Positions 1 to 64,000 of a DNA stretch of 64,000 nucleotides are shown here, piece by piece. Origin of the DNA: Koleobacter methoxysyntrophicus (GTDB taxonomy: Bacteria > Bacillota > Thermosediminibacteria > Koleobacterales > Koleobacteraceae). Position numbers and translations under genes: made by a program. Below the pieces are notes generated by a model, which saw only the letters and a program-made list of their open reading frames with translations, was not told the origin of the DNA and did no database searches. Where the stretch lies: positions 248,001 through 312,000 of the forward strand of contig NZ_CP059066.1 of NCBI RefSeq assembly GCF_017301615.1. Direction: 5' to 3'. How positions within the stretch are numbered: position 1 is the first letter of the stretch; each line of letters starts with the position of its first letter.

Positions 1-169
1 TCACTCCTATTATCTTCGTTTAATAATATTTTATCATATAAAAGAATTTTCTTGAAAGGGCGGTTTCTCTTGCCTACCTTTGTATTACTGAACTTTTAAT
101 ATGCATCCCCATGGTTATGCTCCTTTATAAAAAACTCAACTGCAATCTTTTCAGCTTTAGCCATATTTC

Positions 170-290
170 CGTGTATTTGAATACTATGTCATAGTTGTGA
201 TAAGTAATATCCCGATTTTTTATTCCCCTTATTTCCATATTAACAGTTTTTTCCCTCGGTGTAAAGGGAATACAGATCAATCGAAAAAAT
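170..290 (-). pseudogene. 5' remnant of an Rpn-family nuclease gene (copy A)
   Basis: Read on the minus strand from an ATG at 238, this stretch encodes about 23 residues (MEIRGIKNRDI... then YDIVFKYT) before homology ends and the frame runs to a stop. The same start region and the upstream sequence around the CCCTTTACAC block recur at 5792-5905, 6989-7166, 18293-18465 and 18500-18566. I infer the identity from the longer truncated Rpn gene at 6266-7000, which shares the upstream block; the N-terminal residues would be the missing start of that protein. Only the first codons remain here, so no function is expected. In 1-169 I see no gene. Confidence 0.5.
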
Positions 291-329
291 TAAAGGTGTA
301 GATGTACCTAGCGTACCCAGTTCCTTAAT

Positions 330-358
330 TTGATTTCTGTTGAGTTTTGTAATATAAT
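330..358 (+). promoter_or_regulatory. sigma-A-type promoter for the 400-934 toxin-antitoxin operon
   Basis: TTGATT at 330-335 and TATAAT at 353-358 are separated by exactly 17 bases and lie about 40 bases before the ATG at 400. The -10 box is a perfect consensus and the -35 box matches 4 of 6. AbrB-type antitoxins usually repress their own promoter, so autoregulation is likely but is not shown here. Confidence 0.65.
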
Positions 359-399
359 AGTATTGTAAGAAATTTAGAAAATCCGAAAGGGGTATTAAA

Positions 400-669
400 A
401 TGCTTACACAGTTACGCAAACGTTCGCAAATAACAATTCCAAAAGAAATAATTAAAAAGTTAGGTTTAAAAGAAGGAGATAGTTTAAATATAGTAGTTAA
501 AAATAGTAAAATTATAATTGAACCAGTTGTCCCTGTTCCTAAAGATCAAGCATGGTTTTGGTCTCCGGAGTGGCAAAAGAATGAAAAAGAAGCCGATGAA
601 GATATAAAGGCGGGTAGAGTAAAAAGCTTTGATTCTGTAGAGGAGTTAATAGAAGATCTTAATGCTTAA
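400..669 (+). CDS. AbrB/MazE-family antitoxin
   Basis: The 89-residue protein begins with a swapped-hairpin AbrB-like DNA-binding domain (about residues 1-45; RKRSQITIPKEI then LGLKEGDSLNIVV and IIIEP). The rest is a charged tail containing WFWSPEWQKNEKEADEDI, typical of the toxin-neutralising end of type II antitoxins. An AAAGGGG ribosome site lies 7 bases before the ATG. Its last 8 bases overlap the downstream RelE-like toxin gene, so the two are translationally coupled. The likely job is to bind and silence the toxin and to repress the operon promoter. It resembles the antitoxins paired with RelE/YoeB-type toxins in Clostridia; the exact subfamily is not clear. Confidence 0.85.
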   Translation: MLTQLRKRSQITIPKEIIKKLGLKEGDSLNIVVKNSKIIIEPVVPVPKDQAWFWSPEWQKNEKEADEDIKAGRVKSFDSVEELIEDLNA

Positions 670-934
670 GATAGAGCGAACTAATAAATTTAAAAGGGAG
701 TTTAAAAAACTTCCAGAACCCGTGAAAAAGGAATTTGAAAAACAACTGAAAAGGCTTTTAGAAAAACCTAACCCGCCATTTCACCCTTCTTTAAGGATTA
801 AAAAAGTGCAGGGTACAGATGGGATTTTTGAAGCAACGATCACAATGGGAGTTAGAATGACTTGGCAGTTTACAAAAAATGGAATTTTGTTGCGAAATAT
901 AGGTGAGCATGATAAGACTTTGAAAAATTCCTGA
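662..934 (+). CDS. RelE/YafQ-like toxin (mRNA interferase family)
   Basis: This 90-residue basic protein has the RelE/ParE fold pattern: an N-terminal strand (MLKIERTNKFKREFKKL), two charged helices, then strands IFEATITMGVRMTWQF and GILLRNIGEHDKTL. The GEHD close to the C-terminus is where many RelE/YafQ/HigB toxins carry catalytic His or Asp residues. The gene starts inside the end of the antitoxin gene (8-base overlap), the standard antitoxin-first order. Family members cleave mRNA at the ribosome; ParE-like gyrase poisons share the fold, so the target is not certain. Remnant repeat DNA starts directly after its stop codon. Confidence 0.82.
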   Translation: MLKIERTNKFKREFKKLPEPVKKEFEKQLKRLLEKPNPPFHPSLRIKKVQGTDGIFEATITMGVRMTWQFTKNGILLRNIGEHDKTLKNS

Positions 935-940
935 AAAGGA

Positions 941-1170
941 TTTTCCCTTTCACTGCATTTTTAAGCCAGTATTCCGGGGTGTCGATGGAGCATATCCCAG
1001 TATATCGGCGCTTACTTCATAGTTCCAGAACTTTTGAAGGAATTCCAGCCTTTCAAAAAAGCTCATACCATTCTATCACCTTCTCAGTATCCTTTAAAAA
1101 CTCTGAGGCGATTTGGTCATTGTCTCGGGGTAGAAACCCACTTCGAGAGTTGGGATATTTCTGCAGCTTT
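941..1170 (-). pseudogene. Frameshifted remnant ending in the repeated TPEYWLKNAVKGK cassette
   Basis: Two minus-strand reading frames join here. One reads ...GFLPRDNDQIASEFLKDT... and stops after EWYELF. The next frame continues RLEFLQKFWNYEVSADILGY then TPEYWLKNAVKGK. The last segment is the same cassette seen at 6013-6252, 8673-8813 and 16084-16173. The frame change and the missing end show that this is a dead gene fragment. I do not recognise the parent protein. The plus-strand open frame at 979-1218 is a shadow. Confidence 0.45.
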
Positions 1171-1277
1171 AGATTTTTGTTGGCTCTTAAACACTTCTAT
1201 GATATAATTTTTATATAATTATTAGATTATTGCTAACTCAAGCAGAAAATTAACACGTAATAAGGACGGTTTCAAAA

Positions 1278-3137
1278 ATGAACAAAGAAAAAGGAAGAAT
1301 GTTGTACGAAAAAGCAAAGAAGCTGCTAGAAAAAGGGAACATAAGCAGCGCTAAAGCAAAATTCTATAAAGCCCTCAAATATGATGATAACGTCTGGATA
1401 CGGAACAATCTGGCATTAACTCTGTTTATGTCAGATGACCTCACCGGAGCTTTATCAGTTCTGGAACCGATACTTGCAGGCGGAAAGGGCAATCTCGCTT
1501 CAAATCCCTTTACCTTTGCCCTAGCATCTATAGTTCACAGCACTGCAGGCAATGAACTCCAGGCCCGGCGTTTTTTAAAGCAGGCTATAGAAAAATTCGA
1601 CCTTGAAATTTTAAAGCATGAACCGGCTCGAATGCCTTTTTCATTAAGGGAATACACAATCATAATAATAAAGGCAGCCGCTAACCTTAAAGACTATAAG
1701 CTGGTAAATGAGCTGTACCTGCGTTGGAAACACCTGCACGTTTCTTGGGAAACCGCTTATATTACCGCCACGGCATGCTTCAATATGGGGAAATACAGAG
1801 AAGCTGCAAAACTGTTGGAAACAATAGAGGAAATTTCCCCAGCCTTTGTTTCGATGAAAAGGATTATCCAGATGATCGAGCAGGGAGAAATCCCACCCTT
1901 CGAACTGGATCACAAACTCATTCCTGAAAAAGAACTGAATGAAAAATTCCGCCGAGCAGCAAAAAATGAAGAAACCCGCCGCGAAGTCTTGCAAGACGGC
2001 TACTTCCGGATGATTCTCCTTGATTCCATGCTAAGTGAAGAGGACCCGGAAGCCGCCGCCGGGATACTTTTCCAAATCATAAAGTACGGCGGAAAGTGGG
2101 GCGAAGAATTAGCAAATAAAGTATTGAATTCCGCCTATTACAGCAAAGAACTGAAATTTGCCGCCGCAAGGGCCCTTGTTGAAATAGGCATTTATAAAAA
2201 GGATGAACCAGTTCCGGCTTTGATAGATGGGGAAAAAACCTTCATAAAAACAATGGATATTGAATTTATTTCCAGTCAGGATAAAAACCTGGATAAAACT
2301 GTGGAAGAAGCGTTAAAACTCAGGGATAAAGGAAGATTGGACGAAGCTATAAACCTCCTGGAAGATCTAATAAAAAAAGGTCAATTTTATCCACCGGCCG
2401 TACTCAACCTGGCAAACTTTTTAAGGAGTAAAGGGGATTTTGAGAAAGCTCTGGAATTGTTCGAAATGCTGGAACAAGTTGCCAATGATAATCCTGTTTT
2501 TCTTTTCAACTATTCGGCACTGATGCTTGAAATAGGTGATACGCAAAGGGCATGGGAATATTTTAAAAGAATAGACAGGAATCACGGTATGGGCAAAGAT
2601 TTCGATCACAAGCTAAAGCTGCTGGAAAGCCAGATTGAGCTATCCAGCACCCCTCCAGTGCAAGATGTTATAGAATTGTGGATGGAATCGATGAGAGAAG
2701 ACATAGAAGAAAAAACTATACCGATAGATCCTTCTGTGCTTCGTGGGCTTAAAAACATGCCTGCCCATTGGTTAGATGGGGCCTGCCAGATTTACGGCCT
2801 TGAACCCGCCAGGCACCGTAAAGACAGGGAAAAACAGCTTTATGATTTCCTAACAGATCATAAAAATTTCGAAAAAATCATAAATCTATTGAGTGAAGAA
2901 GAGAAAGAGCTGTTAAGTTACCTGATTCAGCATGACGGATGGAGTAGGTTAAACGCTGTAACTCAACGGTTCGGGTCTATGGATGGAGACGGTTTTTATT
3001 GGGCAGAACAGCCTCCCGAATCACCTCTGGGTAACCTATGGGCAAAGGCTCTGGTAGCAGTAGGCAGGGCAAAGATAAAAAGTCGAATTTATAAGATAGT
3101 TACGATACCTGTAGAACTAAGACAACTGTTATCTTAA
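1278..3137 (+). CDS. Tetratricopeptide-repeat protein with C-terminal winged-helix-like region
   Basis: This 619-residue soluble protein has TPR-type helix pairs near the N-terminus (about residues 5-75; KAKKLLEKGNISSAKAKFY...) and again at about 336-440 (ALKLRDKGRLDEAINLLEDL, LRSKGDFEKALELFEML, GDTQRAWEYFKRI). The last 130 residues are different: a short helical stretch containing LKNMPAHWLDGAC, then EEEKELLSYLIQHDGWSRLNAV...GDGFYWAEQPP, which reads like a winged-helix or SAP-like module. It has no signal peptide or membrane segment. AGGACGG lies 8 bases before the ATG. TPR arrays bind other proteins; no partner can be inferred from context, since its neighbours are mobile debris. No specific function is assigned. 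Confidence 0.75.
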   Translation: MNKEKGRMLYEKAKKLLEKGNISSAKAKFYKALKYDDNVWIRNNLALTLFMSDDLTGALSVLEPILAGGKGNLASNPFTFALASIVHSTAGNELQARRFLKQAIEKFDLEILKHEPARMPFSLREYTIIIIKAAANLKDYKLVNELYLRWKHLHVSWETAYITATACFNMGKYREAAKLLETIEEISPAFVSMKRIIQMIEQGEIPPFELDHKLIPEKELNEKFRRAAKNEETRREVLQDGYFRMILLDSMLSEEDPEAAAGILFQIIKYGGKWGEELANKVLNSAYYSKELKFAAARALVEIGIYKKDEPVPALIDGEKTFIKTMDIEFISSQDKNLDKTVEEALKLRDKGRLDEAINLLEDLIKKGQFYPPAVLNLANFLRSKGDFEKALELFEMLEQVANDNPVFLFNYSALMLEIGDTQRAWEYFKRIDRNHGMGKDFDHKLKLLESQIELSSTPPVQDVIELWMESMREDIEEKTIPIDPSVLRGLKNMPAHWLDGACQIYGLEPARHRKDREKQLYDFLTDHKNFEKIINLLSEEEKELLSYLIQHDGWSRLNAVTQRFGSMDGDGFYWAEQPPESPLGNLWAKALVAVGRAKIKSRIYKIVTIPVELRQLLS

Positions 3138-3148
3138 AGTTGAACCCT

Positions 3149-3170
3149 CCCCCACCTAAAGAGGTAGGGG
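3149..3170. other. Imperfect hairpin resembling an IS200/IS605 element end
   Basis: CCCC-C-ACCT pairs with AGGT-A-GGGG around an AAAG loop, immediately 3' of the TPR gene. GC-rich hairpins of this look (a CCTACCT/AGGTGGGG theme) are usual at the ends of IS200/IS605-type elements. No transposase is present next to it, so this would be a solo end. It could simply act as a terminator for the TPR gene. In 3171-3332 I recognise nothing else. Confidence 0.3.
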
Positions 3171-3332
3171 ATTCTGTTTGACCTAGAGAGCGCTATACAC
3201 ACGAACTCTAGTCGGGATGCTCAGATTCCCTCTACTCCTACCTAATGTCAGGCTCGGAGATCCATAAGTAGTTGGACTCAATGGAGTGCATATCTTTTAG
3301 ATATTGTTTTGTTTGTTTGGAAAGAGATAGCC

Positions 3333-3458
3333 TTAGCTATCCATTAAATTTTCTGCAGCCGATTCATTATATAACTCGTTTGCAATGCAGTTATAAATCT
3401 TGTCTAAATCCTCACTGGCTGCAGGTGTAATCTTCAAAGTGTATTTACTTTTTTCCAT
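3333..3458 (-). pseudogene. Truncated RelE/ParE-family toxin fragment
   Basis: From an ATG at 3458 the frame reads MEKSKYTLKITPAASEDLDK then IYNCIANELYNESAAENLMD and stops. This is the N-terminal part of a ParE/RelE toxin (family members are about 90-100 residues, this has 41), so the strands carrying the active site are missing. It starts 14 bases inside the end of the antitoxin fragment upstream, preserving the original operon layout. It is very probably a deletion remnant. Confidence 0.7.
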
Positions 3459-3687
3459 ACCTATTTCTTAATCCTTTAAATACTTCTTCTGCATCTAATA
3501 ATTCTTCCCCGTTTTCTATCTGCTCTTCAGCTTTAGCCAGTTTTTCATATAAGTCTAATTTAGCTATCTTTTTTTCATAGGTTTCCATACTCATTATTAC
3601 TAAATCTCCGTATCCATTTTTGGTGATGAATATAGGTTCACCGCTTTTATGACATAACTCTGATATCTCAGTAGTATTTCTTAAATC
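3445..3687 (-). pseudogene. N-terminally truncated Phd/YefM-family antitoxin
   Basis: The minus strand encodes DLRNTTEISELCHKSGEPIF then ITKNGYGDLVIMSMETYEKK and a helical tail ending LRNRYGKK. This is typical of Phd/YefM antitoxins, whose N-terminal DNA-binding part starts a few residues earlier (usually M...ISDLR). Here a stop codon lies directly before DLRN and the stop of the upstream gene (3694) is only 6 bases away, so the start has been lost at a deletion junction. Together with the toxin fragment at 3333-3458 this is a dead addiction module. Confidence 0.7.
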
Positions 3688-3693
3688 TTATAC

Positions 3694-4239
3694 TTATTCT
3701 GTTTGCAGCAATCCTCCCTCTTTCATTCTTTGAAAAGCTCCTATTATCTGTTCCTTTTGGAATTTTTCTCCTTTCCACCTTTTAACCTCATTAAATAAAT
3801 CTTCATTACTAATGTCTTCCTCTTTTGCCATGAGTTTTAATGTATTATAACAATAGTGCACTGTAGAATACAGTTCCAAGCTGTTAAAATCCAATTCCGG
3901 TAAAATATTTAATACTTTTTCAATTTTATCTTCTATCTCCGTGTACAATTGAGGATTTTTTTCTATTTCGTAAGAAATAGATTTATCATCGCTGATTATA
4001 TAATCGATTCCTTTATTATCATTCTTATCAATAAGACCATCGAACTCCATTTCCTCCAACTTCCTGCTCAAAGCTGCAGAATAAGGCCCATAATGAGAAA
4101 TTTCAAAACTATAAGGAACTCTTATCCTCATAGCCTTCAGAAAGTAAACGAATTTTTGAATCTGTATTTTCCCGACCGTTTTCTCTTTCCTCTTGAGTAT
4201 CTTTATGATAGAAGCAATTACAAAATCCATATGCAGCAT
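3694..4239 (-). CDS. YwgA-like (Panacea-related) protein
   Basis: The 181-residue protein resembles Bacillus YwgA: an N-terminal helix-turn-helix-like region (IIKILKRKEKTVGKIQIQKF then VYFLKAM), SFEISHYGPYSAALSRKLEE with the family's HYGPYS motif (about residues 47-55), and a helical C-terminal half. It lies 16 bases downstream of the HD-domain gene, the same pairing as ywfO-ywgA in Bacillus subtilis, so the two probably work together. The fold recalls the Panacea domain of SocA-like antitoxins; an antitoxin or adaptor role for the HD enzyme is an inference. M4 (MDFVIASI) may be the true start. Confidence 0.7.
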   Translation of the reverse strand: MLHMDFVIASIIKILKRKEKTVGKIQIQKFVYFLKAMRIRVPYSFEISHYGPYSAALSRKLEEMEFDGLIDKNDNKGIDYIISDDKSISYEIEKNPQLYTEIEDKIEKVLNILPELDFNSLELYSTVHYCYNTLKLMAKEEDISNEDLFNEVKRWKGEKFQKEQIIGAFQRMKEGGLLQTE

Positions 4240-4255
4240 CCCTTATCCCTCCTCT

Positions 4256-5611
4256 CTAAATATTCACACTAGAAACTTCATTTTCACTTTGTTTAAGCTC
4301 ATTAATAACTTTAAAAATTTCTTCAGCTTTAGAGCTCAATGCATATATATAAATAATTTTAATAGGGTCCTGAAATTTCTTTAATAAACTGGAATGTTCT
4401 AAAAAATTCCCTAACTTTTCTCCCTGCCGTGAAATTACATCGTACATGTTTTTTTGCCTTTGTTCATAACTACCTCCCTCATCTGAAGAAGTCGTTAGTT
4501 TATGAATTTCTTGCTGCAGTAAAATCGAAAAAAAATCCTCATTTTCTTTGAAACCCTCTTTAAATAGCGCGTTTTTAATCCGTTTTGCAAACACTACTTC
4601 TCCTTCAGATGCATGGCTTTTTGTAGAATAAACTGGTTTCAAATGTTCAATCCTCAGAAGGATTCTAGCAAAGTTATCCCCTGCCAAAGCATCCTTTTTT
4701 ATTTTATCCATTACAAAGTAATCGTCAAAATTCAGCCAAAAATCATCCAAATCAATATTTTCATCTAAAAGTTTGTTACGTTCTTCTTTAAATTTTTCCT
4801 CAAGGTATAATTCAAAAATTTTGTCAAAGCTCCTCCTGGTTCTGTGAAAAACAACTTGGGTGTAGTAATGATATCTTGCCAAAACTAAAGCCTCAACGGC
4901 ATGAATATTGCCATCTTTTATATAAATAACCCATTGCCCCTCATTTCCCTTTTGCAACTCAAATGAATGAATAAAACGTTCGTAATCAAACCTTCCATAT
5001 TCCACTCCGCACATATATGAGTCACGCAATAAATAATCAGTTCTATCAGCATCAAATTCTCCGCTTATAATTTTCTTCACAAGTTCAAATTTTGGTGGGA
5101 CATGTTCTCCAGTAATAATCGAAGAAATAAGCTCTGGCTCCACTTTATCCCTTTCTAAAACTTCCCTTATCTCATGGTAGTTTCTAATTATATAGCTGCC
5201 AATATCTTCATGCTTCTTTTCTTCCTTTAACAAAACTTTTTCTGAAGCATGAGAAAAAGGCAAATGCCCGATATCGTGCAATAAAGCAGCATATCTCAAC
5301 ACTTTAACAATTTCCCTAATTTCCTTTTCCTCATCTTCTCCCGTCAATAAAATGGGATTATTATGACATAACATTTGAAATATTTCGGTAGCTGCCTGTA
5401 AAACACCCAAAGAATGGACAAACCGGGAATGTTCCGCAGCAGGATAAACATAATTCGTAAATGCCAATTGTTTTATCCTTCGGAGCCTTTGATATATTGC
5501 CGTATCTATAATTTTTCTTTCATTTTCGTTAATCCATATGTAGCCGTATATAGGATCCCTAATTCTGTGCTCAGGTTTTTCAATATATCTATATACTGAC
5601 CCCTCATGCAA
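4256..5611 (-). CDS. HD-domain phosphohydrolase of the YwfO/SAMHD1-like family
   Basis: The 451-residue protein starts with the family signature RDPIYGYIWI (about residues 18-27). It carries all expected metal-binding elements: H61 in HSRFVHSLGV, the H112-D113 pair in LLHDIGHLPFSH, and an Asp in FDADRTDYLLRDS (about 187-197). Family members hydrolyse (d)NTPs to nucleosides and triphosphate; the exact substrate here is unknown. The C-terminal 150 residues are a variable helical part. It forms an operon with the downstream YwgA-like gene (16-base gap). SAMHD1-like dNTPases can serve in nucleotide homeostasis or phage defence; the context (toxin-antitoxin genes, mobile debris) leaves both open. 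Confidence 0.85.
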   Translation of the reverse strand: MHEGSVYRYIEKPEHRIRDPIYGYIWINENERKIIDTAIYQRLRRIKQLAFTNYVYPAAEHSRFVHSLGVLQAATEIFQMLCHNNPILLTGEDEEKEIREIVKVLRYAALLHDIGHLPFSHASEKVLLKEEKKHEDIGSYIIRNYHEIREVLERDKVEPELISSIITGEHVPPKFELVKKIISGEFDADRTDYLLRDSYMCGVEYGRFDYERFIHSFELQKGNEGQWVIYIKDGNIHAVEALVLARYHYYTQVVFHRTRRSFDKIFELYLEEKFKEERNKLLDENIDLDDFWLNFDDYFVMDKIKKDALAGDNFARILLRIEHLKPVYSTKSHASEGEVVFAKRIKNALFKEGFKENEDFFSILLQQEIHKLTTSSDEGGSYEQRQKNMYDVISRQGEKLGNFLEHSSLLKKFQDPIKIIYIYALSSKAEEIFKVINELKQSENEVSSVNI

Positions 5612-5686
5612 GGCCGGTTCCTCCTCCTTAATTTTTCAGTTGTATGGCAATCAAGATTTTCTCTTAAAGGAGCAGTCCATCCTTTA

Positions 5687-6016
5687 TCACTTCAACGGAA
5701 TAAGAAGACCTTTAATTTCATGAATTTTGGTTATCCTACCTACTTTCCCAATCTTTTCCAATTTCCTGCCTAAGAGACGGGGGTTTCTAGCCGTGTATTT
5801 GAATACTATGTCATAGTCGTGAGAAATAATATCCCGATTTTTTATTCTCCTCAATTTCCATATTAGCAATTTTTTTCCCCTGTGTAAAGGAAATATATGG
5901 GAATCAAATGCGTGTTCTAACGGAAAAGCACATATTCCGGACACATCATCTTCGCCTATAAGACAATAATCGCTTGCCCTGTGCGTGAGCTTGCTGGCAG
6001 TTTGTGACGGCCTCAC
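5687..6016 (-). pseudogene. Mosaic open frame containing the Rpn 5' remnant (copy B)
   Basis: The 109-residue open frame is probably not a gene. Its middle (about 5792-5905) is the same Rpn start region as copy A, here with one extra base after ATGGAAAT, so the original start at 5861 is out of frame with IKNRDIISHDYDIVFKYT. The flanking parts (GEDDVSGICAFPLEHAF upstream, KIHEIKGLLIPLK downstream) come from other sequences. It looks like three fragments joined by deletions that happen to stay open. Its end overlaps the stop of the small gene at 6013-6252 by 4 bases. Confidence 0.45.
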
Positions 6017-6252
6017 GGTTCTATAAATTCTGCTGTCCTCTGAGTCAGCAGTGCTGCATATTCCCCTTTAAGCATTTTCCCTTTCACTGCATTTTTTAGC
6101 CAGTATTCCGGGGTATAGATAATGCCCCTTTCATGCAGCGCTGCAACTGCCTTCTGCAATTCAATTACCGGTTTATCCTCGAGGTTTTTCTTAAATTCCT
6201 GCGACCGGCACCAGTTATCTTTGCTCATGCTCCCGGTGTATAACATCTTCAA
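6013..6252 (-). CDS. Small protein with repeated TPEYWLKNAVKGKM motif, unrecognised
   Basis: This is the most complete copy of the dispersed cassette: up to 79 residues, or 71 if translation starts at the internal ATG at 6228 (MSKDNWCRSQEF), which has GGGAG just before it. The sequence is a helix (PVIELQKAVAALHERGII) followed by TPEYWLKNAVKGKMLKGEY and a C-terminal helix. I recall similar pieces at the C-terminal end of phage-type N-acetylmuramoyl-L-alanine amidases, but that is memory and not shown here. It lies 13 bases downstream of the truncated Rpn gene. Truncated relatives lie at 941-981, 8673-8813 and 16084-16173. It may be a real small gene or just the tail of a lost larger one. Confidence 0.4.
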   Translation of the reverse strand: MKMLYTGSMSKDNWCRSQEFKKNLEDKPVIELQKAVAALHERGIIYTPEYWLKNAVKGKMLKGEYAALLTQRTAEFIEP

Positions 6253-6265
6253 AATGTATATAAGT

Positions 6266-7000
6266 TCAATGCTTCAGGTTCAAGAATTTATCAATATCAT
6301 CCAAGCTGTTAATGTCGAGGATATTTTCTGATAAATCAGTCAAAGATTCTTTATCAAGGGACCGGATTTTAAGTCGGTAATCCTCGGGTACATCCCCGAA
6401 TTTTTTCTTTAACTGACGGAATATAACTTCTACTATACCTTCTCTAATCCCTTCTTTTATCCCTTCTTTCATGCCCTCTTTCATACCCTCTCTCAGGCCT
6501 TCTTCTCTAAACTTCTTTTCCGCAAACCTGAAAAAATTCAACATACTGAATTCCTCCCATAGCTTTTCTAAAGTATTCTCATCCACCAATTTGTCTACCA
6601 GCACTATTAATGCAGCCAGAAGTTTATCCCTATCCCTATCTTCTCCCTCCATTTTCTTTATTATCTTTACCGCTTTTTTTACTGTATCTTCTACTCTGTC
6701 TCTATCCACCATTAAAGGCGAAAACAGGACCTTTAGTATATCCGGCTGCTTTTTCTCCAATACCTTCCTCTCTTCTTCGTGTAATACTGCTTCTATCCCT
6801 TCCGTTTTTAATGTTATTATCTCAGGGCTGTAGTTAAGAGAACCCCCTTGAATAGGACCTACTTCCTTTAATTCCCTATCTCCTGTATATATTACTGCTG
6901 TGTTTATTTCTCCAGGAAACTGCTCATACAGCCTCGCATCATAAATCATAAACCTTATTATGTCTTTTTGGGTTAGGGTCGTCTGGAACTCATCTCCATA
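6266..7000 (-). pseudogene. Rpn-family recombination-promoting nuclease, N-terminal half deleted (copy C)
   Basis: In frame from 7000 downwards the sequence gives EFQTTLTQKDIIRFMIYDAR then LYEQFPGEINTAVIYTG, the middle of the Rpn (PD-(D/E)XK) family, followed by a helical region and the usual repeated tail (REGMKEGMKEGIKEG). The E in EFQTT is the position of the catalytic E-x-Q/K in the family. The N-terminal third with the first catalytic Asp is missing: the family's start region (ATG at 6999) has been joined by a deletion directly, and out of frame, to EFQTT. The 227-residue open frame from ATG 6949 is therefore a fragment. Rpn proteins are DNA endonucleases linked to recombination and phage defence. 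Confidence 0.75.
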
Positions 7001-7166
7001 TTAACAGTTTTTTTCCCCTGTGTAAAGGGAATACACATTAATCGAATATATGTTCTATATAAATATTTTAGCTTATATACTGCCTTGAGTCAAGAAAAAT
7101 AATGTAAATTAAAAAAAGACGCTTTTATTTAGCGTCTAATACCTCTTTCCCCACAGGCTTTCCTGT
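6989..7166 (-). repeat. Rpn leader repeat, unit 1
   Basis: About 178 bases here match 18293-18465 almost base for base, including the CCTGTGTAAAGGGAATACAC block, the GTCAAGAAAAATAATGTAAA block and the AGACGC...GCGTCT hairpin. It lies directly upstream (in the minus sense) of the Rpn start codon, so it is the conserved 5' leader carried along with the gene. It holds the transcription terminator of the toxin-antitoxin operon upstream. In 7167-7297 I see no gene. Confidence 0.8.
7111..7138 (-). terminator. Rho-independent terminator (inside Rpn leader unit 1)
   Basis: AGACGC (7117-7122) pairs with GCGTCT (7132-7137) around a 9-base loop, and the minus strand continues with seven T residues. It is suitably placed to end transcripts of the toxin-antitoxin operon at 7298-7991. 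Confidence 0.75.
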
Positions 7167-7297
7167 ATCCCATTCACTGCACTGATAATCTCCTTTATAT
7201 CCAGCGATTCTTTCTTCTTACTCAAGGTATATACTAATGGATATACTCTTCGTAAATTTAAACACTGTATCAATATAATAAGTATTATTCTAAGCTT

Positions 7298-7594
7298 CTA
7301 TAGTTTATTTATATATTTTTCCAGTTCCTTATAAAAGTTTTCTCGGGTCCCTGCAAGAATTATAATTACTACTTCGCCATTGATTTCTATAATTTCATAA
7401 GCTATTTCATAAACTGTATTGTTGTATCGAAAATCATAACCCAAAATTCCTTTAAGATTTCCCTTTTTCGGTTTTCCTATATACGGATTTTTGCGTATCT
7501 CCTTAATGGCATTTTTAAACTTATTTTTTAAAGCGCTATCTTTTATTTTTTTGAAATATTTTTCAGCTCTTGGTGATACTTTATATTCCAGCAT
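7298..7594 (-). CDS. RelE/ParE-family toxin
   Basis: The 98-residue basic protein (MLEYKVSPRAEKYFKKIKDS...) has the RelE/ParE layout: helix-rich lysine-dense N-terminal half, NPYIGKPKKGNLKG loop, then strands GYDFRYNNTVYEIAYEI and VVIIILAGTRENFYKELEKY. The open frame reaches a TTG at 7609, but I prefer ATG 7594: it has GGTGAGG six bases upstream and begins two bases after the antitoxin stop. It is the toxin half of an operon with the upstream AbrB-type antitoxin. The target (ribosome-bound mRNA or gyrase) is not determined by sequence. A terminator follows at 7111-7138. Confidence 0.82.
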   Translation of the reverse strand: MLEYKVSPRAEKYFKKIKDSALKNKFKNAIKEIRKNPYIGKPKKGNLKGILGYDFRYNNTVYEIAYEIIEINGEVVIIILAGTRENFYKELEKYINKL

Positions 7595-7595
7595 T

Positions 7596-7991
7596 TTAAT
7601 CCTCACCAAAAAGCTCTTTATCTAATTCTTCAGAGGTTCTAGGGTCGTTTTCAGCATATTCCCTGGCTTCAAGAAGAAGTTTTTGGACAGCAAAAGGTAT
7701 CATATTCATTCTTGCTCTAAATTCATTAAGAATTTCATCTTTATCCGTAAATCCATCTTCTAAAACAGATTTTAAAACTAAATCAGAATAATCGTCAAAA
7801 CTTTCTTCTATCTTTTCTAGCCTTTTAACTTTCAATCCATCTTTTTCTAAAATGATTTCTACGTCCTTGCCGAGGTTTAATTTTTCATAAAAATCCTTTG
7901 GGATTGTTAACTGGCGTTTGGAAGTGATCCTTCCAATTCTGCTTTCTTTTCTCATATCTTCAGGCTCCCTTATTTCTTTTGCTACTATCAT
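7596..7991 (-). CDS. AbrB-family antitoxin, long form
   Basis: An N-terminal AbrB/SpoVT-like domain (GRITSKRQLTIPKDFYEKLN then GKDVEIILEKDGLKVKRL) is followed by about 75 acidic residues ending TSEELDKELFGED, the expected toxin-binding tail. At roughly 131 residues it is longer than simple MazE-type antitoxins. The open frame begins at an ATG at 8000, but that codon is only 2 bases from the GGGGG ribosome site; ATG 7991, about 10 bases from it, is a better start. The RelE/ParE-like toxin follows with a 1-base gap. It probably represses its own operon. Confidence 0.8.
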   Translation of the reverse strand: MIVAKEIREPEDMRKESRIGRITSKRQLTIPKDFYEKLNLGKDVEIILEKDGLKVKRLEKIEESFDDYSDLVLKSVLEDGFTDKDEILNEFRARMNMIPFAVQKLLLEAREYAENDPRTSEELDKELFGED

Positions 7992-8120
7992 TGTATACAT
8001 TTCCCCCTTTTTTATTCCTTACTATTCCTTACTTTTATTATAATTTAGTCGAACTTTAAAATCAACACAAGGCTGTTTTCAATTACTCTGATTTTATCGA
8101 GAATCCTTTTTTTATCAAGT

Positions 8121-8546
8121 TTACACATATTTAGTTCTCAGTCCTTTCATATAATCATCGTAAAATTTTTTCAATGTAATTCCATAATCCCCGTAAATGT
8201 TAAAAACTTTCTCCTTAAAATCTGCAAGAGCTATTTCATCTCTACAATATAGAAGCTCTCCTGTATATAATACCTGATGACAGATATCTATTGGGGCTTT
8301 GTTTAAGTTAACCAGATCAATGTCGTCTCGCATGAAAATCTGGCTGATGTCGGATTCAATCTTGAGCTCTTCAAAAAGTGAAGGGCTATTTCTGAATAAT
8401 ACTGCCAGGTCAATATCACTGCTAACACATTCATCATTGGTACCATAAGATCCAAATATATATAATGCCAAAATATTTTCATTTTGTCCAATATATTTTT
8501 TTAATTCTTTAATTTGTGTTTTTATATCGTCAAGATTCCTTTTCAA
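8121..8546 (-). CDS. MntA-like nucleotidyltransferase, without HepT partner
   Basis: The 141-residue protein carries the minimal nucleotidyltransferase motif GSX10DXD: G32-S33, then D44-I-D46 (FGSYGTNDECVSSDIDLAV), and a third acidic stretch MRDDIDLVNL. This matches MntA antitoxins, which inactivate HepT (HEPN) ribonucleases by adding AMP groups. The start is TTG at 8546, backed by AAAGGAGG 8 bases upstream. MntA genes normally sit next to hepT (DUF86); none is seen on either side, only an AbrB/RelE pair downstream and repeat debris upstream. It is thus an orphan, perhaps left behind after loss of the toxin, or acting on a HepT encoded elsewhere. Confidence 0.78.
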   Translation of the reverse strand: MKRNLDDIKTQIKELKKYIGQNENILALYIFGSYGTNDECVSSDIDLAVLFRNSPSLFEELKIESDISQIFMRDDIDLVNLNKAPIDICHQVLYTGELLYCRDEIALADFKEKVFNIYGDYGITLKKFYDDYMKGLRTKYV

Positions 8547-8633
8547 CTGATTAAACCTCCTTTTTTTATCCGCAAGTTTTTCATCTGACCTTTTTTTTAG
8601 AAACTCATCAGTCTTTCTGTATCCTTACTATTC

Positions 8634-8762
8634 CTTTTTCCCCTATTTTTATCTATTCCTATATCACTATATTCACGGTTTTATAAATTCCGCCGTCCTC
8701 TGAATCAGCAGTGCTGTATATTCCCCTTTTAGCATTTTCCCTTTCACCGCATTTTTAAGCCA
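8634..8762. repeat. Direct repeat, left copy, flanking the defence island
   Basis: These 129 bases match 16046-16173 in the same orientation with only about five differences that I can count (including one extra C). The shared unit includes TCTATTCCTATATCACTATA and the coding end of the TPEYWLKNAVKGKM cassette. The two copies bracket the OLD gene and the Lamassu-like operon (8877-15913), so recombination between them could delete or carry the 7.4-kb block. Confidence 0.8.
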
Positions 8763-8813
8763 GTATTCCGGGGTATTGATAATGCCCCTTTCATGCAGCA
8801 CCGCAACTGCCTT
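8673..8813 (-). pseudogene. Truncated copy of the TPEYWLKNAVKGKM cassette
   Basis: The minus strand reads KAVAVLHERGIINTPEYWLK then NAVKGKMLKGEYTALLIQRT and ends FIKP. This is the C-terminal half of the protein at 6013-6252, cut off at 8813 where homology ends abruptly. It has no start codon or ribosome site of its own. It lies immediately downstream of the OLD-type gene. In 8547-8633 and 8814-8876 I see nothing else. Confidence 0.6.
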
Positions 8814-8876
8814 AGAATGCAGCATCTCTCTGTAAGGCATTTGATAGTTAACTACAATATTCTAAACTTTAAAAAT

Positions 8877-10475
8877 CTATTTGTACAATTCTAATACCTC
8901 AGCTATTTGTTCAATAAATTCCGGCTTATAATCAGACTCTTCTGAAATAATCTTTGCTTTTAAAGGTTTGCTCCCTTCAATTTTTGATTCCTTGTCTTCA
9001 TAGTCTGAAAACTCGCTTCTCATATATATTTCAAAATCTTTCCCAAAGTAACCATACTTTTTAGTTTTATCTATGACAAATGCACTATCATTAAAATCCA
9101 TCTCCTCTTCATCAAAACCAAAAGTATTTGCCAGATCAGAATTATCTCCTTTTGACCTATCTGCATCAAATAAACAAAAACAATTATATCCATAAGCTCT
9201 AAAAAGTCTATAATTCCTAGTTATTTGGTTTTTTCCTCTACAATTCACAATCTCCACACCATTTTTATCTAAATCATATCCACAATTCAAAAAATAATTT
9301 GGCAATGCAAACAATTCTGTTTCACCTTCAACAAGTATTATTTTCTTTGCAAAAAGACCTTTCAATTGATCGTAAAAAGTATTTGTTTTATAAAATTCTA
9401 ATATCGTTTCTGGTGAAGTCTTGTTTTTATTTGCCCTAAGTTTTAAACAAATTTCAGCAAAAGATGTAGCATCATGCTGTACTATTTTTGTAATATTATT
9501 TTCCTTATAAACTTTTATAAAGCCTTCTAAATTTTCAATATCCAAAAATTCAGGTGAATGAGTCGTAATTACCACTTGTATCCCACTTCTGCAAATTTTT
9601 TTAATGTTTTTAGCTAACCAACGTTGTGCAATCGGATGTAGATGAACTTCTGGTTCCTCAATTCCCAAAATAAAATTTTCTCCTGTAAATGTTTCTGCAT
9701 AAGCTTTTGCAAATGACATCAATAGTATTTGTTGTTCCCCAGTGCCAAATTCTTCAAAGGACCTAATATTATTTCCTTCTTTAGCGGTAACTCTAAGGGA
9801 CTTAAAATAATTATTAGGGTCATATGCAGATAAATCCAATTCTAATTTATGTTCAAATCCTTCAATATTTTCCTCAAATGCCTCTTGGAGTCTTTCATAA
9901 AAGTATTGATATTCATCTACTGATTCAAATGTTTTTTTAATATCCTGAAATAGTTCGTCTAATTCCTCTTTTTTAGAATCTACCAAAGCTTCGTGCATTT
10001 TTTTTGCCATCTTACTTAATAAACTATATTGGCTGAAATAGCTGAGTTGCCTCGTTATATCCCGTGTAGCATCTATTGAAATAAATTGTATTTTTCTCCT
10101 ATCATCATTAGACAAATAAATTTTGTTTCCATCTTCATCATGATAAAGATTTTCTCCTTTTGCCGGATAGTTAGTCGTAAAACTTATTTTATTCAATGGT
10201 GATTTATAACGACTTCCAGAATAATAATTTCCATCGAATTCCGCCTCGAAAGTTATATGTGGGTATCTTTCTTTATCTCTAAGATAATAATCACTATCTA
10301 AAAATTCTATATTAGGAGTATATCTTTCTCCTAAAAAATATTCTAGTGCCCTAAAAATATTTGATTTTCCTGCATTATTTGGTCCAAAAAGTGCAACAGG
10401 TTTATTTAAAGGAAAATCTATTATTATATTTTCTATAGATCTGAAATTTTTAATTGTAAATCTCTTTAAGCGCAT
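8877..10475 (-). CDS. OLD-family ATPase with TOPRIM nuclease domain
   Basis: The protein of about 532 residues joins an ABC-type ATPase to a TOPRIM domain. Visible motifs: Walker A GPNNAGKS near residue 31-38, signature-like FGTGEQQILLMSFAKA, Walker B ILGIEEPEVHLHP, switch ITTHSPEFLD, then TOPRIM KIILVEGETELFALP and CLFDADRSKGDNSD. OLD proteins cut DNA and act in phage defence (P2 Old, GajA). Its usual partners, such as a UvrD-like helicase (Gabija), reverse transcriptase or PARIS AriB, are absent, so it is best seen as a stand-alone (class 1) OLD. I chose ATG 10475 over GTG 10484 because AAGGTG lies six bases before it. It is flanked by repeat debris and a truncated MBL gene. Confidence 0.88.
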   Translation of the reverse strand: MRLKRFTIKNFRSIENIIIDFPLNKPVALFGPNNAGKSNIFRALEYFLGERYTPNIEFLDSDYYLRDKERYPHITFEAEFDGNYYSGSRYKSPLNKISFTTNYPAKGENLYHDEDGNKIYLSNDDRRKIQFISIDATRDITRQLSYFSQYSLLSKMAKKMHEALVDSKKEELDELFQDIKKTFESVDEYQYFYERLQEAFEENIEGFEHKLELDLSAYDPNNYFKSLRVTAKEGNNIRSFEEFGTGEQQILLMSFAKAYAETFTGENFILGIEEPEVHLHPIAQRWLAKNIKKICRSGIQVVITTHSPEFLDIENLEGFIKVYKENNITKIVQHDATSFAEICLKLRANKNKTSPETILEFYKTNTFYDQLKGLFAKKIILVEGETELFALPNYFLNCGYDLDKNGVEIVNCRGKNQITRNYRLFRAYGYNCFCLFDADRSKGDNSDLANTFGFDEEEMDFNDSAFVIDKTKKYGYFGKDFEIYMRSEFSDYEDKESKIEGSKPLKAKIISEESDYKPEFIEQIAEVLELYK

Positions 10476-10554
10476 GTATATCACCTTATGCCTCTTTGTA
10501 CTATTTTATAATAAACAAAAGCTCCTTAGCAGCCTCCTTCAATCAATATCCTTT

Positions 10555-10941
10555 TTAAATACTGTAAAAGAAATCCATTGAAAAGCATTTGATTTCATTT
10601 GCTATTATAAGTTTTTTATTCTTTGTAATATCGCAGCACACTTCATTTGAAGGATGCTTATTATTTAGAATACCCGCTGAAATAACCCAAAATTTGCTAT
10701 TTGGAGTATCATTCAACAACTTATCATTCCAATTATATTCTGACCCATGATGTGGAACCTGGCCTACTAAAACATTATTTAAATAATTTTTGTAATGTTT
10801 TTTTATTTCTTCATATCTTACGTTAAGGTTTACATCACCAGTTAAAAACTGTCCCACCTGATTAACATCCTCGCTATGGGGTATAAATATAGACCCATTT
10901 TCACAACATCTACAGCAATAACTATAAGCACAACTCCCCAA
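10555..10941 (-). pseudogene. C-terminal fragment of a ComEC-like metallo-beta-lactamase-fold protein
   Basis: The open frame keeps FLTGDVNLN, VLVGQVPHHGSEYNW and a C-terminal WVISAGILNNKHPSNEV, typical of the last third of ComEC/Rec2-type metallo-beta-lactamase-fold proteins. The first metal-binding motif (HxHxDH) would lie further N-terminal and is missing, and the first 25 residues (CAYSYCCRCCENGS) look like read-through of unrelated sequence from a TTG. It is therefore a broken gene. MBL-fold proteins of this sort often accompany defence genes. In 10942-11041 I see nothing else. Confidence 0.6.
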
Positions 10942-11041
10942 GCACCTACAAAAGCTTGAAAAGCGAGATAAATCAAGCTTCAGCTATATTGTATTCACAG
11001 CTGTATCTTCGTTGAGACAGGAATCCTGTTCCTAACACCGT

Positions 11042-13309
11042 TTAATATAACTTTTTACACACAGCATCAAGTATATGTGCAAATTTCTTCCTGCTTTCTA
11101 CGGATACTCCCAATCCGGGGATAGCTTTTCTTTGTTCTATCTTCGGCCCATCAGACTGGGTCCAATCAACGAAATTCAAAATTCGCAGTTCATTACCCTC
11201 CGGCGGGATTAAAAAGTCAAGGAGGCGGTTTGTCAGGTCTTCGTGGTGGCTAACAATAAAGACCTGGCGTCTGGCAGAAGCCTCCGCCTCCCCCGGCGCA
11301 TAAGCAATTTGTCTGAGAAGTGCAGCAGTTCGCGGAAGCTGGGCCATATCGAAGGCAGTAGTTACATCATCAAAGGCTATAATGTTATGTCCGATATATT
11401 TATTGAATGAATAGTTAAAACCGAGTAATATAGCAAGACCCAATTGGGCTTTTTGACCGGTTGAAAATGCTTTAAGAGGACGACCATCAGCCGCATAAAC
11501 CTGCAAAATATTACTATCTGTTTTTGTTCTCCCTTTTCGCTTGATTTCAAAGCGGACGGGACAGATACCTTCTACAATCCGAAAGCGATTCAGAATCTCG
11601 TTTGTCGTTTCCCCTAATCTCTTAAGATCTTTATCTCGTGGAAGAAGTGCTCTGCTCAACACCGAACTCTTGCCTGTTTCCGTCTTCAAAGTTTCGGAAA
11701 TTTTATCTATATACTTCTTCACCTTGAGATAACTTTTGTTTTGCTGCAGGGCAAATATCCTACGCTCATCGAGCTTTTCTACTTGAATCCACTGAAGTAC
11801 CGCCTCTTGAACGCTATTTATTGTAGTCAGAAGCTTACTTCTTTGAATTGCAAAAGCCGATATCCTTTCTTTTACAGCAGAAGAAGGTATCGGACCCGTA
11901 CTATTCACAAAGTCTTTTAATTCGGAATCCAATCCAGTTTGCTCCAGCAAATCAAAGAATTCTTTGGATTTCTTAAAAATCATACTCTGTTTTTCCATTT
12001 CCTCCTGCCCTTCAACAAACCTTCGCTGAAGCTCAAAACGCTTTTGCTCGACCCTTGATTGCCAGCCTTCAAGCAGTTCGGCTAGCTTACCAGGTTCATC
12101 TGTCACAACCTTCTTGAGCCAATCGGTAAGCGCTGAAGGTGGTCTAATATCCTTACCGACTTCGGGTATATCTAGCCAAACCTTTCCCTGGTCCCGTAAA
12201 GCCTTTAAGACTCCCTCCAGATCCGGCCCATCAGGGTTATCGAAGTGCCGTTCCAGCTTTTCGAACAAAGTTAGCTGCTTTCTCAATTCTTGAACTTCTT
12301 TGTATAAAATGTTTATTTCTTTTTCTTTTTCCCGCCAAGTAGAAGGAGGAAATATTTCAGCAGCATCATCAGGTATAGCATTTAAAAGCGACCCAAGCTT
12401 CTCGCTCTTATTGGCTTTTTTATTTATTACTCGTTTCCGCAACTTATCTAGAGCTTCTTTTATAAGGTCTAACGCAATCAAAGGCTTCTCATCTGTAATA
12501 TCCTGCATTCTGCTGGACGTAAACACAGATAAACATTCCCCCACAAAACCCCTCAGCTCATTTTTCCACCTCGCCCGCAGATTATTTGAATCTTTTAGAA
12601 ATAACCGGTTCTCACTCAATTCGGGGAGTTCAATCTTCAGATCCGCCTTTACTATTTTCACTAATTCATTCCATACCTCTCTAAAAGCAACTACCGCATC
12701 CTTTCTTTTTTCATTGATATCACTCTCATCAGGAAGGTCCTTCTGAGCAAAACTTTTCAATATACTGTCAGATTCCGTCTTCCACTTATTCTGTGCCTGT
12801 TTCACGGCATCTTGGGCAATCGATACATTTTTAGGTTGCGGGTTGAGAAATTCTAAAAGTTTAATCTGTGCACCTTCCTCTTCAAAGAGTTTGCTTAAAA
12901 GATCCTGATAATAAAAACTGCAGCGTGCAGCCAACTCTTCGTAATTATCGAAATTTTCCTCAACCCATGGGCTTCTTAGAGGTGAGATCACAGGCTTTTT
13001 CTTTAAATCCTCGCTAACAGTCACCCTCACTGTATCGCTCTTATCGTCACTATATTCAACTACTGCCTCAACATAAACCTCATTATGGTTTTCCCCATTG
13101 CACGAAGATAAAGGTAACCTTTCTTCATAATAGTATCGGTTCAGTAAAAGGCAGAGCGCATCGATAAAGCTCGTTTTCCCGAAACCGTTAGGACCCGTAA
13201 GCAGCACAATATCAGCGTCGGTATTTAATTCAATCGGGGTAGTGTTTACAAATCCCCTAAACCTGCAGAGTTTTAGTGACTTTATACGTAATACACGTTT
13301 ACTGTTCAC
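11042..13309 (-). CDS. lmuB: SMC-like ATPase, LmuB-type subunit of a Lamassu system
   Basis: The 755-residue protein has an SMC/RecN-like architecture: Walker A TGPNGFGKTSF (G39-T46) at the N-terminus, a central helical coiled-coil region (about 300-560) and C-terminal signature FSTGQKAQLGLAILLG (about 612-627), Walker B NIIAFDDVTTAFD (about 638-650) and H-loop FIVSHHEDL. No CxxC zinc hook is visible in the middle. The Walker B ends in DD where most relatives have DE. In Lamassu systems LmuB senses abnormal DNA ends and releases the LmuA effector. The GTG start overlaps the upstream gene by 11 bases, with GGGGGAGAG just before it. It is the third gene of the operon. Confidence 0.85.
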   Translation of the reverse strand: MNSKRVLRIKSLKLCRFRGFVNTTPIELNTDADIVLLTGPNGFGKTSFIDALCLLLNRYYYEERLPLSSCNGENHNEVYVEAVVEYSDDKSDTVRVTVSEDLKKKPVISPLRSPWVEENFDNYEELAARCSFYYQDLLSKLFEEEGAQIKLLEFLNPQPKNVSIAQDAVKQAQNKWKTESDSILKSFAQKDLPDESDINEKRKDAVVAFREVWNELVKIVKADLKIELPELSENRLFLKDSNNLRARWKNELRGFVGECLSVFTSSRMQDITDEKPLIALDLIKEALDKLRKRVINKKANKSEKLGSLLNAIPDDAAEIFPPSTWREKEKEINILYKEVQELRKQLTLFEKLERHFDNPDGPDLEGVLKALRDQGKVWLDIPEVGKDIRPPSALTDWLKKVVTDEPGKLAELLEGWQSRVEQKRFELQRRFVEGQEEMEKQSMIFKKSKEFFDLLEQTGLDSELKDFVNSTGPIPSSAVKERISAFAIQRSKLLTTINSVQEAVLQWIQVEKLDERRIFALQQNKSYLKVKKYIDKISETLKTETGKSSVLSRALLPRDKDLKRLGETTNEILNRFRIVEGICPVRFEIKRKGRTKTDSNILQVYAADGRPLKAFSTGQKAQLGLAILLGFNYSFNKYIGHNIIAFDDVTTAFDMAQLPRTAALLRQIAYAPGEAEASARRQVFIVSHHEDLTNRLLDFLIPPEGNELRILNFVDWTQSDGPKIEQRKAIPGLGVSVESRKKFAHILDAVCKKLY

Positions 13310-13952
13310 TATTCTCTCCCCCTACCATGAGCCTATGCGTGTCTTCAATCCGCTCTTCTAACCAATTTTGAACGGGCTCTTTGTCTCCCTTATCCAAAAC
13401 TTGTGCTATAGCATCCAGCAAACTTGTATGTTCTTCTGAAGTCTGCATGGATCGTTTCTCGCTTTGAAAACTATTAATGATGGCTTTAATATTCCGAGGT
13501 TTAAGTTCTATCTGCGGCCATGCTGTAGAGGCTGCTCCCAGCATTTTTCGAATAACCTCCTCAACATCTTTATTTTTATCCCCTTTTTCAGTTAAAACAA
13601 TAATTGAAAAATCTCCTCGATGCCAATCCTGATCTGCAGTCAACTGGTTTAATTTAGTTTCAATTTCAGCATTTGCTTCCTTGGGAACATTGATCAAACA
13701 CATTACCGGGATTACAAAACCCAACTCTTCAGCTCGAGCCGATAAAAAACGCAAAAGACGGCCAAGACACTGTTTTAATGTTTCAGTTTCTGGAATACTG
13801 CTTTCCCATGAAAGGTAAACAGCTAGAGCCACTTCTGAAAGATAAATATCCTGTAAGGTAAAACCTAAGTTTTTACAACCTATATAATCCATTAATATTT
13901 CTAATTCGACGTCGAGCTTCCATTCATTCAAGTTTTGGAATGTATCCACCAT
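13299..13952 (-). CDS. lmuC: LmuC-like small subunit of a Lamassu system
   Basis: This protein of about 217 residues has no motif I can name. Its size, helical, acidic character and position between a SIR2 effector gene and an SMC-like ATPase gene match LmuC, the adaptor subunit of Lamassu systems. The preferred start is ATG 13952 (AGAGGTG six bases upstream) rather than GTG 13961. The upstream gene ends at 13970, and the stop codon here overlaps the start of the LmuB-like gene, so the three genes form one transcript. The assignment rests mainly on gene order. Confidence 0.7.
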   Translation of the reverse strand: MVDTFQNLNEWKLDVELEILMDYIGCKNLGFTLQDIYLSEVALAVYLSWESSIPETETLKQCLGRLLRFLSARAEELGFVIPVMCLINVPKEANAEIETKLNQLTADQDWHRGDFSIIVLTEKGDKNKDVEEVIRKMLGAASTAWPQIELKPRNIKAIINSFQSEKRSMQTSEEHTSLLDAIAQVLDKGDKEPVQNWLEERIEDTHRLMVGGENSEQ

Positions 13953-13969
13953 TTTGGTCACCTCTCAAG

Positions 13970-15913
13970 CTATAATGGTTCCGACCTGTGGCGCACACGG
14001 TGACGCCCCTTATCAGTCAATAAAAAATAATCCCTAAGTTTTTCACAAAATGTTTTCTTTGCTTCCGGAACATTAGGAGCTTGTCCCAATAATTGCAAAA
14101 ATGAAATCTGGTAAACTGTAATTACTTTTGAGTTATCATTTTTCTCGTTAACCAACTTCACCCTGCGTTTACTCGGCTTCCAATCATTGAGAACTATCTG
14201 TATGATTACATTAATTTCCTTATCTTTATTCCATGTAATTTCTTCAGGTAATTGGTTTGCCGCATCTCTATTTACGATATAGACCCCAATATTTTTGAGA
14301 GGATTAAATATAAAGGACGCATCAACACATAGGCCAAGAGGAGCCTGTTCGCTGATCCTGTCATTTAATACTTGCCAGAAAACATTATGTTCAGAGATAT
14401 TATGCTTATATAAACCGTTCAATAAGTAGATTAACATTAAAACAGCTAAAAATAGCGCTGAATTTTCATTAAGAGTAGAATACCAGCCCTCCTTTACCTC
14501 TGATGAGGGAATTGCACGCACCCCTTTCAGCCATCTCATCAGAGGAAGGACCCTGTTGTTCCCTTCTTTTAAGTCAAGCATTTCCGGAAAACGTCCAAAG
14601 ATGAATTCCGGTTTATCTTCTGAAGCAAACCAGTCGAGGACTTCGATCATAAGTGCAGTGGCACAAGGTAATGATGACATTAGAAAAGTTTCGACAGAAT
14701 CGTCGTTCCAACATTTTTTCCGCAGAAGCCGCCAAAAAGCTGATTGGAAAATACGCTTCCAGAATATATCGGCTTTCAGTTTCTGCTTATTTGAATCAGA
14801 TTTTGAATCAAAGAACTTAATATCTGAACCGAGAAAGGAATTTGCATTCAGGTCTTTCGGGTTAATCGGCGTATTAGAGGAATGAGCAAAGGCATGCAGA
14901 ATTTGTGCTTGACTAAAGCTAAGCTCTTTTTTATAAGCAGCTATAAAAGGTGCGTTCGGCTTGAGCCAAACTTCGTTGTTGTTATCCTGATCAGGCTGAG
15001 TGTTATCCCGCTCCTGTAAAGCGAACTCCTCACAGACCTGCATAGCCGTAAAGCGCACCTGGGGTTCATCACTGCCAAAGCCAGAAAAAAGGAGGGTACG
15101 TGAACGCATACGATCGCGGAAAAGATCCCTTGCCCAGCTGCGATGCCGCCAGTCCTGCAGGTCTCTTTCGGTCAAAAGAATACTTCTACATTTACATTGT
15201 TTATCCTTATGGTGCTTTTCCCTTGAAGGCAGTTTTCCAGCACAGCCGTTTATTTTATAAATTCTTAAACACCGCCGAGGCTTTCGGCCATTTGTAAATC
15301 TTCTCGCCGCCTTAGCACTATATTCTGAAAGGGTATCTATTACCAAAGCAGGAAAATCTTCCTTCTCAGATAAATATTCCTTTTCCAATGAATATTCCAG
15401 CCCAAAAGTATTGCAATAAGCCTTTTCTAAACAGGTATCATAATTAGTTGTAATCACTTCATCTATTAGCCCTTCCCGTGCAAGAAATGCAATGTAATAG
15501 TGAGCATCAGTAGGTTCTAAATTTTTAAATTCAGGAATCTCTAAAATGTCGTAGATAAGCTCGAACCTTCCACACGTTTCGCTCTTACGATCTTTTGAAC
15601 ATGACCACTCCCAAAGCTCGCAGACTTTATCGAACGACATCTTGTTGTCGCCCTTATTGTTTTCGTTCTTACTTTTATCATTAGATATTGCTTTTTTAAC
15701 CAGACACGACCGGCATTTTTCTTTATTTATGCATTTTTTTTTCAAATTTTCAAAAACGCGATTCAACATTTCACTTGTTTTCGCTATGTTCTTTATTCTT
15801 CGATGTTCAGCTTCTGCGGAAACTCCTGCACCTATAAATGGCACAACCATTCCTTCGAGTAACCTTTTGATCAACCGGTCAAATACTAGTTTGGGTTCTC
15901 TTTCCACAGCCAT
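13970..15913 (-). CDS. lmuA: SIR2-domain effector, LmuA-type (Lamassu-Sir2)
   Basis: The N-terminal 300 residues show a SIR2-like fold: GMVVPFIGAGVSAEAE (about residues 19-34), DEVITTNYDTCLEKAY (about 150-165), and a late TLLFSGFGSDEPQVRF (about 272-288). SIR2 domains of defence systems destroy NAD+. Two cysteine-rich inserts (CINKEKCRSC near residue 60; CAGKL...KQCKC near 225-245) may bind metal. The position of the usual K-x-HG catalytic His reads YKINGCAG here. The remaining 350 residues are helical and unrecognised. A GGGGGGG ribosome site precedes the ATG, and the gene leads the lmuA-lmuC-lmuB operon. In Lamassu the effector is held inactive until LmuB detects invading DNA. Confidence 0.82.
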   Translation of the reverse strand: MAVEREPKLVFDRLIKRLLEGMVVPFIGAGVSAEAEHRRIKNIAKTSEMLNRVFENLKKKCINKEKCRSCLVKKAISNDKSKNENNKGDNKMSFDKVCELWEWSCSKDRKSETCGRFELIYDILEIPEFKNLEPTDAHYYIAFLAREGLIDEVITTNYDTCLEKAYCNTFGLEYSLEKEYLSEKEDFPALVIDTLSEYSAKAARRFTNGRKPRRCLRIYKINGCAGKLPSREKHHKDKQCKCRSILLTERDLQDWRHRSWARDLFRDRMRSRTLLFSGFGSDEPQVRFTAMQVCEEFALQERDNTQPDQDNNNEVWLKPNAPFIAAYKKELSFSQAQILHAFAHSSNTPINPKDLNANSFLGSDIKFFDSKSDSNKQKLKADIFWKRIFQSAFWRLLRKKCWNDDSVETFLMSSLPCATALMIEVLDWFASEDKPEFIFGRFPEMLDLKEGNNRVLPLMRWLKGVRAIPSSEVKEGWYSTLNENSALFLAVLMLIYLLNGLYKHNISEHNVFWQVLNDRISEQAPLGLCVDASFIFNPLKNIGVYIVNRDAANQLPEEITWNKDKEINVIIQIVLNDWKPSKRRVKLVNEKNDNSKVITVYQISFLQLLGQAPNVPEAKKTFCEKLRDYFLLTDKGRHRVRHRSEPL

Positions 15914-15934
15914 TTTTATGCCCCCCCATATTAA

Positions 15935-15963
15935 ATTCTACCATATCATGAATTAAAAACCAA
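15935..15963 (-). promoter_or_regulatory. Likely sigma-A-type promoter of the Lamassu operon
   Basis: On the minus strand TTGGTT (15963-15958) and TAGAAT (15940-15935) are 17 bases apart and end 22 bases before the ATG at 15913. The match is 4 of 6 and 5 of 6 to consensus. A transcription start would fall close to the ribosome site, leaving a short leader. Confidence 0.5.
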
Positions 15964-16017
15964 TTAATAAATTAAGAAAATTTAAGCGGCGTTATATTTA
16001 CATAAACTAATATAAAA

Positions 16018-16043
16018 AAGCATCCAGATTTATATGGATGCTT
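16018..16043. terminator. Hairpin terminator upstream of the Lamassu operon
   Basis: AAGCATCC pairs with GGATGCTT around a 10-base loop, with an A-run on the left and a pyrimidine-rich tract on the right, so it can work in both directions. It insulates the Lamassu operon promoter from the IS element side. Confidence 0.6.
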
Positions 16044-16045
16044 TA

Positions 16046-16173
16046 CTTTTTCCCTATTTTTGTCTATTCCTATATCACTATATTCACGGTTCTATAAATT
16101 CTGCCGTCCTCTGAATCAGCAGTGCTGCATATTCCCCTTTTAGCATTTTCCCTTTCACCGCATTTTTAAGCCA
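16046..16173. repeat. Direct repeat, right copy, flanking the defence island
   Basis: This is the same-orientation partner of 8634-8762. It ends exactly at 16173/16174, where the inverted repeat of the IS1634-type element begins, so the element cut the cassette here. Confidence 0.8.
16084..16173 (-). pseudogene. C-terminal cassette fragment left of the IS element
   Basis: The minus strand reads WLKNAVKGKMLKGEYAALLI then QRTAEFIEP and stop at 16084. It is the C-terminal third of the protein at 6013-6252. The IS element begins directly after it, and on the element's other side (18061-18245) lies the N-terminal part of an amidase. This raises the possibility that both pieces came from one gene. 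Confidence 0.6.
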
Positions 16174-18060
16174 CCCGACTTTGACACTTCATCTGCCATA
16201 AACCCTTACAGAATGGGCATATTACAAAACAAAAATGTACATTTTAGGACTACAAAATAGCCCTTTCAAAATTAAAGGGTAAACTCTTCTGCTGGAATCA
16301 CATTTTTCGGAGGTTTAATCCGGAGAACACGCAAAATCTTACTGCTCAGGTCTGTAGCTTTGGTCTTGATGAAAAAGTTCTTCTGCTCAATTTCAACCTC
16401 AGCAAAGTTCATGGAATTCAAAGCTTCACGAATCTTATCCGGGGAGGCCGTCTCACCAGCTTTTTTCAGTTTGAATTCCAATGTTCTTTCCAGCAGGAAG
16501 GCCAAAAAGCAAATTAAGAAGTGCCCTTTAATCCTCGGCTCTGTCCAATGAAAAATCGGCCTGACCTCCAGAGTACTTTTCATGATCCGGAACGACTCTT
16601 CGATCTTCCACAAGGTATGATAGGCTTCCAGGGCATCCTGTGGTTTTATGTCCTGCTCATTGGTCTGGATACCGTAGTAACCATCAAACCGTTCATCTCT
16701 GGCTATGGCTTCCTGGTCTAGATACCAGACCTCTTTGCCGGAATTTTTGAGGTATTTCCTACCACCGCGTTTGTTGCTGGCCGTAATCTTGGATTGATCT
16801 TTTAAAAGCAGTTTGGCCTTTTGAATGAGCCTTTCTCGGTCTTTTTGGTCTTTTTTGGCTCTTTTAGACGAATATGTAATGATAAGTTTTTCTTTCAGTT
16901 CGCAGGTCTTACCGTCTTGTTTGAATCTGTTAATGTGGTCTATTACTTTGTAGAGGAGCTTTTCGTCCTGTTCGGAATTCAATACGATATAGCCTTCCGG
17001 GTCAAAGACCTGTTCCTCTATCTTTCTGCCCATGTTCTTGATCCGTGCGGCAAAGATGTAACTGTAGTTTCTATCGACGATCCTTTTCAGGTTCAGCTTG
17101 CTGTTGATACCCCTGTCAGCTACTATGATGACCCTGCGAATGCCAAAACGCTTCTCCAGTTTCTCAAGTGCTGTATCCAGGGTCTTGCCATCAAAGGTAT
17201 TGCCGGGAAACAGTTCATAGCCAATAGGTCGGCCTTCACAGTCAACCAAGAGACCCAATACTACCTGGACTTCATTGAACTTCCCGTCTTTGCTGAAACC
17301 GAAATCTCTCAGGGTATCCGCTTTGACGCTCTCGAAGGAAAAGGTGGTTACATCATAAAATACTACGTCTACCTGCATATTGAAGAGGTTTCGGTTTTTA
17401 TGAAACATCAATTCTTCCAGCTGCTCTTTCTGGATATGGATGATGTCCAGTGCACGGTACAGGTGATGTAATTCTACATTCGGCAGCTGCACATAATACC
17501 CTTGGTTGGCATAAGTGGCTAACTTGCTCTTCGGCTGTAAAAGATGCTGGATGACCATGAGAAAACAAGCATCGCTCAAGTTAAACTGGGTCTTCCCTTT
17601 TTCTTTTATCCGGGTCAGTATCTTATCAAGTTCAAACACCTCCCAGATTTTTTTGTAGACGAGATAACCCCAGTTCACTATCCTTGCATCGGAAAAGCTT
17701 TCTAGGTCAATCACTTTCTTTGCCTTGGAAAGTTCTAACAGCCTCATTCCAAGACGTTGGAAGCTGGGGTTGTTCTCTATCTCGTCTAATCGACCCAGAT
17801 TCAGAAGCACCCTGTGTTTTACGTTTTTGCCCTCACGATAGGACTCGACAAGCTGTGCGTATTTGTATTTTCCGGATTGGGTAATTTTGATGAACATGAG
17901 TATATTATACCACGTATAAGCTTTATAGTCAATTACAACCAGAATGCTCATCCGAAATATTGCCACTACATTTTTTAGAGCCTAATATATTATATGCCCA
18001 TTTTTCAAGGGTTCTGAGCCCCTAAATCGAAAAAAATCGCTCCTAACTGTCAAACTCGGG
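16174..18060 (-). mobile_element. IS1634-family insertion sequence
   Basis: A 1,887-base element contains one transposase gene. Its ends are imperfect inverted repeats: CCCGACTTTGACACTTC at 16174 going inwards and, on the opposite strand from 18060, CCCGAGTTTGACAGTTA (about 14 of 17 identical). I find no matching target duplication in the flanks (AAGCCA on the left, CTTCTA on the right), so a deletion probably followed insertion. The left flank is the cassette fragment and the right flank is a truncated amidase gene. Confidence 0.7.
16272..17897 (-). CDS. IS1634-family DDE transposase
   Basis: The protein of about 541 residues begins MFIKITQSGKYKYAQLVESY, the typical start of IS1634 transposases. 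It contains VDVVFYDVTTFSFES with the first catalytic Asp, RRVIIVADRGINSKLNL with the second, and YHTLWKIEESFRIMKSTLEV with the catalytic Glu in the IS4-type Y-x(2)-R/K-x(3)-E context. The open frame extends upstream to 17966, but ATG 17897 fits the family start. The gene appears intact, so the element may still be active. It inserts DNA by cut-and-paste chemistry. Confidence 0.9.
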   Translation of the reverse strand: MFIKITQSGKYKYAQLVESYREGKNVKHRVLLNLGRLDEIENNPSFQRLGMRLLELSKAKKVIDLESFSDARIVNWGYLVYKKIWEVFELDKILTRIKEKGKTQFNLSDACFLMVIQHLLQPKSKLATYANQGYYVQLPNVELHHLYRALDIIHIQKEQLEELMFHKNRNLFNMQVDVVFYDVTTFSFESVKADTLRDFGFSKDGKFNEVQVVLGLLVDCEGRPIGYELFPGNTFDGKTLDTALEKLEKRFGIRRVIIVADRGINSKLNLKRIVDRNYSYIFAARIKNMGRKIEEQVFDPEGYIVLNSEQDEKLLYKVIDHINRFKQDGKTCELKEKLIITYSSKRAKKDQKDRERLIQKAKLLLKDQSKITASNKRGGRKYLKNSGKEVWYLDQEAIARDERFDGYYGIQTNEQDIKPQDALEAYHTLWKIEESFRIMKSTLEVRPIFHWTEPRIKGHFLICFLAFLLERTLEFKLKKAGETASPDKIREALNSMNFAEVEIEQKNFFIKTKATDLSSKILRVLRIKPPKNVIPAEEFTL

Positions 18061-18245
18061 CTTCTATCGTCTACAAAGTAGTGGGCGGAAGCACCCCTGT
18101 TTCCACTGTTAAAATACCGGTAATGGGCCTCCGCATCAGCGCCTCTTGCCCTGTTTCCCGTGTCGTGAATGACAATATACTTTATCTTTTCATCATTCCT
18201 CCCGGAATAGTTATACCTGATGATCTTTTTTTTTATGGGCAGCAC
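18061..18245 (-). pseudogene. N-terminal fragment of an N-acetylmuramoyl-L-alanine amidase
   Basis: From a GTG at 18245 the minus strand encodes a basic start (LPIKKKIIRYNYSGRND), then KYIVIHDTGNRARGADAEAH and YFNSGNRGASAHYFVDD. These are the amidase_2 hallmarks, including the zinc-binding His of VIHDTG and the HYFVDD motif. At DDR the gene runs into the right end of the IS element (18060). The enzyme would cleave the amide bond between muramic acid and peptide in cell walls and is of the phage or spore type. About 60 of perhaps 200 or more residues remain, so it is not functional. Confidence 0.75.
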
Positions 18246-18338
18246 AGTCTTTTTCCCGCCTTTCTTCTTGGTCTGATGAAAATATACAAAACCTCATCTC
18301 CATATAACAGTTTTTACCTGTGTAAAGGGAATACACAT
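18240..18338. repeat. Amidase-start/Rpn-leader junction repeat, unit 1
   Basis: CAGCACAGTCTTT...AATATACAAA...CTCATCTCCATATAACAG recurs at 18471-18566. It joins the start of the amidase gene to the Rpn start region (ATGGAGATGAGG on the minus strand), and so records a deletion that was later duplicated. Confidence 0.7.
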
Positions 18339-18465
18339 TAATCGAATATATGTTCTATATAAATATTTTAGCCTATATACTGCATTGAGTCAAGAAAAAT
18401 AATGTAAATTAAAAAAGACGCTTTTATTTAGCGTCTAATACCTCTTTCCCTACAGGCTTTCCTGT
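18293..18465 (-). repeat. Rpn leader repeat, unit 2 (copy D)
   Basis: This is near-identical to 6989-7166, again with the AGACGC/GCGTCT hairpin (18411-18437) that would terminate minus-strand transcripts. No Rpn coding sequence beyond the first codons remains. Confidence 0.8.
18411..18437 (-). terminator. Rho-independent terminator (inside Rpn leader unit 2)
   Basis: AGACGC pairs with GCGTCT around a 9-base loop and is followed on the minus strand by six T residues. It is a duplicate of the terminator at 7111-7138. Confidence 0.65.
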
Positions 18466-18470
18466 GTTCC

Positions 18471-18605
18471 CAGCACAGTCTTTCCACCGCCTTTTTTCTT
18501 GCTCTGCTAAAAATATACAAACCTCATCTCCATATAACAGTTTTTACCTGTGTAAAGTGAATACACACGATAACCCCCTCTAATGCCTTCTCTCATGCCT
18601 TCTTC
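18471..18605 (-). repeat. Junction repeat unit 2 with Rpn C-terminal scrap (copy E)
   Basis: 18471-18566 repeats 18240-18338. Directly next to it (about 18575-18605) the minus strand reads EGMREGIRG, the tail repeat of Rpn proteins. Head and tail of an Rpn gene are thus fused with the body gone. Apart from these scraps 18246-18701 holds no gene. Confidence 0.55.
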
Positions 18606-18704
18606 TCCGCATCAAAGCATCTTTGTATTGAGTCTATATTATTGATATAATAGTATTTAAGCAGAATATCTGAATAGCGGTATAAATTTAGGGGGTTCAT
18701 TTTG

Positions 18705-20108
18705 ATGTCACAGAAACAATATGCCAATTTTTTTGTGAGGGCAATGGACCTTACAGGCCTTCTTTATAACGGCATTTTGCTGTGGAGTCACAACAGTTGG
18801 CCTCGGGATAAAGTGCTTCGTTACAGTGAGGCACGGTTTCGCAAAGTTCTCATGTATGCGTATTCGAAATGCCCCTTTTACAGAGAATATTACAGGAGCC
18901 ACGGCATTTGTGAAAAGGACCTTCCATACTTAAAGCCCAAGGACCTCCCGCTCATCGATAAAGACCTTGTGCGGTCAAACTTCTATGGCATTGCTGCAGT
19001 TCCTCTGGAACCACACGATATCGAGGAGGCTTTGCGTGGAGGAGAGTTACTTATCCGGATTGGCAGGTGGATCCTTATCCACAGTTCGGGGAGCACAGGG
19101 AAGCCCGCCAATTTTCTTTACAGTGGATCGGCAATTACAGCAATTGAAGCCAACTTTATACGAATAAGTATTGGAGGATATAATACCATCAGCTTTAAGG
19201 ACTTTCCGATAAGAACCCTGTATGTAGCCTCTGTAGGGAGCGGCTACGCCAGCACATCTATTGCGCTCAACGGAATCAGGAAATACCGTTCAAGAAGCCT
19301 GATTTTGAACATTCAGGAACCCTGGGAATGCTGGCCAGAAAAGATCCGGTCATTCAAACCCAATTACATTGCCGGATATCCCTCCTGCATTAGGCTCATC
19401 GCAGAACTTCAGGAAAAGGGGAAAATCCACATCCGGCCCAAAAAGATAATTACCGGAGGGGAACCCCTGACTTTGGAGACAGCGGCATTTTTCAGGCGGG
19501 TATTTGGCGCAGATGTCATAGACTACTATGCCTGTACTGAATCTCTGTGCCTTGGGGCAGGAGCAAACTGGTACAAAGGAATATACCTTTTCGACGATTT
19601 GAACTACTTTGAAGTTGACAATTACGGGCGGCTTATTATAACCCCTCTCTATAATAGTGCTTTTCCGCTTATACGATACCGTCTTAATGATGTAGTCCTC
19701 GGTTTTACTCGTGAGGAAAGAGGGCCTTTACCCTACACGCATATAGACAAAATCCTGGGTCGCAGTGAGGAAACGATGTGGTTCAAGAACCCGAAAGGAA
19801 ACTGGGATTTCCTCCATCCCCTTTTCATCGATGACCTTGATGCCCCGGGGGTAAAACAATATCAGTTCGTTCAGGAGAGTGAAACCTCATTCACTCTGCG
19901 GGTAGTCCCGGAACCAGGTGCATGCCGGGAAGTTCTGAAAGAGGAAGCCGAAGTACAAGTACGTTCCTTCTTAAGCAAAAAAAACCTTGAAAATGTTCGG
20001 TTCTCTATCGAATACGTCAACAGCCTCAAACCGGATAGGATAACAGGCAAAATCAAATTAGTAGAAAAGCTCGGCAAGGGAGGACCTGATGATTGTAACG
20101 GGTATTAA
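18705..20108 (+). CDS. PaaK/CapK-like adenylate-forming enzyme
   Basis: This 467-residue protein belongs to the phenylacetate-CoA ligase/coenzyme F390 synthetase-like group, often annotated CapK in polysaccharide loci. Seen: WILIHSSGSTGKPANFLYS (the P-loop-like AMP-binding motif, about residues 126-144), ITGGEPLTLETAAFFRRVFG then DYYACTESLCLG (adenine-binding region), and a C-terminal lid with PDRITGKIKLV. The reaction would activate a carboxylic acid as an acyl-adenylate, possibly to decorate a glycan. It is on the plus strand, convergent with galU. I prefer ATG 18705 over TTG 18702; GGGGG lies about 9 bases upstream. The substrate is unknown. Confidence 0.8.
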   Translation: MSQKQYANFFVRAMDLTGLLYNGILLWSHNSWPRDKVLRYSEARFRKVLMYAYSKCPFYREYYRSHGICEKDLPYLKPKDLPLIDKDLVRSNFYGIAAVPLEPHDIEEALRGGELLIRIGRWILIHSSGSTGKPANFLYSGSAITAIEANFIRISIGGYNTISFKDFPIRTLYVASVGSGYASTSIALNGIRKYRSRSLILNIQEPWECWPEKIRSFKPNYIAGYPSCIRLIAELQEKGKIHIRPKKIITGGEPLTLETAAFFRRVFGADVIDYYACTESLCLGAGANWYKGIYLFDDLNYFEVDNYGRLIITPLYNSAFPLIRYRLNDVVLGFTREERGPLPYTHIDKILGRSEETMWFKNPKGNWDFLHPLFIDDLDAPGVKQYQFVQESETSFTLRVVPEPGACREVLKEEAEVQVRSFLSKKNLENVRFSIEYVNSLKPDRITGKIKLVEKLGKGGPDDCNGY

Positions 20109-20265
20109 AAGCACTGCAGGATTCGTTATATGGCTCAATCATTTCTAATATAATTTCCGATAATTTTTTCATCCTTATTCGCCCCACATCTTTTAATTAT
20201 CGTCAAAGAACTTTTCTGTTAATATTTTTTCATACATACATTTCACCCCACATTCGTCATCTTCA

Positions 20266-21191
20266 TCACCGGCCTAATCCTTCCTTCACAGCAGCAGCCT
20301 CATCAAATGCAGTACCCTTCGTTTCTTTTTCCGTAATATTTATTAAATACTTAAGAAAGTCCTCCCGCAGGTCTTCTCTTCTTAAAGCAAACTCTACAGT
20401 GGCTTGTAAAAAACCCAGTTTATCTCCTACATCATACCTTTTCCCTTCAAATTTATAGGCATACATAGCTTCCCTGGCTGCCAGCACCTTTAAAGCATCG
20501 GTAAGCTGTATCTCCCCACCCCTTCCGGGCTTAGTGTTATCGAGTATGTCAAATATGCCGGGGGTTATGATATACCTGCCCAGTATTGCTATATTTGACG
20601 GCGCTTCTTCTAAGGAAGGCTTTTCTACCAAATTCTTTACTTTATATACTCCTTCTTCTATAAGCTTTCCATCTACTATACCGTATTTGCTCACATCTTC
20701 ATCAGCAACTGCTTGAACTCCAAGTATGGTAGTCTTGTATTCGTTATATGCCTCTATTAACTGCTTAAGACAGGGTTTGGATTCACTATGTACGATATCA
20801 TCTCCAAGCAGTACCCCAAACGGTTCATTTCCCACAAAGCTCCTTGCACAATTTATGGCATGGCCCAATCCTTTAGGCTCCTTTTGTCTTACATAATGGA
20901 TATTTACCATATTTGAAATATCCCTTACTAAAGATAAAAGCTCTTTTTTATTCTTTTTTTCAAGCTCTAACTCAAGCTCTATAGACCTGTCAAAATGGTC
21001 CTCAATAGCCCTCTTATTCCTGCCGGTAATGATAAGTATTTCTTCAATGCCTGACTCGATAGCTTCTTCAATGATATACTGTATAGTAGGCTTATCTACT
21101 ATAGGAAGCATTTCTTTAGGCTGTGCTTTTGTTGCAGGTAAAAATCGGGTTCCGAGACCTGCAGCCGGTATTATTGCTTTGGCGCTTTCAT
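20266..21191 (-). pseudogene. galU: UTP-glucose-1-phosphate uridylyltransferase with frameshift near the start
   Basis: From 21111 down the 281-residue frame is a good GalU (MLPIVDKPTIQYIIEEAIES..., FGVLLGDDIVHSE, RYDVGDKLGFL). The missing N-terminus is present just upstream but split. ATG 21191 (AGGAGTG ribosome site) starts M-K-A-P-K, and the frame shifted by one base gives AIIPAAGLGTRFLPATKAQP then KEMLPIV. Together these would make the normal GalU start with its GLGTRFLP nucleotide-binding loop. In the current sequence the AIIPAAG frame has an upstream stop and no start codon. Either one base is lost (CCAAAGCA where CCAAAAGCA is expected) and the gene is dead, or this is a sequence error. 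GalU makes UDP-glucose for surface glycans. Confidence 0.8.
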
Positions 21192-21235
21192 CTCACATTC
21201 ACTCCTATCCATATCTCTTAATTATTCCATTACCC

Positions 21236-21405
21236 CTATTTCCTAATCAACCCTGCCCTTTCTAAAATTCTCTGCCCCGGCATATTTTTAATAATGAAAT
21301 CAAGCTCCGGAATTTTCAGGATGTATATAAGGGCTAGATACACAATAAACCCGGCAAAGATGCAGGCTGAGAGGTTTACAAAAATAATCTTGAATTTCTC
21401 TTTAA
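21236..21405 (-). pseudogene. C-terminal fragment of a multi-pass membrane protein (MurJ/Wzx-like)
   Basis: In one minus-strand frame the sequence gives FKIIFVNLSACIFAGFIVYL then ALIYILKIPELDFIIKNMPG and ends AGLIRK. One membrane segment followed by a short basic tail is the way MurJ/MviN-type lipid flippases end. It has no start and is cut at about 21405. I infer the family from the pattern only. Confidence 0.35.
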
Positions 21406-21474
21406 ATCAACAAATATTCCTTAAAGAATTTAAGAAAATTTATTCATAATACCTAGCTTAAATATTTTTCCAAC

Positions 21475-22047
21475 TTAAGTATTGCATAAGAATATCTGAA
21501 AATATATACGATCCAAATATTTATCCTTGGAATAATACTCAATTCGTTTTCGAATAAATTTATCTACTTCATTAAGAGTTAAATTCAACCAAGAACCTCT
21601 AATTTCTTTTTCTGTAACTGCTAATTTAGCTATAACCCAAGAAGACTCCTCTATATATTTTTGACTTTCCAATTCTTTGGCAACACGAAGAACTTCTTCC
21701 CGAGTGAAAATTCCAAAACGATAAAGTGCCTTTTCAAGCCTTTCAGAAGTAAAAGCTCTTTCTATTTCGTTTTTTCTCACACTCCTACCTGACTTTACCT
21801 CAACCATAAAAGCTAAGCTGTTCTCATCAATATTTAGACCCCAACTAGAAAACCTTTCTTTATCCCAATCTTTGGTTTGACCACCAACCTTTTCATAAAC
21901 ATAAGGAAATCTAATTGCTAATAAATCAAAATCTGCAGTACCTCTTTGGTTTTCATGCCCTAGACAATGTAAAACAAAGTTTGATAACAAAAAAAATCCG
22001 TTAAACCGAAGATACCAATATGTTAGCTCTTCAGCAAAATTGTTCAT
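21475..22047 (-). CDS. Putative PD-(D/E)XK nuclease-like protein
   Basis: The 190-residue protein contains GTADFDLLAIRFPYVYE and, about 40 residues on, LAFMVEVKSGRSVRKNE. An Asp on a strand followed by E-x-K on the next strand (VEVKSG) is the PD-(D/E)XK nuclease pattern; the first helix (FAEELTYWYLRFNGFFL) precedes it as in related restriction-like folds. GAGGGTG lies 6 bases before the ATG. It is monocistronic between galU debris and an IS remnant, and its AT-rich codons resemble the accessory regions. No known family name can be given; it could be a small restriction or defence nuclease. Confidence 0.55.
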   Translation of the reverse strand: MNNFAEELTYWYLRFNGFFLLSNFVLHCLGHENQRGTADFDLLAIRFPYVYEKVGGQTKDWDKERFSSWGLNIDENSLAFMVEVKSGRSVRKNEIERAFTSERLEKALYRFGIFTREEVLRVAKELESQKYIEESSWVIAKLAVTEKEIRGSWLNLTLNEVDKFIRKRIEYYSKDKYLDRIYFQIFLCNT

Positions 22048-22262
22048 TTATTTCACCCTCGAAAATTAAATTTTTTTACTGCCATAGCTTCCATTATAGC
22101 TCTGGGTAAAGCGTTGCATAAAATTTTTTTATAAAAGTCAAGCAAAAACTTGGTATACTTTAATATTGCAAATATGATAATTTATGGAAGTATTATTTTT
22201 TTCTTATGTTAAAAGGAGCAACTGCCTATGAGTAGTCCTCCACATTTTACCATAGTATTTAG

Positions 22263-22700
22263 TTAAATTATTGGATCGTAACTTGGGTCATCCAAAAAGT
22301 CTGCTTCGCCTTGTACTACCTGCCTTAAGGTTTCTTGAAAAATTGTTTCATGGTCCACCTTTCTTTGACGGCCTTTGGATTTTTTTGTTGGTCGATAAAG
22401 CTTTTTAACAAAGCTTGTAAACGGTTCTAAAAGGCAGGTATGCAAGTAATCTTTTGATGATTAGTAATGGCCCTCTGCAACATGTTTTTAACTTTAGAAG
22501 CAGCAATAAGCAATAGGTCATCAGCGCAATAAATAGTTGGTTTTCCACCGCCCATTGACTAAGTCCGTAAAAATGCTTTATGCGTAGGTGCTGTTTTACC
22601 CACTTGAAGAATAATTCTATTTGCTATCTGTTGTGGTATATATCGGCTATTTCCTCTGCAGTTATCCTGCTATTAATTTTAGCATATACAAGGATTTACT
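22263..22700 (-). pseudogene. Remnant of an IS4-family transposase
   Basis: The minus strand keeps SRITAEEIADIYHNR, then a TAG where Trp is expected, then QIELFFKWVKQHLRIKHFYG. This is the YREK signature (Y-x2-R-x3-E-x6-K) that marks IS4 transposases. The frame changes further on to HTCLLEPFTSFVKKLYR and ends SYDPII at 22263. With a nonsense codon, a frameshift and no N-terminal half this is dead. In 22048-22262 I see no gene. Confidence 0.7.
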
Positions 22701-22717
22701 CCAAATTTATTGGAGGG

Positions 22718-24064
22718 CTATATAGATACCTTTGCCTCATCTTTATAGAACAAATGATTAATTAAAATAATTATTATATAATAAACAAGTAATCCATTCC
22801 ACCAATTTAAATAACTGCTTGTTATTAAAAACGTTAAAAAGAACATTACTAGATATATTTTTTCTTTTATATCAATTTTTAAATCGGGAAAATCTCTAGA
22901 TGAATATAGATACCAAATATAGAATGAAATAGTAGTGGCAATTGCTATAGAAAAATTACTTCTATAGATTGTTATCGCAGTAAAGTTCAATAAAATTGTA
23001 ACAACGAGCATTTTTAAAACAGCAGCAGCATATTTTTTTTCGCGTTTTTGCGCTTTATATAAGTTTATATACAAAGCATCTATCACAATAATTGCTGGAT
23101 ATCCTGCAAATAGTATAGAAATAACATTTAATGAAGGAATATATTTTGGTAAAAAATTATTGACTATAAATACAAAAATAAAATAACCACCACTAGATAA
23201 CGTCCCTATTATTAAAAAGTATTTTTTTATTTTATTAATCTTAGACTTATCTTGATTACGTGCTAGATACGGATATAATGTCATAGATACAGAATTAATC
23301 AAAACTTTTATGACCCCCATCATTGAAATAGCAAATGAATAAAATGCAAAATCTTCGATTGATAAAGCGAATTTAATAAACCATCTATCTATAGAATAAA
23401 AAAACTTAGAAGATAAATTTGCTATCATTATAAAACTGCCTATTTTAAAATGATTCCTTATTTCAGTATAATCAATCGTAGAAGAAATTCCTTTGTACTT
23501 TTTCAAAAAATATATCTCTAATCCAATAAACACAGCATAATATGTAAGAATGTTTCCTATAACAAAAGGCCAAAAATTATCAATTCTTAATATGAAAATA
23601 TTAAATAAATTTACAAATAACAATAAGAGGGGGGTCAATATCATAATCCTGGAATAAATATCAAACTCACCTAATGCCTGATACAAAAACTTAAAAAGAG
23701 TTTGCATATTTATAGGTAATATACTAACAGAAAAAGCAATCAAAATCTTATCATCTAAAACAAATCCCATAATACCTGTAAATATAGTCACTATTAGCTG
23801 AAACATAATTAAAAACTTATGTTCACCTTTTAGTTTTTTCTTATAAATTTCATTTTCGAACTTTCCACCATATTTTATATAAATACCATCAATAAACCCA
23901 AAATGTAAAATTCCAACATAACTCACATATAAAGTAAAGGTTTTTAAAAAGGCATATTGATCTAATGATAAAAATGCAGGAACTAAAAAACCTGTAATAA
24001 TTCCAATGACTAAATTTATAAAATTTGAATTAAAGACTTTTAAAAGATCCTTTTTTAGCTGCAT
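22718..24064 (-). CDS. Wzx-like oligosaccharide flippase
   Basis: The 448-residue protein is almost entirely hydrophobic with about 12-14 membrane segments and short basic loops. The start LLKVFNSNFINLVIGIITGF then LVPAFLSLDQYAFLKTF is the usual first transmembrane pair of polysaccharide-transport (MOP superfamily) flippases. It should move the lipid-linked repeat unit of the glycan across the membrane. It is the last gene before the IS remnant and follows rfbD by 61 bases. GAGAGAG precedes the ATG. Family assignment is good; the substrate is unknown. Confidence 0.82.
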   Translation of the reverse strand: MQLKKDLLKVFNSNFINLVIGIITGFLVPAFLSLDQYAFLKTFTLYVSYVGILHFGFIDGIYIKYGGKFENEIYKKKLKGEHKFLIMFQLIVTIFTGIMGFVLDDKILIAFSVSILPINMQTLFKFLYQALGEFDIYSRIMILTPLLLLFVNLFNIFILRIDNFWPFVIGNILTYYAVFIGLEIYFLKKYKGISSTIDYTEIRNHFKIGSFIMIANLSSKFFYSIDRWFIKFALSIEDFAFYSFAISMMGVIKVLINSVSMTLYPYLARNQDKSKINKIKKYFLIIGTLSSGGYFIFVFIVNNFLPKYIPSLNVISILFAGYPAIIVIDALYINLYKAQKREKKYAAAVLKMLVVTILLNFTAITIYRSNFSIAIATTISFYIWYLYSSRDFPDLKIDIKEKIYLVMFFLTFLITSSYLNWWNGLLVYYIIIILINHLFYKDEAKVSI

Positions 24065-24125
24065 ACTCTCTCAAATCTCCATTCTAAATCATAAACTTAA
24101 ATTAATAAAACCTGCATGTTTTTTA

Positions 24126-24977
24126 TTAATTCAAATCTAATACGTTTATATATCTCTTTAGTGCATCTTTCCAATTCGGTAATCTGCTGAAGCCTTTTAA
24201 TTCCAATTTATCCTTTAATAACCGTGAATATTTAGGTCTTACTGCCTTTATCGGATACTCCTCACTCTTTATAGGTACAACCTTTACATCATCCATCCCT
24301 GCTATTTTAAATATTTCACATGCAAATTCATACCAACTGCAGTATCCTTCATTTGTTGCATGGTATACACCATACTTATCTGTTTGTATCATATCACAAA
24401 GAAGCTTTGCTAAATCATAGGTATATGTTGGAGAACCTACCTGGTCGCAAACAACTTTTATTTCCTTTCTTTCTTGTCCAAGTTTTAGCATTGTTTTAAT
24501 AAAATTATTTCCATTTTTACCAAATACCCATGATGTTCTAACGATAAAAAACTTATCTGAATTTTTTTGCACTTCCTGCTCTCCAAGATATTTTGTTAAT
24601 CCATAATAATTTACTGGATTTGGTGTATCTGTAACTTCGTATGGTTCTTTTTTTTCTCCATCAAATACATAATCTGTGCTTATATATACCATTTTTGCAT
24701 CTAATTCTTTGCATGCCTGTGCTATATATCTTGTACCAAGCACATTTACTGCGTAGCATAGATCTCTTTCATCCTCTGCCTTATCTACAGCTGTATATGC
24801 AGCACAATGTATAACCACATCTGGTCTATAATTCAGTATAAAACTTTTTGTTTGTTCCTCATTAGTTAAATCAAAATTTTCTCTATTAACACCAATATGC
24901 TCAATGTTTAATTTTTTTAACCTTTCTACAACATCATATCCAAGCTGTCCATTAGCACCTGTTATTAAAACTCTCAT
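24126..24977 (-). CDS. rfbD: dTDP-4-dehydrorhamnose reductase
   Basis: This 283-residue short-chain dehydrogenase has the N-terminal NAD(P) loop MRVLITGANGQLGYDV, the VIHCAAYTAVDKAEDE motif, VYISTDYVFDGE and the catalytic NYYGLTKYLGE (Y-x3-K, about residues 126-130), all typical of RfbD/RmlD. It performs the last step to dTDP-L-rhamnose in the cytoplasm. AGAGGTG precedes the ATG. It lies 11 bases after rfbB in the rfbACBD run. Length and motifs are complete. Confidence 0.95.
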   Translation of the reverse strand: MRVLITGANGQLGYDVVERLKKLNIEHIGVNRENFDLTNEEQTKSFILNYRPDVVIHCAAYTAVDKAEDERDLCYAVNVLGTRYIAQACKELDAKMVYISTDYVFDGEKKEPYEVTDTPNPVNYYGLTKYLGEQEVQKNSDKFFIVRTSWVFGKNGNNFIKTMLKLGQERKEIKVVCDQVGSPTYTYDLAKLLCDMIQTDKYGVYHATNEGYCSWYEFACEIFKIAGMDDVKVVPIKSEEYPIKAVRPKYSRLLKDKLELKGFSRLPNWKDALKRYINVLDLN

Positions 24978-24988
24978 ATCAGCACCTC

Positions 24989-26008
24989 TTATCTATTTCC
25001 ATACATCTTTTCATAGTAATTTTTATATTCACCACTTATTATTTCTTCCCACCATTCTTTGTTATCTAAATACCATTTTATTGTCTTTTTTATTCCGTCT
25101 TCGAATCCTGTTTTTGGTTCCCAACCTAATTCATTCTTTATCTTTGTTGGGTCTATTGCATATCTTAAATCATGTCCTGGCCTGTCCTTTACATAAGTTA
25201 TTAATTTTTCTGACTTTCCCAGTTCCTTAAGTATTGTCTTGACTACTTCTAAATTTGTTCTTTCATTATGGCCGCCTATATTATATACCTCTCCAACTCT
25301 GCCACTATGTATTATTAAGTCAATTGCTAAGCAATGGTCTTCTACATATAACCAGTCCCTTACATTCTTGCCATCACCATATACAGGAAGAGATTGGTCA
25401 TTTAATGCTCTAATTATCATAAGAGGTATTAATTTTTCTGGAAAATGATATGGTCCATAATTATTAGAACATCTTGAAATAGTTACAGGTAATTTATATG
25501 TCCTGTAATATCCAAGAGCTAAAAGATCTGCTGCCGCCTTTGAAGCTGAATATGGTGATGATGTATGTATGGGAGTTTCTTCTGTAAAGAATAGATCGGG
25601 TCTATCAAGTGGTAAATCTCCATATACTTCATCTGTTGAAACTTGGTGGAATCTTTTTACACCAAATTCCCTTGATGCATCCATTAAAACCTGCGTTCCC
25701 ATTACATTAGTCTTTAAAAATATTCCCGGGTCTTCTATTGATCTATCTACATGTGATTCTGCTGCAAAATTTACAACTACATCAAACTTTTCTTCTTCAA
25801 AAAGATTAAATACAAATTCTCTATCTGCTATGTCTCCCTTTACAAATCTAAAGTTTGGATTTTCAAAAGCTTTTTTTAAAGTTGATAAATTTCCTGCATA
25901 AGTTAACTTGTCCAAGCAAACTATTCTATAATCCTTATATTTTTCAAGCATATAGTAAATAAAATTACTTCCTATAAATCCTGCTCCACCAGTTACAAGT
26001 ATATTCAT
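24989..26008 (-). CDS. rfbB: dTDP-glucose 4,6-dehydratase
   Basis: The 339-residue extended short-chain dehydrogenase starts MNILVTGGAGFIGSNFIYYM. It shows NFAAESHVDRSIEDP, VSTDEVYGDLP (the Asp-Glu pair of the dehydratase active site), SPYSASKAAADLL (Y-x3-K) and SRCSNNYGPYHFPEKL. It converts dTDP-glucose to dTDP-4-keto-6-deoxyglucose, the second step of the rhamnose pathway. A GGGGGAT site precedes the ATG. It sits 18 bases after rfbC. Confidence 0.96.
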   Translation of the reverse strand: MNILVTGGAGFIGSNFIYYMLEKYKDYRIVCLDKLTYAGNLSTLKKAFENPNFRFVKGDIADREFVFNLFEEEKFDVVVNFAAESHVDRSIEDPGIFLKTNVMGTQVLMDASREFGVKRFHQVSTDEVYGDLPLDRPDLFFTEETPIHTSSPYSASKAAADLLALGYYRTYKLPVTISRCSNNYGPYHFPEKLIPLMIIRALNDQSLPVYGDGKNVRDWLYVEDHCLAIDLIIHSGRVGEVYNIGGHNERTNLEVVKTILKELGKSEKLITYVKDRPGHDLRYAIDPTKIKNELGWEPKTGFEDGIKKTIKWYLDNKEWWEEIISGEYKNYYEKMYGNR

Positions 26009-26026
26009 AATATTTTATCCCCCTTA

Positions 26027-26578
26027 TCAATATGTAAAATTACAATCGCTATCCTTTAATAAAGGTGCATTTTTATCCTTTTCTGAAAGTATAGGATTAT
26101 CTATTCCCCAATTGACTCCTATTTCAGGGTCATCAAACCTTACACTTCTATCATGTTCTTTAGAATAATATTCATCTACCTTGTATTGAACCTCCACATC
26201 GTCTGTTAAAGTTATAAAACCATGGGCAAATCCCTTTGGTATTAATAGCTGTCTTTTGTTTTCATCAGATAATTCAACAGCAAACCATTTTTTATATGTC
26301 GGAGAACCCTTTCTTAAATCAACAGCAACATCTAATATTTTTCCTCTTGTGCATCTTACAAGCTTTGTCTGTGCCATAGGATTGTTTTGAAAATGTAATC
26401 CTCTAAGTGTTCCCTTTAATGCTGAATAGGAATGATTATCTTGAACAAAGTTTATATCTAATCCAATCTCTTTAAATACCTTATATGAATAGCTTTCCAT
26501 AAACCAACCGCGGTTATCTCCAAAAACCTTAGGTTCTAATATATATACACCATCTAACTCTGTTTTTATAAGATTCAT
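26027..26578 (-). CDS. rfbC: dTDP-4-dehydrorhamnose 3,5-epimerase
   Basis: The 183-residue cupin-fold protein has the family core DNRGWFMESYSYKVF, FVQDNHSYSALKGTLRGLHF (the GLHFQ His is the catalytic base), VRCTRGKILDVAVDLRKGSP and PKGFAHGFITL. It epimerises C3 and C5 of the keto sugar, third step to dTDP-L-rhamnose. AGAGGTGG precedes the ATG. It follows rfbA by 12 bases. Length is normal. Confidence 0.96.
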   Translation of the reverse strand: MNLIKTELDGVYILEPKVFGDNRGWFMESYSYKVFKEIGLDINFVQDNHSYSALKGTLRGLHFQNNPMAQTKLVRCTRGKILDVAVDLRKGSPTYKKWFAVELSDENKRQLLIPKGFAHGFITLTDDVEVQYKVDEYYSKEHDRSVRFDDPEIGVNWGIDNPILSEKDKNAPLLKDSDCNFTY

Positions 26579-26590
26579 TTATTCCACCTC

Positions 26591-27481
26591 TTAATACCTA
26601 ATCTTACCTTCTGCAACATTTTTCAAATGTTTTCCATAAGGTGATTTCCCATATTTTTCAGCTGAAGTTAATAATTCTTCCTTTGAAATCCATCCATTAA
26701 TATATGCTATCTCCTCTGGAGCAGAAATTATTATACCCTGTCTTTTTTGAATTGTTCTAACAAATTCTGATGCTTCAATTAACGATTCTACAGTGCCCAT
26801 ATCAAGCCATGCATAACCACGACCTAAAAGCTTGACATCAAGCTTTCCCATCTCTAAATAAATTCTGTTCAAATCAGTTATCTCAAGCTCTCCCCTTGCA
26901 CTTGGCTTTAATGTTTTTGCATATTTTGCTACATCTTTGTCGTAGAAATATAAACCTGTAACAGCATAGTTTGATTTTGGATTTTTAGGTTTTTCTTCAA
27001 TGGATATTACCCTTCCTTCATCATCAAATTCTACTACACCAAATCTTTCAGGATCATCTACGTAATATCCAAACACAGTAGCTCTACCTTTATTTCCTGA
27101 AGCTTCTCTTAATAATTTTGTTAAACTATGACCATAGAAAATATTATCTCCTAAAATCATTGCACAATCATCATTACCAATAAAGTCTTCACCTATTATG
27201 AAAGCTTGGGCTAGTCCATCTGGTGATGGCTGTTCTGCATAACTTAAATTAATTCCAAATTTACTTCCATCACCTAAAAGTTCTTTAAATCTTGGTAAAT
27301 CCTGTGGTGTTGAAATAATGAGTATATCCCTTATTCCTGCAAGCATTAGCGTGGATAATGGATAGTATATCATTGGTTTGTCGTAAATTGGTAATAGTTG
27401 TTTACTTGTAACCAATGTCAATGGATATAAACGTGTTCCAGAACCCCCTGCTAAAATAATTCCTTTTAATTTATTCGTCAT
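26591..27481 (-). CDS. rfbA: Glucose-1-phosphate thymidylyltransferase
   Basis: The 296-residue nucleotidyltransferase begins [20 protein letters not shown] (nucleotide loop) and contains [29 protein letters not shown] and [15 protein letters not shown]. It makes dTDP-glucose, the first step to dTDP-rhamnose. I chose ATG 27481 because GGAAGGTG lies about six bases upstream; the open frame also reaches GTG 27490. It leads the compact rfbACBD set. The 160 bases upstream (27482-27647) hold no gene. Confidence 0.95.
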
Positions 27482-27647
27482 ATCTAGCACCTTCCTATTG
27501 ATATTTATTACAAAACTAACAATTGATTCTACAGTAGAAAGTTTTGAAGCTTTCTTTTGAATCTTTATATAGTGTATACTCAGAAGGTTGACACCTATAT
27601 ATAGTGGTGCAAAGACAATAAAATAGGTTTTTACAGTAGAATCACAA

Positions 27648-28922
27648 TTATCCTCTTGAAACTTTTGTAGATATCATTCTGCTTTTTACTTCTGATTTTT
27701 TTGCAAACGATATTTTAGATAGTACTGCCATTATAGCTAGGATAAAAAAGGACTCCCACACTAGAATCTTATTATGGTCAAAACCAAAAAAACCCGTTGT
27801 CAAAATAGACATATTTATATAGTTTAATATTTTAACATAAATATTCTTACTCTTCATCGATATTAAATAAAGTATATATGAAAAACTAGAAATCAACATA
27901 GTACCCAAAAAGGTCCCTAAATATCCTAAATTCATATATATAGACCCAAACATCGTATAAACATTTGTTGCTTTGTCGCCCGAGATCAGAACATAATTAT
28001 GGATAATATTTACATATTTTTGTCCCGTAAGCTTTGCCCAAATATTATATGGAATCATAAAGAAGTATCTAATATCATTTGTCATTAAAGATTGATTTTC
28101 TAATAAAACATCTAACCCTAATATTGATGATGTTAGATAAAAATAAAAATATTTGGCTAAGAATAGAAAAAAACTGTAAGATAATACATTTTTAAAACCA
28201 ATTTGAGAGCCTATACTAATGATATAGACAATACTAAACATCCCAAATAAGCTAATAATTAAGCATATTATTTTCATAATAGTTATCTTTATTTTACCTT
28301 CTAAATATAATAAATAGAACGTCCCTAACAAAAACCAGATTAATGGATATTTTACTTGATATATAATCATTAAACCCAAATAACTAAGTAAAATAATAAT
28401 ATTTTTTTTTCTTTTAGTAACTGTCCAATCGTATATAAGATAAAAAGAAGTAAAATAAGAAACTACCCTTATATGAGCAACTATACCAGTACCATACCAC
28501 GATGAAAATTCTTTTGAACTTATCTGCCCAAATCCATATGACAAGAGAAATTGAAGTAATTTAAAAGAACTCAAAATTATAGACAATAAAGCAATCATAA
28601 AACAAACTCTATATAGATAAGTATAATTTTGGACAAAAGCATACTCTAGTTTTACTGAGTTCCCTTTTGTAAATATAAAATTAATAATTTGGCCAATTAA
28701 AAAGAAAACTAAAACATTGACCAAAACGAAAAAAATTGTTTTAGTGCCTATAACTCTATATCCCAAACTAGAAGCAAAAACGATATTAACGAATAAGGCA
28801 ATAAATAATGGCATCATCAAAACTGTTGATGGTGTCAAGATCTTTTTAAATGTTTTCTTCTCAATAAAAAGAATAAGGAATGATGCAAATATAATTAGTG
28901 TTATAATAATCATACTACTCAT
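27648..28922 (-). CDS. Wzy-like O-antigen/polysaccharide polymerase (candidate)
   Basis: The 424-residue protein has about 11-12 hydrophobic segments and a larger polar loop (about residues 255-310, including [20 protein letters not shown]), the layout of Wzy polymerases, which vary greatly in sequence. The assignment is from topology and position: it overlaps the upstream glycosyltransferase gene by 4 bases (ATGA) and is in a locus with flippase and Wzz genes but no second polymerase except the O-antigen-ligase-type protein at 43146. It would join repeat units outside the membrane. Confidence 0.6.
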
Positions 28923-29959
28923 AGACTCTTCACTTCCTGACGTATTCGTTCAACAATATCTTTAGTAACGGAGTCACACTCATTACTATATTTTCGGATT
29001 ATGCTTATTGCTTTCAACGCTTGTTGATTATTTAATTTCTTTCTTTTAAATAAATAAAATATATACATAAAATATCCTTCGCGCCAAATGTACCAATACA
29101 CTTTGTTATAATGACTTTTTAAGTTAACAAACCTATTTACATAATGTATACAACTCTTAAATATACTATTTTTGTCAAAGAAGTTGTTTGTAGAAGCACT
29201 TACTTTATGATAAACCACAGATGAAGGAATACAGAACATTTTTACACCAGCTTTTTTCATTCTAAGACTAAAGTCCCAGTCTTCTTCGCCAAAGAAAAAT
29301 CTTTCTGTTAACGCACCATATTTTTTGATTATGTTAACATCAACTAATAATGCACAGCCAGTTACTAATCCGACTTCAAAGTTCTTAGCTGGACATTTTT
29401 TTTCATCTTCTTTTCCAAAATAATATTTCCTAACACCTAAAAAACTAATTTCTCCACCACAATTCCATATTAAATCTGGCTTATCATAATAACATATCTT
29501 TGTCGTAGCTACCTTGATTTCGGGATTTTTTTCTACCTCTTTCATCAAATTTTTTAAACTATTTTCTTCTAATGTAGTATCGTTATTGAGTAAAAAAATA
29601 TATCTTACACTGCCAGTTTGAAGAACATATTTTATTCCTACATTATTTCCCTTGGCAAATCCTAAATTTTCTCCATTTAAAATTATAGTTATTTTTGTTT
29701 TCTTAGGATCTTTGGGGGAAATACTATAATTATTTGTTTCAATGGAGCTACGCTCATACTCAATATATTCAAGTCTATCATCGGAATAATTTTCTCTTAT
29801 CCATTGTTTTATTCTTTCTACAGAGCCATCAGTCGAACCATTGTCTAATAGTATTATTTCAAAATTTTTATAACTTTGTTTCAATAATGATGAAAGGCAC
29901 TCTAATGTATCTTTCCAATTATTCCAATTTAAAACTATAACAGCTAATTCACTCTTCAT
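28919..29959 (-). CDS. GT2 glycosyltransferase (rhamnosyltransferase-like)
   Basis: The 346-residue protein starts LAVIVLNWNNWKDTLECLSS then EIILLDNGSTDGSVERI. GT2 hallmarks include the N-x-G-F-AKGNN motif (NGENLGFAKGNNVGIKYVLQ), YIFLLNNDTTLEENSLKNL (the D-x-D-like NND) and FFFGEEDWDFSLRMKKAG (ED catalytic region). This version is common among rhamnosyl- and related transferases. It adds one sugar to the lipid-linked repeat unit at the cytoplasmic face. GGAGAAG precedes the ATG, and its end overlaps the Wzy candidate. Confidence 0.85.
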   Translation of the reverse strand: MKSELAVIVLNWNNWKDTLECLSSLLKQSYKNFEIILLDNGSTDGSVERIKQWIRENYSDDRLEYIEYERSSIETNNYSISPKDPKKTKITIILNGENLGFAKGNNVGIKYVLQTGSVRYIFLLNNDTTLEENSLKNLMKEVEKNPEIKVATTKICYYDKPDLIWNCGGEISFLGVRKYYFGKEDEKKCPAKNFEVGLVTGCALLVDVNIIKKYGALTERFFFGEEDWDFSLRMKKAGVKMFCIPSSVVYHKVSASTNNFFDKNSIFKSCIHYVNRFVNLKSHYNKVYWYIWREGYFMYIFYLFKRKKLNNQQALKAISIIRKYSNECDSVTKDIVERIRQEVKSL

Positions 29960-30073
29960 GATGTGCTTCTCCTTAGTAACATTTTTTTATAAAAACTAAT
30001 CAGTGTAAATAATATCCATGAATCTTACCTATAGATATAAATAATCAACATCTAAATCTTATCTTTAAATAGT

Positions 30074-31105
30074 CTAGCTGCCTATAGTATCATATAAATC
30101 AATATATCGAATAATATAATCAGATTGTTCCTTTTGATTATAGTCATAGCAATCTTTCGAAATAACATACTTAATTTTTTTTTCAAAATCTTCTATATTT
30201 CTTGATTTAAAAATGACTGTTCCTTTAGCTCTTTCACATACATCTGAGGCAATCGCTGGAACACCACATGAAATTGCCTCAGCTACCGATATCCCAAAAC
30301 TATCTGTTGATGTAGGTCTAACAAAAACATCAGCGTATCTGAACAATGAAACTAAAGAAATATTCTTATTATATATTAAAAATCTATCCTCAATGCTATA
30401 TGCTTTTATCATTTCAAGACACTTCTCAAAATAAACTTTATCTTCAATTATAGGAACGCAAAAAATGAAATTTATTTCAGGAATTCTTGCGCAAACTTCT
30501 ATGCACATATCCAGTCCATATACATCAACGTTATTTTCGTCAAGATATAATTTATATGCATTAGCTACAACAACCTTTTCCGAGTTATTGATAAATTTCA
30601 TTAGCTCATCTGGTAGCTTTTCATTTAATTCTGATTCTGATGGAGGTAAATATGTGTTGAGAACAATAATTTTAGAATCAATTACTTTATATTGAATCAG
30701 TTTTACCCTTATCGTTTCAGAAGGTGCTATAAACACATCAATAAATTTTTTCCCAATATTAAAAAAAAATCTTTGCATTACCGAGAATTCTTCTGGCCTA
30801 AAACTATGAATTGTAGAAATTACACGTCCCCCCATCAGCTTACTTAATAACGATAAAACTGCAACTTCTATCCAATTATTTAACTGATAATGCAAAATAT
30901 TCTTCCTAGAAGATTTTATACAATTCAAAAAATTTCTAACGTATAATTTAAAGCTTAATCTACCACTATTTTTCTGAGGCCTAAGGTTAACAAATGTGTT
31001 ATCTACTCCTATCTCATCTAGTAATAATTTTAACCTCTTTGTATGTATGGTAACCCCGCCAACAGGCGGGGGCAAGGTTCCAGCAATAACAATTTTTTTT
31101 ATCAT
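30074..31105 (-). CDS. GT4-type glycosyltransferase
   Basis: The 343-residue protein starts IVIAGTLPPPVGGVTIHTKR (donor/acceptor loop of the GT-B fold). It contains RVISTIHSFRPEEFSV and, near the C-terminus, LFRYADVFVRPTSTDSFGIS then VAEAISCGVPAIASDVCE, the E-x7-E region of GT4 enzymes. It should transfer a sugar during repeat-unit assembly. Its ribosome site is weak. The 114 bases to the next gene (28919-29959) hold nothing recognisable. Acceptor and donor are unknown. Confidence 0.85.
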   Translation of the reverse strand: MIKKIVIAGTLPPPVGGVTIHTKRLKLLLDEIGVDNTFVNLRPQKNSGRLSFKLYVRNFLNCIKSSRKNILHYQLNNWIEVAVLSLLSKLMGGRVISTIHSFRPEEFSVMQRFFFNIGKKFIDVFIAPSETIRVKLIQYKVIDSKIIVLNTYLPPSESELNEKLPDELMKFINNSEKVVVANAYKLYLDENNVDVYGLDMCIEVCARIPEINFIFCVPIIEDKVYFEKCLEMIKAYSIEDRFLIYNKNISLVSLFRYADVFVRPTSTDSFGISVAEAISCGVPAIASDVCERAKGTVIFKSRNIEDFEKKIKYVISKDCYDYNQKEQSDYIIRYIDLYDTIGS

Positions 31106-31170
31106 ATTTTCGTCAACCCCTCAACAGATATGTTTTTTAGTATTTGGTAGATAATAACATCCTTTATAAT

Positions 31171-33288
31171 TTATTTACTCTGTTTGATGCTACCGATTAA
31201 AAATCTATGACTTACAAAAGCATCTTGGATTATTGTATTATCAATTTTTCCCTTTAAAACCTTGGCAATGTACTCGTACTCATTCTTTATCCCTTTATCT
31301 TGTCTAAGTTTCATCTTTGTTTTCTTTATGCTTCCGTATTGACTTATCTTGATATAATTATCCATTTCGTACACCATACCGTTAGAAAATACTCTTAGCT
31401 GTTCTTTAGGATATTTTTTTGAACCCATAGATGTATATAGGATATTACCGATAGCTCCTGACGAGAATTTTAAGGTAATAATCGCGTTATCTTTTTTAGG
31501 AAAAGCATCATTTTGAGCAAATGTAATGTTTAAAGATTCGAGATTACTTCCATCTAAATACTGTATAACATCAATGAAATGGATTGCTTCTCCAATTATT
31601 CTACCACCACCAATTTTTTCATCTTGTGTCCAATGATCTTCTGGTATAAATCCAGCATTAACAATATAGTCATAAACTGCAGGTATTTTATCAGTAGATA
31701 GCTCTTTTTTAATTTTCTTTATAAGAGGTGCATGTCTTCTATTTAATCCTATGAATAATTCTCCCTTTGATGATTTATAAGTAGATTCAATTTTTTCAAG
31801 TTCTTCTATAGTTAAACACATAGGTTTTTCGCAATAAACATGTTTCCCTGCTTCTAGGGCTTCAATGATAAATTTTGCATGTGTATTATGTGGAGTTGAA
31901 ATAACAATTAAGTCAATATCTTTATCCATTATTAAATCTTTATAATTATTTGTGGTATAACCAAATTGGAACATTTCTTGTGTTTGGGCAATACCAACTC
32001 CGCCAGTTGTTGCTAAGCCTTTAAAATGATACAAGCCTGTACCTTTCATGATCGGTAGAAGAGTGTTCTTAGCAAAATTTCCAGCACCAATTAACCCAAT
32101 TGAAATTTTATCTTTTTCTATTTTTGATTTAACTTGCTTGTTAAAAATTTTGTTTACCCATTTTTCTCCATTCTGTGAATATCTTAATAATATCCCAAAA
32201 TATTTTTCATTATTTTTGTTAGTAGTAATAATTTCATAGGCTGTCTCTGCTCTATCAAAATCAATCTCGTGGGTAATCAAGTCAGAAAAATCTACTCGGT
32301 TTTCTGCAATTAACCGAATAAACTCTTCAAGATTACGACCTTCAGTAAATCTAACATATCCGATTGGATAATCAATTCCTCTTTCTTCATAGTTTGAGTC
32401 ATATCGTCCGGGTCCATAGGATCTAGCTATTGTAAAGGTTAATTCTTTTTCATAATATAAACGTCGGTCGATTTTCATCTGCGTAACACCAATCATACAA
32501 ATAATTCCACGATCTCTTACAATTGCAGCTGCTAAATCCATGGGGTCATTACTATTTGCTGCAGCTGTTATAATTACTTTATCTACACCTCGTCCTTTTG
32601 TTAATGACTTAGTAATATCTTCAGCATTTTCATCACTGACCAAAATAAATGATCTCAAATTTGTTCCACTCAAAGATTTATTTTTAATATCGTAGCCAAT
32701 AACATCACAACCATAGGCCTCTAAAATCCGTGCAGTTATATGACCTAATAGCCCTAATCCAATTACTGCTACAATTTCACCTGGTTCAACCTTTGCTTGA
32801 TGGATTCCTTGTAAAGCAATTCCACCTAATGCACATAATGCACATTGACGATAATCTTTAATTTCATTAGGAATTTTAACAATCAGATTTTTATTAACTC
32901 TATTAATTTCACTATGAAATGCTTGTCCAGCCATAGCTACTAGGTCTCCAACTTCAACTTCAGTAACGCCTCTTCCGCACTCAATAACTTTTCCTACGCC
33001 AGAATATCCCAAAGGCATTGGTTCTTTTAGTCTAGTAAAAGCAGCATCTATAGTTGTTAATATACCATCAGTAGACATTTTTTCCAAAACTTTTCTAACT
33101 TGATCAGGTCTCTCCTTTGCTTTTTGAATTAAGTTTTTACTCCCAAATGCGATCAATCCTCGTTCAGTTCCAGCACTAACTGCAGAATATAATGTTTCAA
33201 CAATAACATGGTTATCTTTTACTCTTGGTATTGGAGTATCTATTAACTTTACAGAACCATCATTAACCATTAAAAATAGCTGTTTCAC
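31171..33288 (-). CDS. Bi-domain oxidoreductase (zinc-type dehydrogenase plus Gfo/Idh/MocA)
   Basis: The 705-residue protein is a fusion. Residues 1-360 form a medium-chain alcohol-dehydrogenase-like domain (SAVSAGTERGLIAFGSKN, GYSGVGKVIECGRG, VAVIGLGLLGHITARILEAY). Residues 395-705 form a Gfo/Idh/MocA domain (IGLIGAGNFAKNTLLPIM, DLIVISTPHNTHAKFIIEAL, HVYCEKPMCL with EKP). Such fusions are usual in polysaccharide loci next to heparinase-like genes and are thought to modify a nucleotide sugar, though the exact step is unknown. GTG start with GAGGAGGTGG upstream. It was probably once adjacent to an intact heparinase gene whose scrap lies at 33898-34168. Confidence 0.85.
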   Translation of the reverse strand: MKQLFLMVNDGSVKLIDTPIPRVKDNHVIVETLYSAVSAGTERGLIAFGSKNLIQKAKERPDQVRKVLEKMSTDGILTTIDAAFTRLKEPMPLGYSGVGKVIECGRGVTEVEVGDLVAMAGQAFHSEINRVNKNLIVKIPNEIKDYRQCALCALGGIALQGIHQAKVEPGEIVAVIGLGLLGHITARILEAYGCDVIGYDIKNKSLSGTNLRSFILVSDENAEDITKSLTKGRGVDKVIITAAANSNDPMDLAAAIVRDRGIICMIGVTQMKIDRRLYYEKELTFTIARSYGPGRYDSNYEERGIDYPIGYVRFTEGRNLEEFIRLIAENRVDFSDLITHEIDFDRAETAYEIITTNKNNEKYFGILLRYSQNGEKWVNKIFNKQVKSKIEKDKISIGLIGAGNFAKNTLLPIMKGTGLYHFKGLATTGGVGIAQTQEMFQFGYTTNNYKDLIMDKDIDLIVISTPHNTHAKFIIEALEAGKHVYCEKPMCLTIEELEKIESTYKSSKGELFIGLNRRHAPLIKKIKKELSTDKIPAVYDYIVNAGFIPEDHWTQDEKIGGGRIIGEAIHFIDVIQYLDGSNLESLNITFAQNDAFPKKDNAIITLKFSSGAIGNILYTSMGSKKYPKEQLRVFSNGMVYEMDNYIKISQYGSIKKTKMKLRQDKGIKNEYEYIAKVLKGKIDNTIIQDAFVSHRFLIGSIKQSK

Positions 33289-33420
33289 ACTTCCACCTCC
33301 TCATTTCTATCCGTATTCCCAAAAATATTATTTGCCACTTCTTTCACTACTAGTTTCATGTATATTGGGTAAATAGCCTTTATTCCTGGAACCTAATCTA
33401 TAATTCTCTTCATAGCTCTA
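33285..33420 (-). pseudogene. Short gene scrap upstream of the bi-domain oxidoreductase
   Basis: One minus-strand frame reads MFRAMKRIID, a TAG, then VPGIKAIYPIYMKLVVKEVA and ends overlapping the oxidoreductase GTG. The frame coupling suggests the tail of a former upstream gene. I cannot name it. The remainder of 33289-33430 shows nothing. Confidence 0.25.
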
Positions 33421-33430
33421 AACATGTTTC

Positions 33431-33718
33431 TCAATAGTTTACTAAGTAGTTGAAGTAGAAGTTATCGATTAGTTCATCATCGGAATAGTTCTTTAGGTGT
33501 TTTATGTATTCTAGGGATAAGGCTATGTTTACTGGAAAGTTTGGTCTCCCGGTATCGCTGTAGAGTACTGAAAAGGGCTTTTCATCTATGTTGCAGAATA
33601 CGTATTTATAGAATATGGGAGCCCATGATTTGTCTAATTTGGCGTTTATCCTAGGGTTCATCCAGTTGGTGCTTTCGAATAGTGATTTTTGAAGATGGTT
33701 AACGTTTTCCCTGAACAT
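33431..33718 (-). pseudogene. N-terminal fragment of an IS1182-type transposase
   Basis: The 95-residue frame contains NWMNPRINAKLDKSWAPIFY then KYVFCNIDEKPFSVLYSD, GRPNFPVNIALSLEYIKHL and DDELIDNFYFNYLVNY. These are the first 95 residues of IS1182/DUF772-type transposases (normally about 450-550). The catalytic domain is absent, so it is inactive. It interrupts the polysaccharide locus between two other gene scraps. Confidence 0.65.
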
Positions 33719-33897
33719 CTCTTACACCTCATTCTTCATGATTTTGGGCCTATTTGTTTTGTTTGACCTTGTCTCTTTTTATTATACTATGAATCATGAT
33801 TATATTGTAACTTTTATTGCTTTTTCTTTAGTTTTTGCTTTTTGAGTTTTATCTGGTTAAATATGGATGAGGAAAAAGGGGGGTTTTTACAGCAGAA

Positions 33898-34168
33898 TCA
33901 GTATTTAAATAGTTTAAATAAATCAAGATCTTTTGCGTTAAATAAAAATTTATTTCTATTTTCCTTTACAAATTTAGATAAACCTTCCTTTGATTTAACC
34001 CTATACTCAATTATTTTGACCATAAGGTCTTTGTCGGAAAAATTATTTATAGGAAACTTTTTTCAATAACATAATACCTGTTTTTCTTTTTAATTCATAA
34101 CTTATCCTAAAAGCAAACCAGGATAATCCCATTTTGTTAATAATTTTAACTACATCAGTTATTTTCAT
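33898..34168 (-). pseudogene. Frameshifted N-terminal fragment of a heparinase-II/III-like protein
   Basis: From ATG 34168 the minus strand reads MKITDVVKIINKMGLSWFAF then RISYELKRKTGIMLLKK, then a stop. A second frame overlapping this point continues KKFPINNFSDKDLMVKIIEY and stops at 33898. The motif (helix, L-x-W, R-x-x-YE-x-KRK-x-G) is the usual start of bacterial heparinase/alginate-lyase-like proteins of polysaccharide loci. The gene is truncated as well as frameshifted. An intact relative of the family lies at 36194-38047. Confidence 0.5.
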
Positions 34169-34252
34169 AGTTCAACACCTATCATTATAATATATTCTCT
34201 AACGCTTAATTTTAAAGTTATATAATGTCTATTTTAATTTTACCTATTTCTC

Positions 34253-35566
34253 CTATATAGTTGCTGCAACCTCATTAAGACAAGTTTCTCTATACAGGGA
34301 TTTACTCTCTCCTAACAATATATATTTAAACCCTTTTTCTTCAACTTCTTCTCTATTTATAAAGTTTCTTGTATCAAAAAAGTACTTATTTCTCATTACT
34401 TTAGCCATGTCACTTAATGGTAGATTTTTAAAATCGTCATGATGTACAGCTAATAATATGAGATCGCTATTCTTTGCCACATCTATCAAATCTTTAGCTT
34501 GATACTTATGATTTTTCACGTAAGGGTCATACACACTAACTTCATAATCATCTCTCTCATCCATCAAATCAATTAATTCAATAATAGGACTTTCTCTCAT
34601 ATCATCTATATTAGGCTTATATGTAATTCCAAGAATAGATATTTTTTTAGTTCTTTTAATATCCTTTAATATCTCATCTATTCTATTTAGGACATGTTTT
34701 GGCATACTATCATTGGTTTTTCTTGATAATTCAATAATTTTAGCTATATCAGGATTTTTTTCTATAATAAACCATGGGTCTACCGCCAAACAATGTCCAC
34801 CAACTCCTGGCCCTGGTTGATGAATATTTACTCTTGGATGTTTATTGGCTAGTTCAATTACTTCCCATGCATTAATTCCTATATTTTCGCATATCTTTGC
34901 TAACTCATTCGCAAGTGCAATATTTACATCCCTAAAGGTGTTCTCCATCAATTTACACATCTCAGCCGTTGTTGCTGTAGTAAGAAATATTTCTCCATTA
35001 ACAAATATTTTATATAAATCACGTATTTTTTCAGCTGAAATCCTATTAATTCCACCAACAATTCTATTGTTATTAACCAATTCCCATAGTATCTTTCCCG
35101 GAAGCACTCTTTCTGGAGAATGCCCTACATATAATTCTTCCCCTATTTTAAACCCCGATTTTTCTAATATTGGAACAATTAATTTTTCTACTGTTCCAGT
35201 TGGTGAAGTAGATTCTAGTATAACTATATTCCCTTTTCTAAGATAAGGCACAATTGTTTCTGTAGCTGCAATTACATAACTCATATCGGCTTTCTTTTCT
35301 TCAGTAATTGGCGTTGGAACTGCTATAATAAATGCATCTGCCTCATGCGGCTTAGTATCAGCAATTAGATTCCCTGACCTAACAGCTGCTTGTACCATAA
35401 TATCTAAGTATGGTTCTTCAATAGTAATCTCTCCTCTGTTTAAAGCATCTACCACTTTTTCATTGACATCTACACCAATTACCTTACACCCATGGGTTGC
35501 AAACATAGCACTAGTTGGTAAACCTATATATCCTAATCCCATAACACATATTTTTTTCTTGTTCAT
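34253..35566 (-). CDS. wecC: UDP-N-acetyl-D-mannosamine dehydrogenase
   Basis: The protein of about 437 residues starts KKICVMGLGYIGLPTSAMFA (Rossmann loop GLGYIG). It contains AFIIAVPTPITEEKKADMSY, VILESTSPTGTVEKLIVPIL, HSPERVLPG, LMENTFRDVNIALANELAKI and the catalytic GPGVGGHCLAVDPWFI Cys. This is the UDP-GlcNAc/ManNAc 6-dehydrogenase group; WecC is the best match. It oxidises UDP-ManNAc to UDP-ManNAcA using NAD+. ATG 35566 is preferred (GGTGA upstream); the open frame reaches 35578. No WecB epimerase is in the window, so UDP-ManNAc must come from elsewhere. Confidence 0.88.
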   Translation of the reverse strand: MNKKKICVMGLGYIGLPTSAMFATHGCKVIGVDVNEKVVDALNRGEITIEEPYLDIMVQAAVRSGNLIADTKPHEADAFIIAVPTPITEEKKADMSYVIAATETIVPYLRKGNIVILESTSPTGTVEKLIVPILEKSGFKIGEELYVGHSPERVLPGKILWELVNNNRIVGGINRISAEKIRDLYKIFVNGEIFLTTATTAEMCKLMENTFRDVNIALANELAKICENIGINAWEVIELANKHPRVNIHQPGPGVGGHCLAVDPWFIIEKNPDIAKIIELSRKTNDSMPKHVLNRIDEILKDIKRTKKISILGITYKPNIDDMRESPIIELIDLMDERDDYEVSVYDPYVKNHKYQAKDLIDVAKNSDLILLAVHHDDFKNLPLSDMAKVMRNKYFFDTRNFINREEVEEKGFKYILLGESKSLYRETCLNEVAATI

Positions 35567-35592
35567 TATTTTCACCATCCGAGGTTCGTTAT

Positions 35593-36141
35593 TTATTTAA
35601 CTGTTTTATATGTATACTCTATTACACTTAAAAAAGCCGATGCTATTTTTTCGGTAGTATGATTTTTTTCTACATACTCTCTGCCATTTTCTCCATATTG
35701 TTTTTCCAGAGTATCTATATTTTCGTATATATGCTTTATTGTCTTTGCCAAATTTTCAGGTTCATGTGGTTTTATGGTAATTCCTGCTTTAGCTTTATCT
35801 ATTAGGCTGTCCCTTACGCTTGATGCAAAGATTATAGGTTTTTTAGCAGCCATATAGTCATAGAATTTATTCTTACTTATTCCATATTTAAACGCTTTTC
35901 TCTCCATAAGGCCGCAGAATAATATATCTGATTTTTTCAAAATAATATGTATTTTCAACAACCTTTTATAAGTATCAGTTTTTTGATATCCTGTTGTAAA
36001 TTCGATTCCATTAGAAATAACTTCCTTAAAAAGTTCTTTCAAACCTTCTTCTTCAAAAGTAAGTTTTCCTTGAGTTAATGTATCTACAAGTTCCTCGTTG
36101 CAATCAATTCCTACTACTTTTACTCCACTCTTTGCGAACAT
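35593..36141 (-). pseudogene. In-frame chimera of a UDP-sugar dehydrogenase start and a glycosyltransferase end
   Basis: Residues 1-58 (MFAKSGVKVVGIDCNEELVD..., ending YQKTDTY) are the N-terminal part of a UDP-glucose/ManNAc dehydrogenase, already lacking the GLGYIG loop; in-frame codons for CTAL continue upstream with no start. From about residue 59 (near 35967) the sequence is the C-terminal half of a GT4 glycosyltransferase (KYGISKNKFYDYMAAKKPII, ENLAKTIKHIYENIDTLEKQ). The two halves are in frame but from unrelated enzymes, so the product cannot do either job. This is the scar of a deletion that removed the end of one gene and the start of another. It sits right before wecC. Confidence 0.75.
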
Positions 36142-36193
36142 TAAAGCTGTACATCCCTTCCTTCAATCTATTTTTATTTACTATTTACTGATA

Positions 36194-38047
36194 TCAAACA
36201 TTGAGCTTTATGTCAAATGTCGCTATACATTTTTTGTCATGCATCTTGTATCTAACAGACACACAATTAATCTCATCTTTTCGCAAATAATACAAACTTC
36301 TATATGCCTTTTTTACTTCAATATTTCCCTCTGTATTAACACTACATATGATTTCCCCTTTATTATACAAATGGAATACTCCATTGTCTATTTTCACTTC
36401 ACACGGGGTATGAAAATAAAACTCGCAGTAATCTCTATCACCAATAACTTCATCTGTAATCATATAGCCATACTCAGTTTTTTCAATATTTCTGGTGTGT
36501 TTATAACCATTCTTAGAAATCATAGCACCCCAAAAACTATTCTTTGTGTATCTAACATCTCCACGTTTAGTCCAGTCAGTTACTAAAAATGGTCCTATTT
36601 TATTCATTTGCTCAATGCCAGGTAATTTTACAGTATTGTGAGCTACTGTTGACGAAAGTACCTTCCCCATTTTGCTGGCATAAGAATAAGTACCACTGTC
36701 ACAAAAAACATTTATACCTTTATGCCAGAGATCTATATGCAGTTGATCCATATGTGCTGGTCTTGATTTAAAATTTTGCAAACAACACATTATAAATCCA
36801 CCATTATGACGGAAAATATAAAAGCCCGAATCGTTAAAACTCGACGATTCCCTCTTTAAATTTGCCTCAGGAAATACTGTTTGACTCCCAAACCATAATA
36901 GTTCCTCATCATAGTCCCCGGGTGAATAAAGTCTTTTTCCTTCAATCAACGTGTACATAGTATTTAGAACTGGTCTATAATCGCCATACTCACATGATGT
37001 TACTGGGAAAATCAATGATCCATCATTAGAACCGTAATTCGGAACAAAACCATTTTCGTCTTGTACCTGATACAGCAATAAAATACTGTTTTTAATTCTT
37101 TCTTTTTCCGTGATATAAATGCCTGTTTTCTCACTAATCTTATATACACATTCAAGAATTTGCAAGGTAAATCTTTGGTAATTAAAAGAGTATTGTGTGA
37201 AACCACCATCTTTTAAAAACTGATTTCTTATCTCGGCATCCATCAATTTATAAGCTCTTTTAACTCCTGCTTTATCTTCACAACACCAAGCTCCTATAAT
37301 GAGTCCACATATTTCTGAGAAAGTATGGTTATTTCTAATACATTTATGAGCATAAAAAAAGTTAGATAATACTTTCTTATAACTTAACTCTGCAAGTTTA
37401 GTTACATTGTCTTTATCTTTTTTCGTAGTAATACCACAACTCTTAAATACTGCATAAGTCATAAGGGTATTAATCATTCGAAGAGTAGCTTCTTGCCCAC
37501 ATTTATAATTAATGCCATATGAATATAGATTATTTTTTAACCAATCTTCTAGTTGATTTGAAAAAGCCTCATAGTATTTTTTATCACCTGTTATCAAATA
37601 GGCTCTGGCAAAATAAAAGAAGTGAGCAAGTCTTGAAGCTTCCCAAACCACCTTTATATCTCCTGCTTCTGGATTAAAATCTGGGATTAGATACCACTTG
37701 ACATCTCGTCTACTTTTAACTCCAGTTAAAGGATTTAGATGCCAGTTTATTGGATTACCATAATCCAATTCGATTGAGGAAAATCCTGTAATAATACCAT
37801 TAATTGCCTTATCGGCTGTAGATACTATTTTTATTCTCTTTTCTTCCTCTAAATTCTCTAAAAATCTTTTAATTAATCCTATATCATAATCAAATAGGTC
37901 AATCCTCTTAACCGATACGTTTTTTTCAAATAATCTTTCCACTGCTGGTATTTTAGACATCAATTTTAATTTTACTGAATACAATCCTCTATTTAGTGTC
38001 CATTTCAAACCATATTCAGTTAACAATGATTTAATTATTTTTATCAT
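36194..38047 (-). CDS. Heparinase II/III-like (alginate-lyase family) protein
   Basis: The 617-residue protein has the two-part layout of the family: an N-terminal alpha/alpha toroid (KWYLIPDFNPEAGDIKVVWE, RLAHFFYFARAYLITGD, NNHTFSEICGLIIGAW) and a C-terminal beta-sandwich (GFIMCCLQNFKSRPAHMDQL, HIDLWHKGINVFCDSGTYSY, VAHNTVKLPG). The HMDQLHIDLW and AHNTV motifs hold the usual active-site His residues. Members cleave uronic-acid polysaccharides; those in assembly loci may trim or release the polymer. No signal peptide is obvious. It overlaps the upstream glycosyltransferase gene by 4 bases (ATGA). Confidence 0.82.
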   Translation of the reverse strand: MIKIIKSLLTEYGLKWTLNRGLYSVKLKLMSKIPAVERLFEKNVSVKRIDLFDYDIGLIKRFLENLEEEKRIKIVSTADKAINGIITGFSSIELDYGNPINWHLNPLTGVKSRRDVKWYLIPDFNPEAGDIKVVWEASRLAHFFYFARAYLITGDKKYYEAFSNQLEDWLKNNLYSYGINYKCGQEATLRMINTLMTYAVFKSCGITTKKDKDNVTKLAELSYKKVLSNFFYAHKCIRNNHTFSEICGLIIGAWCCEDKAGVKRAYKLMDAEIRNQFLKDGGFTQYSFNYQRFTLQILECVYKISEKTGIYITEKERIKNSILLLYQVQDENGFVPNYGSNDGSLIFPVTSCEYGDYRPVLNTMYTLIEGKRLYSPGDYDEELLWFGSQTVFPEANLKRESSSFNDSGFYIFRHNGGFIMCCLQNFKSRPAHMDQLHIDLWHKGINVFCDSGTYSYASKMGKVLSSTVAHNTVKLPGIEQMNKIGPFLVTDWTKRGDVRYTKNSFWGAMISKNGYKHTRNIEKTEYGYMITDEVIGDRDYCEFYFHTPCEVKIDNGVFHLYNKGEIICSVNTEGNIEVKKAYRSLYYLRKDEINCVSVRYKMHDKKCIATFDIKLNV

Positions 38048-39321
38048 GAAATCAAACTCCCTATTACATCAAGCATTTTTTTCGTTAATACTTTATAATC
38101 AAAATCTTTGGCTCCATTCTTTGCATTTTCACCCATCTCATTGTATTTATCTCTAGGTAATTCATAAATCTGTATGATAGCTTTAGCCAAATCATGAGGT
38201 GTATCTTTTTCCAACGAAATGCCACATTTATATTTCTCTAAGAGACAGTATCCCATTTTAACAGTAGATATAATCGGTTTTCCTGAGGCCATATATTCGA
38301 ATAATTTGTTAGAACTATTCCCTCTAGACCAATTATATTTTGTTTGTGAATAGTTTAAGATATTGACCGATGATTTACTAAGGACATAAGGTATGTATTT
38401 TTTCTCTACATAACCTTTCATTTTGACATTATTTAATCCTTCATCAATAACGCGTTGCCTTAGACTCTCTAATTGATTACCATCACCATAAATGAGAAAC
38501 TGAATATCTGTATGGTCTTTTAAAAGTTTAGCAGCATCTAGAATGTTTCCTACATTATTGATAGGACGAATAGCCCCTGTATAAACTACATTAAATTTGT
38601 CAGCAAGTAAATCTTCATCTTCTAATATCTCATTCTTGATTTGTTTATTAAATGCATTGATATCTACACCATTATTTATGTAATAACACTTCTTGAGGTC
38701 AATATCTCCCCCTTGTTCTAAGGTCCATTTTCTTTCTTTTAGGTAGTCTGTATCTCCCTCTTTCAAGAATATAAGTGCATCGGCTTTTTTATAGATCCAA
38801 TGTTCTCCTGCTATCAGCAGTTTGCCCAGAACACTACTTTCTTTTGTTTTACCAAAAGCAAAAATTGCTTCCGGCCACAAATCTCGAACCTCACAAACAC
38901 ATGGAACATTATATTTTTTTGCAATTTTAATTCCTGCAATCAGAGCTAATGGATGGGGTGAAGAAGCGTATATCAAGTCAGGTTTTCCTTCTTTTTTAGA
39001 ATATGTTTTTGTTACACTAAATAAATTCATATAATATGCCCACATATTTTTTACTCTTGCCAATGTGTTCTTGGCCGAGGATGGCGTATTTATAAAAACA
39101 AAAGGAATATTTGAATGTTCTTGAACAATATATGGAGTTTTATTTCTAATTAAATTAACGTCTGAAAAATGAAGATATGATGCAGCAAAGATTATTGTTT
39201 TGTAATTCTCATCTTTCATGTTTATGGCAAAATTATATGGTCTCGTAAAACCATTCATTGTTGGAGGTGTAGCATAATGATGAAAAACCCATATGGTTTT
39301 ACTTTTTTTATTATCCACCAT
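38044..39321 (-). CDS. GT4 glycosyltransferase, WbuB-like
   Basis: The 425-residue GT-B protein begins KTIWVFHHYATPPTMNGFTR, the start typical of WbuB-like GT4 enzymes. It shows DLIYASSPHPLALIAGIKIA, PCVCEVRDLWPEAI, NVVYTGAIRPINNVGNILDA and NWSRGNSSNKLFEYMASGKP (E-x7-E type region). WbuB-type enzymes add N-acetylfucosamine or a similar sugar. It lies between the epimerase gene (3-base gap) and the heparinase-like gene (overlap), in one operon with the initiating transferase, so it may add the second sugar. Donor not proven. Confidence 0.82.
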   Translation of the reverse strand: MVDNKKSKTIWVFHHYATPPTMNGFTRPYNFAINMKDENYKTIIFAASYLHFSDVNLIRNKTPYIVQEHSNIPFVFINTPSSAKNTLARVKNMWAYYMNLFSVTKTYSKKEGKPDLIYASSPHPLALIAGIKIAKKYNVPCVCEVRDLWPEAIFAFGKTKESSVLGKLLIAGEHWIYKKADALIFLKEGDTDYLKERKWTLEQGGDIDLKKCYYINNGVDINAFNKQIKNEILEDEDLLADKFNVVYTGAIRPINNVGNILDAAKLLKDHTDIQFLIYGDGNQLESLRQRVIDEGLNNVKMKGYVEKKYIPYVLSKSSVNILNYSQTKYNWSRGNSSNKLFEYMASGKPIISTVKMGYCLLEKYKCGISLEKDTPHDLAKAIIQIYELPRDKYNEMGENAKNGAKDFDYKVLTKKMLDVIGSLIS

Positions 39322-39324
39322 GAT

Positions 39325-40203
39325 TTAATCACCTATATTCTTTTCTGTTAGTATTACCGATTCCTCAAACGTTACAGTTTCATAATCTATTATTTGGCCG
39401 TTTATCTTAGTTCTAGGCCCACCGGGCATTCCCTTATCATAAACAAAAGATCCAAAGACTTTTCTAAACGTTTCAGAAAATTTTAGTCCCATTGCAATCC
39501 CCCAATTAAATACTTTTGTTACCTTAATTTCCTTGTCATGAGATTTCCTTATTAATCTTACCAATTCAGTTGTATTAACATATTCTTTATTCTGGGGAAA
39601 GAATAACCCACTACAGCAATCATCTATTAACAACCTTACAAATTCACATAAATTATCAATATAAATCATACTACGTTTATTCTCTATCTCAGGGAAAAAA
39701 GGCATCTTTAATGCAAGTTTTGCTAATCTTGGATAATTACCTTTACAGCCCCTACCGTATACAATAGGTGGCCTGAGTATTGCTATATTAAAGTTATCAG
39801 TATTCATTTCTAATAAATATTGCTCTGCTTCATATTTCGATTTGGCATAGGGCGTCTTTGGCACTGGTATAGTATCTTTTGTGATATATCCTGTCTCAGT
39901 ACCATAAACCCCCATGGTGCTTAAAAATATGAATTGTTTAACACCCTCTCGTTTAGCTTTTTCCGCCACTTCAATAGTTAAGTCTCTATTTACTTTGAAA
40001 TATTTTTGTATATCATTTTCTTTTACATGTACTATTGCAGCCACATGAAATACCACATCATATCCTCTAAAAGACTTCTCTCTCCATCCTTCATCTCTCA
40101 TGTCAATGGTATCCATAGAATACTTATCAGGATATTGTAAAATCCACTTTTCAAAAGAAGTACCTATATAGCTATTGGCTCCTGTTATCAGTATTTTTTT
40201 CAT
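39325..40203 (-). CDS. NAD-dependent epimerase/reductase (WbpV-like)
   Basis: This 292-residue short-chain dehydrogenase has MKKILITGANSYIGTSFEKW (NAD loop), DVVFHVAAIVHV, IFLSTMGVYG and TPYAKSKYEAEQYL (catalytic Y-x3-K), then ILRPPIVYGRGCKGNYPRL. Enzymes of this kind next to a WbpM-type dehydratase and an initiating transferase reduce UDP-4-keto-6-deoxy-GlcNAc to UDP-QuiNAc (WbpV) or make UDP-FucNAc. The stop/start junction with the transferase gene shares one base. The choice between QuiNAc and FucNAc cannot be made from sequence alone. Confidence 0.8.
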   Translation of the reverse strand: MKKILITGANSYIGTSFEKWILQYPDKYSMDTIDMRDEGWREKSFRGYDVVFHVAAIVHVKENDIQKYFKVNRDLTIEVAEKAKREGVKQFIFLSTMGVYGTETGYITKDTIPVPKTPYAKSKYEAEQYLLEMNTDNFNIAILRPPIVYGRGCKGNYPRLAKLALKMPFFPEIENKRSMIYIDNLCEFVRLLIDDCCSGLFFPQNKEYVNTTELVRLIRKSHDKEIKVTKVFNWGIAMGLKFSETFRKVFGSFVYDKGMPGGPRTKINGQIIDYETVTFEESVILTEKNIGD

Positions 40204-40835
40204 TATATTGTCAACTCCTTGTTCACTGTTCCCTCTTTTTCTAATGTTCCTGTGCCACCTTCAACAACACCATCACCTTTAATAACACTTATAATGGTTC
40301 CAAAGAAGCATTTAACATCAAATAAAAAACTCATTTTCTTAACATACTCTCCATCATACTTTGCTTTAATATCTATAGGCAGTTCATCTCTACCATTTAT
40401 CTGAGCCCAACCTGTAAGCCCTGGATAAACGTCATTGGCACCATATTTATCTCTTTCTGCTACCAAATCATACTGGTTCCATAATGCAGGACGTGGACCT
40501 ATAATACTCATTTCACCTTTTAAGATGTTTATAATCTGAGGTAGTTCATCAAGGCTTGTTTTTCTAAGAAACTTACCTACCCTTGTTATAAACATTTCAG
40601 GGTTCTTTAACATATGAGTTGGCATATCTTTTGGTGTATCTGTTCTCATTGTTCTAAACTTTAATATATAGAAGTGATTCTTATTCTTACCTACACGTTT
40701 TTGTTTGAATAATACCGGTCCTTTAGAGTCTATCTTAATAAGAATAGCAATCATCAGAAAAACAGGCCAAAGTATAATCATTGCTATTAGGGATAATGTT
40801 AAATCCAATAATCTTTTTACAAATTTTCTATACAT
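40203..40835 (-). CDS. Initiating sugar-phosphate transferase (PglC/WcaJ family)
   Basis: The 210-residue monotopic membrane protein starts with a basic amphipathic helix and one hydrophobic segment (LLDLTLSLIAMIILWPVFLM). It contains FKQKRVGKNKNHFYILKFRT, the catalytic Asp-Glu in RKTSLDELPQIINILKGEMS, IGPRPALW and YPGLTGWAQINGRDELP. Small PglC-like enzymes transfer a sugar phosphate (here perhaps QuiNAc- or FucNAc-1-P) to undecaprenyl phosphate, starting repeat-unit synthesis at the inner membrane face. The 257 bases upstream (40836-41092) hold no gene. Confidence 0.9.
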   Translation of the reverse strand: MYRKFVKRLLDLTLSLIAMIILWPVFLMIAILIKIDSKGPVLFKQKRVGKNKNHFYILKFRTMRTDTPKDMPTHMLKNPEMFITRVGKFLRKTSLDELPQIINILKGEMSIIGPRPALWNQYDLVAERDKYGANDVYPGLTGWAQINGRDELPIDIKAKYDGEYVKKMSFLFDVKCFFGTIISVIKGDGVVEGGTGTLEKEGTVNKELTI

Positions 40836-41092
40836 AACCTCAAAACCCCCAGATTACCCACTTTGCTACAACTCTGCTACAAAAACCCTTCTAACCCAGG
40901 TAATATCAATGGTTTGAGCACATTTCCATAGCCCAAAATCAGTACATTTTCATAGTTCTAAAATCTCCCAAAGTATTGAACTTACTGTGTTTTATACTTC
41001 AAGACTCTTATGAGCATAGATTTCAACATCTCTAGCGGTCCCTTCAACTAACCTTTTTCCGACAGCCTTTGTTAAATATCTCAACAGATCTC

Positions 41093-43036
41093 CTATATTA
41101 TCTTTATCCTTGTTCCCGGTTTCTTATATGTAGGTACAAGCCTTTTAAGTATTGGCCCGATCAATTCCTCTTCTTCTTTTAACAGTATCGTATTAAGTAC
41201 ATTCAGTTCCTTTTTCAACCGGTCTATATCTATAAAAACAGGTTTCCCGATGTATATCTTCTCGTTTTTTGTTTTCTTAAGGCCCTCTTCGGCCATTAAG
41301 AGTTCCTCATAAAGCTTTTCGCCCGGCCTGAGCCCCGTAAACTCTATTTTTATATCCGCATCCGGCTCAAAGCCCGACAGCTTTATAAGGTCCCTTGCCA
41401 GGTCTGCTATTCTTACCGGTTCTCCCATATCGAGCACAAATATTTCTCCACCCTTAGCCATTGCCCCTGCCTGGAGTACCAGCTGCACGGCTTCCGGTAT
41501 TGTCATAAAGTATCTGGTTATCTCCGGATGGGTGACCGTTACCGGCCCGCCTTCAGCTATTTGCTTTTTGAATAATGGTATTACACTGCCGTTACTGCCC
41601 AGTACATTTCCAAATCTCACTGCCGAATATTCTGTTCTGCTCTGTTTGTCCATAGCCTGGATAATCATCTCTGCTACCCTTTTTGTAGCTCCCATTACAC
41701 TTGTCGGGTTAACCGCTTTATCGGTGGATATTAAAACAAACTTTTTGGTTCTGTATTTATCAGCCAGTTCTGCTGTGTTTAATGTCCCAAATACATTATT
41801 CTTTACAGCTTCTGTCGGATTGGCTTCCATGAGGGGGACATGTTTGTGGGCTGCTGCATGGAATACCAGCTCGGGCTTAAATTTGTAAAATATCTGTTCC
41901 ATCCTGTTTTTTTCCCTAACAGAGGCTATAATTACCTCCAGGTTGATCATGTTTCCATATTTTCTTTTTAACTCGTTTTGAATCTCATACGCACCGTTTT
42001 CGTATATATCGAGTATAAGGAGTTTTTCGGGGTTGAATCTTGCTATCTGTCTGCAGAGTTCAGAACCTATTGACCCGCCTCCACCTGTCACTAAAACCCT
42101 CCGGTTTTCTATGTAGCCGCATATTTCGTCCAGGTCTACTCTCACAGGTTCCCTTCCTAAAAGGTCCTCTAAGTCTACATCCCTTATTTTCTTTATGTCT
42201 ACTCTGCCGTCTATCAATTCAAACACGCCGGGAAGGGTCCTCAGTTTGCATTTCGTTTCTTTGCATATGTTCAGGATATCCTTTATCTCCCGTTTGCTTG
42301 CCGACGGCATGGCTATGATTATTTCATCTATACCCTTTTCCTCTGCTATTTTCGGGATATCGTGCCTTGTTCCGAGTACGGGCACCCCATGTATCCGCCT
42401 GTTCCTTTTAGAGGGGTCATCATCAATTACTGCCACAGGTTGTTTGCTGATTTGGGGGTTGTTGTACATTTCTTTTATGACCATAGAGCCCGCTTCCCCG
42501 GCCCCAATGATCAGCACCTTCTTTTCTCCCAGGTAATTTTTTGTATAAAGGTTTTTCAGCCTTTTAGCAACCCTGTATGAAAACCTGACCCCCCCTATAA
42601 ATGTTGCATTAAGCATAGGGAAGATAAGGTAAAAACTCCTGGGGAATCTTATACCGAATGTGTAAAAATATATGATTAATACTGCAGTGCCTGCCGCACA
42701 CGAAACAACCACCGAATTCAATTCATCTACGCTGGCATATTTCCACAAATTCCTGTAGAGACTGAAGATATAAAATGAGGCTATCATTACAATGTTTATG
42801 ACTGCTAAATTATTTAAAAGAAGTGAATAATATTGCTCCGGGACATCAAACTCGAACCTTAATAAAAGAGCCCCAAAAGCAGCACAGTTTACCAGCAGTA
42901 TATCCGCCAGCATCAGTATCAGATTCTCGGGGATGATATTCCTCTTTAATCCTTCTATGTCGAGCAGATGTTCGCTTAATTTCTTCAGCTTCAGCCGTAT
43001 TTCCTTTGTGTTAACTGTCAATTTAAACTCCCCCAA
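41093..43036 (-). CDS. UDP-N-acetylhexosamine 4,6-dehydratase (WbpM/PglF-like, membrane-bound)
   Basis: The 647-residue protein has about four N-terminal membrane segments (residues 35-150), then a CoA-binding-like Rossmann domain (KKVLIIGAGEAGSMVIKEMY), and a catalytic dehydratase domain (RRVLVTGGGGSIGSELCRQI, VFHAAAHKHVPLMEANP, FVLISTDKAVNPTSVMGATK). The Met in SVMGATK in place of the usual catalytic Tyr is the hallmark of WbpM/PglF-type enzymes. It makes UDP-4-keto-6-deoxy-GlcNAc, the precursor for the WbpV-like enzyme and initiating transferase downstream. It is full length. The GC content is visibly higher than that of the next genes downstream. Confidence 0.9.
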   Translation of the reverse strand: MGEFKLTVNTKEIRLKLKKLSEHLLDIEGLKRNIIPENLILMLADILLVNCAAFGALLLRFEFDVPEQYYSLLLNNLAVINIVMIASFYIFSLYRNLWKYASVDELNSVVVSCAAGTAVLIIYFYTFGIRFPRSFYLIFPMLNATFIGGVRFSYRVAKRLKNLYTKNYLGEKKVLIIGAGEAGSMVIKEMYNNPQISKQPVAVIDDDPSKRNRRIHGVPVLGTRHDIPKIAEEKGIDEIIIAMPSASKREIKDILNICKETKCKLRTLPGVFELIDGRVDIKKIRDVDLEDLLGREPVRVDLDEICGYIENRRVLVTGGGGSIGSELCRQIARFNPEKLLILDIYENGAYEIQNELKRKYGNMINLEVIIASVREKNRMEQIFYKFKPELVFHAAAHKHVPLMEANPTEAVKNNVFGTLNTAELADKYRTKKFVLISTDKAVNPTSVMGATKRVAEMIIQAMDKQSRTEYSAVRFGNVLGSNGSVIPLFKKQIAEGGPVTVTHPEITRYFMTIPEAVQLVLQAGAMAKGGEIFVLDMGEPVRIADLARDLIKLSGFEPDADIKIEFTGLRPGEKLYEELLMAEEGLKKTKNEKIYIGKPVFIDIDRLKKELNVLNTILLKEEEELIGPILKRLVPTYKKPGTRIKII

Positions 43037-43145
43037 TAAACGCCAGTATTCGAGCTCTCAATCCGCCTTTAGCGGAAATATGCATTAACAATATCAGCAG
43101 GCATCTGATAGCTTCAGCTAATATGAATACCTGCTGCATGGTCTG

Positions 43146-46127
43146 TCAATCTTCGAGAAGGAATATTTCCTTTATCTCGATATAACCCTCATCTTTTCCG
43201 GTATGATCAAGCCTTATATACTGTTTTCCGGATTCTATATCAGCCGTTGTCCTGAAAGCTATTTTTATCTCCTGCCAATCCTCCGTTAAATTGACGGAAG
43301 CCGCCGATGCCTGGGTCCGCTGCCCTTCCCTGCTGAATACATAAACCCTGAACCGGCCCGGTCGAACGCTCCCCCTCGCTTTCATAACCAGCACATAATC
43401 GCTCTTGGGCTGCAGTTCAAAGTCGCGGGAATATATGTACCCCAATCCGCTGCCCGGGTTTTCTATCCTGAGATAAGGACTCCTTTCCCGGGAAATGATT
43501 TCGGTCTGAATGTAGCCCTCAGCCGTATCCGCCTTCCTCCACAGGTCGGGCAGGCCTTCCCCTCTGGTATCGATCATAAGGCTTGCTGCAAATACTATAT
43601 CATCTACCTCTCTGTAAATTCTTCTTGTTTCAATATTATCCTTCATATAAGCGGCTTTTTCGATGTTGAGGATCAGCTTAGGGGTAGTATCCATTTTTTT
43701 CACGGATTGAAGATTCAGGTCTTTGATAGTATTAACCATATCTATGGTCCTGTCAAGAAATTCAACGGATTCATCCCTGCTGCCTCTCCTGATTAATTCC
43801 TTTGCAATACTTACGTATGCATCTGAAAGGTATTCATAGTAATTTACATTATAGGGATGGAGTTGGGAAGCCTTTTCCAAATACTTAAGGCCCTCTTCGA
43901 TGTTTCCTCTCCTCAGGTAGAATGCCCCTAAGTGTGCATTCAGCCGGGGGTTGTATTTATCCAGGCTTACCGCCTTCTGCATCTCTTTTTCGGCTTCTTC
44001 AAGAAGTTCTTCTGATTCACTGCTGTTCCCTATGACATCCAGGATCTGGGCCCTGTCGGCTCTGAACGATGCTGTAAAAGGGTCGTATTTCGATGCCCTT
44101 TTAAAGGCCTCTTCCGCTGCCAGGGTTTCGCCCCGGGTTAACAGGGATATACCTTTCTGCCCATAGTTATAACCGGCAAATAAGGTCAGGGATACGGCAA
44201 ATATTAAGAGTGAGGTCACTAAGGAACCTGTATAATATGGTGTAAGAGACCTGTGCATATCCCTCTTTCTGCCCTCACTGCCGGACTGAACGGATGCCCT
44301 TCCGTTTATAATTCCGAAGATAAACCAGAGGTAGAGGGCTACAGCACCGAGGGAGAGGTTAAAATCTATAATGCTGTGGATTCCCAGGGCAGCTGCAGGA
44401 ATAAATATGCCCCATATCAGCTGCCTGTCTTCGGGAGCAGTCTCTGATTTATAGAGTTTAATAACGGTAAATATAACCAGTATCCATACTGATAAAACCG
44501 CTAATAGGCCTAATGTGCCCGTTTCAACCCACACCTGCATGAAGTAGTTGTGGACCTGGTTCGACCAGTAGAGGTGGGACTGATAGCCGAAGTAGATAGA
44601 TGCCCAGCCGCCTCCGCCAGTGCCGATAATCGGGTAATCCTTTATAATTCTAAAGGCATCTCTGTAAAACGTAAATCTCCCTGATGCGCTCGTATCTTTA
44701 AGGTTTATCGAAAAAATTCGGTTAACCAGGTTTTCAGGGATATATTTGTACGCCGTCCTTACCTTTATAGGGTTAGCCCCTTGTACAACAGGGCTGATTT
44801 CAATATTTTCGAATTTCGCTCTTGTATTTGGATAGTAGTTCTGGAAGTATATCCTTATACTTTTTGTATCCGCCCGGGTCTTAAACGAAAGTTCTTTGGT
44901 CTCTATCCCTTCGGTGCCGCCGGTTGAATTTAAAATCCGGGTTGCTTTGTTTTGTTTGTCATAGCTGTTGACTACTATCCTCCAGGAATACGGCTGGTCA
45001 TCGGGGTTTTTTGATTCTATATCGACCTTTAATACGTATTCCGTATCGGGCCTGATGTTTTTGACCTCCCTGGTCACTGACTTCCAGCCTGCTTCCTCTT
45101 CTGCTGTATGATGCAGAGCTATGGGTTTTACGGCAGTAAAGGCAGCTATTGCAGCTGCTATTAGTGTAATGGAAATAAGTCCTACAAATGCGAGCTTCAC
45201 TTTGCGGTTAATTCCGGCAACATATCCTGAGATAAATAAACACACGCCCGTTAAACCTATGCCTGCAAAGAACCAGAGCCATGCCCTTATTTCACGGGAA
45301 CCGCCTATTGACGATGCGAATCCCTGCAGAACTAACAATGAGGGAATAAGCACTATGACAAAGTTCTCTATCGCTCTTATCCTGTTTTCTTTTACAAGGC
45401 CTATCAAATAGATTATAAATACTATCGGAAAAAGGAACCATGCCCCTCTTGAATATGTAAATATAAAGGTGAAGAACAGGATAAAATTAGCTGTTGAGTA
45501 AAGGTATTTTTTCCATTTTTTGTCTTCGTTTAGTAAAAGGGTCATGGATATAAAGTAGGCTGCCGTCAGGTACGCAGCAAGGGTATTGGGATACTGGATG
45601 GAGGAATTTATCCTTCCACCCACAAAAGCACCGTTGTAGGAAAAGGTCCCCGCTGCAGCCCCTATGCCTAAAAGGGCTACCCCCACAGCACTTGCCAAAA
45701 GTACATTCAGGAAAACCTTTATTTCCTTCCGGCTTCTGGCAAGCTCTCCTGCAAGCCAGTAGGCCATAAAGTAGTTAACATACTTCAGGAATTCCCCTAT
45801 GGCCAGGCGGACATTTACGGCAGCAAATATCGAAATGAAGTATACTGCAGCCATTCCCAGGGCTGCATAGTCCAGAGGTGTTCTTAAAAAGACGGGGTCC
45901 CTTTTTACCGACAGCTTATATATCCACCACAGGCCGAAGAGGACTGCGGTGAACATATGGGTCGGGAGCAGTTCCCTATCGAAGAATAAACCCCTGAAGT
46001 AAGGGGGGTAGAACATCAACACGCACAGGCATGCAAAGACGACCCAGTACAGGGTTCCCCGCTGCTGACCTTTATCGGTTTTATTTTCCCGGTTTTGCTG
46101 TTTTTTCAACCTCTGTTTTCTGCCCAT
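43146..46127 (-). CDS. O-antigen-ligase-family membrane protein with TPR and carbohydrate-binding-like C-terminus
   Basis: The very large protein (993 residues) has 12 or so membrane segments in two blocks (about 25-320 and 520-640) around an extracytoplasmic loop. The VHNYFMQVWVETGTLGLLAV segment (about residue 525-545) matches the Wzy_C/WaaL active region. Next come TPR repeats (about 660-800; LTRGETLAAEEAFKRASKYD, LGAFYLRRGNIEEGLKYLEK). Both the loop and the last 120 residues (DYVLVMKARGSVRPGRFRVY) look like beta-sandwich carbohydrate-binding modules. It may ligate or polymerise the glycan and hold it on the surface. It follows the Wzz-like gene by 7 bases. Confidence 0.82.
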   Translation of the reverse strand: MGRKQRLKKQQNRENKTDKGQQRGTLYWVVFACLCVLMFYPPYFRGLFFDRELLPTHMFTAVLFGLWWIYKLSVKRDPVFLRTPLDYAALGMAAVYFISIFAAVNVRLAIGEFLKYVNYFMAYWLAGELARSRKEIKVFLNVLLASAVGVALLGIGAAAGTFSYNGAFVGGRINSSIQYPNTLAAYLTAAYFISMTLLLNEDKKWKKYLYSTANFILFFTFIFTYSRGAWFLFPIVFIIYLIGLVKENRIRAIENFVIVLIPSLLVLQGFASSIGGSREIRAWLWFFAGIGLTGVCLFISGYVAGINRKVKLAFVGLISITLIAAAIAAFTAVKPIALHHTAEEEAGWKSVTREVKNIRPDTEYVLKVDIESKNPDDQPYSWRIVVNSYDKQNKATRILNSTGGTEGIETKELSFKTRADTKSIRIYFQNYYPNTRAKFENIEISPVVQGANPIKVRTAYKYIPENLVNRIFSINLKDTSASGRFTFYRDAFRIIKDYPIIGTGGGGWASIYFGYQSHLYWSNQVHNYFMQVWVETGTLGLLAVLSVWILVIFTVIKLYKSETAPEDRQLIWGIFIPAAALGIHSIIDFNLSLGAVALYLWFIFGIINGRASVQSGSEGRKRDMHRSLTPYYTGSLVTSLLIFAVSLTLFAGYNYGQKGISLLTRGETLAAEEAFKRASKYDPFTASFRADRAQILDVIGNSSESEELLEEAEKEMQKAVSLDKYNPRLNAHLGAFYLRRGNIEEGLKYLEKASQLHPYNVNYYEYLSDAYVSIAKELIRRGSRDESVEFLDRTIDMVNTIKDLNLQSVKKMDTTPKLILNIEKAAYMKDNIETRRIYREVDDIVFAASLMIDTRGEGLPDLWRKADTAEGYIQTEIISRERSPYLRIENPGSGLGYIYSRDFELQPKSDYVLVMKARGSVRPGRFRVYVFSREGQRTQASAASVNLTEDWQEIKIAFRTTADIESGKQYIRLDHTGKDEGYIEIKEIFLLED

Positions 46128-46134
46128 ATATAAT

Positions 46135-47436
46135 TCACACCTTTATATTCTGTTTGGCCGCTTCGGCACTGGGCCCGGTGTTTTTCCAGTACTCTATGAA
46201 GAACACGGTAAATGCCCCTATCATGATGCCGAGGACTGCCGATATGGCTATATTGAGCATTTTTTTCGGTGACACGGGCTTTTCGGGGATATATGCCGGC
46301 GACACCACCATTATGCTGGTTTCTCCAAGCTGGGCCGATAATGTGATCCTGGCTTCCTGGTATTTCTGCTGGAAGGTGTCATAGGTATATTCTGCCAGGT
46401 TTACCTTCCTCCTGATCCGGTCGTATTCTACCTGCTTTTGGGCAAGCTCCACCTGGAGTTTTTCGATTTCGATCCGGGTATTTTCGATTTCCCGGGATAT
46501 GGAATCCTTTTTGGCCCTTATCCCTGAAAGCCGTATCTGGTAATCGGCAATTTTATTCGTCAGGGATATGAATACGGGGTTTATTTCTTCGCTTTCCATC
46601 TTCAGCCCGTACAGCTCTTTCAGGCTGCCGTTTGCCGCTTCTTCTGCGATCCTGGCCAGAAGCTGGTCATCGGTAATGGATTTCAGGGTTTTCAGGGTCT
46701 CGGGCTGTTCGCGGAGCTCCTTCACGGCCCTCTCCAGGGAAGCCGTGAGCTCCTTTTCCTGGATCTCAAGGTCAACCAGTTCGGTTTTGAAGGCCGTAAG
46801 CTGGGCCAATTTTGAGTCTATTTCCTTTTTAAGCTCGTCTACGCTCCTGGGCTGGGCCAGAAATGCCTTCAGCTCTTCAGTAGCCTCTTCCAGGTTTTCC
46901 TTTTCGCTGTCGAGCCTTGTTTTTATGAATTCGGCCGATTTCCCCATCTGCTCCCTGACTGCCTCCGATATGAAGCTGACGAACTTATCGGATACGGTAT
47001 TGGCTATATCTGCCGCAAGCTCCGGGTCTCCGTCTTTAACCTTGATATATATGAGGTTTGTATCCTTTACTGCTTCCACATTTATTGATTCCTTTAAAGA
47101 TTCTACGGTATACTTTTCGGGGTCCAGGTTAAGGGTATCTATAACCTCTCTTAAAATCGTAGGGTTCTTTACCTGGGCCCTGTAGGTTTCAACGGTCATC
47201 TGGGGGTATCTGGATATGGAATCCATGAGGATTCTGAAAGCACTTCCTTCGTTCTCCTCAACCTGCGTATTTACCGCCGATACCATCAGCGCCGTCTGTG
47301 CCTCGTATGTGGGCGGTATTACAAAAAAGCTCAGGATGCCTGCCGCAAGCACCGCCGTTATCGTTATGACGGCGATTACCCATCTGCCCCGCAGCAGGAT
47401 TTCTATCAGTTCGCGCAAGCTTATTTCTTCTTCCAT
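46135..47436 (-). CDS. Wzz-type polysaccharide chain-length determinant
   Basis: The 433-residue protein has the classic layout: N-terminal membrane segment (GRWVIAVITITAVLAAGILS, about 17-37), TYEAQTALMVSAV strand region, a long coiled coil (about 165-350) and a C-terminal Pro-rich motif with second membrane segment (PEKPVSPKKMLNIAISAVLG). It sets polymer length together with the Wzy polymerase. No tyrosine kinase or phosphatase gene is next to it. GAGGAGG precedes the ATG and TATAAT on the minus strand lies about 50 bases upstream (47488-47483), so this is probably the first gene of the 27-kb locus. Confidence 0.88.
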   Translation of the reverse strand: MEEEISLRELIEILLRGRWVIAVITITAVLAAGILSFFVIPPTYEAQTALMVSAVNTQVEENEGSAFRILMDSISRYPQMTVETYRAQVKNPTILREVIDTLNLDPEKYTVESLKESINVEAVKDTNLIYIKVKDGDPELAADIANTVSDKFVSFISEAVREQMGKSAEFIKTRLDSEKENLEEATEELKAFLAQPRSVDELKKEIDSKLAQLTAFKTELVDLEIQEKELTASLERAVKELREQPETLKTLKSITDDQLLARIAEEAANGSLKELYGLKMESEEINPVFISLTNKIADYQIRLSGIRAKKDSISREIENTRIEIEKLQVELAQKQVEYDRIRRKVNLAEYTYDTFQQKYQEARITLSAQLGETSIMVVSPAYIPEKPVSPKKMLNIAISAVLGIMIGAFTVFFIEYWKNTGPSAEAAKQNIKV

Positions 47437-47609
47437 CGATTTTCCTCCTCGAAGTTTGCTGTAGCTTTTCTAAAAATAGGACATTATAAGAATTTCGATA
47501 AAAATTAACGAATTCCTTCTTTTGCACTGCATTTATAATTCTTTTATACTGTATCTGCGAGCTTAACCTGACCATCGAGGTTTTATATTTCGACAAAAAG
47601 AAAAAAATT

Positions 47610-47634
47610 CCTCCTTTTTAGAGGAGGTTTTTTT
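47610..47634. terminator. Bidirectional hairpin terminator
   Basis: CCTCCT pairs with AGGAGG around TTTTAG, with seven T residues on the plus-strand 3' side and a long A-run on the other side. It would end minus-strand transcripts of the PTS IIC-like gene and separates it from the polysaccharide locus. The rest of 47437-47657 holds no gene. Confidence 0.75.
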
Positions 47635-47657
47635 ATGTCTACAATTCAAGCCCTTGA

Positions 47658-48713
47658 CTACAGATCCAGTTTCATATCTCCATATTTTATTAAACCCTTT
47701 TTCCGCATAAATTCGGAAAACAGCAGTGAAAGTGCAGCCGGTAATATAAAGTGCAGCAGGAGTATCTTTACATACAGCCCGGGGCCTCCTAATCCCGCAG
47801 CCTCCATAGCTGCAATTGTGCCGAACTGGCCGACAAGGCCGCTCGTCCCCATACCCGCACCGGCAGGGATGTTTTCCATTCTGAGGACGGTTGTTGCCAG
47901 CGGGCCGAGGATGGCTGAGGCAAGGGTCGGCGGTATCCATATTTTAGGATTTTTAACTATATTGGGTATCTGAAGCATTGAAGTCCCTAAACCTTGAGCC
48001 AGCAGGCCGCCGACTTTATTCTCGCGGTAGCTGGAAACGGCAAATCCTATCATCTGGCAGCAGCAACCGACGGTCGCAGCCCCTGCCGCTATCCCACCCA
48101 GCTGCAGCATTATACAAAGGGCCGCACTGCTTATAGGAAGGGTTAATGCCACACCCACTAAAACGGATACCAGTATCCCCATAGGAATCGGTTGAAGTTC
48201 AGTAGCATACATGATCAGCTGACCGAATCCCTTCATAAAGGCTGCCACACCCGGGCCTACGAAGATACCTGCAAGGGAACCCGTTATAATAGTAACTGCC
48301 GGGGTTACGATAATATCAATTTTGGTCTCCTTTGAAACGGCTTTACCGAATTCGGCACCCACAACTGCTGCGATGAATGCCCCTACGGGGCCGCCCAGCT
48401 GGCCGCCTGCAATCCCCGTAATCGTTGAAGCAAATAGGACAAGAGGGGGCGCCTGCAGCCCGTATGCGACGGCAACGGCAATAGCGGGCCCTGTCATCTG
48501 GGATGCTAGAGGCCATACCTTTTCTACCAGGAACGGAATCCCGAGTTTTTCACCTATAACCTTTAGAATCAAACCGACAATCAATGACCCGAAAAGACCT
48601 TGTGCCATATACCCTAAGGCATCAATACCGTAGCGCTTTAGTGAAAACTCGATATTTTTCCTCTCTAAGAAACTAATTTTTTTAACTTCCTGGGCTTTTG
48701 TACTCTCAACCAT
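47658..48713 (-). CDS. Stand-alone PTS IIC-like membrane protein (PTS_EIIC_2 family)
   Basis: The 351-residue protein has about 9-10 glycine/alanine-rich membrane segments and begins with a cytosolic helix (FLERKNIEFSLKRYGIDALG). It contains LLQ-free loops such as PKIWIPPTLASAILGPLATT and NIPAGAGMGTSGLVGQFGTI, typical of PTS_EIIC_2 proteins. These lack IIA/IIB domains, and no PTS partner gene is in the window, so a sensing or uptake role other than classical phosphotransfer is possible. AAGGAGG lies just before the ATG. A 35-residue open frame precedes it by 33 bases. Confidence 0.75.
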   Translation of the reverse strand: MVESTKAQEVKKISFLERKNIEFSLKRYGIDALGYMAQGLFGSLIVGLILKVIGEKLGIPFLVEKVWPLASQMTGPAIAVAVAYGLQAPPLVLFASTITGIAGGQLGGPVGAFIAAVVGAEFGKAVSKETKIDIIVTPAVTIITGSLAGIFVGPGVAAFMKGFGQLIMYATELQPIPMGILVSVLVGVALTLPISSAALCIMLQLGGIAAGAATVGCCCQMIGFAVSSYRENKVGGLLAQGLGTSMLQIPNIVKNPKIWIPPTLASAILGPLATTVLRMENIPAGAGMGTSGLVGQFGTIAAMEAAGLGGPGLYVKILLLHFILPAALSLLFSEFMRKKGLIKYGDMKLDL

Positions 48714-48746
48714 TTGTTTTCCTCCTTGAAATATATGGAAGTAATT

Positions 48747-48854
48747 TTATTGCTGAGACATACCGACCACTGCCTCACCGGATTCAGAAGCCTCTTTTGC
48801 CAGGTCAAAGACCACATCCTTAAGGTGCGTAAGTTGGTCATCATCACATATCAT
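48747..48854 (-). CDS. Small 35-residue open frame upstream of the PTS IIC-like gene
   Basis: From ATG 48854 the minus strand reads MICDDDQLTHLKDVVFDLAK then EASESGEAVVGMSQQ and stop. Composition (acidic, helical) and position (33 bases before a gene with its own strong ribosome site) suggest a real small protein or leader. The ribosome site is weak (GCGGATTGG). The reading frame differs from the 60-residue shadow frame covering the same DNA. The name and role are unknown. Confidence 0.4.
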   Translation of the reverse strand: MICDDDQLTHLKDVVFDLAKEASESGEAVVGMSQQ

Positions 48855-49117
48855 CCAATCCGCTTTTTAGTTAAATATATAATATATCGGTTATGTACAA
48901 TATAATTATAGCACTATTAACTGATATATCAACACTCATCCTTTTTTTTCACTGACAGAGGACTGCAGATTTAAATGCTATCCATAATCCCAGGTCCTGC
49001 CTTCCGATAAGTGCGGTTTTTGGTAAATGTTAGAATATTTATTTTTTACCGGGTTATAATACTTAATAATATTATTCAAACGATTGAATCTGTAATGAGC
49101 TGAAGGGGAAATACTCT

Positions 49118-50728
49118 GTGTTCAAAAGACTGCTGAAAGCTTTAGCCTCTTTATATAAAAAACGGCAAAAAAAAGTAAGGAACAGCCCTGCAGAACCCGT
49201 GAGCAAACTCTTAATATCCGATAATCTCGACAAAAATATCCGTTATATTAAAACGTCCCTCGGCAACAGTCCAGACCTGATAATCAGGAAATTCGGGATA
49301 GGCATTAAGCAGCAGATAATGTGTGCGGTTGTTCATATAGATGGCATGACGGATAAGGGCATTATGGGCCAAAATGTTCTCAAGAATTTGATGATAGATG
49401 CAAGGCTAACCCCGCCCGGTATAAACAAAATTCAGGGAAACGCTTTCAGGTGGATCCGCGATTCAGTGGTGAGCCTGTCTGAGGTTAAAGAAGCAACCGA
49501 GCTTAAGGACGTGTTGGATGCTGTCCTCTCGGGAGATACCGTGCTTATGGTTGACGGAACAGCCAGAGCCCTTATCGTGTCCACAAGGAGATGGGAATCT
49601 CGAGCCATAGAGGAGCCTCTAGCAGAACCGTCGGTAAGGGGACCGAGAGATGGGTTTACGGAAGTTTTGAAAACCAATATTACCCTGATCCGTCGAAGGA
49701 TAAAATCTCCGCGTCTGCGGCTGGAACAGGTGAAGATCGGGGAAATAACAGGGACAAATGTAGTAATTGTTTACATTAAAGGGGTTGCGGATGATAAGGT
49801 CGTAGAAGAAGTAAGGCGGCGGATTTCCAAGATCTGCGTGGACGGAATCCTCGAAAGCGGATATATAGAAGAACTTATAGAGGACTGCCCTATATCTCCC
49901 TTCAGTACCATAGGCCATACCGAGCGCCCTGATAAGGTTGCTGCACAGCTTTTGGAAGGTAAGGTAGCTATTTTATGTGACAATACACCATTTGCATTAA
50001 CGGTACCGGCATTATTTAATGAATTCCTTCAGGCACCTGAAGATTATTATGAACGATATTTCATAGGGTCATTCACAAGAGGGCTGAGATATATCTCAAT
50101 GTTTGCATCTCTAACTTTACCGGCGGTATGGGTTTCAATAATTACCTTTCATCAGGAGCTGATTCCTACGCCTCTTCTACTCAGCATAGCTGCAGCCAGG
50201 GAAGGGGTCCCGCTTCCAGCCGTAGGTGAAGTGCTTTTGATGGAATTTGCATTTGAAGTGCTGAGGGAAGCCGGGGTGCGCCTTCCCCGACCCGTAGGCG
50301 GGGCTATCAGCATTGTAGGAGGCATAGTTATAGGAGAAGCGGCGGTACAGGCAGGAATAGTCAGTGCACCTGTGGTAATTATCGTAGCATTTACCGGAAT
50401 AGCTTCTTATGCCATTGCAGTATATCCCCTTTCAATCACTTTAAGGCTCCTCAGGTTCCCGCTGACAATTGCCGGCTCCATCCTCGGGCTTTACGGGGTA
50501 ATGCTGGGTCTGATTATGATCCATATCCACCTCGCTTCACTGCGTTCCTTTGGAGTTCCTTTCTTATCACCCATATCCACCGGCAGTCTTTCGGATTTTA
50601 AGGATGTCTTTGTCAGGGGGCCATGGTGGATAATGTTTAAAAGACCTCAATTCATCGGCCATAGAAACCCTGTAAGGCAGAAACGGGGCCTTAAACCCCG
50701 ACCACCCGGTAACAAAAAGGAGAATTAA
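49118..50728 (+). CDS. gerKA: Spore germinant receptor subunit A (GerKA/GerAA family)
   Basis: The 536-residue protein has a soluble N-terminal half (LLISDNLDKNIRYIKTSLGN, SGDTVLMVDGTARALIVSTR, RGPRDGFTEVLKTNITLIRR) and a C-terminal block of four to six membrane segments (LPAVWVSIITFHQELIPTPL, VGGAISIVGGIVIGEAAVQA). The RGPRDGF and PFALTVP motifs are family hallmarks. It forms a complex with GerKB and GerKC in the spore inner membrane and responds to nutrients. GTG start with AAGGGG upstream. First gene of the operon; expected to be expressed in the forespore, though I cannot identify a clear sigma-G promoter. Confidence 0.95.
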   Translation: MFKRLLKALASLYKKRQKKVRNSPAEPVSKLLISDNLDKNIRYIKTSLGNSPDLIIRKFGIGIKQQIMCAVVHIDGMTDKGIMGQNVLKNLMIDARLTPPGINKIQGNAFRWIRDSVVSLSEVKEATELKDVLDAVLSGDTVLMVDGTARALIVSTRRWESRAIEEPLAEPSVRGPRDGFTEVLKTNITLIRRRIKSPRLRLEQVKIGEITGTNVVIVYIKGVADDKVVEEVRRRISKICVDGILESGYIEELIEDCPISPFSTIGHTERPDKVAAQLLEGKVAILCDNTPFALTVPALFNEFLQAPEDYYERYFIGSFTRGLRYISMFASLTLPAVWVSIITFHQELIPTPLLLSIAAAREGVPLPAVGEVLLMEFAFEVLREAGVRLPRPVGGAISIVGGIVIGEAAVQAGIVSAPVVIIVAFTGIASYAIAVYPLSITLRLLRFPLTIAGSILGLYGVMLGLIMIHIHLASLRSFGVPFLSPISTGSLSDFKDVFVRGPWWIMFKRPQFIGHRNPVRQKRGLKPRPPGNKKEN

Positions 50729-50753
50729 TTCGTAAAACAGGGGGCTGAACAAC

Positions 50754-51851
50754 GTGCTGGAAAAAGGGAAAATTTCAAATATGCAGGCCTCGATCCTCCT
50801 GGTATCAGGTGTGCTTCCCACCGCTTTGATTACTCTACCGGCAATAACCTGTGAAGCAGCAGGCCCTGATGCATGGCTTTCGGTTTTCTTTGCATCTCTG
50901 GTCGGAATGTGCGTCATCCTGGTTGCGGTCAGCCTGGGTTTAAGGTTTCCCGGCCGGACCATCATAGAGTACAGTGAAACAATAGCCGGGAGGTTTTTGG
51001 GCAAAATCATCGGCCTTATTTTCATCTGGTTTTTCCTGCATAAGAGTTCAGTCATAGTAAGGGAGTTTGCAGAATTTATCATAACGGTATCAATGCCTGA
51101 AACGCCATTGATCGTTTTTGTAATTACCATACTCTTCACAGCAGCTGTTGCAGTTCGAAGCGGCCTGGAAGTTATCGCGCGAATCAACGATATGTTCTTC
51201 ACCATCATCACTATATCCTTTATAACACTCGTGGTACTTGCAACAAAGGACCTGGACCTTTCGGTTTTGACACCTGTACTTGCAAAAGGGCTCATCCCAC
51301 CGCTGAAAGGTGCTGTTCCTACCGCGGGCTGGATAGGAGAGACCATTACCATTGCATTCCTTCTGCCTTATATGAACCGGCCGGAAAAAGGGGCCAGGGC
51401 GGGTATAGCCGCAGTAATCATCATATCCGTATTCCTCACTATAGCTGATATAGTTGCAATGGCTACTTTCGGCCATGCACAAACAGCGAGACTAATGTTC
51501 CCCACCTTCATGGTTGCAAGATATATCAGTATTGCCGGCTTAATCGAACGGATGGAATCACTGATAACACTGATCTGGATCGGGGGGGTGTTTGTTAAGA
51601 TATCACTTTACTATTATGTTGCTGTCCTGTCCACGGCTCAATGGGCAGGATTGGCTGATTACAGGCCCATTACCTTCCCTATAGGAACCATAATAGGTGC
51701 CTTATCCATCCTTTTATTTGCTAACATCCCCGAACTTATAACCTTTCTTTCAAAAGTATGGGGACCGTATTCGGTGCCGATTGAACCGGGGCTTCCTTTA
51801 ATTTTGCTTACTGCAGCATGGATCCGAAAAAAAGGAGGTAAACCGGAGTGA
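50754..51851 (+). CDS. gerKB: Spore germinant receptor subunit B (GerKB family permease)
   Basis: The 365-residue protein has ten hydrophobic segments like the amino-acid/polyamine transporters from which GerB subunits derive (ILLVSGVLPTALITLPAITC, FPGRTIIEYSETIAGRFLGK, YMNRPEKGARAGIAAVIIIS). It probably binds the germinant within the membrane. It follows gerKA by 25 bases, starts at GTG 50754 with GGGGG upstream, and its stop overlaps the gerKC start by 4 bases. Confidence 0.94.
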   Translation: MLEKGKISNMQASILLVSGVLPTALITLPAITCEAAGPDAWLSVFFASLVGMCVILVAVSLGLRFPGRTIIEYSETIAGRFLGKIIGLIFIWFFLHKSSVIVREFAEFIITVSMPETPLIVFVITILFTAAVAVRSGLEVIARINDMFFTIITISFITLVVLATKDLDLSVLTPVLAKGLIPPLKGAVPTAGWIGETITIAFLLPYMNRPEKGARAGIAAVIIISVFLTIADIVAMATFGHAQTARLMFPTFMVARYISIAGLIERMESLITLIWIGGVFVKISLYYYVAVLSTAQWAGLADYRPITFPIGTIIGALSILLFANIPELITFLSKVWGPYSVPIEPGLPLILLTAAWIRKKGGKPE

Positions 51852-53047
51852 AAGGTCGGATTATTAACTTATTATTAGTTTTTGCACTTTCTTTCTCTGC
51901 CTCCGGATGCTGGAGCAGAAGGGAGATAAACGACCTTGCCATTATAATGGCGGCTGCCGTTGATAAAGCGGAAGAGGAAGGCAAGGTCCGGCTTGCGGTC
52001 CAGATTGTGAAACCGGAGATGATAGGCAAGAAAAAAGGGGACAGCAACAGCGGCAGCACTGAAGAAGCCTTCTGGGTTGCAGCCAGTACAGGGAATACCG
52101 TTTATGATGCCGAACGAATGCTGACAGCGCATGTCCCGCGGTCTCTCTTTTGGTCTCACTGTAGAGCCGTCATTATAGGGGAAGACCTTGCCCGGGAAGG
52201 CGTAGCTCAAATACTGGACTTTTTTGACCGCCGCCACGATATGCGAAGGAGAATGTGGTTTTTAATAGCTAAAGGAGAAGCACGAGATACCCTCGAAGTG
52301 CATCGTTACATCGAAAAAACCTCCGGCAATGCTTTGCATATGCTGCTTCAACACGCCTATGACCACTCCAAAGGGTATTATATTTCGGATATAAACCAAT
52401 TCTTAAAAAGGCTTTCAAGTAAGGGAACCCACCCTGCAGCAGCACGGGTTGAAACAGTCCACGGAGGAGGCGGGGGTGAAAAGGAAAAAGAAACCGAATT
52501 AAAGCTTACAGGGACCGCTGTATTCAAAGCTGACAGGCTTATAGGGTGGCTGGATGAAACGGAGACCCGCGGGCTTTTGTGGGTGATGGGAAAGGCGGAG
52601 AGAGGGGTGATACCCGTTCCCTGCCCGGCGCACGACAAACAGGATGATAAAGTTTCCCTTATGACCATGCGCGCAAAAAGCAAAATCGTTCCGGTTATAT
52701 GTGATGACAAAGTCGCAATTACCGTTGAAATAGAGGTGGAAGGTGACATTGGAGCCCAGGACTGTCAAGAGAACCTGGCAACACCGGATAAGATTGCCTC
52801 ACTCAACAAGAGGTATGCCGAGGCCGTTCGTAAAGAAGTTTTAAAGGCCCTGAACAAGGCTAAGGATGAATACAAAGTGGATATTTTTGGGTTTGGCGAA
52901 GCAGTGATGCGGAAATATCCCCGTGTATGGGAAAAATTAGAAAAAAAGTGGAATGACGAAGTGTTCCCTACTATTGAGGTGAATATAAAGGTAAAAGCGA
53001 ATGTGAGAAGAACGGGTATATCTTCGGAACCTACAACAAAACGTTGA
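51848..53047 (+). CDS. gerKC: Spore germinant receptor lipoprotein subunit C (GerKC family)
   Basis: The 399-residue protein has a lipoprotein signal peptide (INLLLVFALSFSASGC with lipobox Cys about residue 21), then CWSRREINDLAIIMAAAVDK, the conserved GerC start. Further family features: HVPRSLFWSHCRAVIIGEDL, RRHDMRRRMWFLIAKG and a C-terminal Ger_C domain. It is anchored to the outer face of the spore inner membrane and needed for receptor function. A perfect AGGAGG site within gerKB supports GTG 51848. It completes the A-B-C operon. The 175 bases after it hold no gene. Confidence 0.94.
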   Translation: MKGRIINLLLVFALSFSASGCWSRREINDLAIIMAAAVDKAEEEGKVRLAVQIVKPEMIGKKKGDSNSGSTEEAFWVAASTGNTVYDAERMLTAHVPRSLFWSHCRAVIIGEDLAREGVAQILDFFDRRHDMRRRMWFLIAKGEARDTLEVHRYIEKTSGNALHMLLQHAYDHSKGYYISDINQFLKRLSSKGTHPAAARVETVHGGGGGEKEKETELKLTGTAVFKADRLIGWLDETETRGLLWVMGKAERGVIPVPCPAHDKQDDKVSLMTMRAKSKIVPVICDDKVAITVEIEVEGDIGAQDCQENLATPDKIASLNKRYAEAVRKEVLKALNKAKDEYKVDIFGFGEAVMRKYPRVWEKLEKKWNDEVFPTIEVNIKVKANVRRTGISSEPTTKR

Positions 53048-53222
53048 GAGATGGTTTTAACAGGAAAGATGATAGTGGAGTTTTGGCATCAGTCTGGCTC
53101 AAGCAATGGGCCTCCCGATTCCGAATCCGACTAAAATAATAGAAACTATCTTTGGTTTTTAGATGGAATATTATTATATATAAAGGGAAAAATAATAGAA
53201 AAATGAAGATTTTAACAGTGGG

Positions 53223-53882
53223 GTGGAATTATTGGCTCGGATGAAATTCAGCCGCCTCCCGGCTCATATAGGCGTTATACCCGATGGAAACAGGAGATGG
53301 GCCCAAAAAAGGGGGCTCCCCAAAGAAGCAGGGTATGAAGTGGGCGTGGAATGCGGTTTCAGGCTGTATGAAGTCTGCCTGGAGCTGGGGATCAAGGAGA
53401 TGACATTTTACGGCTTTACGATGGATAATACAAAGCGTCCGCCGGTTCAAAAAAAGGCATTTAAGAAAGCGTGCGTCGATGCGGTAAAGATCCTCTCTAA
53501 CAGGGATGCATCCCTGCTTGTCATCGGAAACCCCGCTTCACCCAATTTCCCCCGGGAGCTTTTGCCGTATACAAAAAGGGTAACCTTCGGAAGGGACCTG
53601 ATCCGCATAAACTTTCTGGTTAATTATGACTGGAAATGGGACCTCAGCCATGCAGTGGGGGCCGAAGGGAATTTTGTTGAATCTATCGCATCGGCCGAAA
53701 TCCCCCGTGTTGACCTCTTGGTCCGGTGGGGAGGAAGAAGGAGGCTCAGCGGCTTTTTGCCCGTCCAATCGGTATATGCAGACATGTACGTGCTGGATGA
53801 ACTGTGGCCCGATTTTGAACCGGAACAGTTTTACAGGGCCCTGAAGTGGTACGAGACTCAGGATGTAACCCTGGGGGGGTGA
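53223..53882 (+). CDS. Divergent undecaprenyl-diphosphate-synthase-family protein
   Basis: The 219-residue protein resembles cis-prenyltransferases: AHIGVIPDGNRRWAQKRGLP (catalytic Asp of the DGN motif kept, D21), MTFYGFTMDNTKRP and DLLVRWGGRRRLSGFLPVQS then VYADMYVLDELWPDF. In normal UppS the region reads R-x-GGE-x-R with a Glu that binds Mg2+; here that position is Arg. The GRWA of the first motif reads RRWA. It is about 20-30 residues shorter than UppS. It is thus likely a paralogue with altered activity, not the housekeeping enzyme. GTG 53223 or ATG 53241 could be the start. It lies 175 bases after gerKC. Confidence 0.8.
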   Translation: MELLARMKFSRLPAHIGVIPDGNRRWAQKRGLPKEAGYEVGVECGFRLYEVCLELGIKEMTFYGFTMDNTKRPPVQKKAFKKACVDAVKILSNRDASLLVIGNPASPNFPRELLPYTKRVTFGRDLIRINFLVNYDWKWDLSHAVGAEGNFVESIASAEIPRVDLLVRWGGRRRLSGFLPVQSVYADMYVLDELWPDFEPEQFYRALKWYETQDVTLGG

Positions 53883-54045
53883 AGAAGCTTGGGGGTTTGT
53901 GTAGGATATTTTCTTCTTGTTTTAAGCTAGAAAATATATTATAATAAAATACACACAATAAGTGAATAATTTTCTACTTTTTGTTAATAATTTTAAATAA
54001 TATAAAATAAAATATATAAAAATTGGGAATTAAGGAGCGATAAAA

Positions 54046-54426
54046 ATGAAAATTGAAGATATAAAAGAATTCGAAGATTTATTTGTAGTTGTTGAAGAAC
54101 CTGATTATTCTAAGTCAATAATGGATGAAATGGAAAAGAAATATAATATAAGTTCATTGGAGTTTTATATTTCCTATAAAAACGATACCCTAGATTACTC
54201 TATTTTTGACGATAAAAATGATATTGAATTATGGGCTCATCACATTGAGGTATTCTGTTTAACCGGCGGTAACCTTTGGGAAGAAATTGAAGAAATTGAA
54301 GATAAAGAAGATAAAAGCAACAATTCTTTTTTAATAACAGCGGAGGAGCATAATTCCTCCGCTATTTACTTTCTTTATCTCTTATATTGCCAGATTGTTG
54401 TTCATAGAACAATTTTCGGATTGTAA
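54046..54426 (+). CDS. Small acidic protein, unrecognised, running through a terminator
   Basis: The 126-residue frame (MKIEDIKEFEDLFVVVEEPD...) is strongly acidic, with AAGGAGCG 7 bases before the ATG, so translation is likely. Domain-like content ends about residue 95 (GGNLWEEIEEIEDKED). The last 30 residues are encoded across the 54339-54363 hairpin and the tail of the opposite CRISPR-linked gene, with which it overlaps by 65 bases. The original C-terminus was probably shorter, and this end may come from a deletion. I do not recognise the family. Confidence 0.55.
   Translation: MKIEDIKEFEDLFVVVEEPDYSKSIMDEMEKKYNISSLEFYISYKNDTLDYSIFDDKNDIELWAHHIEVFCLTGGNLWEEIEEIEDKEDKSNNSFLITAEEHNSSAIYFLYLLYCQIVVHRTIFGL
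54339..54363. terminator. Hairpin terminator at the end of the CRISPR operon
   Basis: AGCGGAGGA pairs perfectly with TCCTCCGCT (9 bp) around a 7-base loop. It lies between the convergent small gene (plus) and the CRISPR-linked operon (minus) and could stop transcription from both sides, although the T-tracts are short. Confidence 0.65.
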
Positions 54427-55021
54427 ATGAACGGGGTTTACATATAATTTCCCTTATTTCTAAGCCCTTTACCGGATGAAACATCCATTTACTTTTAGCA
54501 GAACTCGCTACTATAGCTGTATCAGCACTCATTGAAATTACTTCTTCTCCTGTATCTATATAACCTGCATCACAGGCCATTAAAATTGATTGTATGCAAA
54601 GAGGAATCCCTCCCGAAAACATTGACAGAGAATATTTTATTACTTTCAATTTCAAATCGTCAGCTCCTGGTAATATAATATCTTCAAACGGCATTGTTCC
54701 TCTAAATAATAATATGCTTTTTTCTTTCAGCTTTTTTTGAACCTCTTCCCTACTAGTACCAGCCAATATCTTAGTCTCTTTTCCTTCTTTATTTATTAAA
54801 AACTCTTCATTATGCGGAAAAGATACAGCAATTATTTGCTTATCATCAGTATCTTTCAATTTATCTGCCAAAAGAAAAGCACCTTCCCCATGAGCTGTAA
54901 AAACTAAAATATGTTTTACATCCAGCTCCCTTGCTCTTTCTGCTACCAAATCGACTGTTTTGGGTAAGTTTTCCTTACCCTCGGAGTTAAAATAATATAT
55001 GCTTCTCTCTATCCCTTTCAC
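54362..55021 (-). CDS. Pyruvate-kinase C-terminal-like alpha/beta protein linked to the CRISPR operon
   Basis: The 219-residue protein resembles the stand-alone pyruvate kinase alpha/beta domain family: RSIYYFNSEGKENLPKTVDL, ARELDVKHILVFTAHGEGAF, GIPLCIQSILMACDAGYIDT, GEEVISMSADTAIVASSAKS and ending LEIREIICKPR. The family's usual TGTH/G-rich middle is changed here. In pyruvate kinase this domain binds the allosteric effector. Its GTG start overlaps the stop of the 170-residue gene upstream (GTGA), so the pair is translationally coupled and read from the CRISPR operon. I do not know of this domain as an established CRISPR accessory; the link rests on gene order only. Confidence 0.65.
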   Translation of the reverse strand: MKGIERSIYYFNSEGKENLPKTVDLVAERARELDVKHILVFTAHGEGAFLLADKLKDTDDKQIIAVSFPHNEEFLINKEGKETKILAGTSREEVQKKLKEKSILLFRGTMPFEDIILPGADDLKLKVIKYSLSMFSGGIPLCIQSILMACDAGYIDTGEEVISMSADTAIVASSAKSKWMFHPVKGLEIREIICKPRSFTIRKLFYEQQSGNIRDKESK

Positions 55022-55530
55022 AATTTGTTAAGGCCTCCCTTTAGAATTTCATTATAATAATCTGCGTATTTTTCATCTAGAGGATATTTACAACTATTAT
55101 GTATATATTCTAATGCCAAAATAAGTGCCAAATATAAATTGAAACTCTTTACATCCAGCTTCAAATCTTTTGCTTCTATTCTATGTTTCATATCTAACCG
55201 TTCATCAGGATTTGCATGTATACCGTATTTATCTTTATCTATTCTGTAAGAATATAAACCTTTATTTCGAGGTTGAAAATGATAGTTAAAAGGTTCTAGT
55301 AAGAATCTTTCTCCTTTTTTTCTGCTAAATTCATTCACAAATAGTTCATTTGATTTTTTCAGTTTTACTATTTTGCTATGGATTGTCCAAGCTACTATTT
55401 CACCGGTTTTTTTATTCTTTTCAATTATAAACAACTGTTTATAGGAATCTGGCTCAATAATCAACCCCGGGTTTTGTAAGATTTGCTGTACACACCTCAA
55501 GTATTTTTTAAGATCTATTATACAAGACAT
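55018..55530 (-). CDS. Unrecognised 170-residue protein in the CRISPR operon
   Basis: The protein begins MSCIIDLKKYLRCVQQILQN and contains YKQLFIIEKNKKTGEIVAWT, a basic middle (KKSNELFVNEFSRKKGERFL), then FNYHFQPRNKGLYSYRIDKD and NPDERLDMKHRIEAKDLKLD. The Y-x-Y-R-x-D...H...D-x-KH order is loosely like DUF6516-type proteins found beside antitoxin-like genes; this is only a resemblance. It starts 73 bases after the last RAMP gene and overlaps the pyruvate-kinase-like gene by 4 bases. It could be a new accessory of the type III module or an independent two-gene unit. Confidence 0.55.
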   Translation of the reverse strand: MSCIIDLKKYLRCVQQILQNPGLIIEPDSYKQLFIIEKNKKTGEIVAWTIHSKIVKLKKSNELFVNEFSRKKGERFLLEPFNYHFQPRNKGLYSYRIDKDKYGIHANPDERLDMKHRIEAKDLKLDVKSFNLYLALILALEYIHNSCKYPLDEKYADYYNEILKGGLNKL

Positions 55531-55603
55531 ATATCGAACTCCTCTATATAATCTTGTTTTAAAAATTTTTTTGCAGAATTTTTATATGGCAGGGATTTTT
55601 AGA

Positions 55604-56443
55604 TTACTTAACGGTTAATAAAACCCCTTTTTTAAGTTCCATATTTTTATTTGTATTTCTTATTTTGCTCCCTGGAATGATGCACAGCCTGCTTTCTTTA
55701 ACTTCAGGTATCGCTTTTTGAAAGTTAAATTCAATAATGATATACTCAGTCTTCCCTTTCAAAAAATGGATGCCCGTTGAAAACTCTATATAATTGGCTG
55801 TTACCCCTTCCCGAATATTTAGTTCTCCCTTTTCATTTATCCCCCATTGACCTAAAGCTTCTCCATCTTCTCCCCTTTTAGAAATTAACCTTAACCTACC
55901 TAAACCATATCGGCTGTCGCCCCCTACCGTTATTTCGAGCCTGCCTTCCTCAAAAAAATTCAACATTTTATCTATGTTTTCTGCTTCTATCCCTATCAGG
56001 CCGCTCCAGTATATCTGTCTCTTATTTCTTTTGCTTTTCGGCAGGATAACTTCCATCTCATGAAGTGATTCTTCCTCGGCCGTCAGGCTGATGGGATTGA
56101 TGGCCGTAGAAACAAAGGTATCCGTAAATTCCATTCTAAAAACGTTTTCCGGGTAATCGGCTCCGAGATAAAGCTCTCCCCCTTCAAATTTAGGAAATAG
56201 AACGGCATTACCCTCATTATCAAAAGAAGGATAAAAGCACGTAACTCTTTCAAATAGATGTTGAACATCTTTAAAATTATCAGGTTCCAACCCTATTTTG
56301 CCGGCATAACTGTTAACCAGGGCTCCCCACATGGTCCATCCGGGAATAAAGATCCTCGTTTCCGATATGACCCCGTACGCGGTTTTCCCTATGTGGATAG
56401 GGTCTAATTGTTCAAAAACAAGCTTATACCATTTTTTATTCAT
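55604..56443 (-). CDS. RAMP protein, Cmr3/Cas5-like
   Basis: The protein of about 279 residues begins WYKLVFEQLDPIHIGKTAYG then RIFIPGWTMWGALVNSYAGK, where the P-G-x-T-x-x-GAL loop is the usual RAMP entry motif. It has a glycine-rich GGDSRYGLGRLRLIS near residue 190. The position at the end of the effector genes and the size fit the Cas5-type subunit (Cmr3) that caps the 5' handle of crRNA. ATG 56443 overlaps the stop of the Cmr5-like gene (ATGAATAA), and is preferred over 56479. The exact subgroup name remains uncertain. Confidence 0.72.
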   Translation of the reverse strand: MNKKWYKLVFEQLDPIHIGKTAYGVISETRIFIPGWTMWGALVNSYAGKIGLEPDNFKDVQHLFERVTCFYPSFDNEGNAVLFPKFEGGELYLGADYPENVFRMEFTDTFVSTAINPISLTAEEESLHEMEVILPKSKRNKRQIYWSGLIGIEAENIDKMLNFFEEGRLEITVGGDSRYGLGRLRLISKRGEDGEALGQWGINEKGELNIREGVTANYIEFSTGIHFLKGKTEYIIIEFNFQKAIPEVKESRLCIIPGSKIRNTNKNMELKKGVLLTVK

Positions 56444-56867
56444 AATTATCACCCAGTGCTTTCGCATGGTATCTGGCATATATAAGGGCTTGTTCTAAGA
56501 GGTCTTTGAAGAACAAAAGCTTATGGAGGTCCTGGGAAAGATTTTGAAAAAAAACTTCATAGCTGTCATCTTGGTTGTTATCATCCGTATTAAAATTTAA
56601 GTTCATAAAACAAGATAGGGTTTCTACAGGGGTCTTTATAAAAATATTAGAATAATAATATGTGGAATTGTTATCTTTATCTTTATCTTTAGATTTAGAG
56701 AAAACATAATAGGCATAGACACCGTCATTTACAAGAACCCCTAAAGATTTCTCTATATGCCTCAGCAAACCGCTGCGAATTTTTTCGTCGGTTATTTTTT
56801 TGATCTCCTCTACAATATCATATCCGAGTTTATTAATTACAGCATCAAGATTTTGAAGTGCTGCCAT
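56436..56867 (-). CDS. cmr5: Cmr5-like small subunit (Cas11 group)
   Basis: This protein of about 143 residues (MAALQNLDAVINKLGYDIVE...) is helical at both ends and finishes LLEQALIYARYHAKALGD, the pattern of Cmr5/Cas11 small subunits that line the target strand. A polar low-complexity insert (SKSKDKDKDNNSTYYYSN) interrupts the middle. ATG 56867 has GGAGGTGG just before it and lies inside the end of cmr4, so it is preferred over 56903. The next gene overlaps its stop. Assignment relies on size, order and the C-terminal helix. Confidence 0.72.
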   Translation of the reverse strand: MAALQNLDAVINKLGYDIVEEIKKITDEKIRSGLLRHIEKSLGVLVNDGVYAYYVFSKSKDKDKDNNSTYYYSNIFIKTPVETLSCFMNLNFNTDDNNQDDSYEVFFQNLSQDLHKLLFFKDLLEQALIYARYHAKALGDNYE

Positions 56868-57945
56868 CGGTTCCACCTCCACCGGTTTTATTGTCAGAAC
56901 CATTCAGGGAAGGCAGTATCTTTATGCGACCGAAACCCCTTGTAACCATTCCGCCTATGCCGAAGTTTTCAAAATAGGTTTTACAGCTATCCAATGCATT
57001 CCAGATGAGCCTATGGTCGGGTATATCTACATCTACAGGCCTTTCCATCAGCCTTATTTCTCCATGGAAAACTGTCCCTCTCGGAATGGCCTCTGATGTA
57101 AACAGTGCTCCCTGTTTAGCCGCCCCCGTTAAGGGGTCTATTGAAACCGAAGTCCTTACTTCTAGGTTTGCATTTATTATCTGTGAAATAAGATCGTCAG
57201 GTACTAATACACGTCTGCTGGATAATATTTCTTGCAGCTCGTTTTCCATTGGAATTTCAGGGAATTTCTTTGTTTTATCTATTTCTAAATTCAACCATCC
57301 AAGGTTCATATGGCCTTCTTTTTTATCGTGGGTTTCTACTATTACCCTGCCATCTTCCGGGTTCTCTATTTTATCTTTATTGACTCCCGCAAGCTTTAAA
57401 ATTTCAGGGGATGTAATCCATCTGACTCCTAATCTCGTAAAGACTGGGAAGAAGAGTATATTCATATCTGTAAAAAATGCCAATCCCTGCTGTGACTTGT
57501 CTTTCTTTGAAAACCCAAAAGTTTTACAGACGATACAGTGTCCGCAGTGACCTGTATTTCTGCTTATTCCGCTATTTTCCGCATCTTCATAGGGCGCATT
57601 CGGCTGCTCGTCCTGACCCGCACATTTTACAGCTGCATAACGATTCCCTTCAAATTCTACTATCCAGTTTGGTGTACCATTTTCAAAAAGCTCTGACAGG
57701 TTATCCTTATTGTCTATCTCTCTTCTCTTTTTCCTGTCTTTTTTATATTCATCTTTAAAGTAGGAATACAGCTTTAATGCCATGTAATATCTCCATGTCC
57801 CTGCGATGCTCGAACCGGGAATTTTAGGGATTCTAGTTATTGGGTCCCTTACAATGGTATTGTCAACCCTACCGATAGTATAGCCGCCTGTACCGATATA
57901 AATGGGGTCCTGGGCTAACCCGTAAATCCTTTTTCTTTTTTCCAT
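56845..57945 (-). CDS. cmr4: Cmr4-like backbone subunit (Cas7 group)
   Basis: The 366-residue RAMP begins IYGLAQDPIYIGTGGYTIGR then VDNTIVRDPITRIPKIPGSS and IAGTWRYYMAL. The G-TGG loop, the VDNTIVRDP loop (Asp about residue 27, where the target-RNA-cleaving Asp lies in Cmr4) and the IPGSSIAGTWR motif are typical. A CGHCIVCKTFGF cysteine motif is in the middle. The C-terminal G-loop reads FENFGIGGMVTRGFGRIKIL. Several copies form the helical backbone on crRNA and cut bound target RNA every six bases. It lies 15 bases after cas10 and its last residues (GGGGTDGSTSKS) overlap cmr5. Confidence 0.88.
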   Translation of the reverse strand: MEKRKRIYGLAQDPIYIGTGGYTIGRVDNTIVRDPITRIPKIPGSSIAGTWRYYMALKLYSYFKDEYKKDRKKRREIDNKDNLSELFENGTPNWIVEFEGNRYAAVKCAGQDEQPNAPYEDAENSGISRNTGHCGHCIVCKTFGFSKKDKSQQGLAFFTDMNILFFPVFTRLGVRWITSPEILKLAGVNKDKIENPEDGRVIVETHDKKEGHMNLGWLNLEIDKTKKFPEIPMENELQEILSSRRVLVPDDLISQIINANLEVRTSVSIDPLTGAAKQGALFTSEAIPRGTVFHGEIRLMERPVDVDIPDHRLIWNALDSCKTYFENFGIGGMVTRGFGRIKILPSLNGSDNKTGGGGTDGSTSKS

Positions 57946-57960
57946 GCTCGTTCCTCCTCC

Positions 57961-60900
57961 TCAAATTCTTTTTAGCCCTTTATGCCAGAATTCAAACATA
58001 TCAATAAAACGCTGAAGGCTCTTTACAAACTCTTCTGAAGTTAAATTTTCTACATCTTTCCAGCAGGATTTTCCCATTAGCTTAGAAAAGCTGTCTCTCC
58101 TTTCATTTCGACTTTCGGTATTAGGGGCATTCAGTTCAAACATATTTACAAATGCGGAAAGCATAAATGTCTTTAAAGCCTCCCTGTCATCTTTCCAGTC
58201 TTTTAGTTTTGAGTACATAAGGGTTATTATTCTGTGAAGTTTTGAAACTTTTAAGTTGTCATCAAAGTATTTAATAAAATCTTTAAATATATACCATTCT
58301 TCCCATGTATAGGGTCTATTAGATTTTTCTTTTAAAAACCTCTTGCCTTTTTCATTATAATTTATATCATTTCTTCTTGTATTGACATCCAAAAACTCAA
58401 AATCAATTGTATTGGGATAAAACCGGTATCTTGTATTTGGACTGGAATCATGAACTGTATCAAGGTATGCTTTACTTTTTAGGGGGTCAATGTAGAACTC
58501 ATATTTGCCGGTGTTTTCACTTCGCGGGTAAAGGCTGTATAGGTCTTCAAGTTTTTCTGATTCTTCATATATGCCGGAATAATAGAGCCCTTCCTCTTTC
58601 AGCATTTTTAAGGTTTTTGCATCAGTTATTTCTTCTATCCCGTCCAAACTCTTTATATCTCTTCTGATCTTCCTTAAGGCTTTTATTCCAACGTACAACG
58701 GCTTTTTGTAGTCCTGAATTATAATTCCAATATGAAGTGGGAGTTTGCCCATTACATATTTGAATTCCCTTTTATATTCCTTCTGCACATTTTCTATTAA
58801 TTTATCTAAAAATTGTGCCGGAATTATAAACTGCCAGGATACAGGGGTTGGTTCGATTATAGAAAAATACGGTTGATATTCTTCATACCGCGCCTTTTCA
58901 GAATTTAATTTTATAGATATTTTATCGGAATCCCGTTTATGTCGAACCTCTGCTTCTTTAGCTTCTATTTCTTTCTCCAGCCAATCGGTATTTTTGTTAA
59001 TTATTTTTTCGTGAATTTCTTTTATTTTATCTTCATCTTTTATGCTTGGTTTTTCTTTTAATTCTCTCCTGGCAAGAATGGAAAGGGCCTTTTCTATTGA
59101 AGAAATTAAATAGGCGTTTCCTCTATCATCCACCCAAAAATCAAGGCCCTGATAATTGTACTCCTTATTTCTCTTTGCCTTATCTGCATCTGGAACCACA
59201 TTATCCCATATGATCCTTTTTACACGCCATTGAGGTACACCCATCATGTCTTTAAGTCTTTTTCGGAGTTGGATAAAAAACATTTCGGTAGTTTCCCATA
59301 TCCTCCTAAACCTAGCCGGGGACGGATTCTTCCGCACGATAAACTGGAGCAGGATTTCGGCAAAGAATTCTATCTGTTCATCTGATAATTGATTCCATAG
59401 GATTTTTCTTTCTTCAAAATTTACATTTCCCCCTAGTTTATCCTCGATGAGGTTTTCCCATCTGTCCCCGATGGAGCGTTCGAGCAGTACATTTTTCATT
59501 TGTTCCTGGATATAGGAAAAAGCAAAAATACCTTTTACTGTAGAAATTTTTTCATCATGGCTTGAACCAAACTCGTTTTCATCAAGCCCTTTTGGGATTA
59601 TTTTTTTCTCTGAGGTATTTATTCCACTTATGTTGCCGAATACTTCCTGAATATAGTCATAAAAATGACGATTAAATAATGGCTTGGCTTCTTTTTTTAA
59701 ATTATTGAAATTATTTATTTCATTTATTTTTTCATCAATTATTTTAAAAAACGGTTTTCGAATTCCATCCTTATCAAAAAAAGAAAGGAACTTCTTTATC
59801 TCGTTTTCTGCACGCTGATAAAATCCTCTGTAGCTCTTTATATCCTGTGGAAGATATGTCTCTCTCATTATTTTCAACAGCTTTATCATATGGTCCAAAT
59901 CATCTTTCCATTCAGTTTTATTTGTCAAAGTTGTATTTACCAGATTGCCGTTGAGCCATTCTTTCAATTCAAACTTCAAGGTGACAAGGGCAATCCTTCC
60001 GTTTTCGTCCTGAAGGTCCCCTGTCCATACCGTTTCCCTGTCGATGCTGTTCAGCCACTTTCTGAACCTTGACTTTTTTCTCTCGCGACATTCTTCACAT
60101 AAGATAAGGCTTTCTGTATCTTCTTGGGCAAGCCTCATTCCGCATATCTGACATAGGCCTATATAGGTGCTTGCATCCGTTTGCCCATCAGTATCTGCAA
60201 AATAACTGCAACCCTTAAAACTTTCAGGAAAGCAAGGTCTAGTGAAATTCTCTTTTGCTTTATCTAAAAGATATGCTAGATTCATTGTGCCTCTGGAGGG
60301 TTTTGTTAGATATATAGATGGGAAAATTTCGCCCTCGAAATTGACTTTAAATATATCTAAAATGCTGTCCTTAACGGCCTGCAGGCTGCTGTGCAGTTCC
60401 AATAATTCACTATTCGAGCCGGGAGCTGATGCGTTTTCGGGAAAAAGGAAATAGATACCTGTTTCGTCTCTGTAAATTTCATTGCCGAGGGCATATTCCT
60501 CTTCTATAACCTGTTTTATCTGATTATCAACCCGTTCAACTGCATCTCGATACCATTTTATAAAATAGGGTTTTAAAGCCTTTTCAGCCAGCCCCAGTTT
60601 GTCATACTGAATACCCAGCACATTCCATTTAATTGAATGCGGTTTTTCCTTGTATAAATCGTAATTGGTTCTATCCAAGCATATAGCTGCAAGGGCCGAT
60701 TTAAACATGGAGGCGGTCATATATGCCTGATCCCACAGAGTTACATCATTTATGGGAAATCTGCTGTCGCTCAATAGGTGACAATACCAGGATTTTATTT
60801 CATTTATAATAAAATTCCTAATTTCCACCCATTCTTTATGCGTTAAAGCATCCGGATTATCAGGCATACCCTTTAATTTATTCCACAGCCGCTGTAAAAA

Positions 60901-61431
60901 GCAGAGCCTCTGCCTGTCAAGCATATCTTCTTTCATTTTTTCTTTAAAGGTTCCAAAGGGATTGGATATCCAGAGGTGGGCTAACTGCTGTTCTTCTCTC
61001 GGTGCTCCTTTATCTATTCCCGAATTGATATTTTCACAGCCGCGAAACATTATTCTTTTTACAAGTTCTCTTTCACTTTCGCCACCATAAACGATGTCCG
61101 ATAATTTAAGATTCGCCCCGTTATCTGCTAGGCCTAAATCAACGGTTGTTTCATAAAAAAATTTTTCTAACCCTTTGTCAACTCTATTCAGGTCAATTTT
61201 AAAGTTGTTTTCCGAAGTATCTTTGTCTTCTTCGAAATAATTTTTATATTTGCTGAATCTTTCATATCCGTAAGTGTTTCGAAAAAGGTCTTCATCTATG
61301 CAAAAATACCGTTTTCTTTTCTCCCAAAAACCGATATGGGTTTTCCCCAGATTAAAGAGAAGAGCCCCTATTTCAGCCTTTATTATTTCTCTGCTCTTGT
61401 TTCTGAGATTTTGTAGGTCCAGACCGCTCAT
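57961..61431 (-). CDS. csx11: Cas10, Csx11-type large subunit lacking GGDD (type III-C)
   Basis: The 1156-residue protein is the large subunit of the effector. Seen: N-terminal KAEIGALLFNLGKTHIGFW, a zinc finger (CQICGMRL...CEECRERKKS, about residues 425-455) and a palm-like region reading IIEPTPVSWQFIIPAQFLDK (about 857-875), then LPLHIGIIIQDYKKPLYVGI. In cyclase-active Cas10 the GGDD motif lies just before such a PLxIG...KPLY stretch; here it is absent. I find no HD dipeptide in the first 600 residues. These traits match the Csx11 family and subtype III-C, which has an inactivated cyclase. It overlaps the upstream RAMP gene by 4 bases (ATGA). Confidence 0.85.
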   Translation of the reverse strand: MSGLDLQNLRNKSREIIKAEIGALLFNLGKTHIGFWEKRKRYFCIDEDLFRNTYGYERFSKYKNYFEEDKDTSENNFKIDLNRVDKGLEKFFYETTVDLGLADNGANLKLSDIVYGGESERELVKRIMFRGCENINSGIDKGAPREEQQLAHLWISNPFGTFKEKMKEDMLDRQRLCFLQRLWNKLKGMPDNPDALTHKEWVEIRNFIINEIKSWYCHLLSDSRFPINDVTLWDQAYMTASMFKSALAAICLDRTNYDLYKEKPHSIKWNVLGIQYDKLGLAEKALKPYFIKWYRDAVERVDNQIKQVIEEEYALGNEIYRDETGIYFLFPENASAPGSNSELLELHSSLQAVKDSILDIFKVNFEGEIFPSIYLTKPSRGTMNLAYLLDKAKENFTRPCFPESFKGCSYFADTDGQTDASTYIGLCQICGMRLAQEDTESLILCEECRERKKSRFRKWLNSIDRETVWTGDLQDENGRIALVTLKFELKEWLNGNLVNTTLTNKTEWKDDLDHMIKLLKIMRETYLPQDIKSYRGFYQRAENEIKKFLSFFDKDGIRKPFFKIIDEKINEINNFNNLKKEAKPLFNRHFYDYIQEVFGNISGINTSEKKIIPKGLDENEFGSSHDEKISTVKGIFAFSYIQEQMKNVLLERSIGDRWENLIEDKLGGNVNFEERKILWNQLSDEQIEFFAEILLQFIVRKNPSPARFRRIWETTEMFFIQLRKRLKDMMGVPQWRVKRIIWDNVVPDADKAKRNKEYNYQGLDFWVDDRGNAYLISSIEKALSILARRELKEKPSIKDEDKIKEIHEKIINKNTDWLEKEIEAKEAEVRHKRDSDKISIKLNSEKARYEEYQPYFSIIEPTPVSWQFIIPAQFLDKLIENVQKEYKREFKYVMGKLPLHIGIIIQDYKKPLYVGIKALRKIRRDIKSLDGIEEITDAKTLKMLKEEGLYYSGIYEESEKLEDLYSLYPRSENTGKYEFYIDPLKSKAYLDTVHDSSPNTRYRFYPNTIDFEFLDVNTRRNDINYNEKGKRFLKEKSNRPYTWEEWYIFKDFIKYFDDNLKVSKLHRIITLMYSKLKDWKDDREALKTFMLSAFVNMFELNAPNTESRNERRDSFSKLMGKSCWKDVENLTSEEFVKSLQRFIDMFEFWHKGLKRI

Positions 61432-62555
61432 TTTATCTCCCCCATATTTGAAAAAGATTCAATTCCTTGGGTAATTTGCGCTGTTCCCCATCCGAGTTTT
61501 GTCTTGGCACCTATGCCATTTTGTTCCAAAACTGCTCTTGTTAATTCCTTTAATAATTTACAGTCGTCTTTCATCTGCTGTTTTACCTCCTTTCTGGCCA
61601 TCATTACTGAGTCATAGGGGATGTAGACAAGCTGAAAAATACCCTCTGTATCTTTCGGCACCACTTCAAAATATATTGGTTGGGTTCCCGCTTTTGTTTT
61701 GCGGTTATGAGGATTTATTACTTCCAGTGATAGCGTGTCAAAAAACGTCGGATAAAATACCGCTCTGCCGCGACGTGTTCTAAAACACTCTTTGGGGAAG
61801 CTAACCTCCTCTTTAATATGTTTCCAGATTTGAGCAGTCAAACTTTCCCCGTTCCTTTCTATGTAAAGGCTGCACCCTAATTCAGATAAGGCATATTTCA
61901 TAAGGCTTTTTATGAAATGGCTACTCTTTTTCTCATCCTTTAGAGCTTTCTCAATTGAATTTTCAACTTCCCGAAATTCATTAGAGCCTGTACCAAAAAT
62001 CCTGCTTATTTTTACGTAAAGCCCTAATATTTTTTCTACAGGTTTATTTTCATCTTCTATAAGTTCCTTTAATTTTAATGAAGCGGCATTTAGCAATGCT
62101 CCCTTCCAGGTACTTCCCCTTACCATCGGGGCTTTCCAAACCTTATCTTTTAGTACAGGATTATCTATTATGTAAAAGTCATCATCATCCCTTGAGAAAT
62201 AAGGTAATAGGAGTTTAAATTTACACCAGATGCCGAAGGAGCCGGGTATAAGAGTTTTAGTGTAATTTTTGAATTTATCAACATCGTCAAAAATATTGCA
62301 GATTCGTTGCAGGTCTCCATTTGTATTATTGATTTCCCAGTTCCTTTTATGCTGGTCTTTAAACCATGTTAAAGGGATTTCTTTAACCTTCATTTTAGTA
62401 TTTATATAACTATCTGCAATAAAAGGAAAAAGCTTTGGGATTTCAGCTTTATCTTCAATTTTTTCTTCGTTCAGAGCATATTTCATTGCATTCTTTAAAA
62501 AATGAAATGCATCGTTATCACCTTTTAAGTCTTCTCTTATTACTTCATAGTACAT
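61428..62555 (-). CDS. cmr6: Cmr6-like RAMP subunit
   Basis: The protein of about 375 residues contains WKAPMVRGSTWKGALLNAAS (RAMP entry loop), SRIFGTGSNEFREVE, RRGRAVFYPTFFDTLSLEVI and, near the end, EQNGIGAKTKLGWGTAQIT, whose G-I-GAKT-x-LG-G motif is the Cmr6 signature. Cmr6 sits at the 3' end of the crRNA in the complex. The preferred start is ATG 62555 (GGGAGTG upstream), which overlaps the end of cmr1 by 11 bases; the open frame reaches 62573. Its own stop overlaps cas10. At 375 residues it is longer than common Cmr6 proteins. Confidence 0.78.
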   Translation of the reverse strand: MYYEVIREDLKGDNDAFHFLKNAMKYALNEEKIEDKAEIPKLFPFIADSYINTKMKVKEIPLTWFKDQHKRNWEINNTNGDLQRICNIFDDVDKFKNYTKTLIPGSFGIWCKFKLLLPYFSRDDDDFYIIDNPVLKDKVWKAPMVRGSTWKGALLNAASLKLKELIEDENKPVEKILGLYVKISRIFGTGSNEFREVENSIEKALKDEKKSSHFIKSLMKYALSELGCSLYIERNGESLTAQIWKHIKEEVSFPKECFRTRRGRAVFYPTFFDTLSLEVINPHNRKTKAGTQPIYFEVVPKDTEGIFQLVYIPYDSVMMARKEVKQQMKDDCKLLKELTRAVLEQNGIGAKTKLGWGTAQITQGIESFSNMGEIK

Positions 62556-63615
62556 TTTTAACACTCCCATCATTATTTTTAAATTTATCTTTTAAGAATA
62601 CTAAAGAAATAAAACCGTATTCATATCCCTTATCAATTTTATTTATCCAAGGGATTATTTTTGTGGCATTGGGTCCTTTTATACCTTTGTATTCATCACG
62701 TTTAATTGAACCGAATATATAATGGCGTTTTTGGCTGCTATTATTGAAAGATACTCGTTTCTCACTCTTTAATCCTATTAAAGTCTTAACAATCTCATTA
62801 AGCTCACGTATATCTGCTATTTCACTATTTTCATCTTTTTTGTATAAACCTATTTTCCCGCAATTAAATAGTTCTTCTATTGTTTCACATTCCTTCACAG
62901 CATTTTTTATATCAATGTTCTGCAGCCCGAAATCTTCAAAATTAAACTCGTTATATTTAGAAATATCGATATCCGACCCAGAAAACTTCACTCTTCCATA
63001 ACCCAGGTTATTTTTCCCACCAATCAAGCCGTATTTTTGAATAAAATTAAGCAGTGGATATAAAATTTTTCGTAATATACCTTCTTCCTCTACTGTAAAC
63101 TCAATGCAGACTTCGCCCCAAAAGTACGGCAATCCGAAAAACCAAGCGTGAATTTTATTTCCCTCAGTTTCTCTTATACTTTTAAATTCACTTCTTTTAC
63201 ACGTCTTCCACTCATTTTTTTCACTTCGTTTTTTATAAATTACCTCAGGAATTTTAAGGGGATTTTCATCACTAACATCAGTGCTGTTTATCTTCACATT
63301 GAATAAACCCTTATACCCATTGCATCCAAAGATTTGGGAAGGCAGTGATATTTTTCTGCTTAAGGCTTTTCTTCTGGCTTGTCTAACAGGAATACCTTTT
63401 TTAACTAATTTTTCAACTTCCTCTGCAAATTCTTTAGCATTTATTTTTTCGGTTTTGTAATCCCCCACTTTAATACCTACTGCATAACAGTAAACCTCAA
63501 ACCAAAATCTCAAGGCTCCTAAGAACGATTGAGGTTTTATTTCTTTATTTTCCGTCCATGCATCACCCGTCCACAAAGGCGTAACTGTTTTAAGATTAAT
63601 AGCTGTATTATGCAT
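62545..63615 (-). CDS. cmr1: Cmr1-like RAMP subunit
   Basis: The protein of about 356 residues starts MHNTAINLKTVTPLWTGDAW then KPQSFLGALRFWFEVYCYAV. The L-K-T-V-TPLWTGD and S-x-x-GALRFW motifs are those of Cmr1, which caps the crRNA 3' region together with Cmr6. Further on it has KISLPSQIFGCNGYKGLFNV and IGGKNNLGYGRVKFSG (glycine loop). ATG 63615 has GGGGGTG just before it and starts at the family motif; the open frame extends to 63687 without support. It is the first gene of the effector operon. The 180 bases upstream show no CRISPR repeat. Confidence 0.88.
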   Translation of the reverse strand: MHNTAINLKTVTPLWTGDAWTENKEIKPQSFLGALRFWFEVYCYAVGIKVGDYKTEKINAKEFAEEVEKLVKKGIPVRQARRKALSRKISLPSQIFGCNGYKGLFNVKINSTDVSDENPLKIPEVIYKKRSEKNEWKTCKRSEFKSIRETEGNKIHAWFFGLPYFWGEVCIEFTVEEEGILRKILYPLLNFIQKYGLIGGKNNLGYGRVKFSGSDIDISKYNEFNFEDFGLQNIDIKNAVKECETIEELFNCGKIGLYKKDENSEIADIRELNEIVKTLIGLKSEKRVSFNNSSQKRHYIFGSIKRDEYKGIKGPNATKIIPWINKIDKGYEYGFISLVFLKDKFKNNDGSVKNVL

Positions 63616-63795
63616 TTGGGCACCCCCTGACATTTCAATCTTACAAACACTGCCAAAAATTAAACCACTTTCACAATTATATGACAATTTATATAAATTA
63701 TTCTACATTTTTACCTAAATTCCTGCAGAAAATATAAAATAATCCTATTAAGGTAAAAAATACCCATATACAATTCTTTTGTTTAAACTAAAAAA

Positions 63796-63814
63796 AAACG
63801 GCTATCAGCCGTTT
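63796..63814 (-). terminator. Rho-independent terminator for the minus-strand gene at the window edge
   Basis: AAACGGCT pairs with AGCCGTTT around ATC, followed on the minus strand by a run of nine T residues. It ends transcripts coming from beyond 64000 and so separates that gene from the CRISPR operon. In 63815-63944 there is only a short frame (KKNELGDLENFTKDKAAYIN) with no clear start. Confidence 0.85.
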
Positions 63815-63944
63815 CTAATATTAATATAAGCAGCTTTATCCTTTGTAAAATTTTCGAGGTCTCCTAATTCATTTTTTTTAATCTTAGACCGCTTCTTAAT
63901 TTACTTCCTGGTGGCGGCTGCCATATTTTATTGATTGCGAAAAT

Positions 63945-64000
63945 TTATCGTTTATACATCTCTCTCAGTGCCTGATTAACTTCCTCAAGGTCAAACTCCT
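63945..64000 (-). CDS. 3' end of a gene cut by the window edge (dehydrogenase-like tail)
   Basis: The last 17 codons read EFDLEEVNQALREMYKR followed by a stop at 63945. The pattern F-x-L-E-E-x-N-x-AL is the usual C-terminal helix of zinc-type alcohol dehydrogenases, but 17 residues are too few to be sure. The rest of the gene lies outside the window. Confidence 0.4.
   Translation of the reverse strand, partial: EFDLEEVNQALREMYKR

What the first reader, a model, noticed from the sequence alone, without database searches (positions are those of the whole stretch)
35593..36141. In-frame chimera of two unrelated glycan genes
The open frame joins 58 residues of a UDP-sugar dehydrogenase to the C-terminal half of a GT4 glycosyltransferase. 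It is open and could be annotated wrongly as either. It records a recent deletion next to an intact wecC of the same dehydrogenase family and shows how the locus is being remodelled.
Basis: seen in the sequence. Interest (0 to 1): 0.5.

Follow-up and report, generated by a model that had tools for sequence, protein, structure and literature searches.

The report
Remnants of two sugar genes joined
A short open reading frame in a bacterial surface-sugar gene cluster is the in-frame join of leftovers of two broken genes, a scar of ordinary cluster rearrangement and most likely not a working protein.

Summary
ORF 36141→35593 (- strand, 182 aa) has residues 1-58 from a WecC-like nucleotide-sugar dehydrogenase (DH1) and residues about 64-182 from the C-terminal quarter of a GT4 glycosyltransferase (GT4b). 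Full-length parents exist elsewhere. DH1 is the third gene of a GT4a-heparinase-DH1 module whose first two genes are intact in the window. GT4b usually sits directly upstream of wecC, which is the next gene in the window. The chimera is therefore the scar where two modules meet. The missing parts are nowhere else in the genome. No searched genome has a fused homologue. The fragments show no excess divergence, so the event is fairly recent. Deletion inside one locus or recombination between clusters cannot be told apart, because no sister strain is held. It is most likely a pseudogene. Such remnants are well documented in polysaccharide clusters: a correct finding, but of low interest.

The parts
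35593..36141 (-). chimeric open frame, 182 aa (P0001)
35968..36150 (-). DH1 remnant: codons 14-74 of a WecC-like nucleotide-sugar dehydrogenase, 70% identical to L055 DH1; codons 17-74 lie inside the open frame
35956..35967 (-). junction filler, about four codons matching neither parent
   Evidence: alignments
35593..35955 (-). GT4b remnant: C-terminal 120 codons and stop of a GT4 glycosyltransferase (71% to L064 residues 303-413)
36151..36173 (-). retained DH1 ribosome-binding-site-like sequence (GGAAGGG), followed after four bases by DH1 codon 14; start codon and first 13 codons, with the GxGYxG motif, are missing
   Evidence: (sequence comparison with nine DH1 loci)
34253..35578 (-). intact wecC (UDP-N-acetylmannosamine dehydrogenase, 441 aa), usual downstream partner of GT4b, 14 nt after the GT4b remnant
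   Evidence: NF008286 464 bits, cut-off 459
36194..38047 (-). intact heparinase II/III-like gene, usual upstream neighbour of DH1
38044..39321 (-). intact GT4a glycosyltransferase of the GT4a-heparinase-DH1 module

Best explanation
The frame is a non-functional remnant at the boundary of two polysaccharide-synthesis modules. Upstream (39321-36194) lies GT4a-heparinase, which in other genomes is often followed by the dehydrogenase DH1. Downstream lies wecC, which in other genomes is usually preceded directly by GT4b. An illegitimate joining event, either an internal deletion or a junction made when one cluster recombined with another, removed DH1 from codon 75 on, anything between, and GT4b up to about codon 302: at least about 1.9 kb of coding sequence. 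The two stubs happened to join in frame. A separate loss of roughly 40 nt took the DH1 start codon and NAD-binding glycine motif. The intact WecC can supply the same kind of activity, so DH1 was dispensable. Shown: composition, breakpoints, module identity, absence of the missing parts elsewhere in the genome. Inferred: non-function, the order of the losses, redundancy with WecC.
For: GT4a-heparinase-DH1 occurs in that order in 7 of 13 DH1 loci examined (L053, L054, L055, L056, L059, L137, L138; L053 and L059 are from one genome); two more DH1 loci seen only (L058, L060) lack it, giving 7 of 15. GT4b-wecC adjacent in that order occurs in 7 of 10 GT4b loci (L061-L065, L133, L134), including those with the closest WecC (84%, 81%, 80%). 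DH1 homology stops sharply at Tyr58 and GT4b homology starts at residue 63/64. DH1 codons 1-13 and about 78-406 and GT4b codons 1-302 have no other copy in the complete 3.1 Mb genome beyond the paralogues WecC (45%) and GT4a (31%). The remnant lacks GxGYxG, the central and UDP-binding domains, the GT4 acceptor domain and the first half of the donor domain. No fused homologue was seen. An IS transposase remnant lies just past wecC.
Against: The frame is open over 182 codons and carries no more changes at conserved columns than intact homologues: GT4b part 2 of 46, intact homologues 0-7 of 44-51; DH1 part 1 of 16, intact 0-2 of 15-17. A young pseudogene predicts this, but so does a constrained protein. 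No strain with an uninterrupted allele was available.
Confidence: 0.9

Rival explanations
1. Sub-case A: a single deletion within one ancestral locus that held GT4a-heparinase-DH1-(x)-GT4b-wecC in full.
For: Same strand and order of both stubs; both missing parts at the junction are the inward-facing ones. DH1 and GT4b occur in one cluster in L066 and in one contig of the L064 genome.
Against: In both of those GT4b lies upstream of DH1, the wrong order for this deletion; 0 of 10 GT4b loci have DH1 directly upstream. The DH1 5' loss needs another event.
Confidence: 0.4
2. Sub-case B: illegitimate recombination joined two clusters directly, with the join falling inside DH1 and GT4b.
For: Within the stretches fetched, the relatives closest to the left part lack GT4b and those closest to the right part lack the GT4a-heparinase-DH1 run. 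WecC is nearest to G606 and L064 (84%, 80%; 55% to Halanaerobium L062) while the GT4b part is nearly as close to Halanaerobium (75%) as to G606 (76%). IS remnant nearby. Precedent: Salmonella group D2 cluster (PMC3715488, passages).
Against: The IS remnant is about 2 kb from the junction, not at it; no donor of near-identical sequence was found.
Confidence: 0.5
3. The ORF is a real, expressed fusion protein with a new role.
For: In frame, open, retained ribosome-binding-site-like sequence about 13 nt upstream of the ATG, no excess divergence.
Against: Both parts are less than a full domain; no homologue with the same structure. Neutral simulation leaves 22% of copies without a stop at 0.05 changes per site, so openness is weak evidence.
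Confidence: 0.03
4. Assembly error.
For: None found; reads are not available.
Against: Single-contig genome, 100% complete; the missing parts are absent from the whole assembly, where a misjoin would leave them elsewhere.
Confidence: 0.03

Closest known systems
Gene remnants and composite junctions in O-antigen clusters (Salmonella groups B1, D1, D2; PMC3715488, passages seen)
   Same: Remnants of genes lost by serial deletions; a cluster formed by recombination of two clusters, with a mobile-element remnant at the junction
   Different: Here two different remnants happen to join in frame into one open frame; no population data
WecC-type nucleotide-sugar dehydrogenase (TIGR03026, NF008286)
   Same: Residues 1-58 align with codons 17-74 at up to 69% identity
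   Different: Lacks the NAD motif at the 5' end and about 330 codons at the 3' end
GT4 glycosyltransferase upstream of wecC (GT4b; Halanaerobium, Tissierella, Anaerosalibacter)
   Same: Residues 64-177 at 61-75% identity to the seven homologues compared
   Different: Lacks about the first 302 residues

Membership tests
nucleotide-sugar dehydrogenase (PF03721/PF00984/PF03720) | NAD-binding GxGxxG motif | tested here: not met
   homology starts at codon 14 of DH1, after the motif
nucleotide-sugar dehydrogenase (PF03721/PF00984/PF03720) | central and UDP-binding domains | tested here: not met
   no PF00984 or PF03720 match in the chimera; TIGR03026 36 bits against cut-off 190
GT4 glycosyltransferase | N-terminal acceptor domain | tested here: not met
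   no PF13439 or PF13579 match; only GT4b residues from about 303 on are present
GT4 glycosyltransferase | complete donor-binding C-terminal domain | tested here: not met
   PF13692 positions 69-142 of 142 and PF00534 109-171 of 172, both under the curated cut-offs
genuine fusion protein | same two-part structure in other genomes | tested here: not met
   no single frame spanning both parts (1047 genomes on the tool's counter, repeats and own-genome searches included; 7 loci)
rearrangement scar in a polysaccharide cluster | full-length parents at corresponding positions elsewhere | tested here: met
rearrangement scar in a polysaccharide cluster | sister strain with the unbroken allele | not testable with these tools
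   no other genome of the genus was returned; the class search covered 26 genomes, with one other in the family, which had no match at E 1e-6

The most novel reading that the evidence does not exclude
The in-frame join gave birth to a small expressed protein that has been kept, for example as a binding partner of WecC or of a glycosyltransferase.
Probability: 0.03. Interest if true: 0.45.

Novelty: new member of a known kind. Interest (0 to 1): 0.12.

Why it matters
It marks where two sugar-synthesis modules were joined and warns annotators not to call the frame a dehydrogenase or a glycosyltransferase. Otherwise it is a routine trace of surface-polysaccharide cluster turnover.

Tried and rejected
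The genome-contig scan listed five loci, L061-L065, as matching residues 1 to 174-180, which at first looked like conserved fusions. Reading the ORFs of L062-L065 and the alignments showed that each is a full or contig-cut GT4b followed by a separate wecC whose N-terminus resembles residues 1-45. Rejected as fusions. The G076 match over residues 36-177 lies inside one 418-aa GT4; the extra residues are gapped extension into that protein's own sequence.

An earlier thought that G076 (dehydrogenase directly upstream of GT4b) was the ancestral allele was dropped: its dehydrogenase is nearest the window WecC (53%), not DH1.

Direct repeats at the junction were sought: only weak, short ones, nothing that explains the joining. 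The phage search gave no match and the plasmid searches gave no fusion. The phylum search around the Halanaerobium genome largely repeated genomes under new handles, so the two must not be added as independent. No structure was predicted, since the argument does not rest on it. Two of the three paper searches gave nothing relevant in their listings; the first led to PMC3715488.

Full report
What is there. The ORF 36141→35593 on the minus strand (182 aa, ATG, stop at 35593-35595) is real. Its residues 1-55 match the NAD-binding domain of nucleotide-sugar dehydrogenases (PF03721 positions 18-73 of 187), and residues 63-141 match the end of a GT4 domain (PF13692 positions 69-142 of 142, slightly under its cut-off).

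Parent 1, DH1. The closest relatives of residues 1-58 are WecC-like dehydrogenases (TIGR03026 419 bits for the L055 protein; it stays below the cut-off of the WecC equivalog model NF008286). Identity is 52-69% to nine DH1 loci. In all nine the homology ends at Tyr58, after which DH1 continues with a segment like IIAVPTPY. In 7 of 13 DH1 loci examined, DH1 follows GT4a and a heparinase-like gene in the order GT4a-heparinase-DH1 (two further DH1 loci, L058 and L060, show DH1 without them, so 7 of 15; L053 and L059 come from one genome). The window has exactly GT4a (38044-39321), heparinase (36194-38047), then the remnant. In L053 and L055 the gene before GT4a is also the same epimerase-like gene.

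The 5' end. In the homologues a ribosome-binding-site-like sequence precedes ATG and codons 1-13 (MINIIGLGYIGLP in L055), then codon 14 (T). In the window a GAAGGAAGGG sequence like that of L053 is followed, after four bases, directly by codon 14. The start codon and the glycine-rich NAD motif are therefore lost. The size of this loss, about 40 nt, is an estimate from the L053 spacing. The in-frame ATG used by the ORF caller is DH1 codon 17.

Parent 2, GT4b. Residues 64-177 are 61-75% identical to the C-termini of the seven GT4b homologues. A further one, in G606, is 76% identical over residues 64-179, and L067 is more distant at 51%. In 7 of 10 GT4b loci the next gene is wecC on the same strand (L061-L065, L133, L134); in two (L052, L067) wecC is upstream; in one (L066) a heparinase gene follows. 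In the window wecC starts 14 nt after the remnant and is closest to the WecC of L133 (84%), L134 (81%), L064 (80%) and L063 (72%), all of them GT4b-wecC pairs. So wecC belongs with the GT4b stub, not with the DH1 stub.

Missing parts. A search of the single-contig own genome with full DH1 (E up to 1) gave 3 matches: WecC, the remnant (codons 14-77) and one chance-level match. Full GT4b gave 5: the remnant (residues 303-414), GT4a at 31% and three weak ones. The lost parts were not moved elsewhere.

Is it a true fusion? Every genome search listed the two halves in separate genes: 61 genomes; 398; 26; 7; 3; 249; 298, largely the genomes again. These sets overlap. The species-level scan gave 7 loci, all with separate genes. 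Plasmids gave 4 records, all matching the GT4 part only; phages none.

Age and constraint. At columns invariant in all other sequences the window departs at 2 of 46 (GT4b part) and 1 of 16 (DH1 part). The homologues depart at 0-7 of 44-51 and 0-2 of 15-17. The same measure for the intact window genes gave WecC 1 of 130 and heparinase 7 of 198. One of the two GT4b changes is next to the junction (P to H). There is no excess decay. A neutral simulation shows the frame would stay stop-free in 22% of cases at 0.05 changes per site and 6.5% at 0.10, so the open frame says only that the event is not old.

Mechanism. Both stubs face the junction with their broken ends, so a joining event lost at least about 330 codons of DH1 and 302 of GT4b. 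Whether both full genes once stood in this order is unknown. In L066 and in the L064 genome the two genes share a cluster or contig, but with GT4b upstream of DH1. Recombination between two clusters is at least as likely. A transposase remnant (33431-33718) with 93% identical copies elsewhere in the genome lies past wecC, but about 2 kb from the junction.

Known context. In Salmonella O-antigen clusters, wzy remnants left by serial deletions, and the D2 cluster made by recombination of D1 and E with a mobile-element remnant at the junction, are described (PMC3715488, passages only). The present case is the same kind of thing in another polysaccharide cluster. The in-frame join is a one-in-three coincidence (inference).

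Verdict. Observation confirmed; interpretation right that it is a scar, unproven that it is one deletion. A pseudogene of low interest.

Noticed in passing
window 33431-33718 (-): N-terminal remnant (95 aa) of an IS5-like transposase (DUF772) just past wecC; a 541-aa frame of the same element stands at L146:2110-3735 and a split copy (165 + 356 aa) in L147.
   Followed up: partly
window 31171-33288 (-): 705-aa two-domain oxidoreductase: zinc-type alcohol dehydrogenase followed by a Gfo/Idh/MocA domain.
   Followed up: no
L064:11711-13024: A second nucleotide-sugar dehydrogenase (36% to the window WecC) directly follows wecC in Anaerosalibacter; L133 has a similar pair.
   Followed up: no
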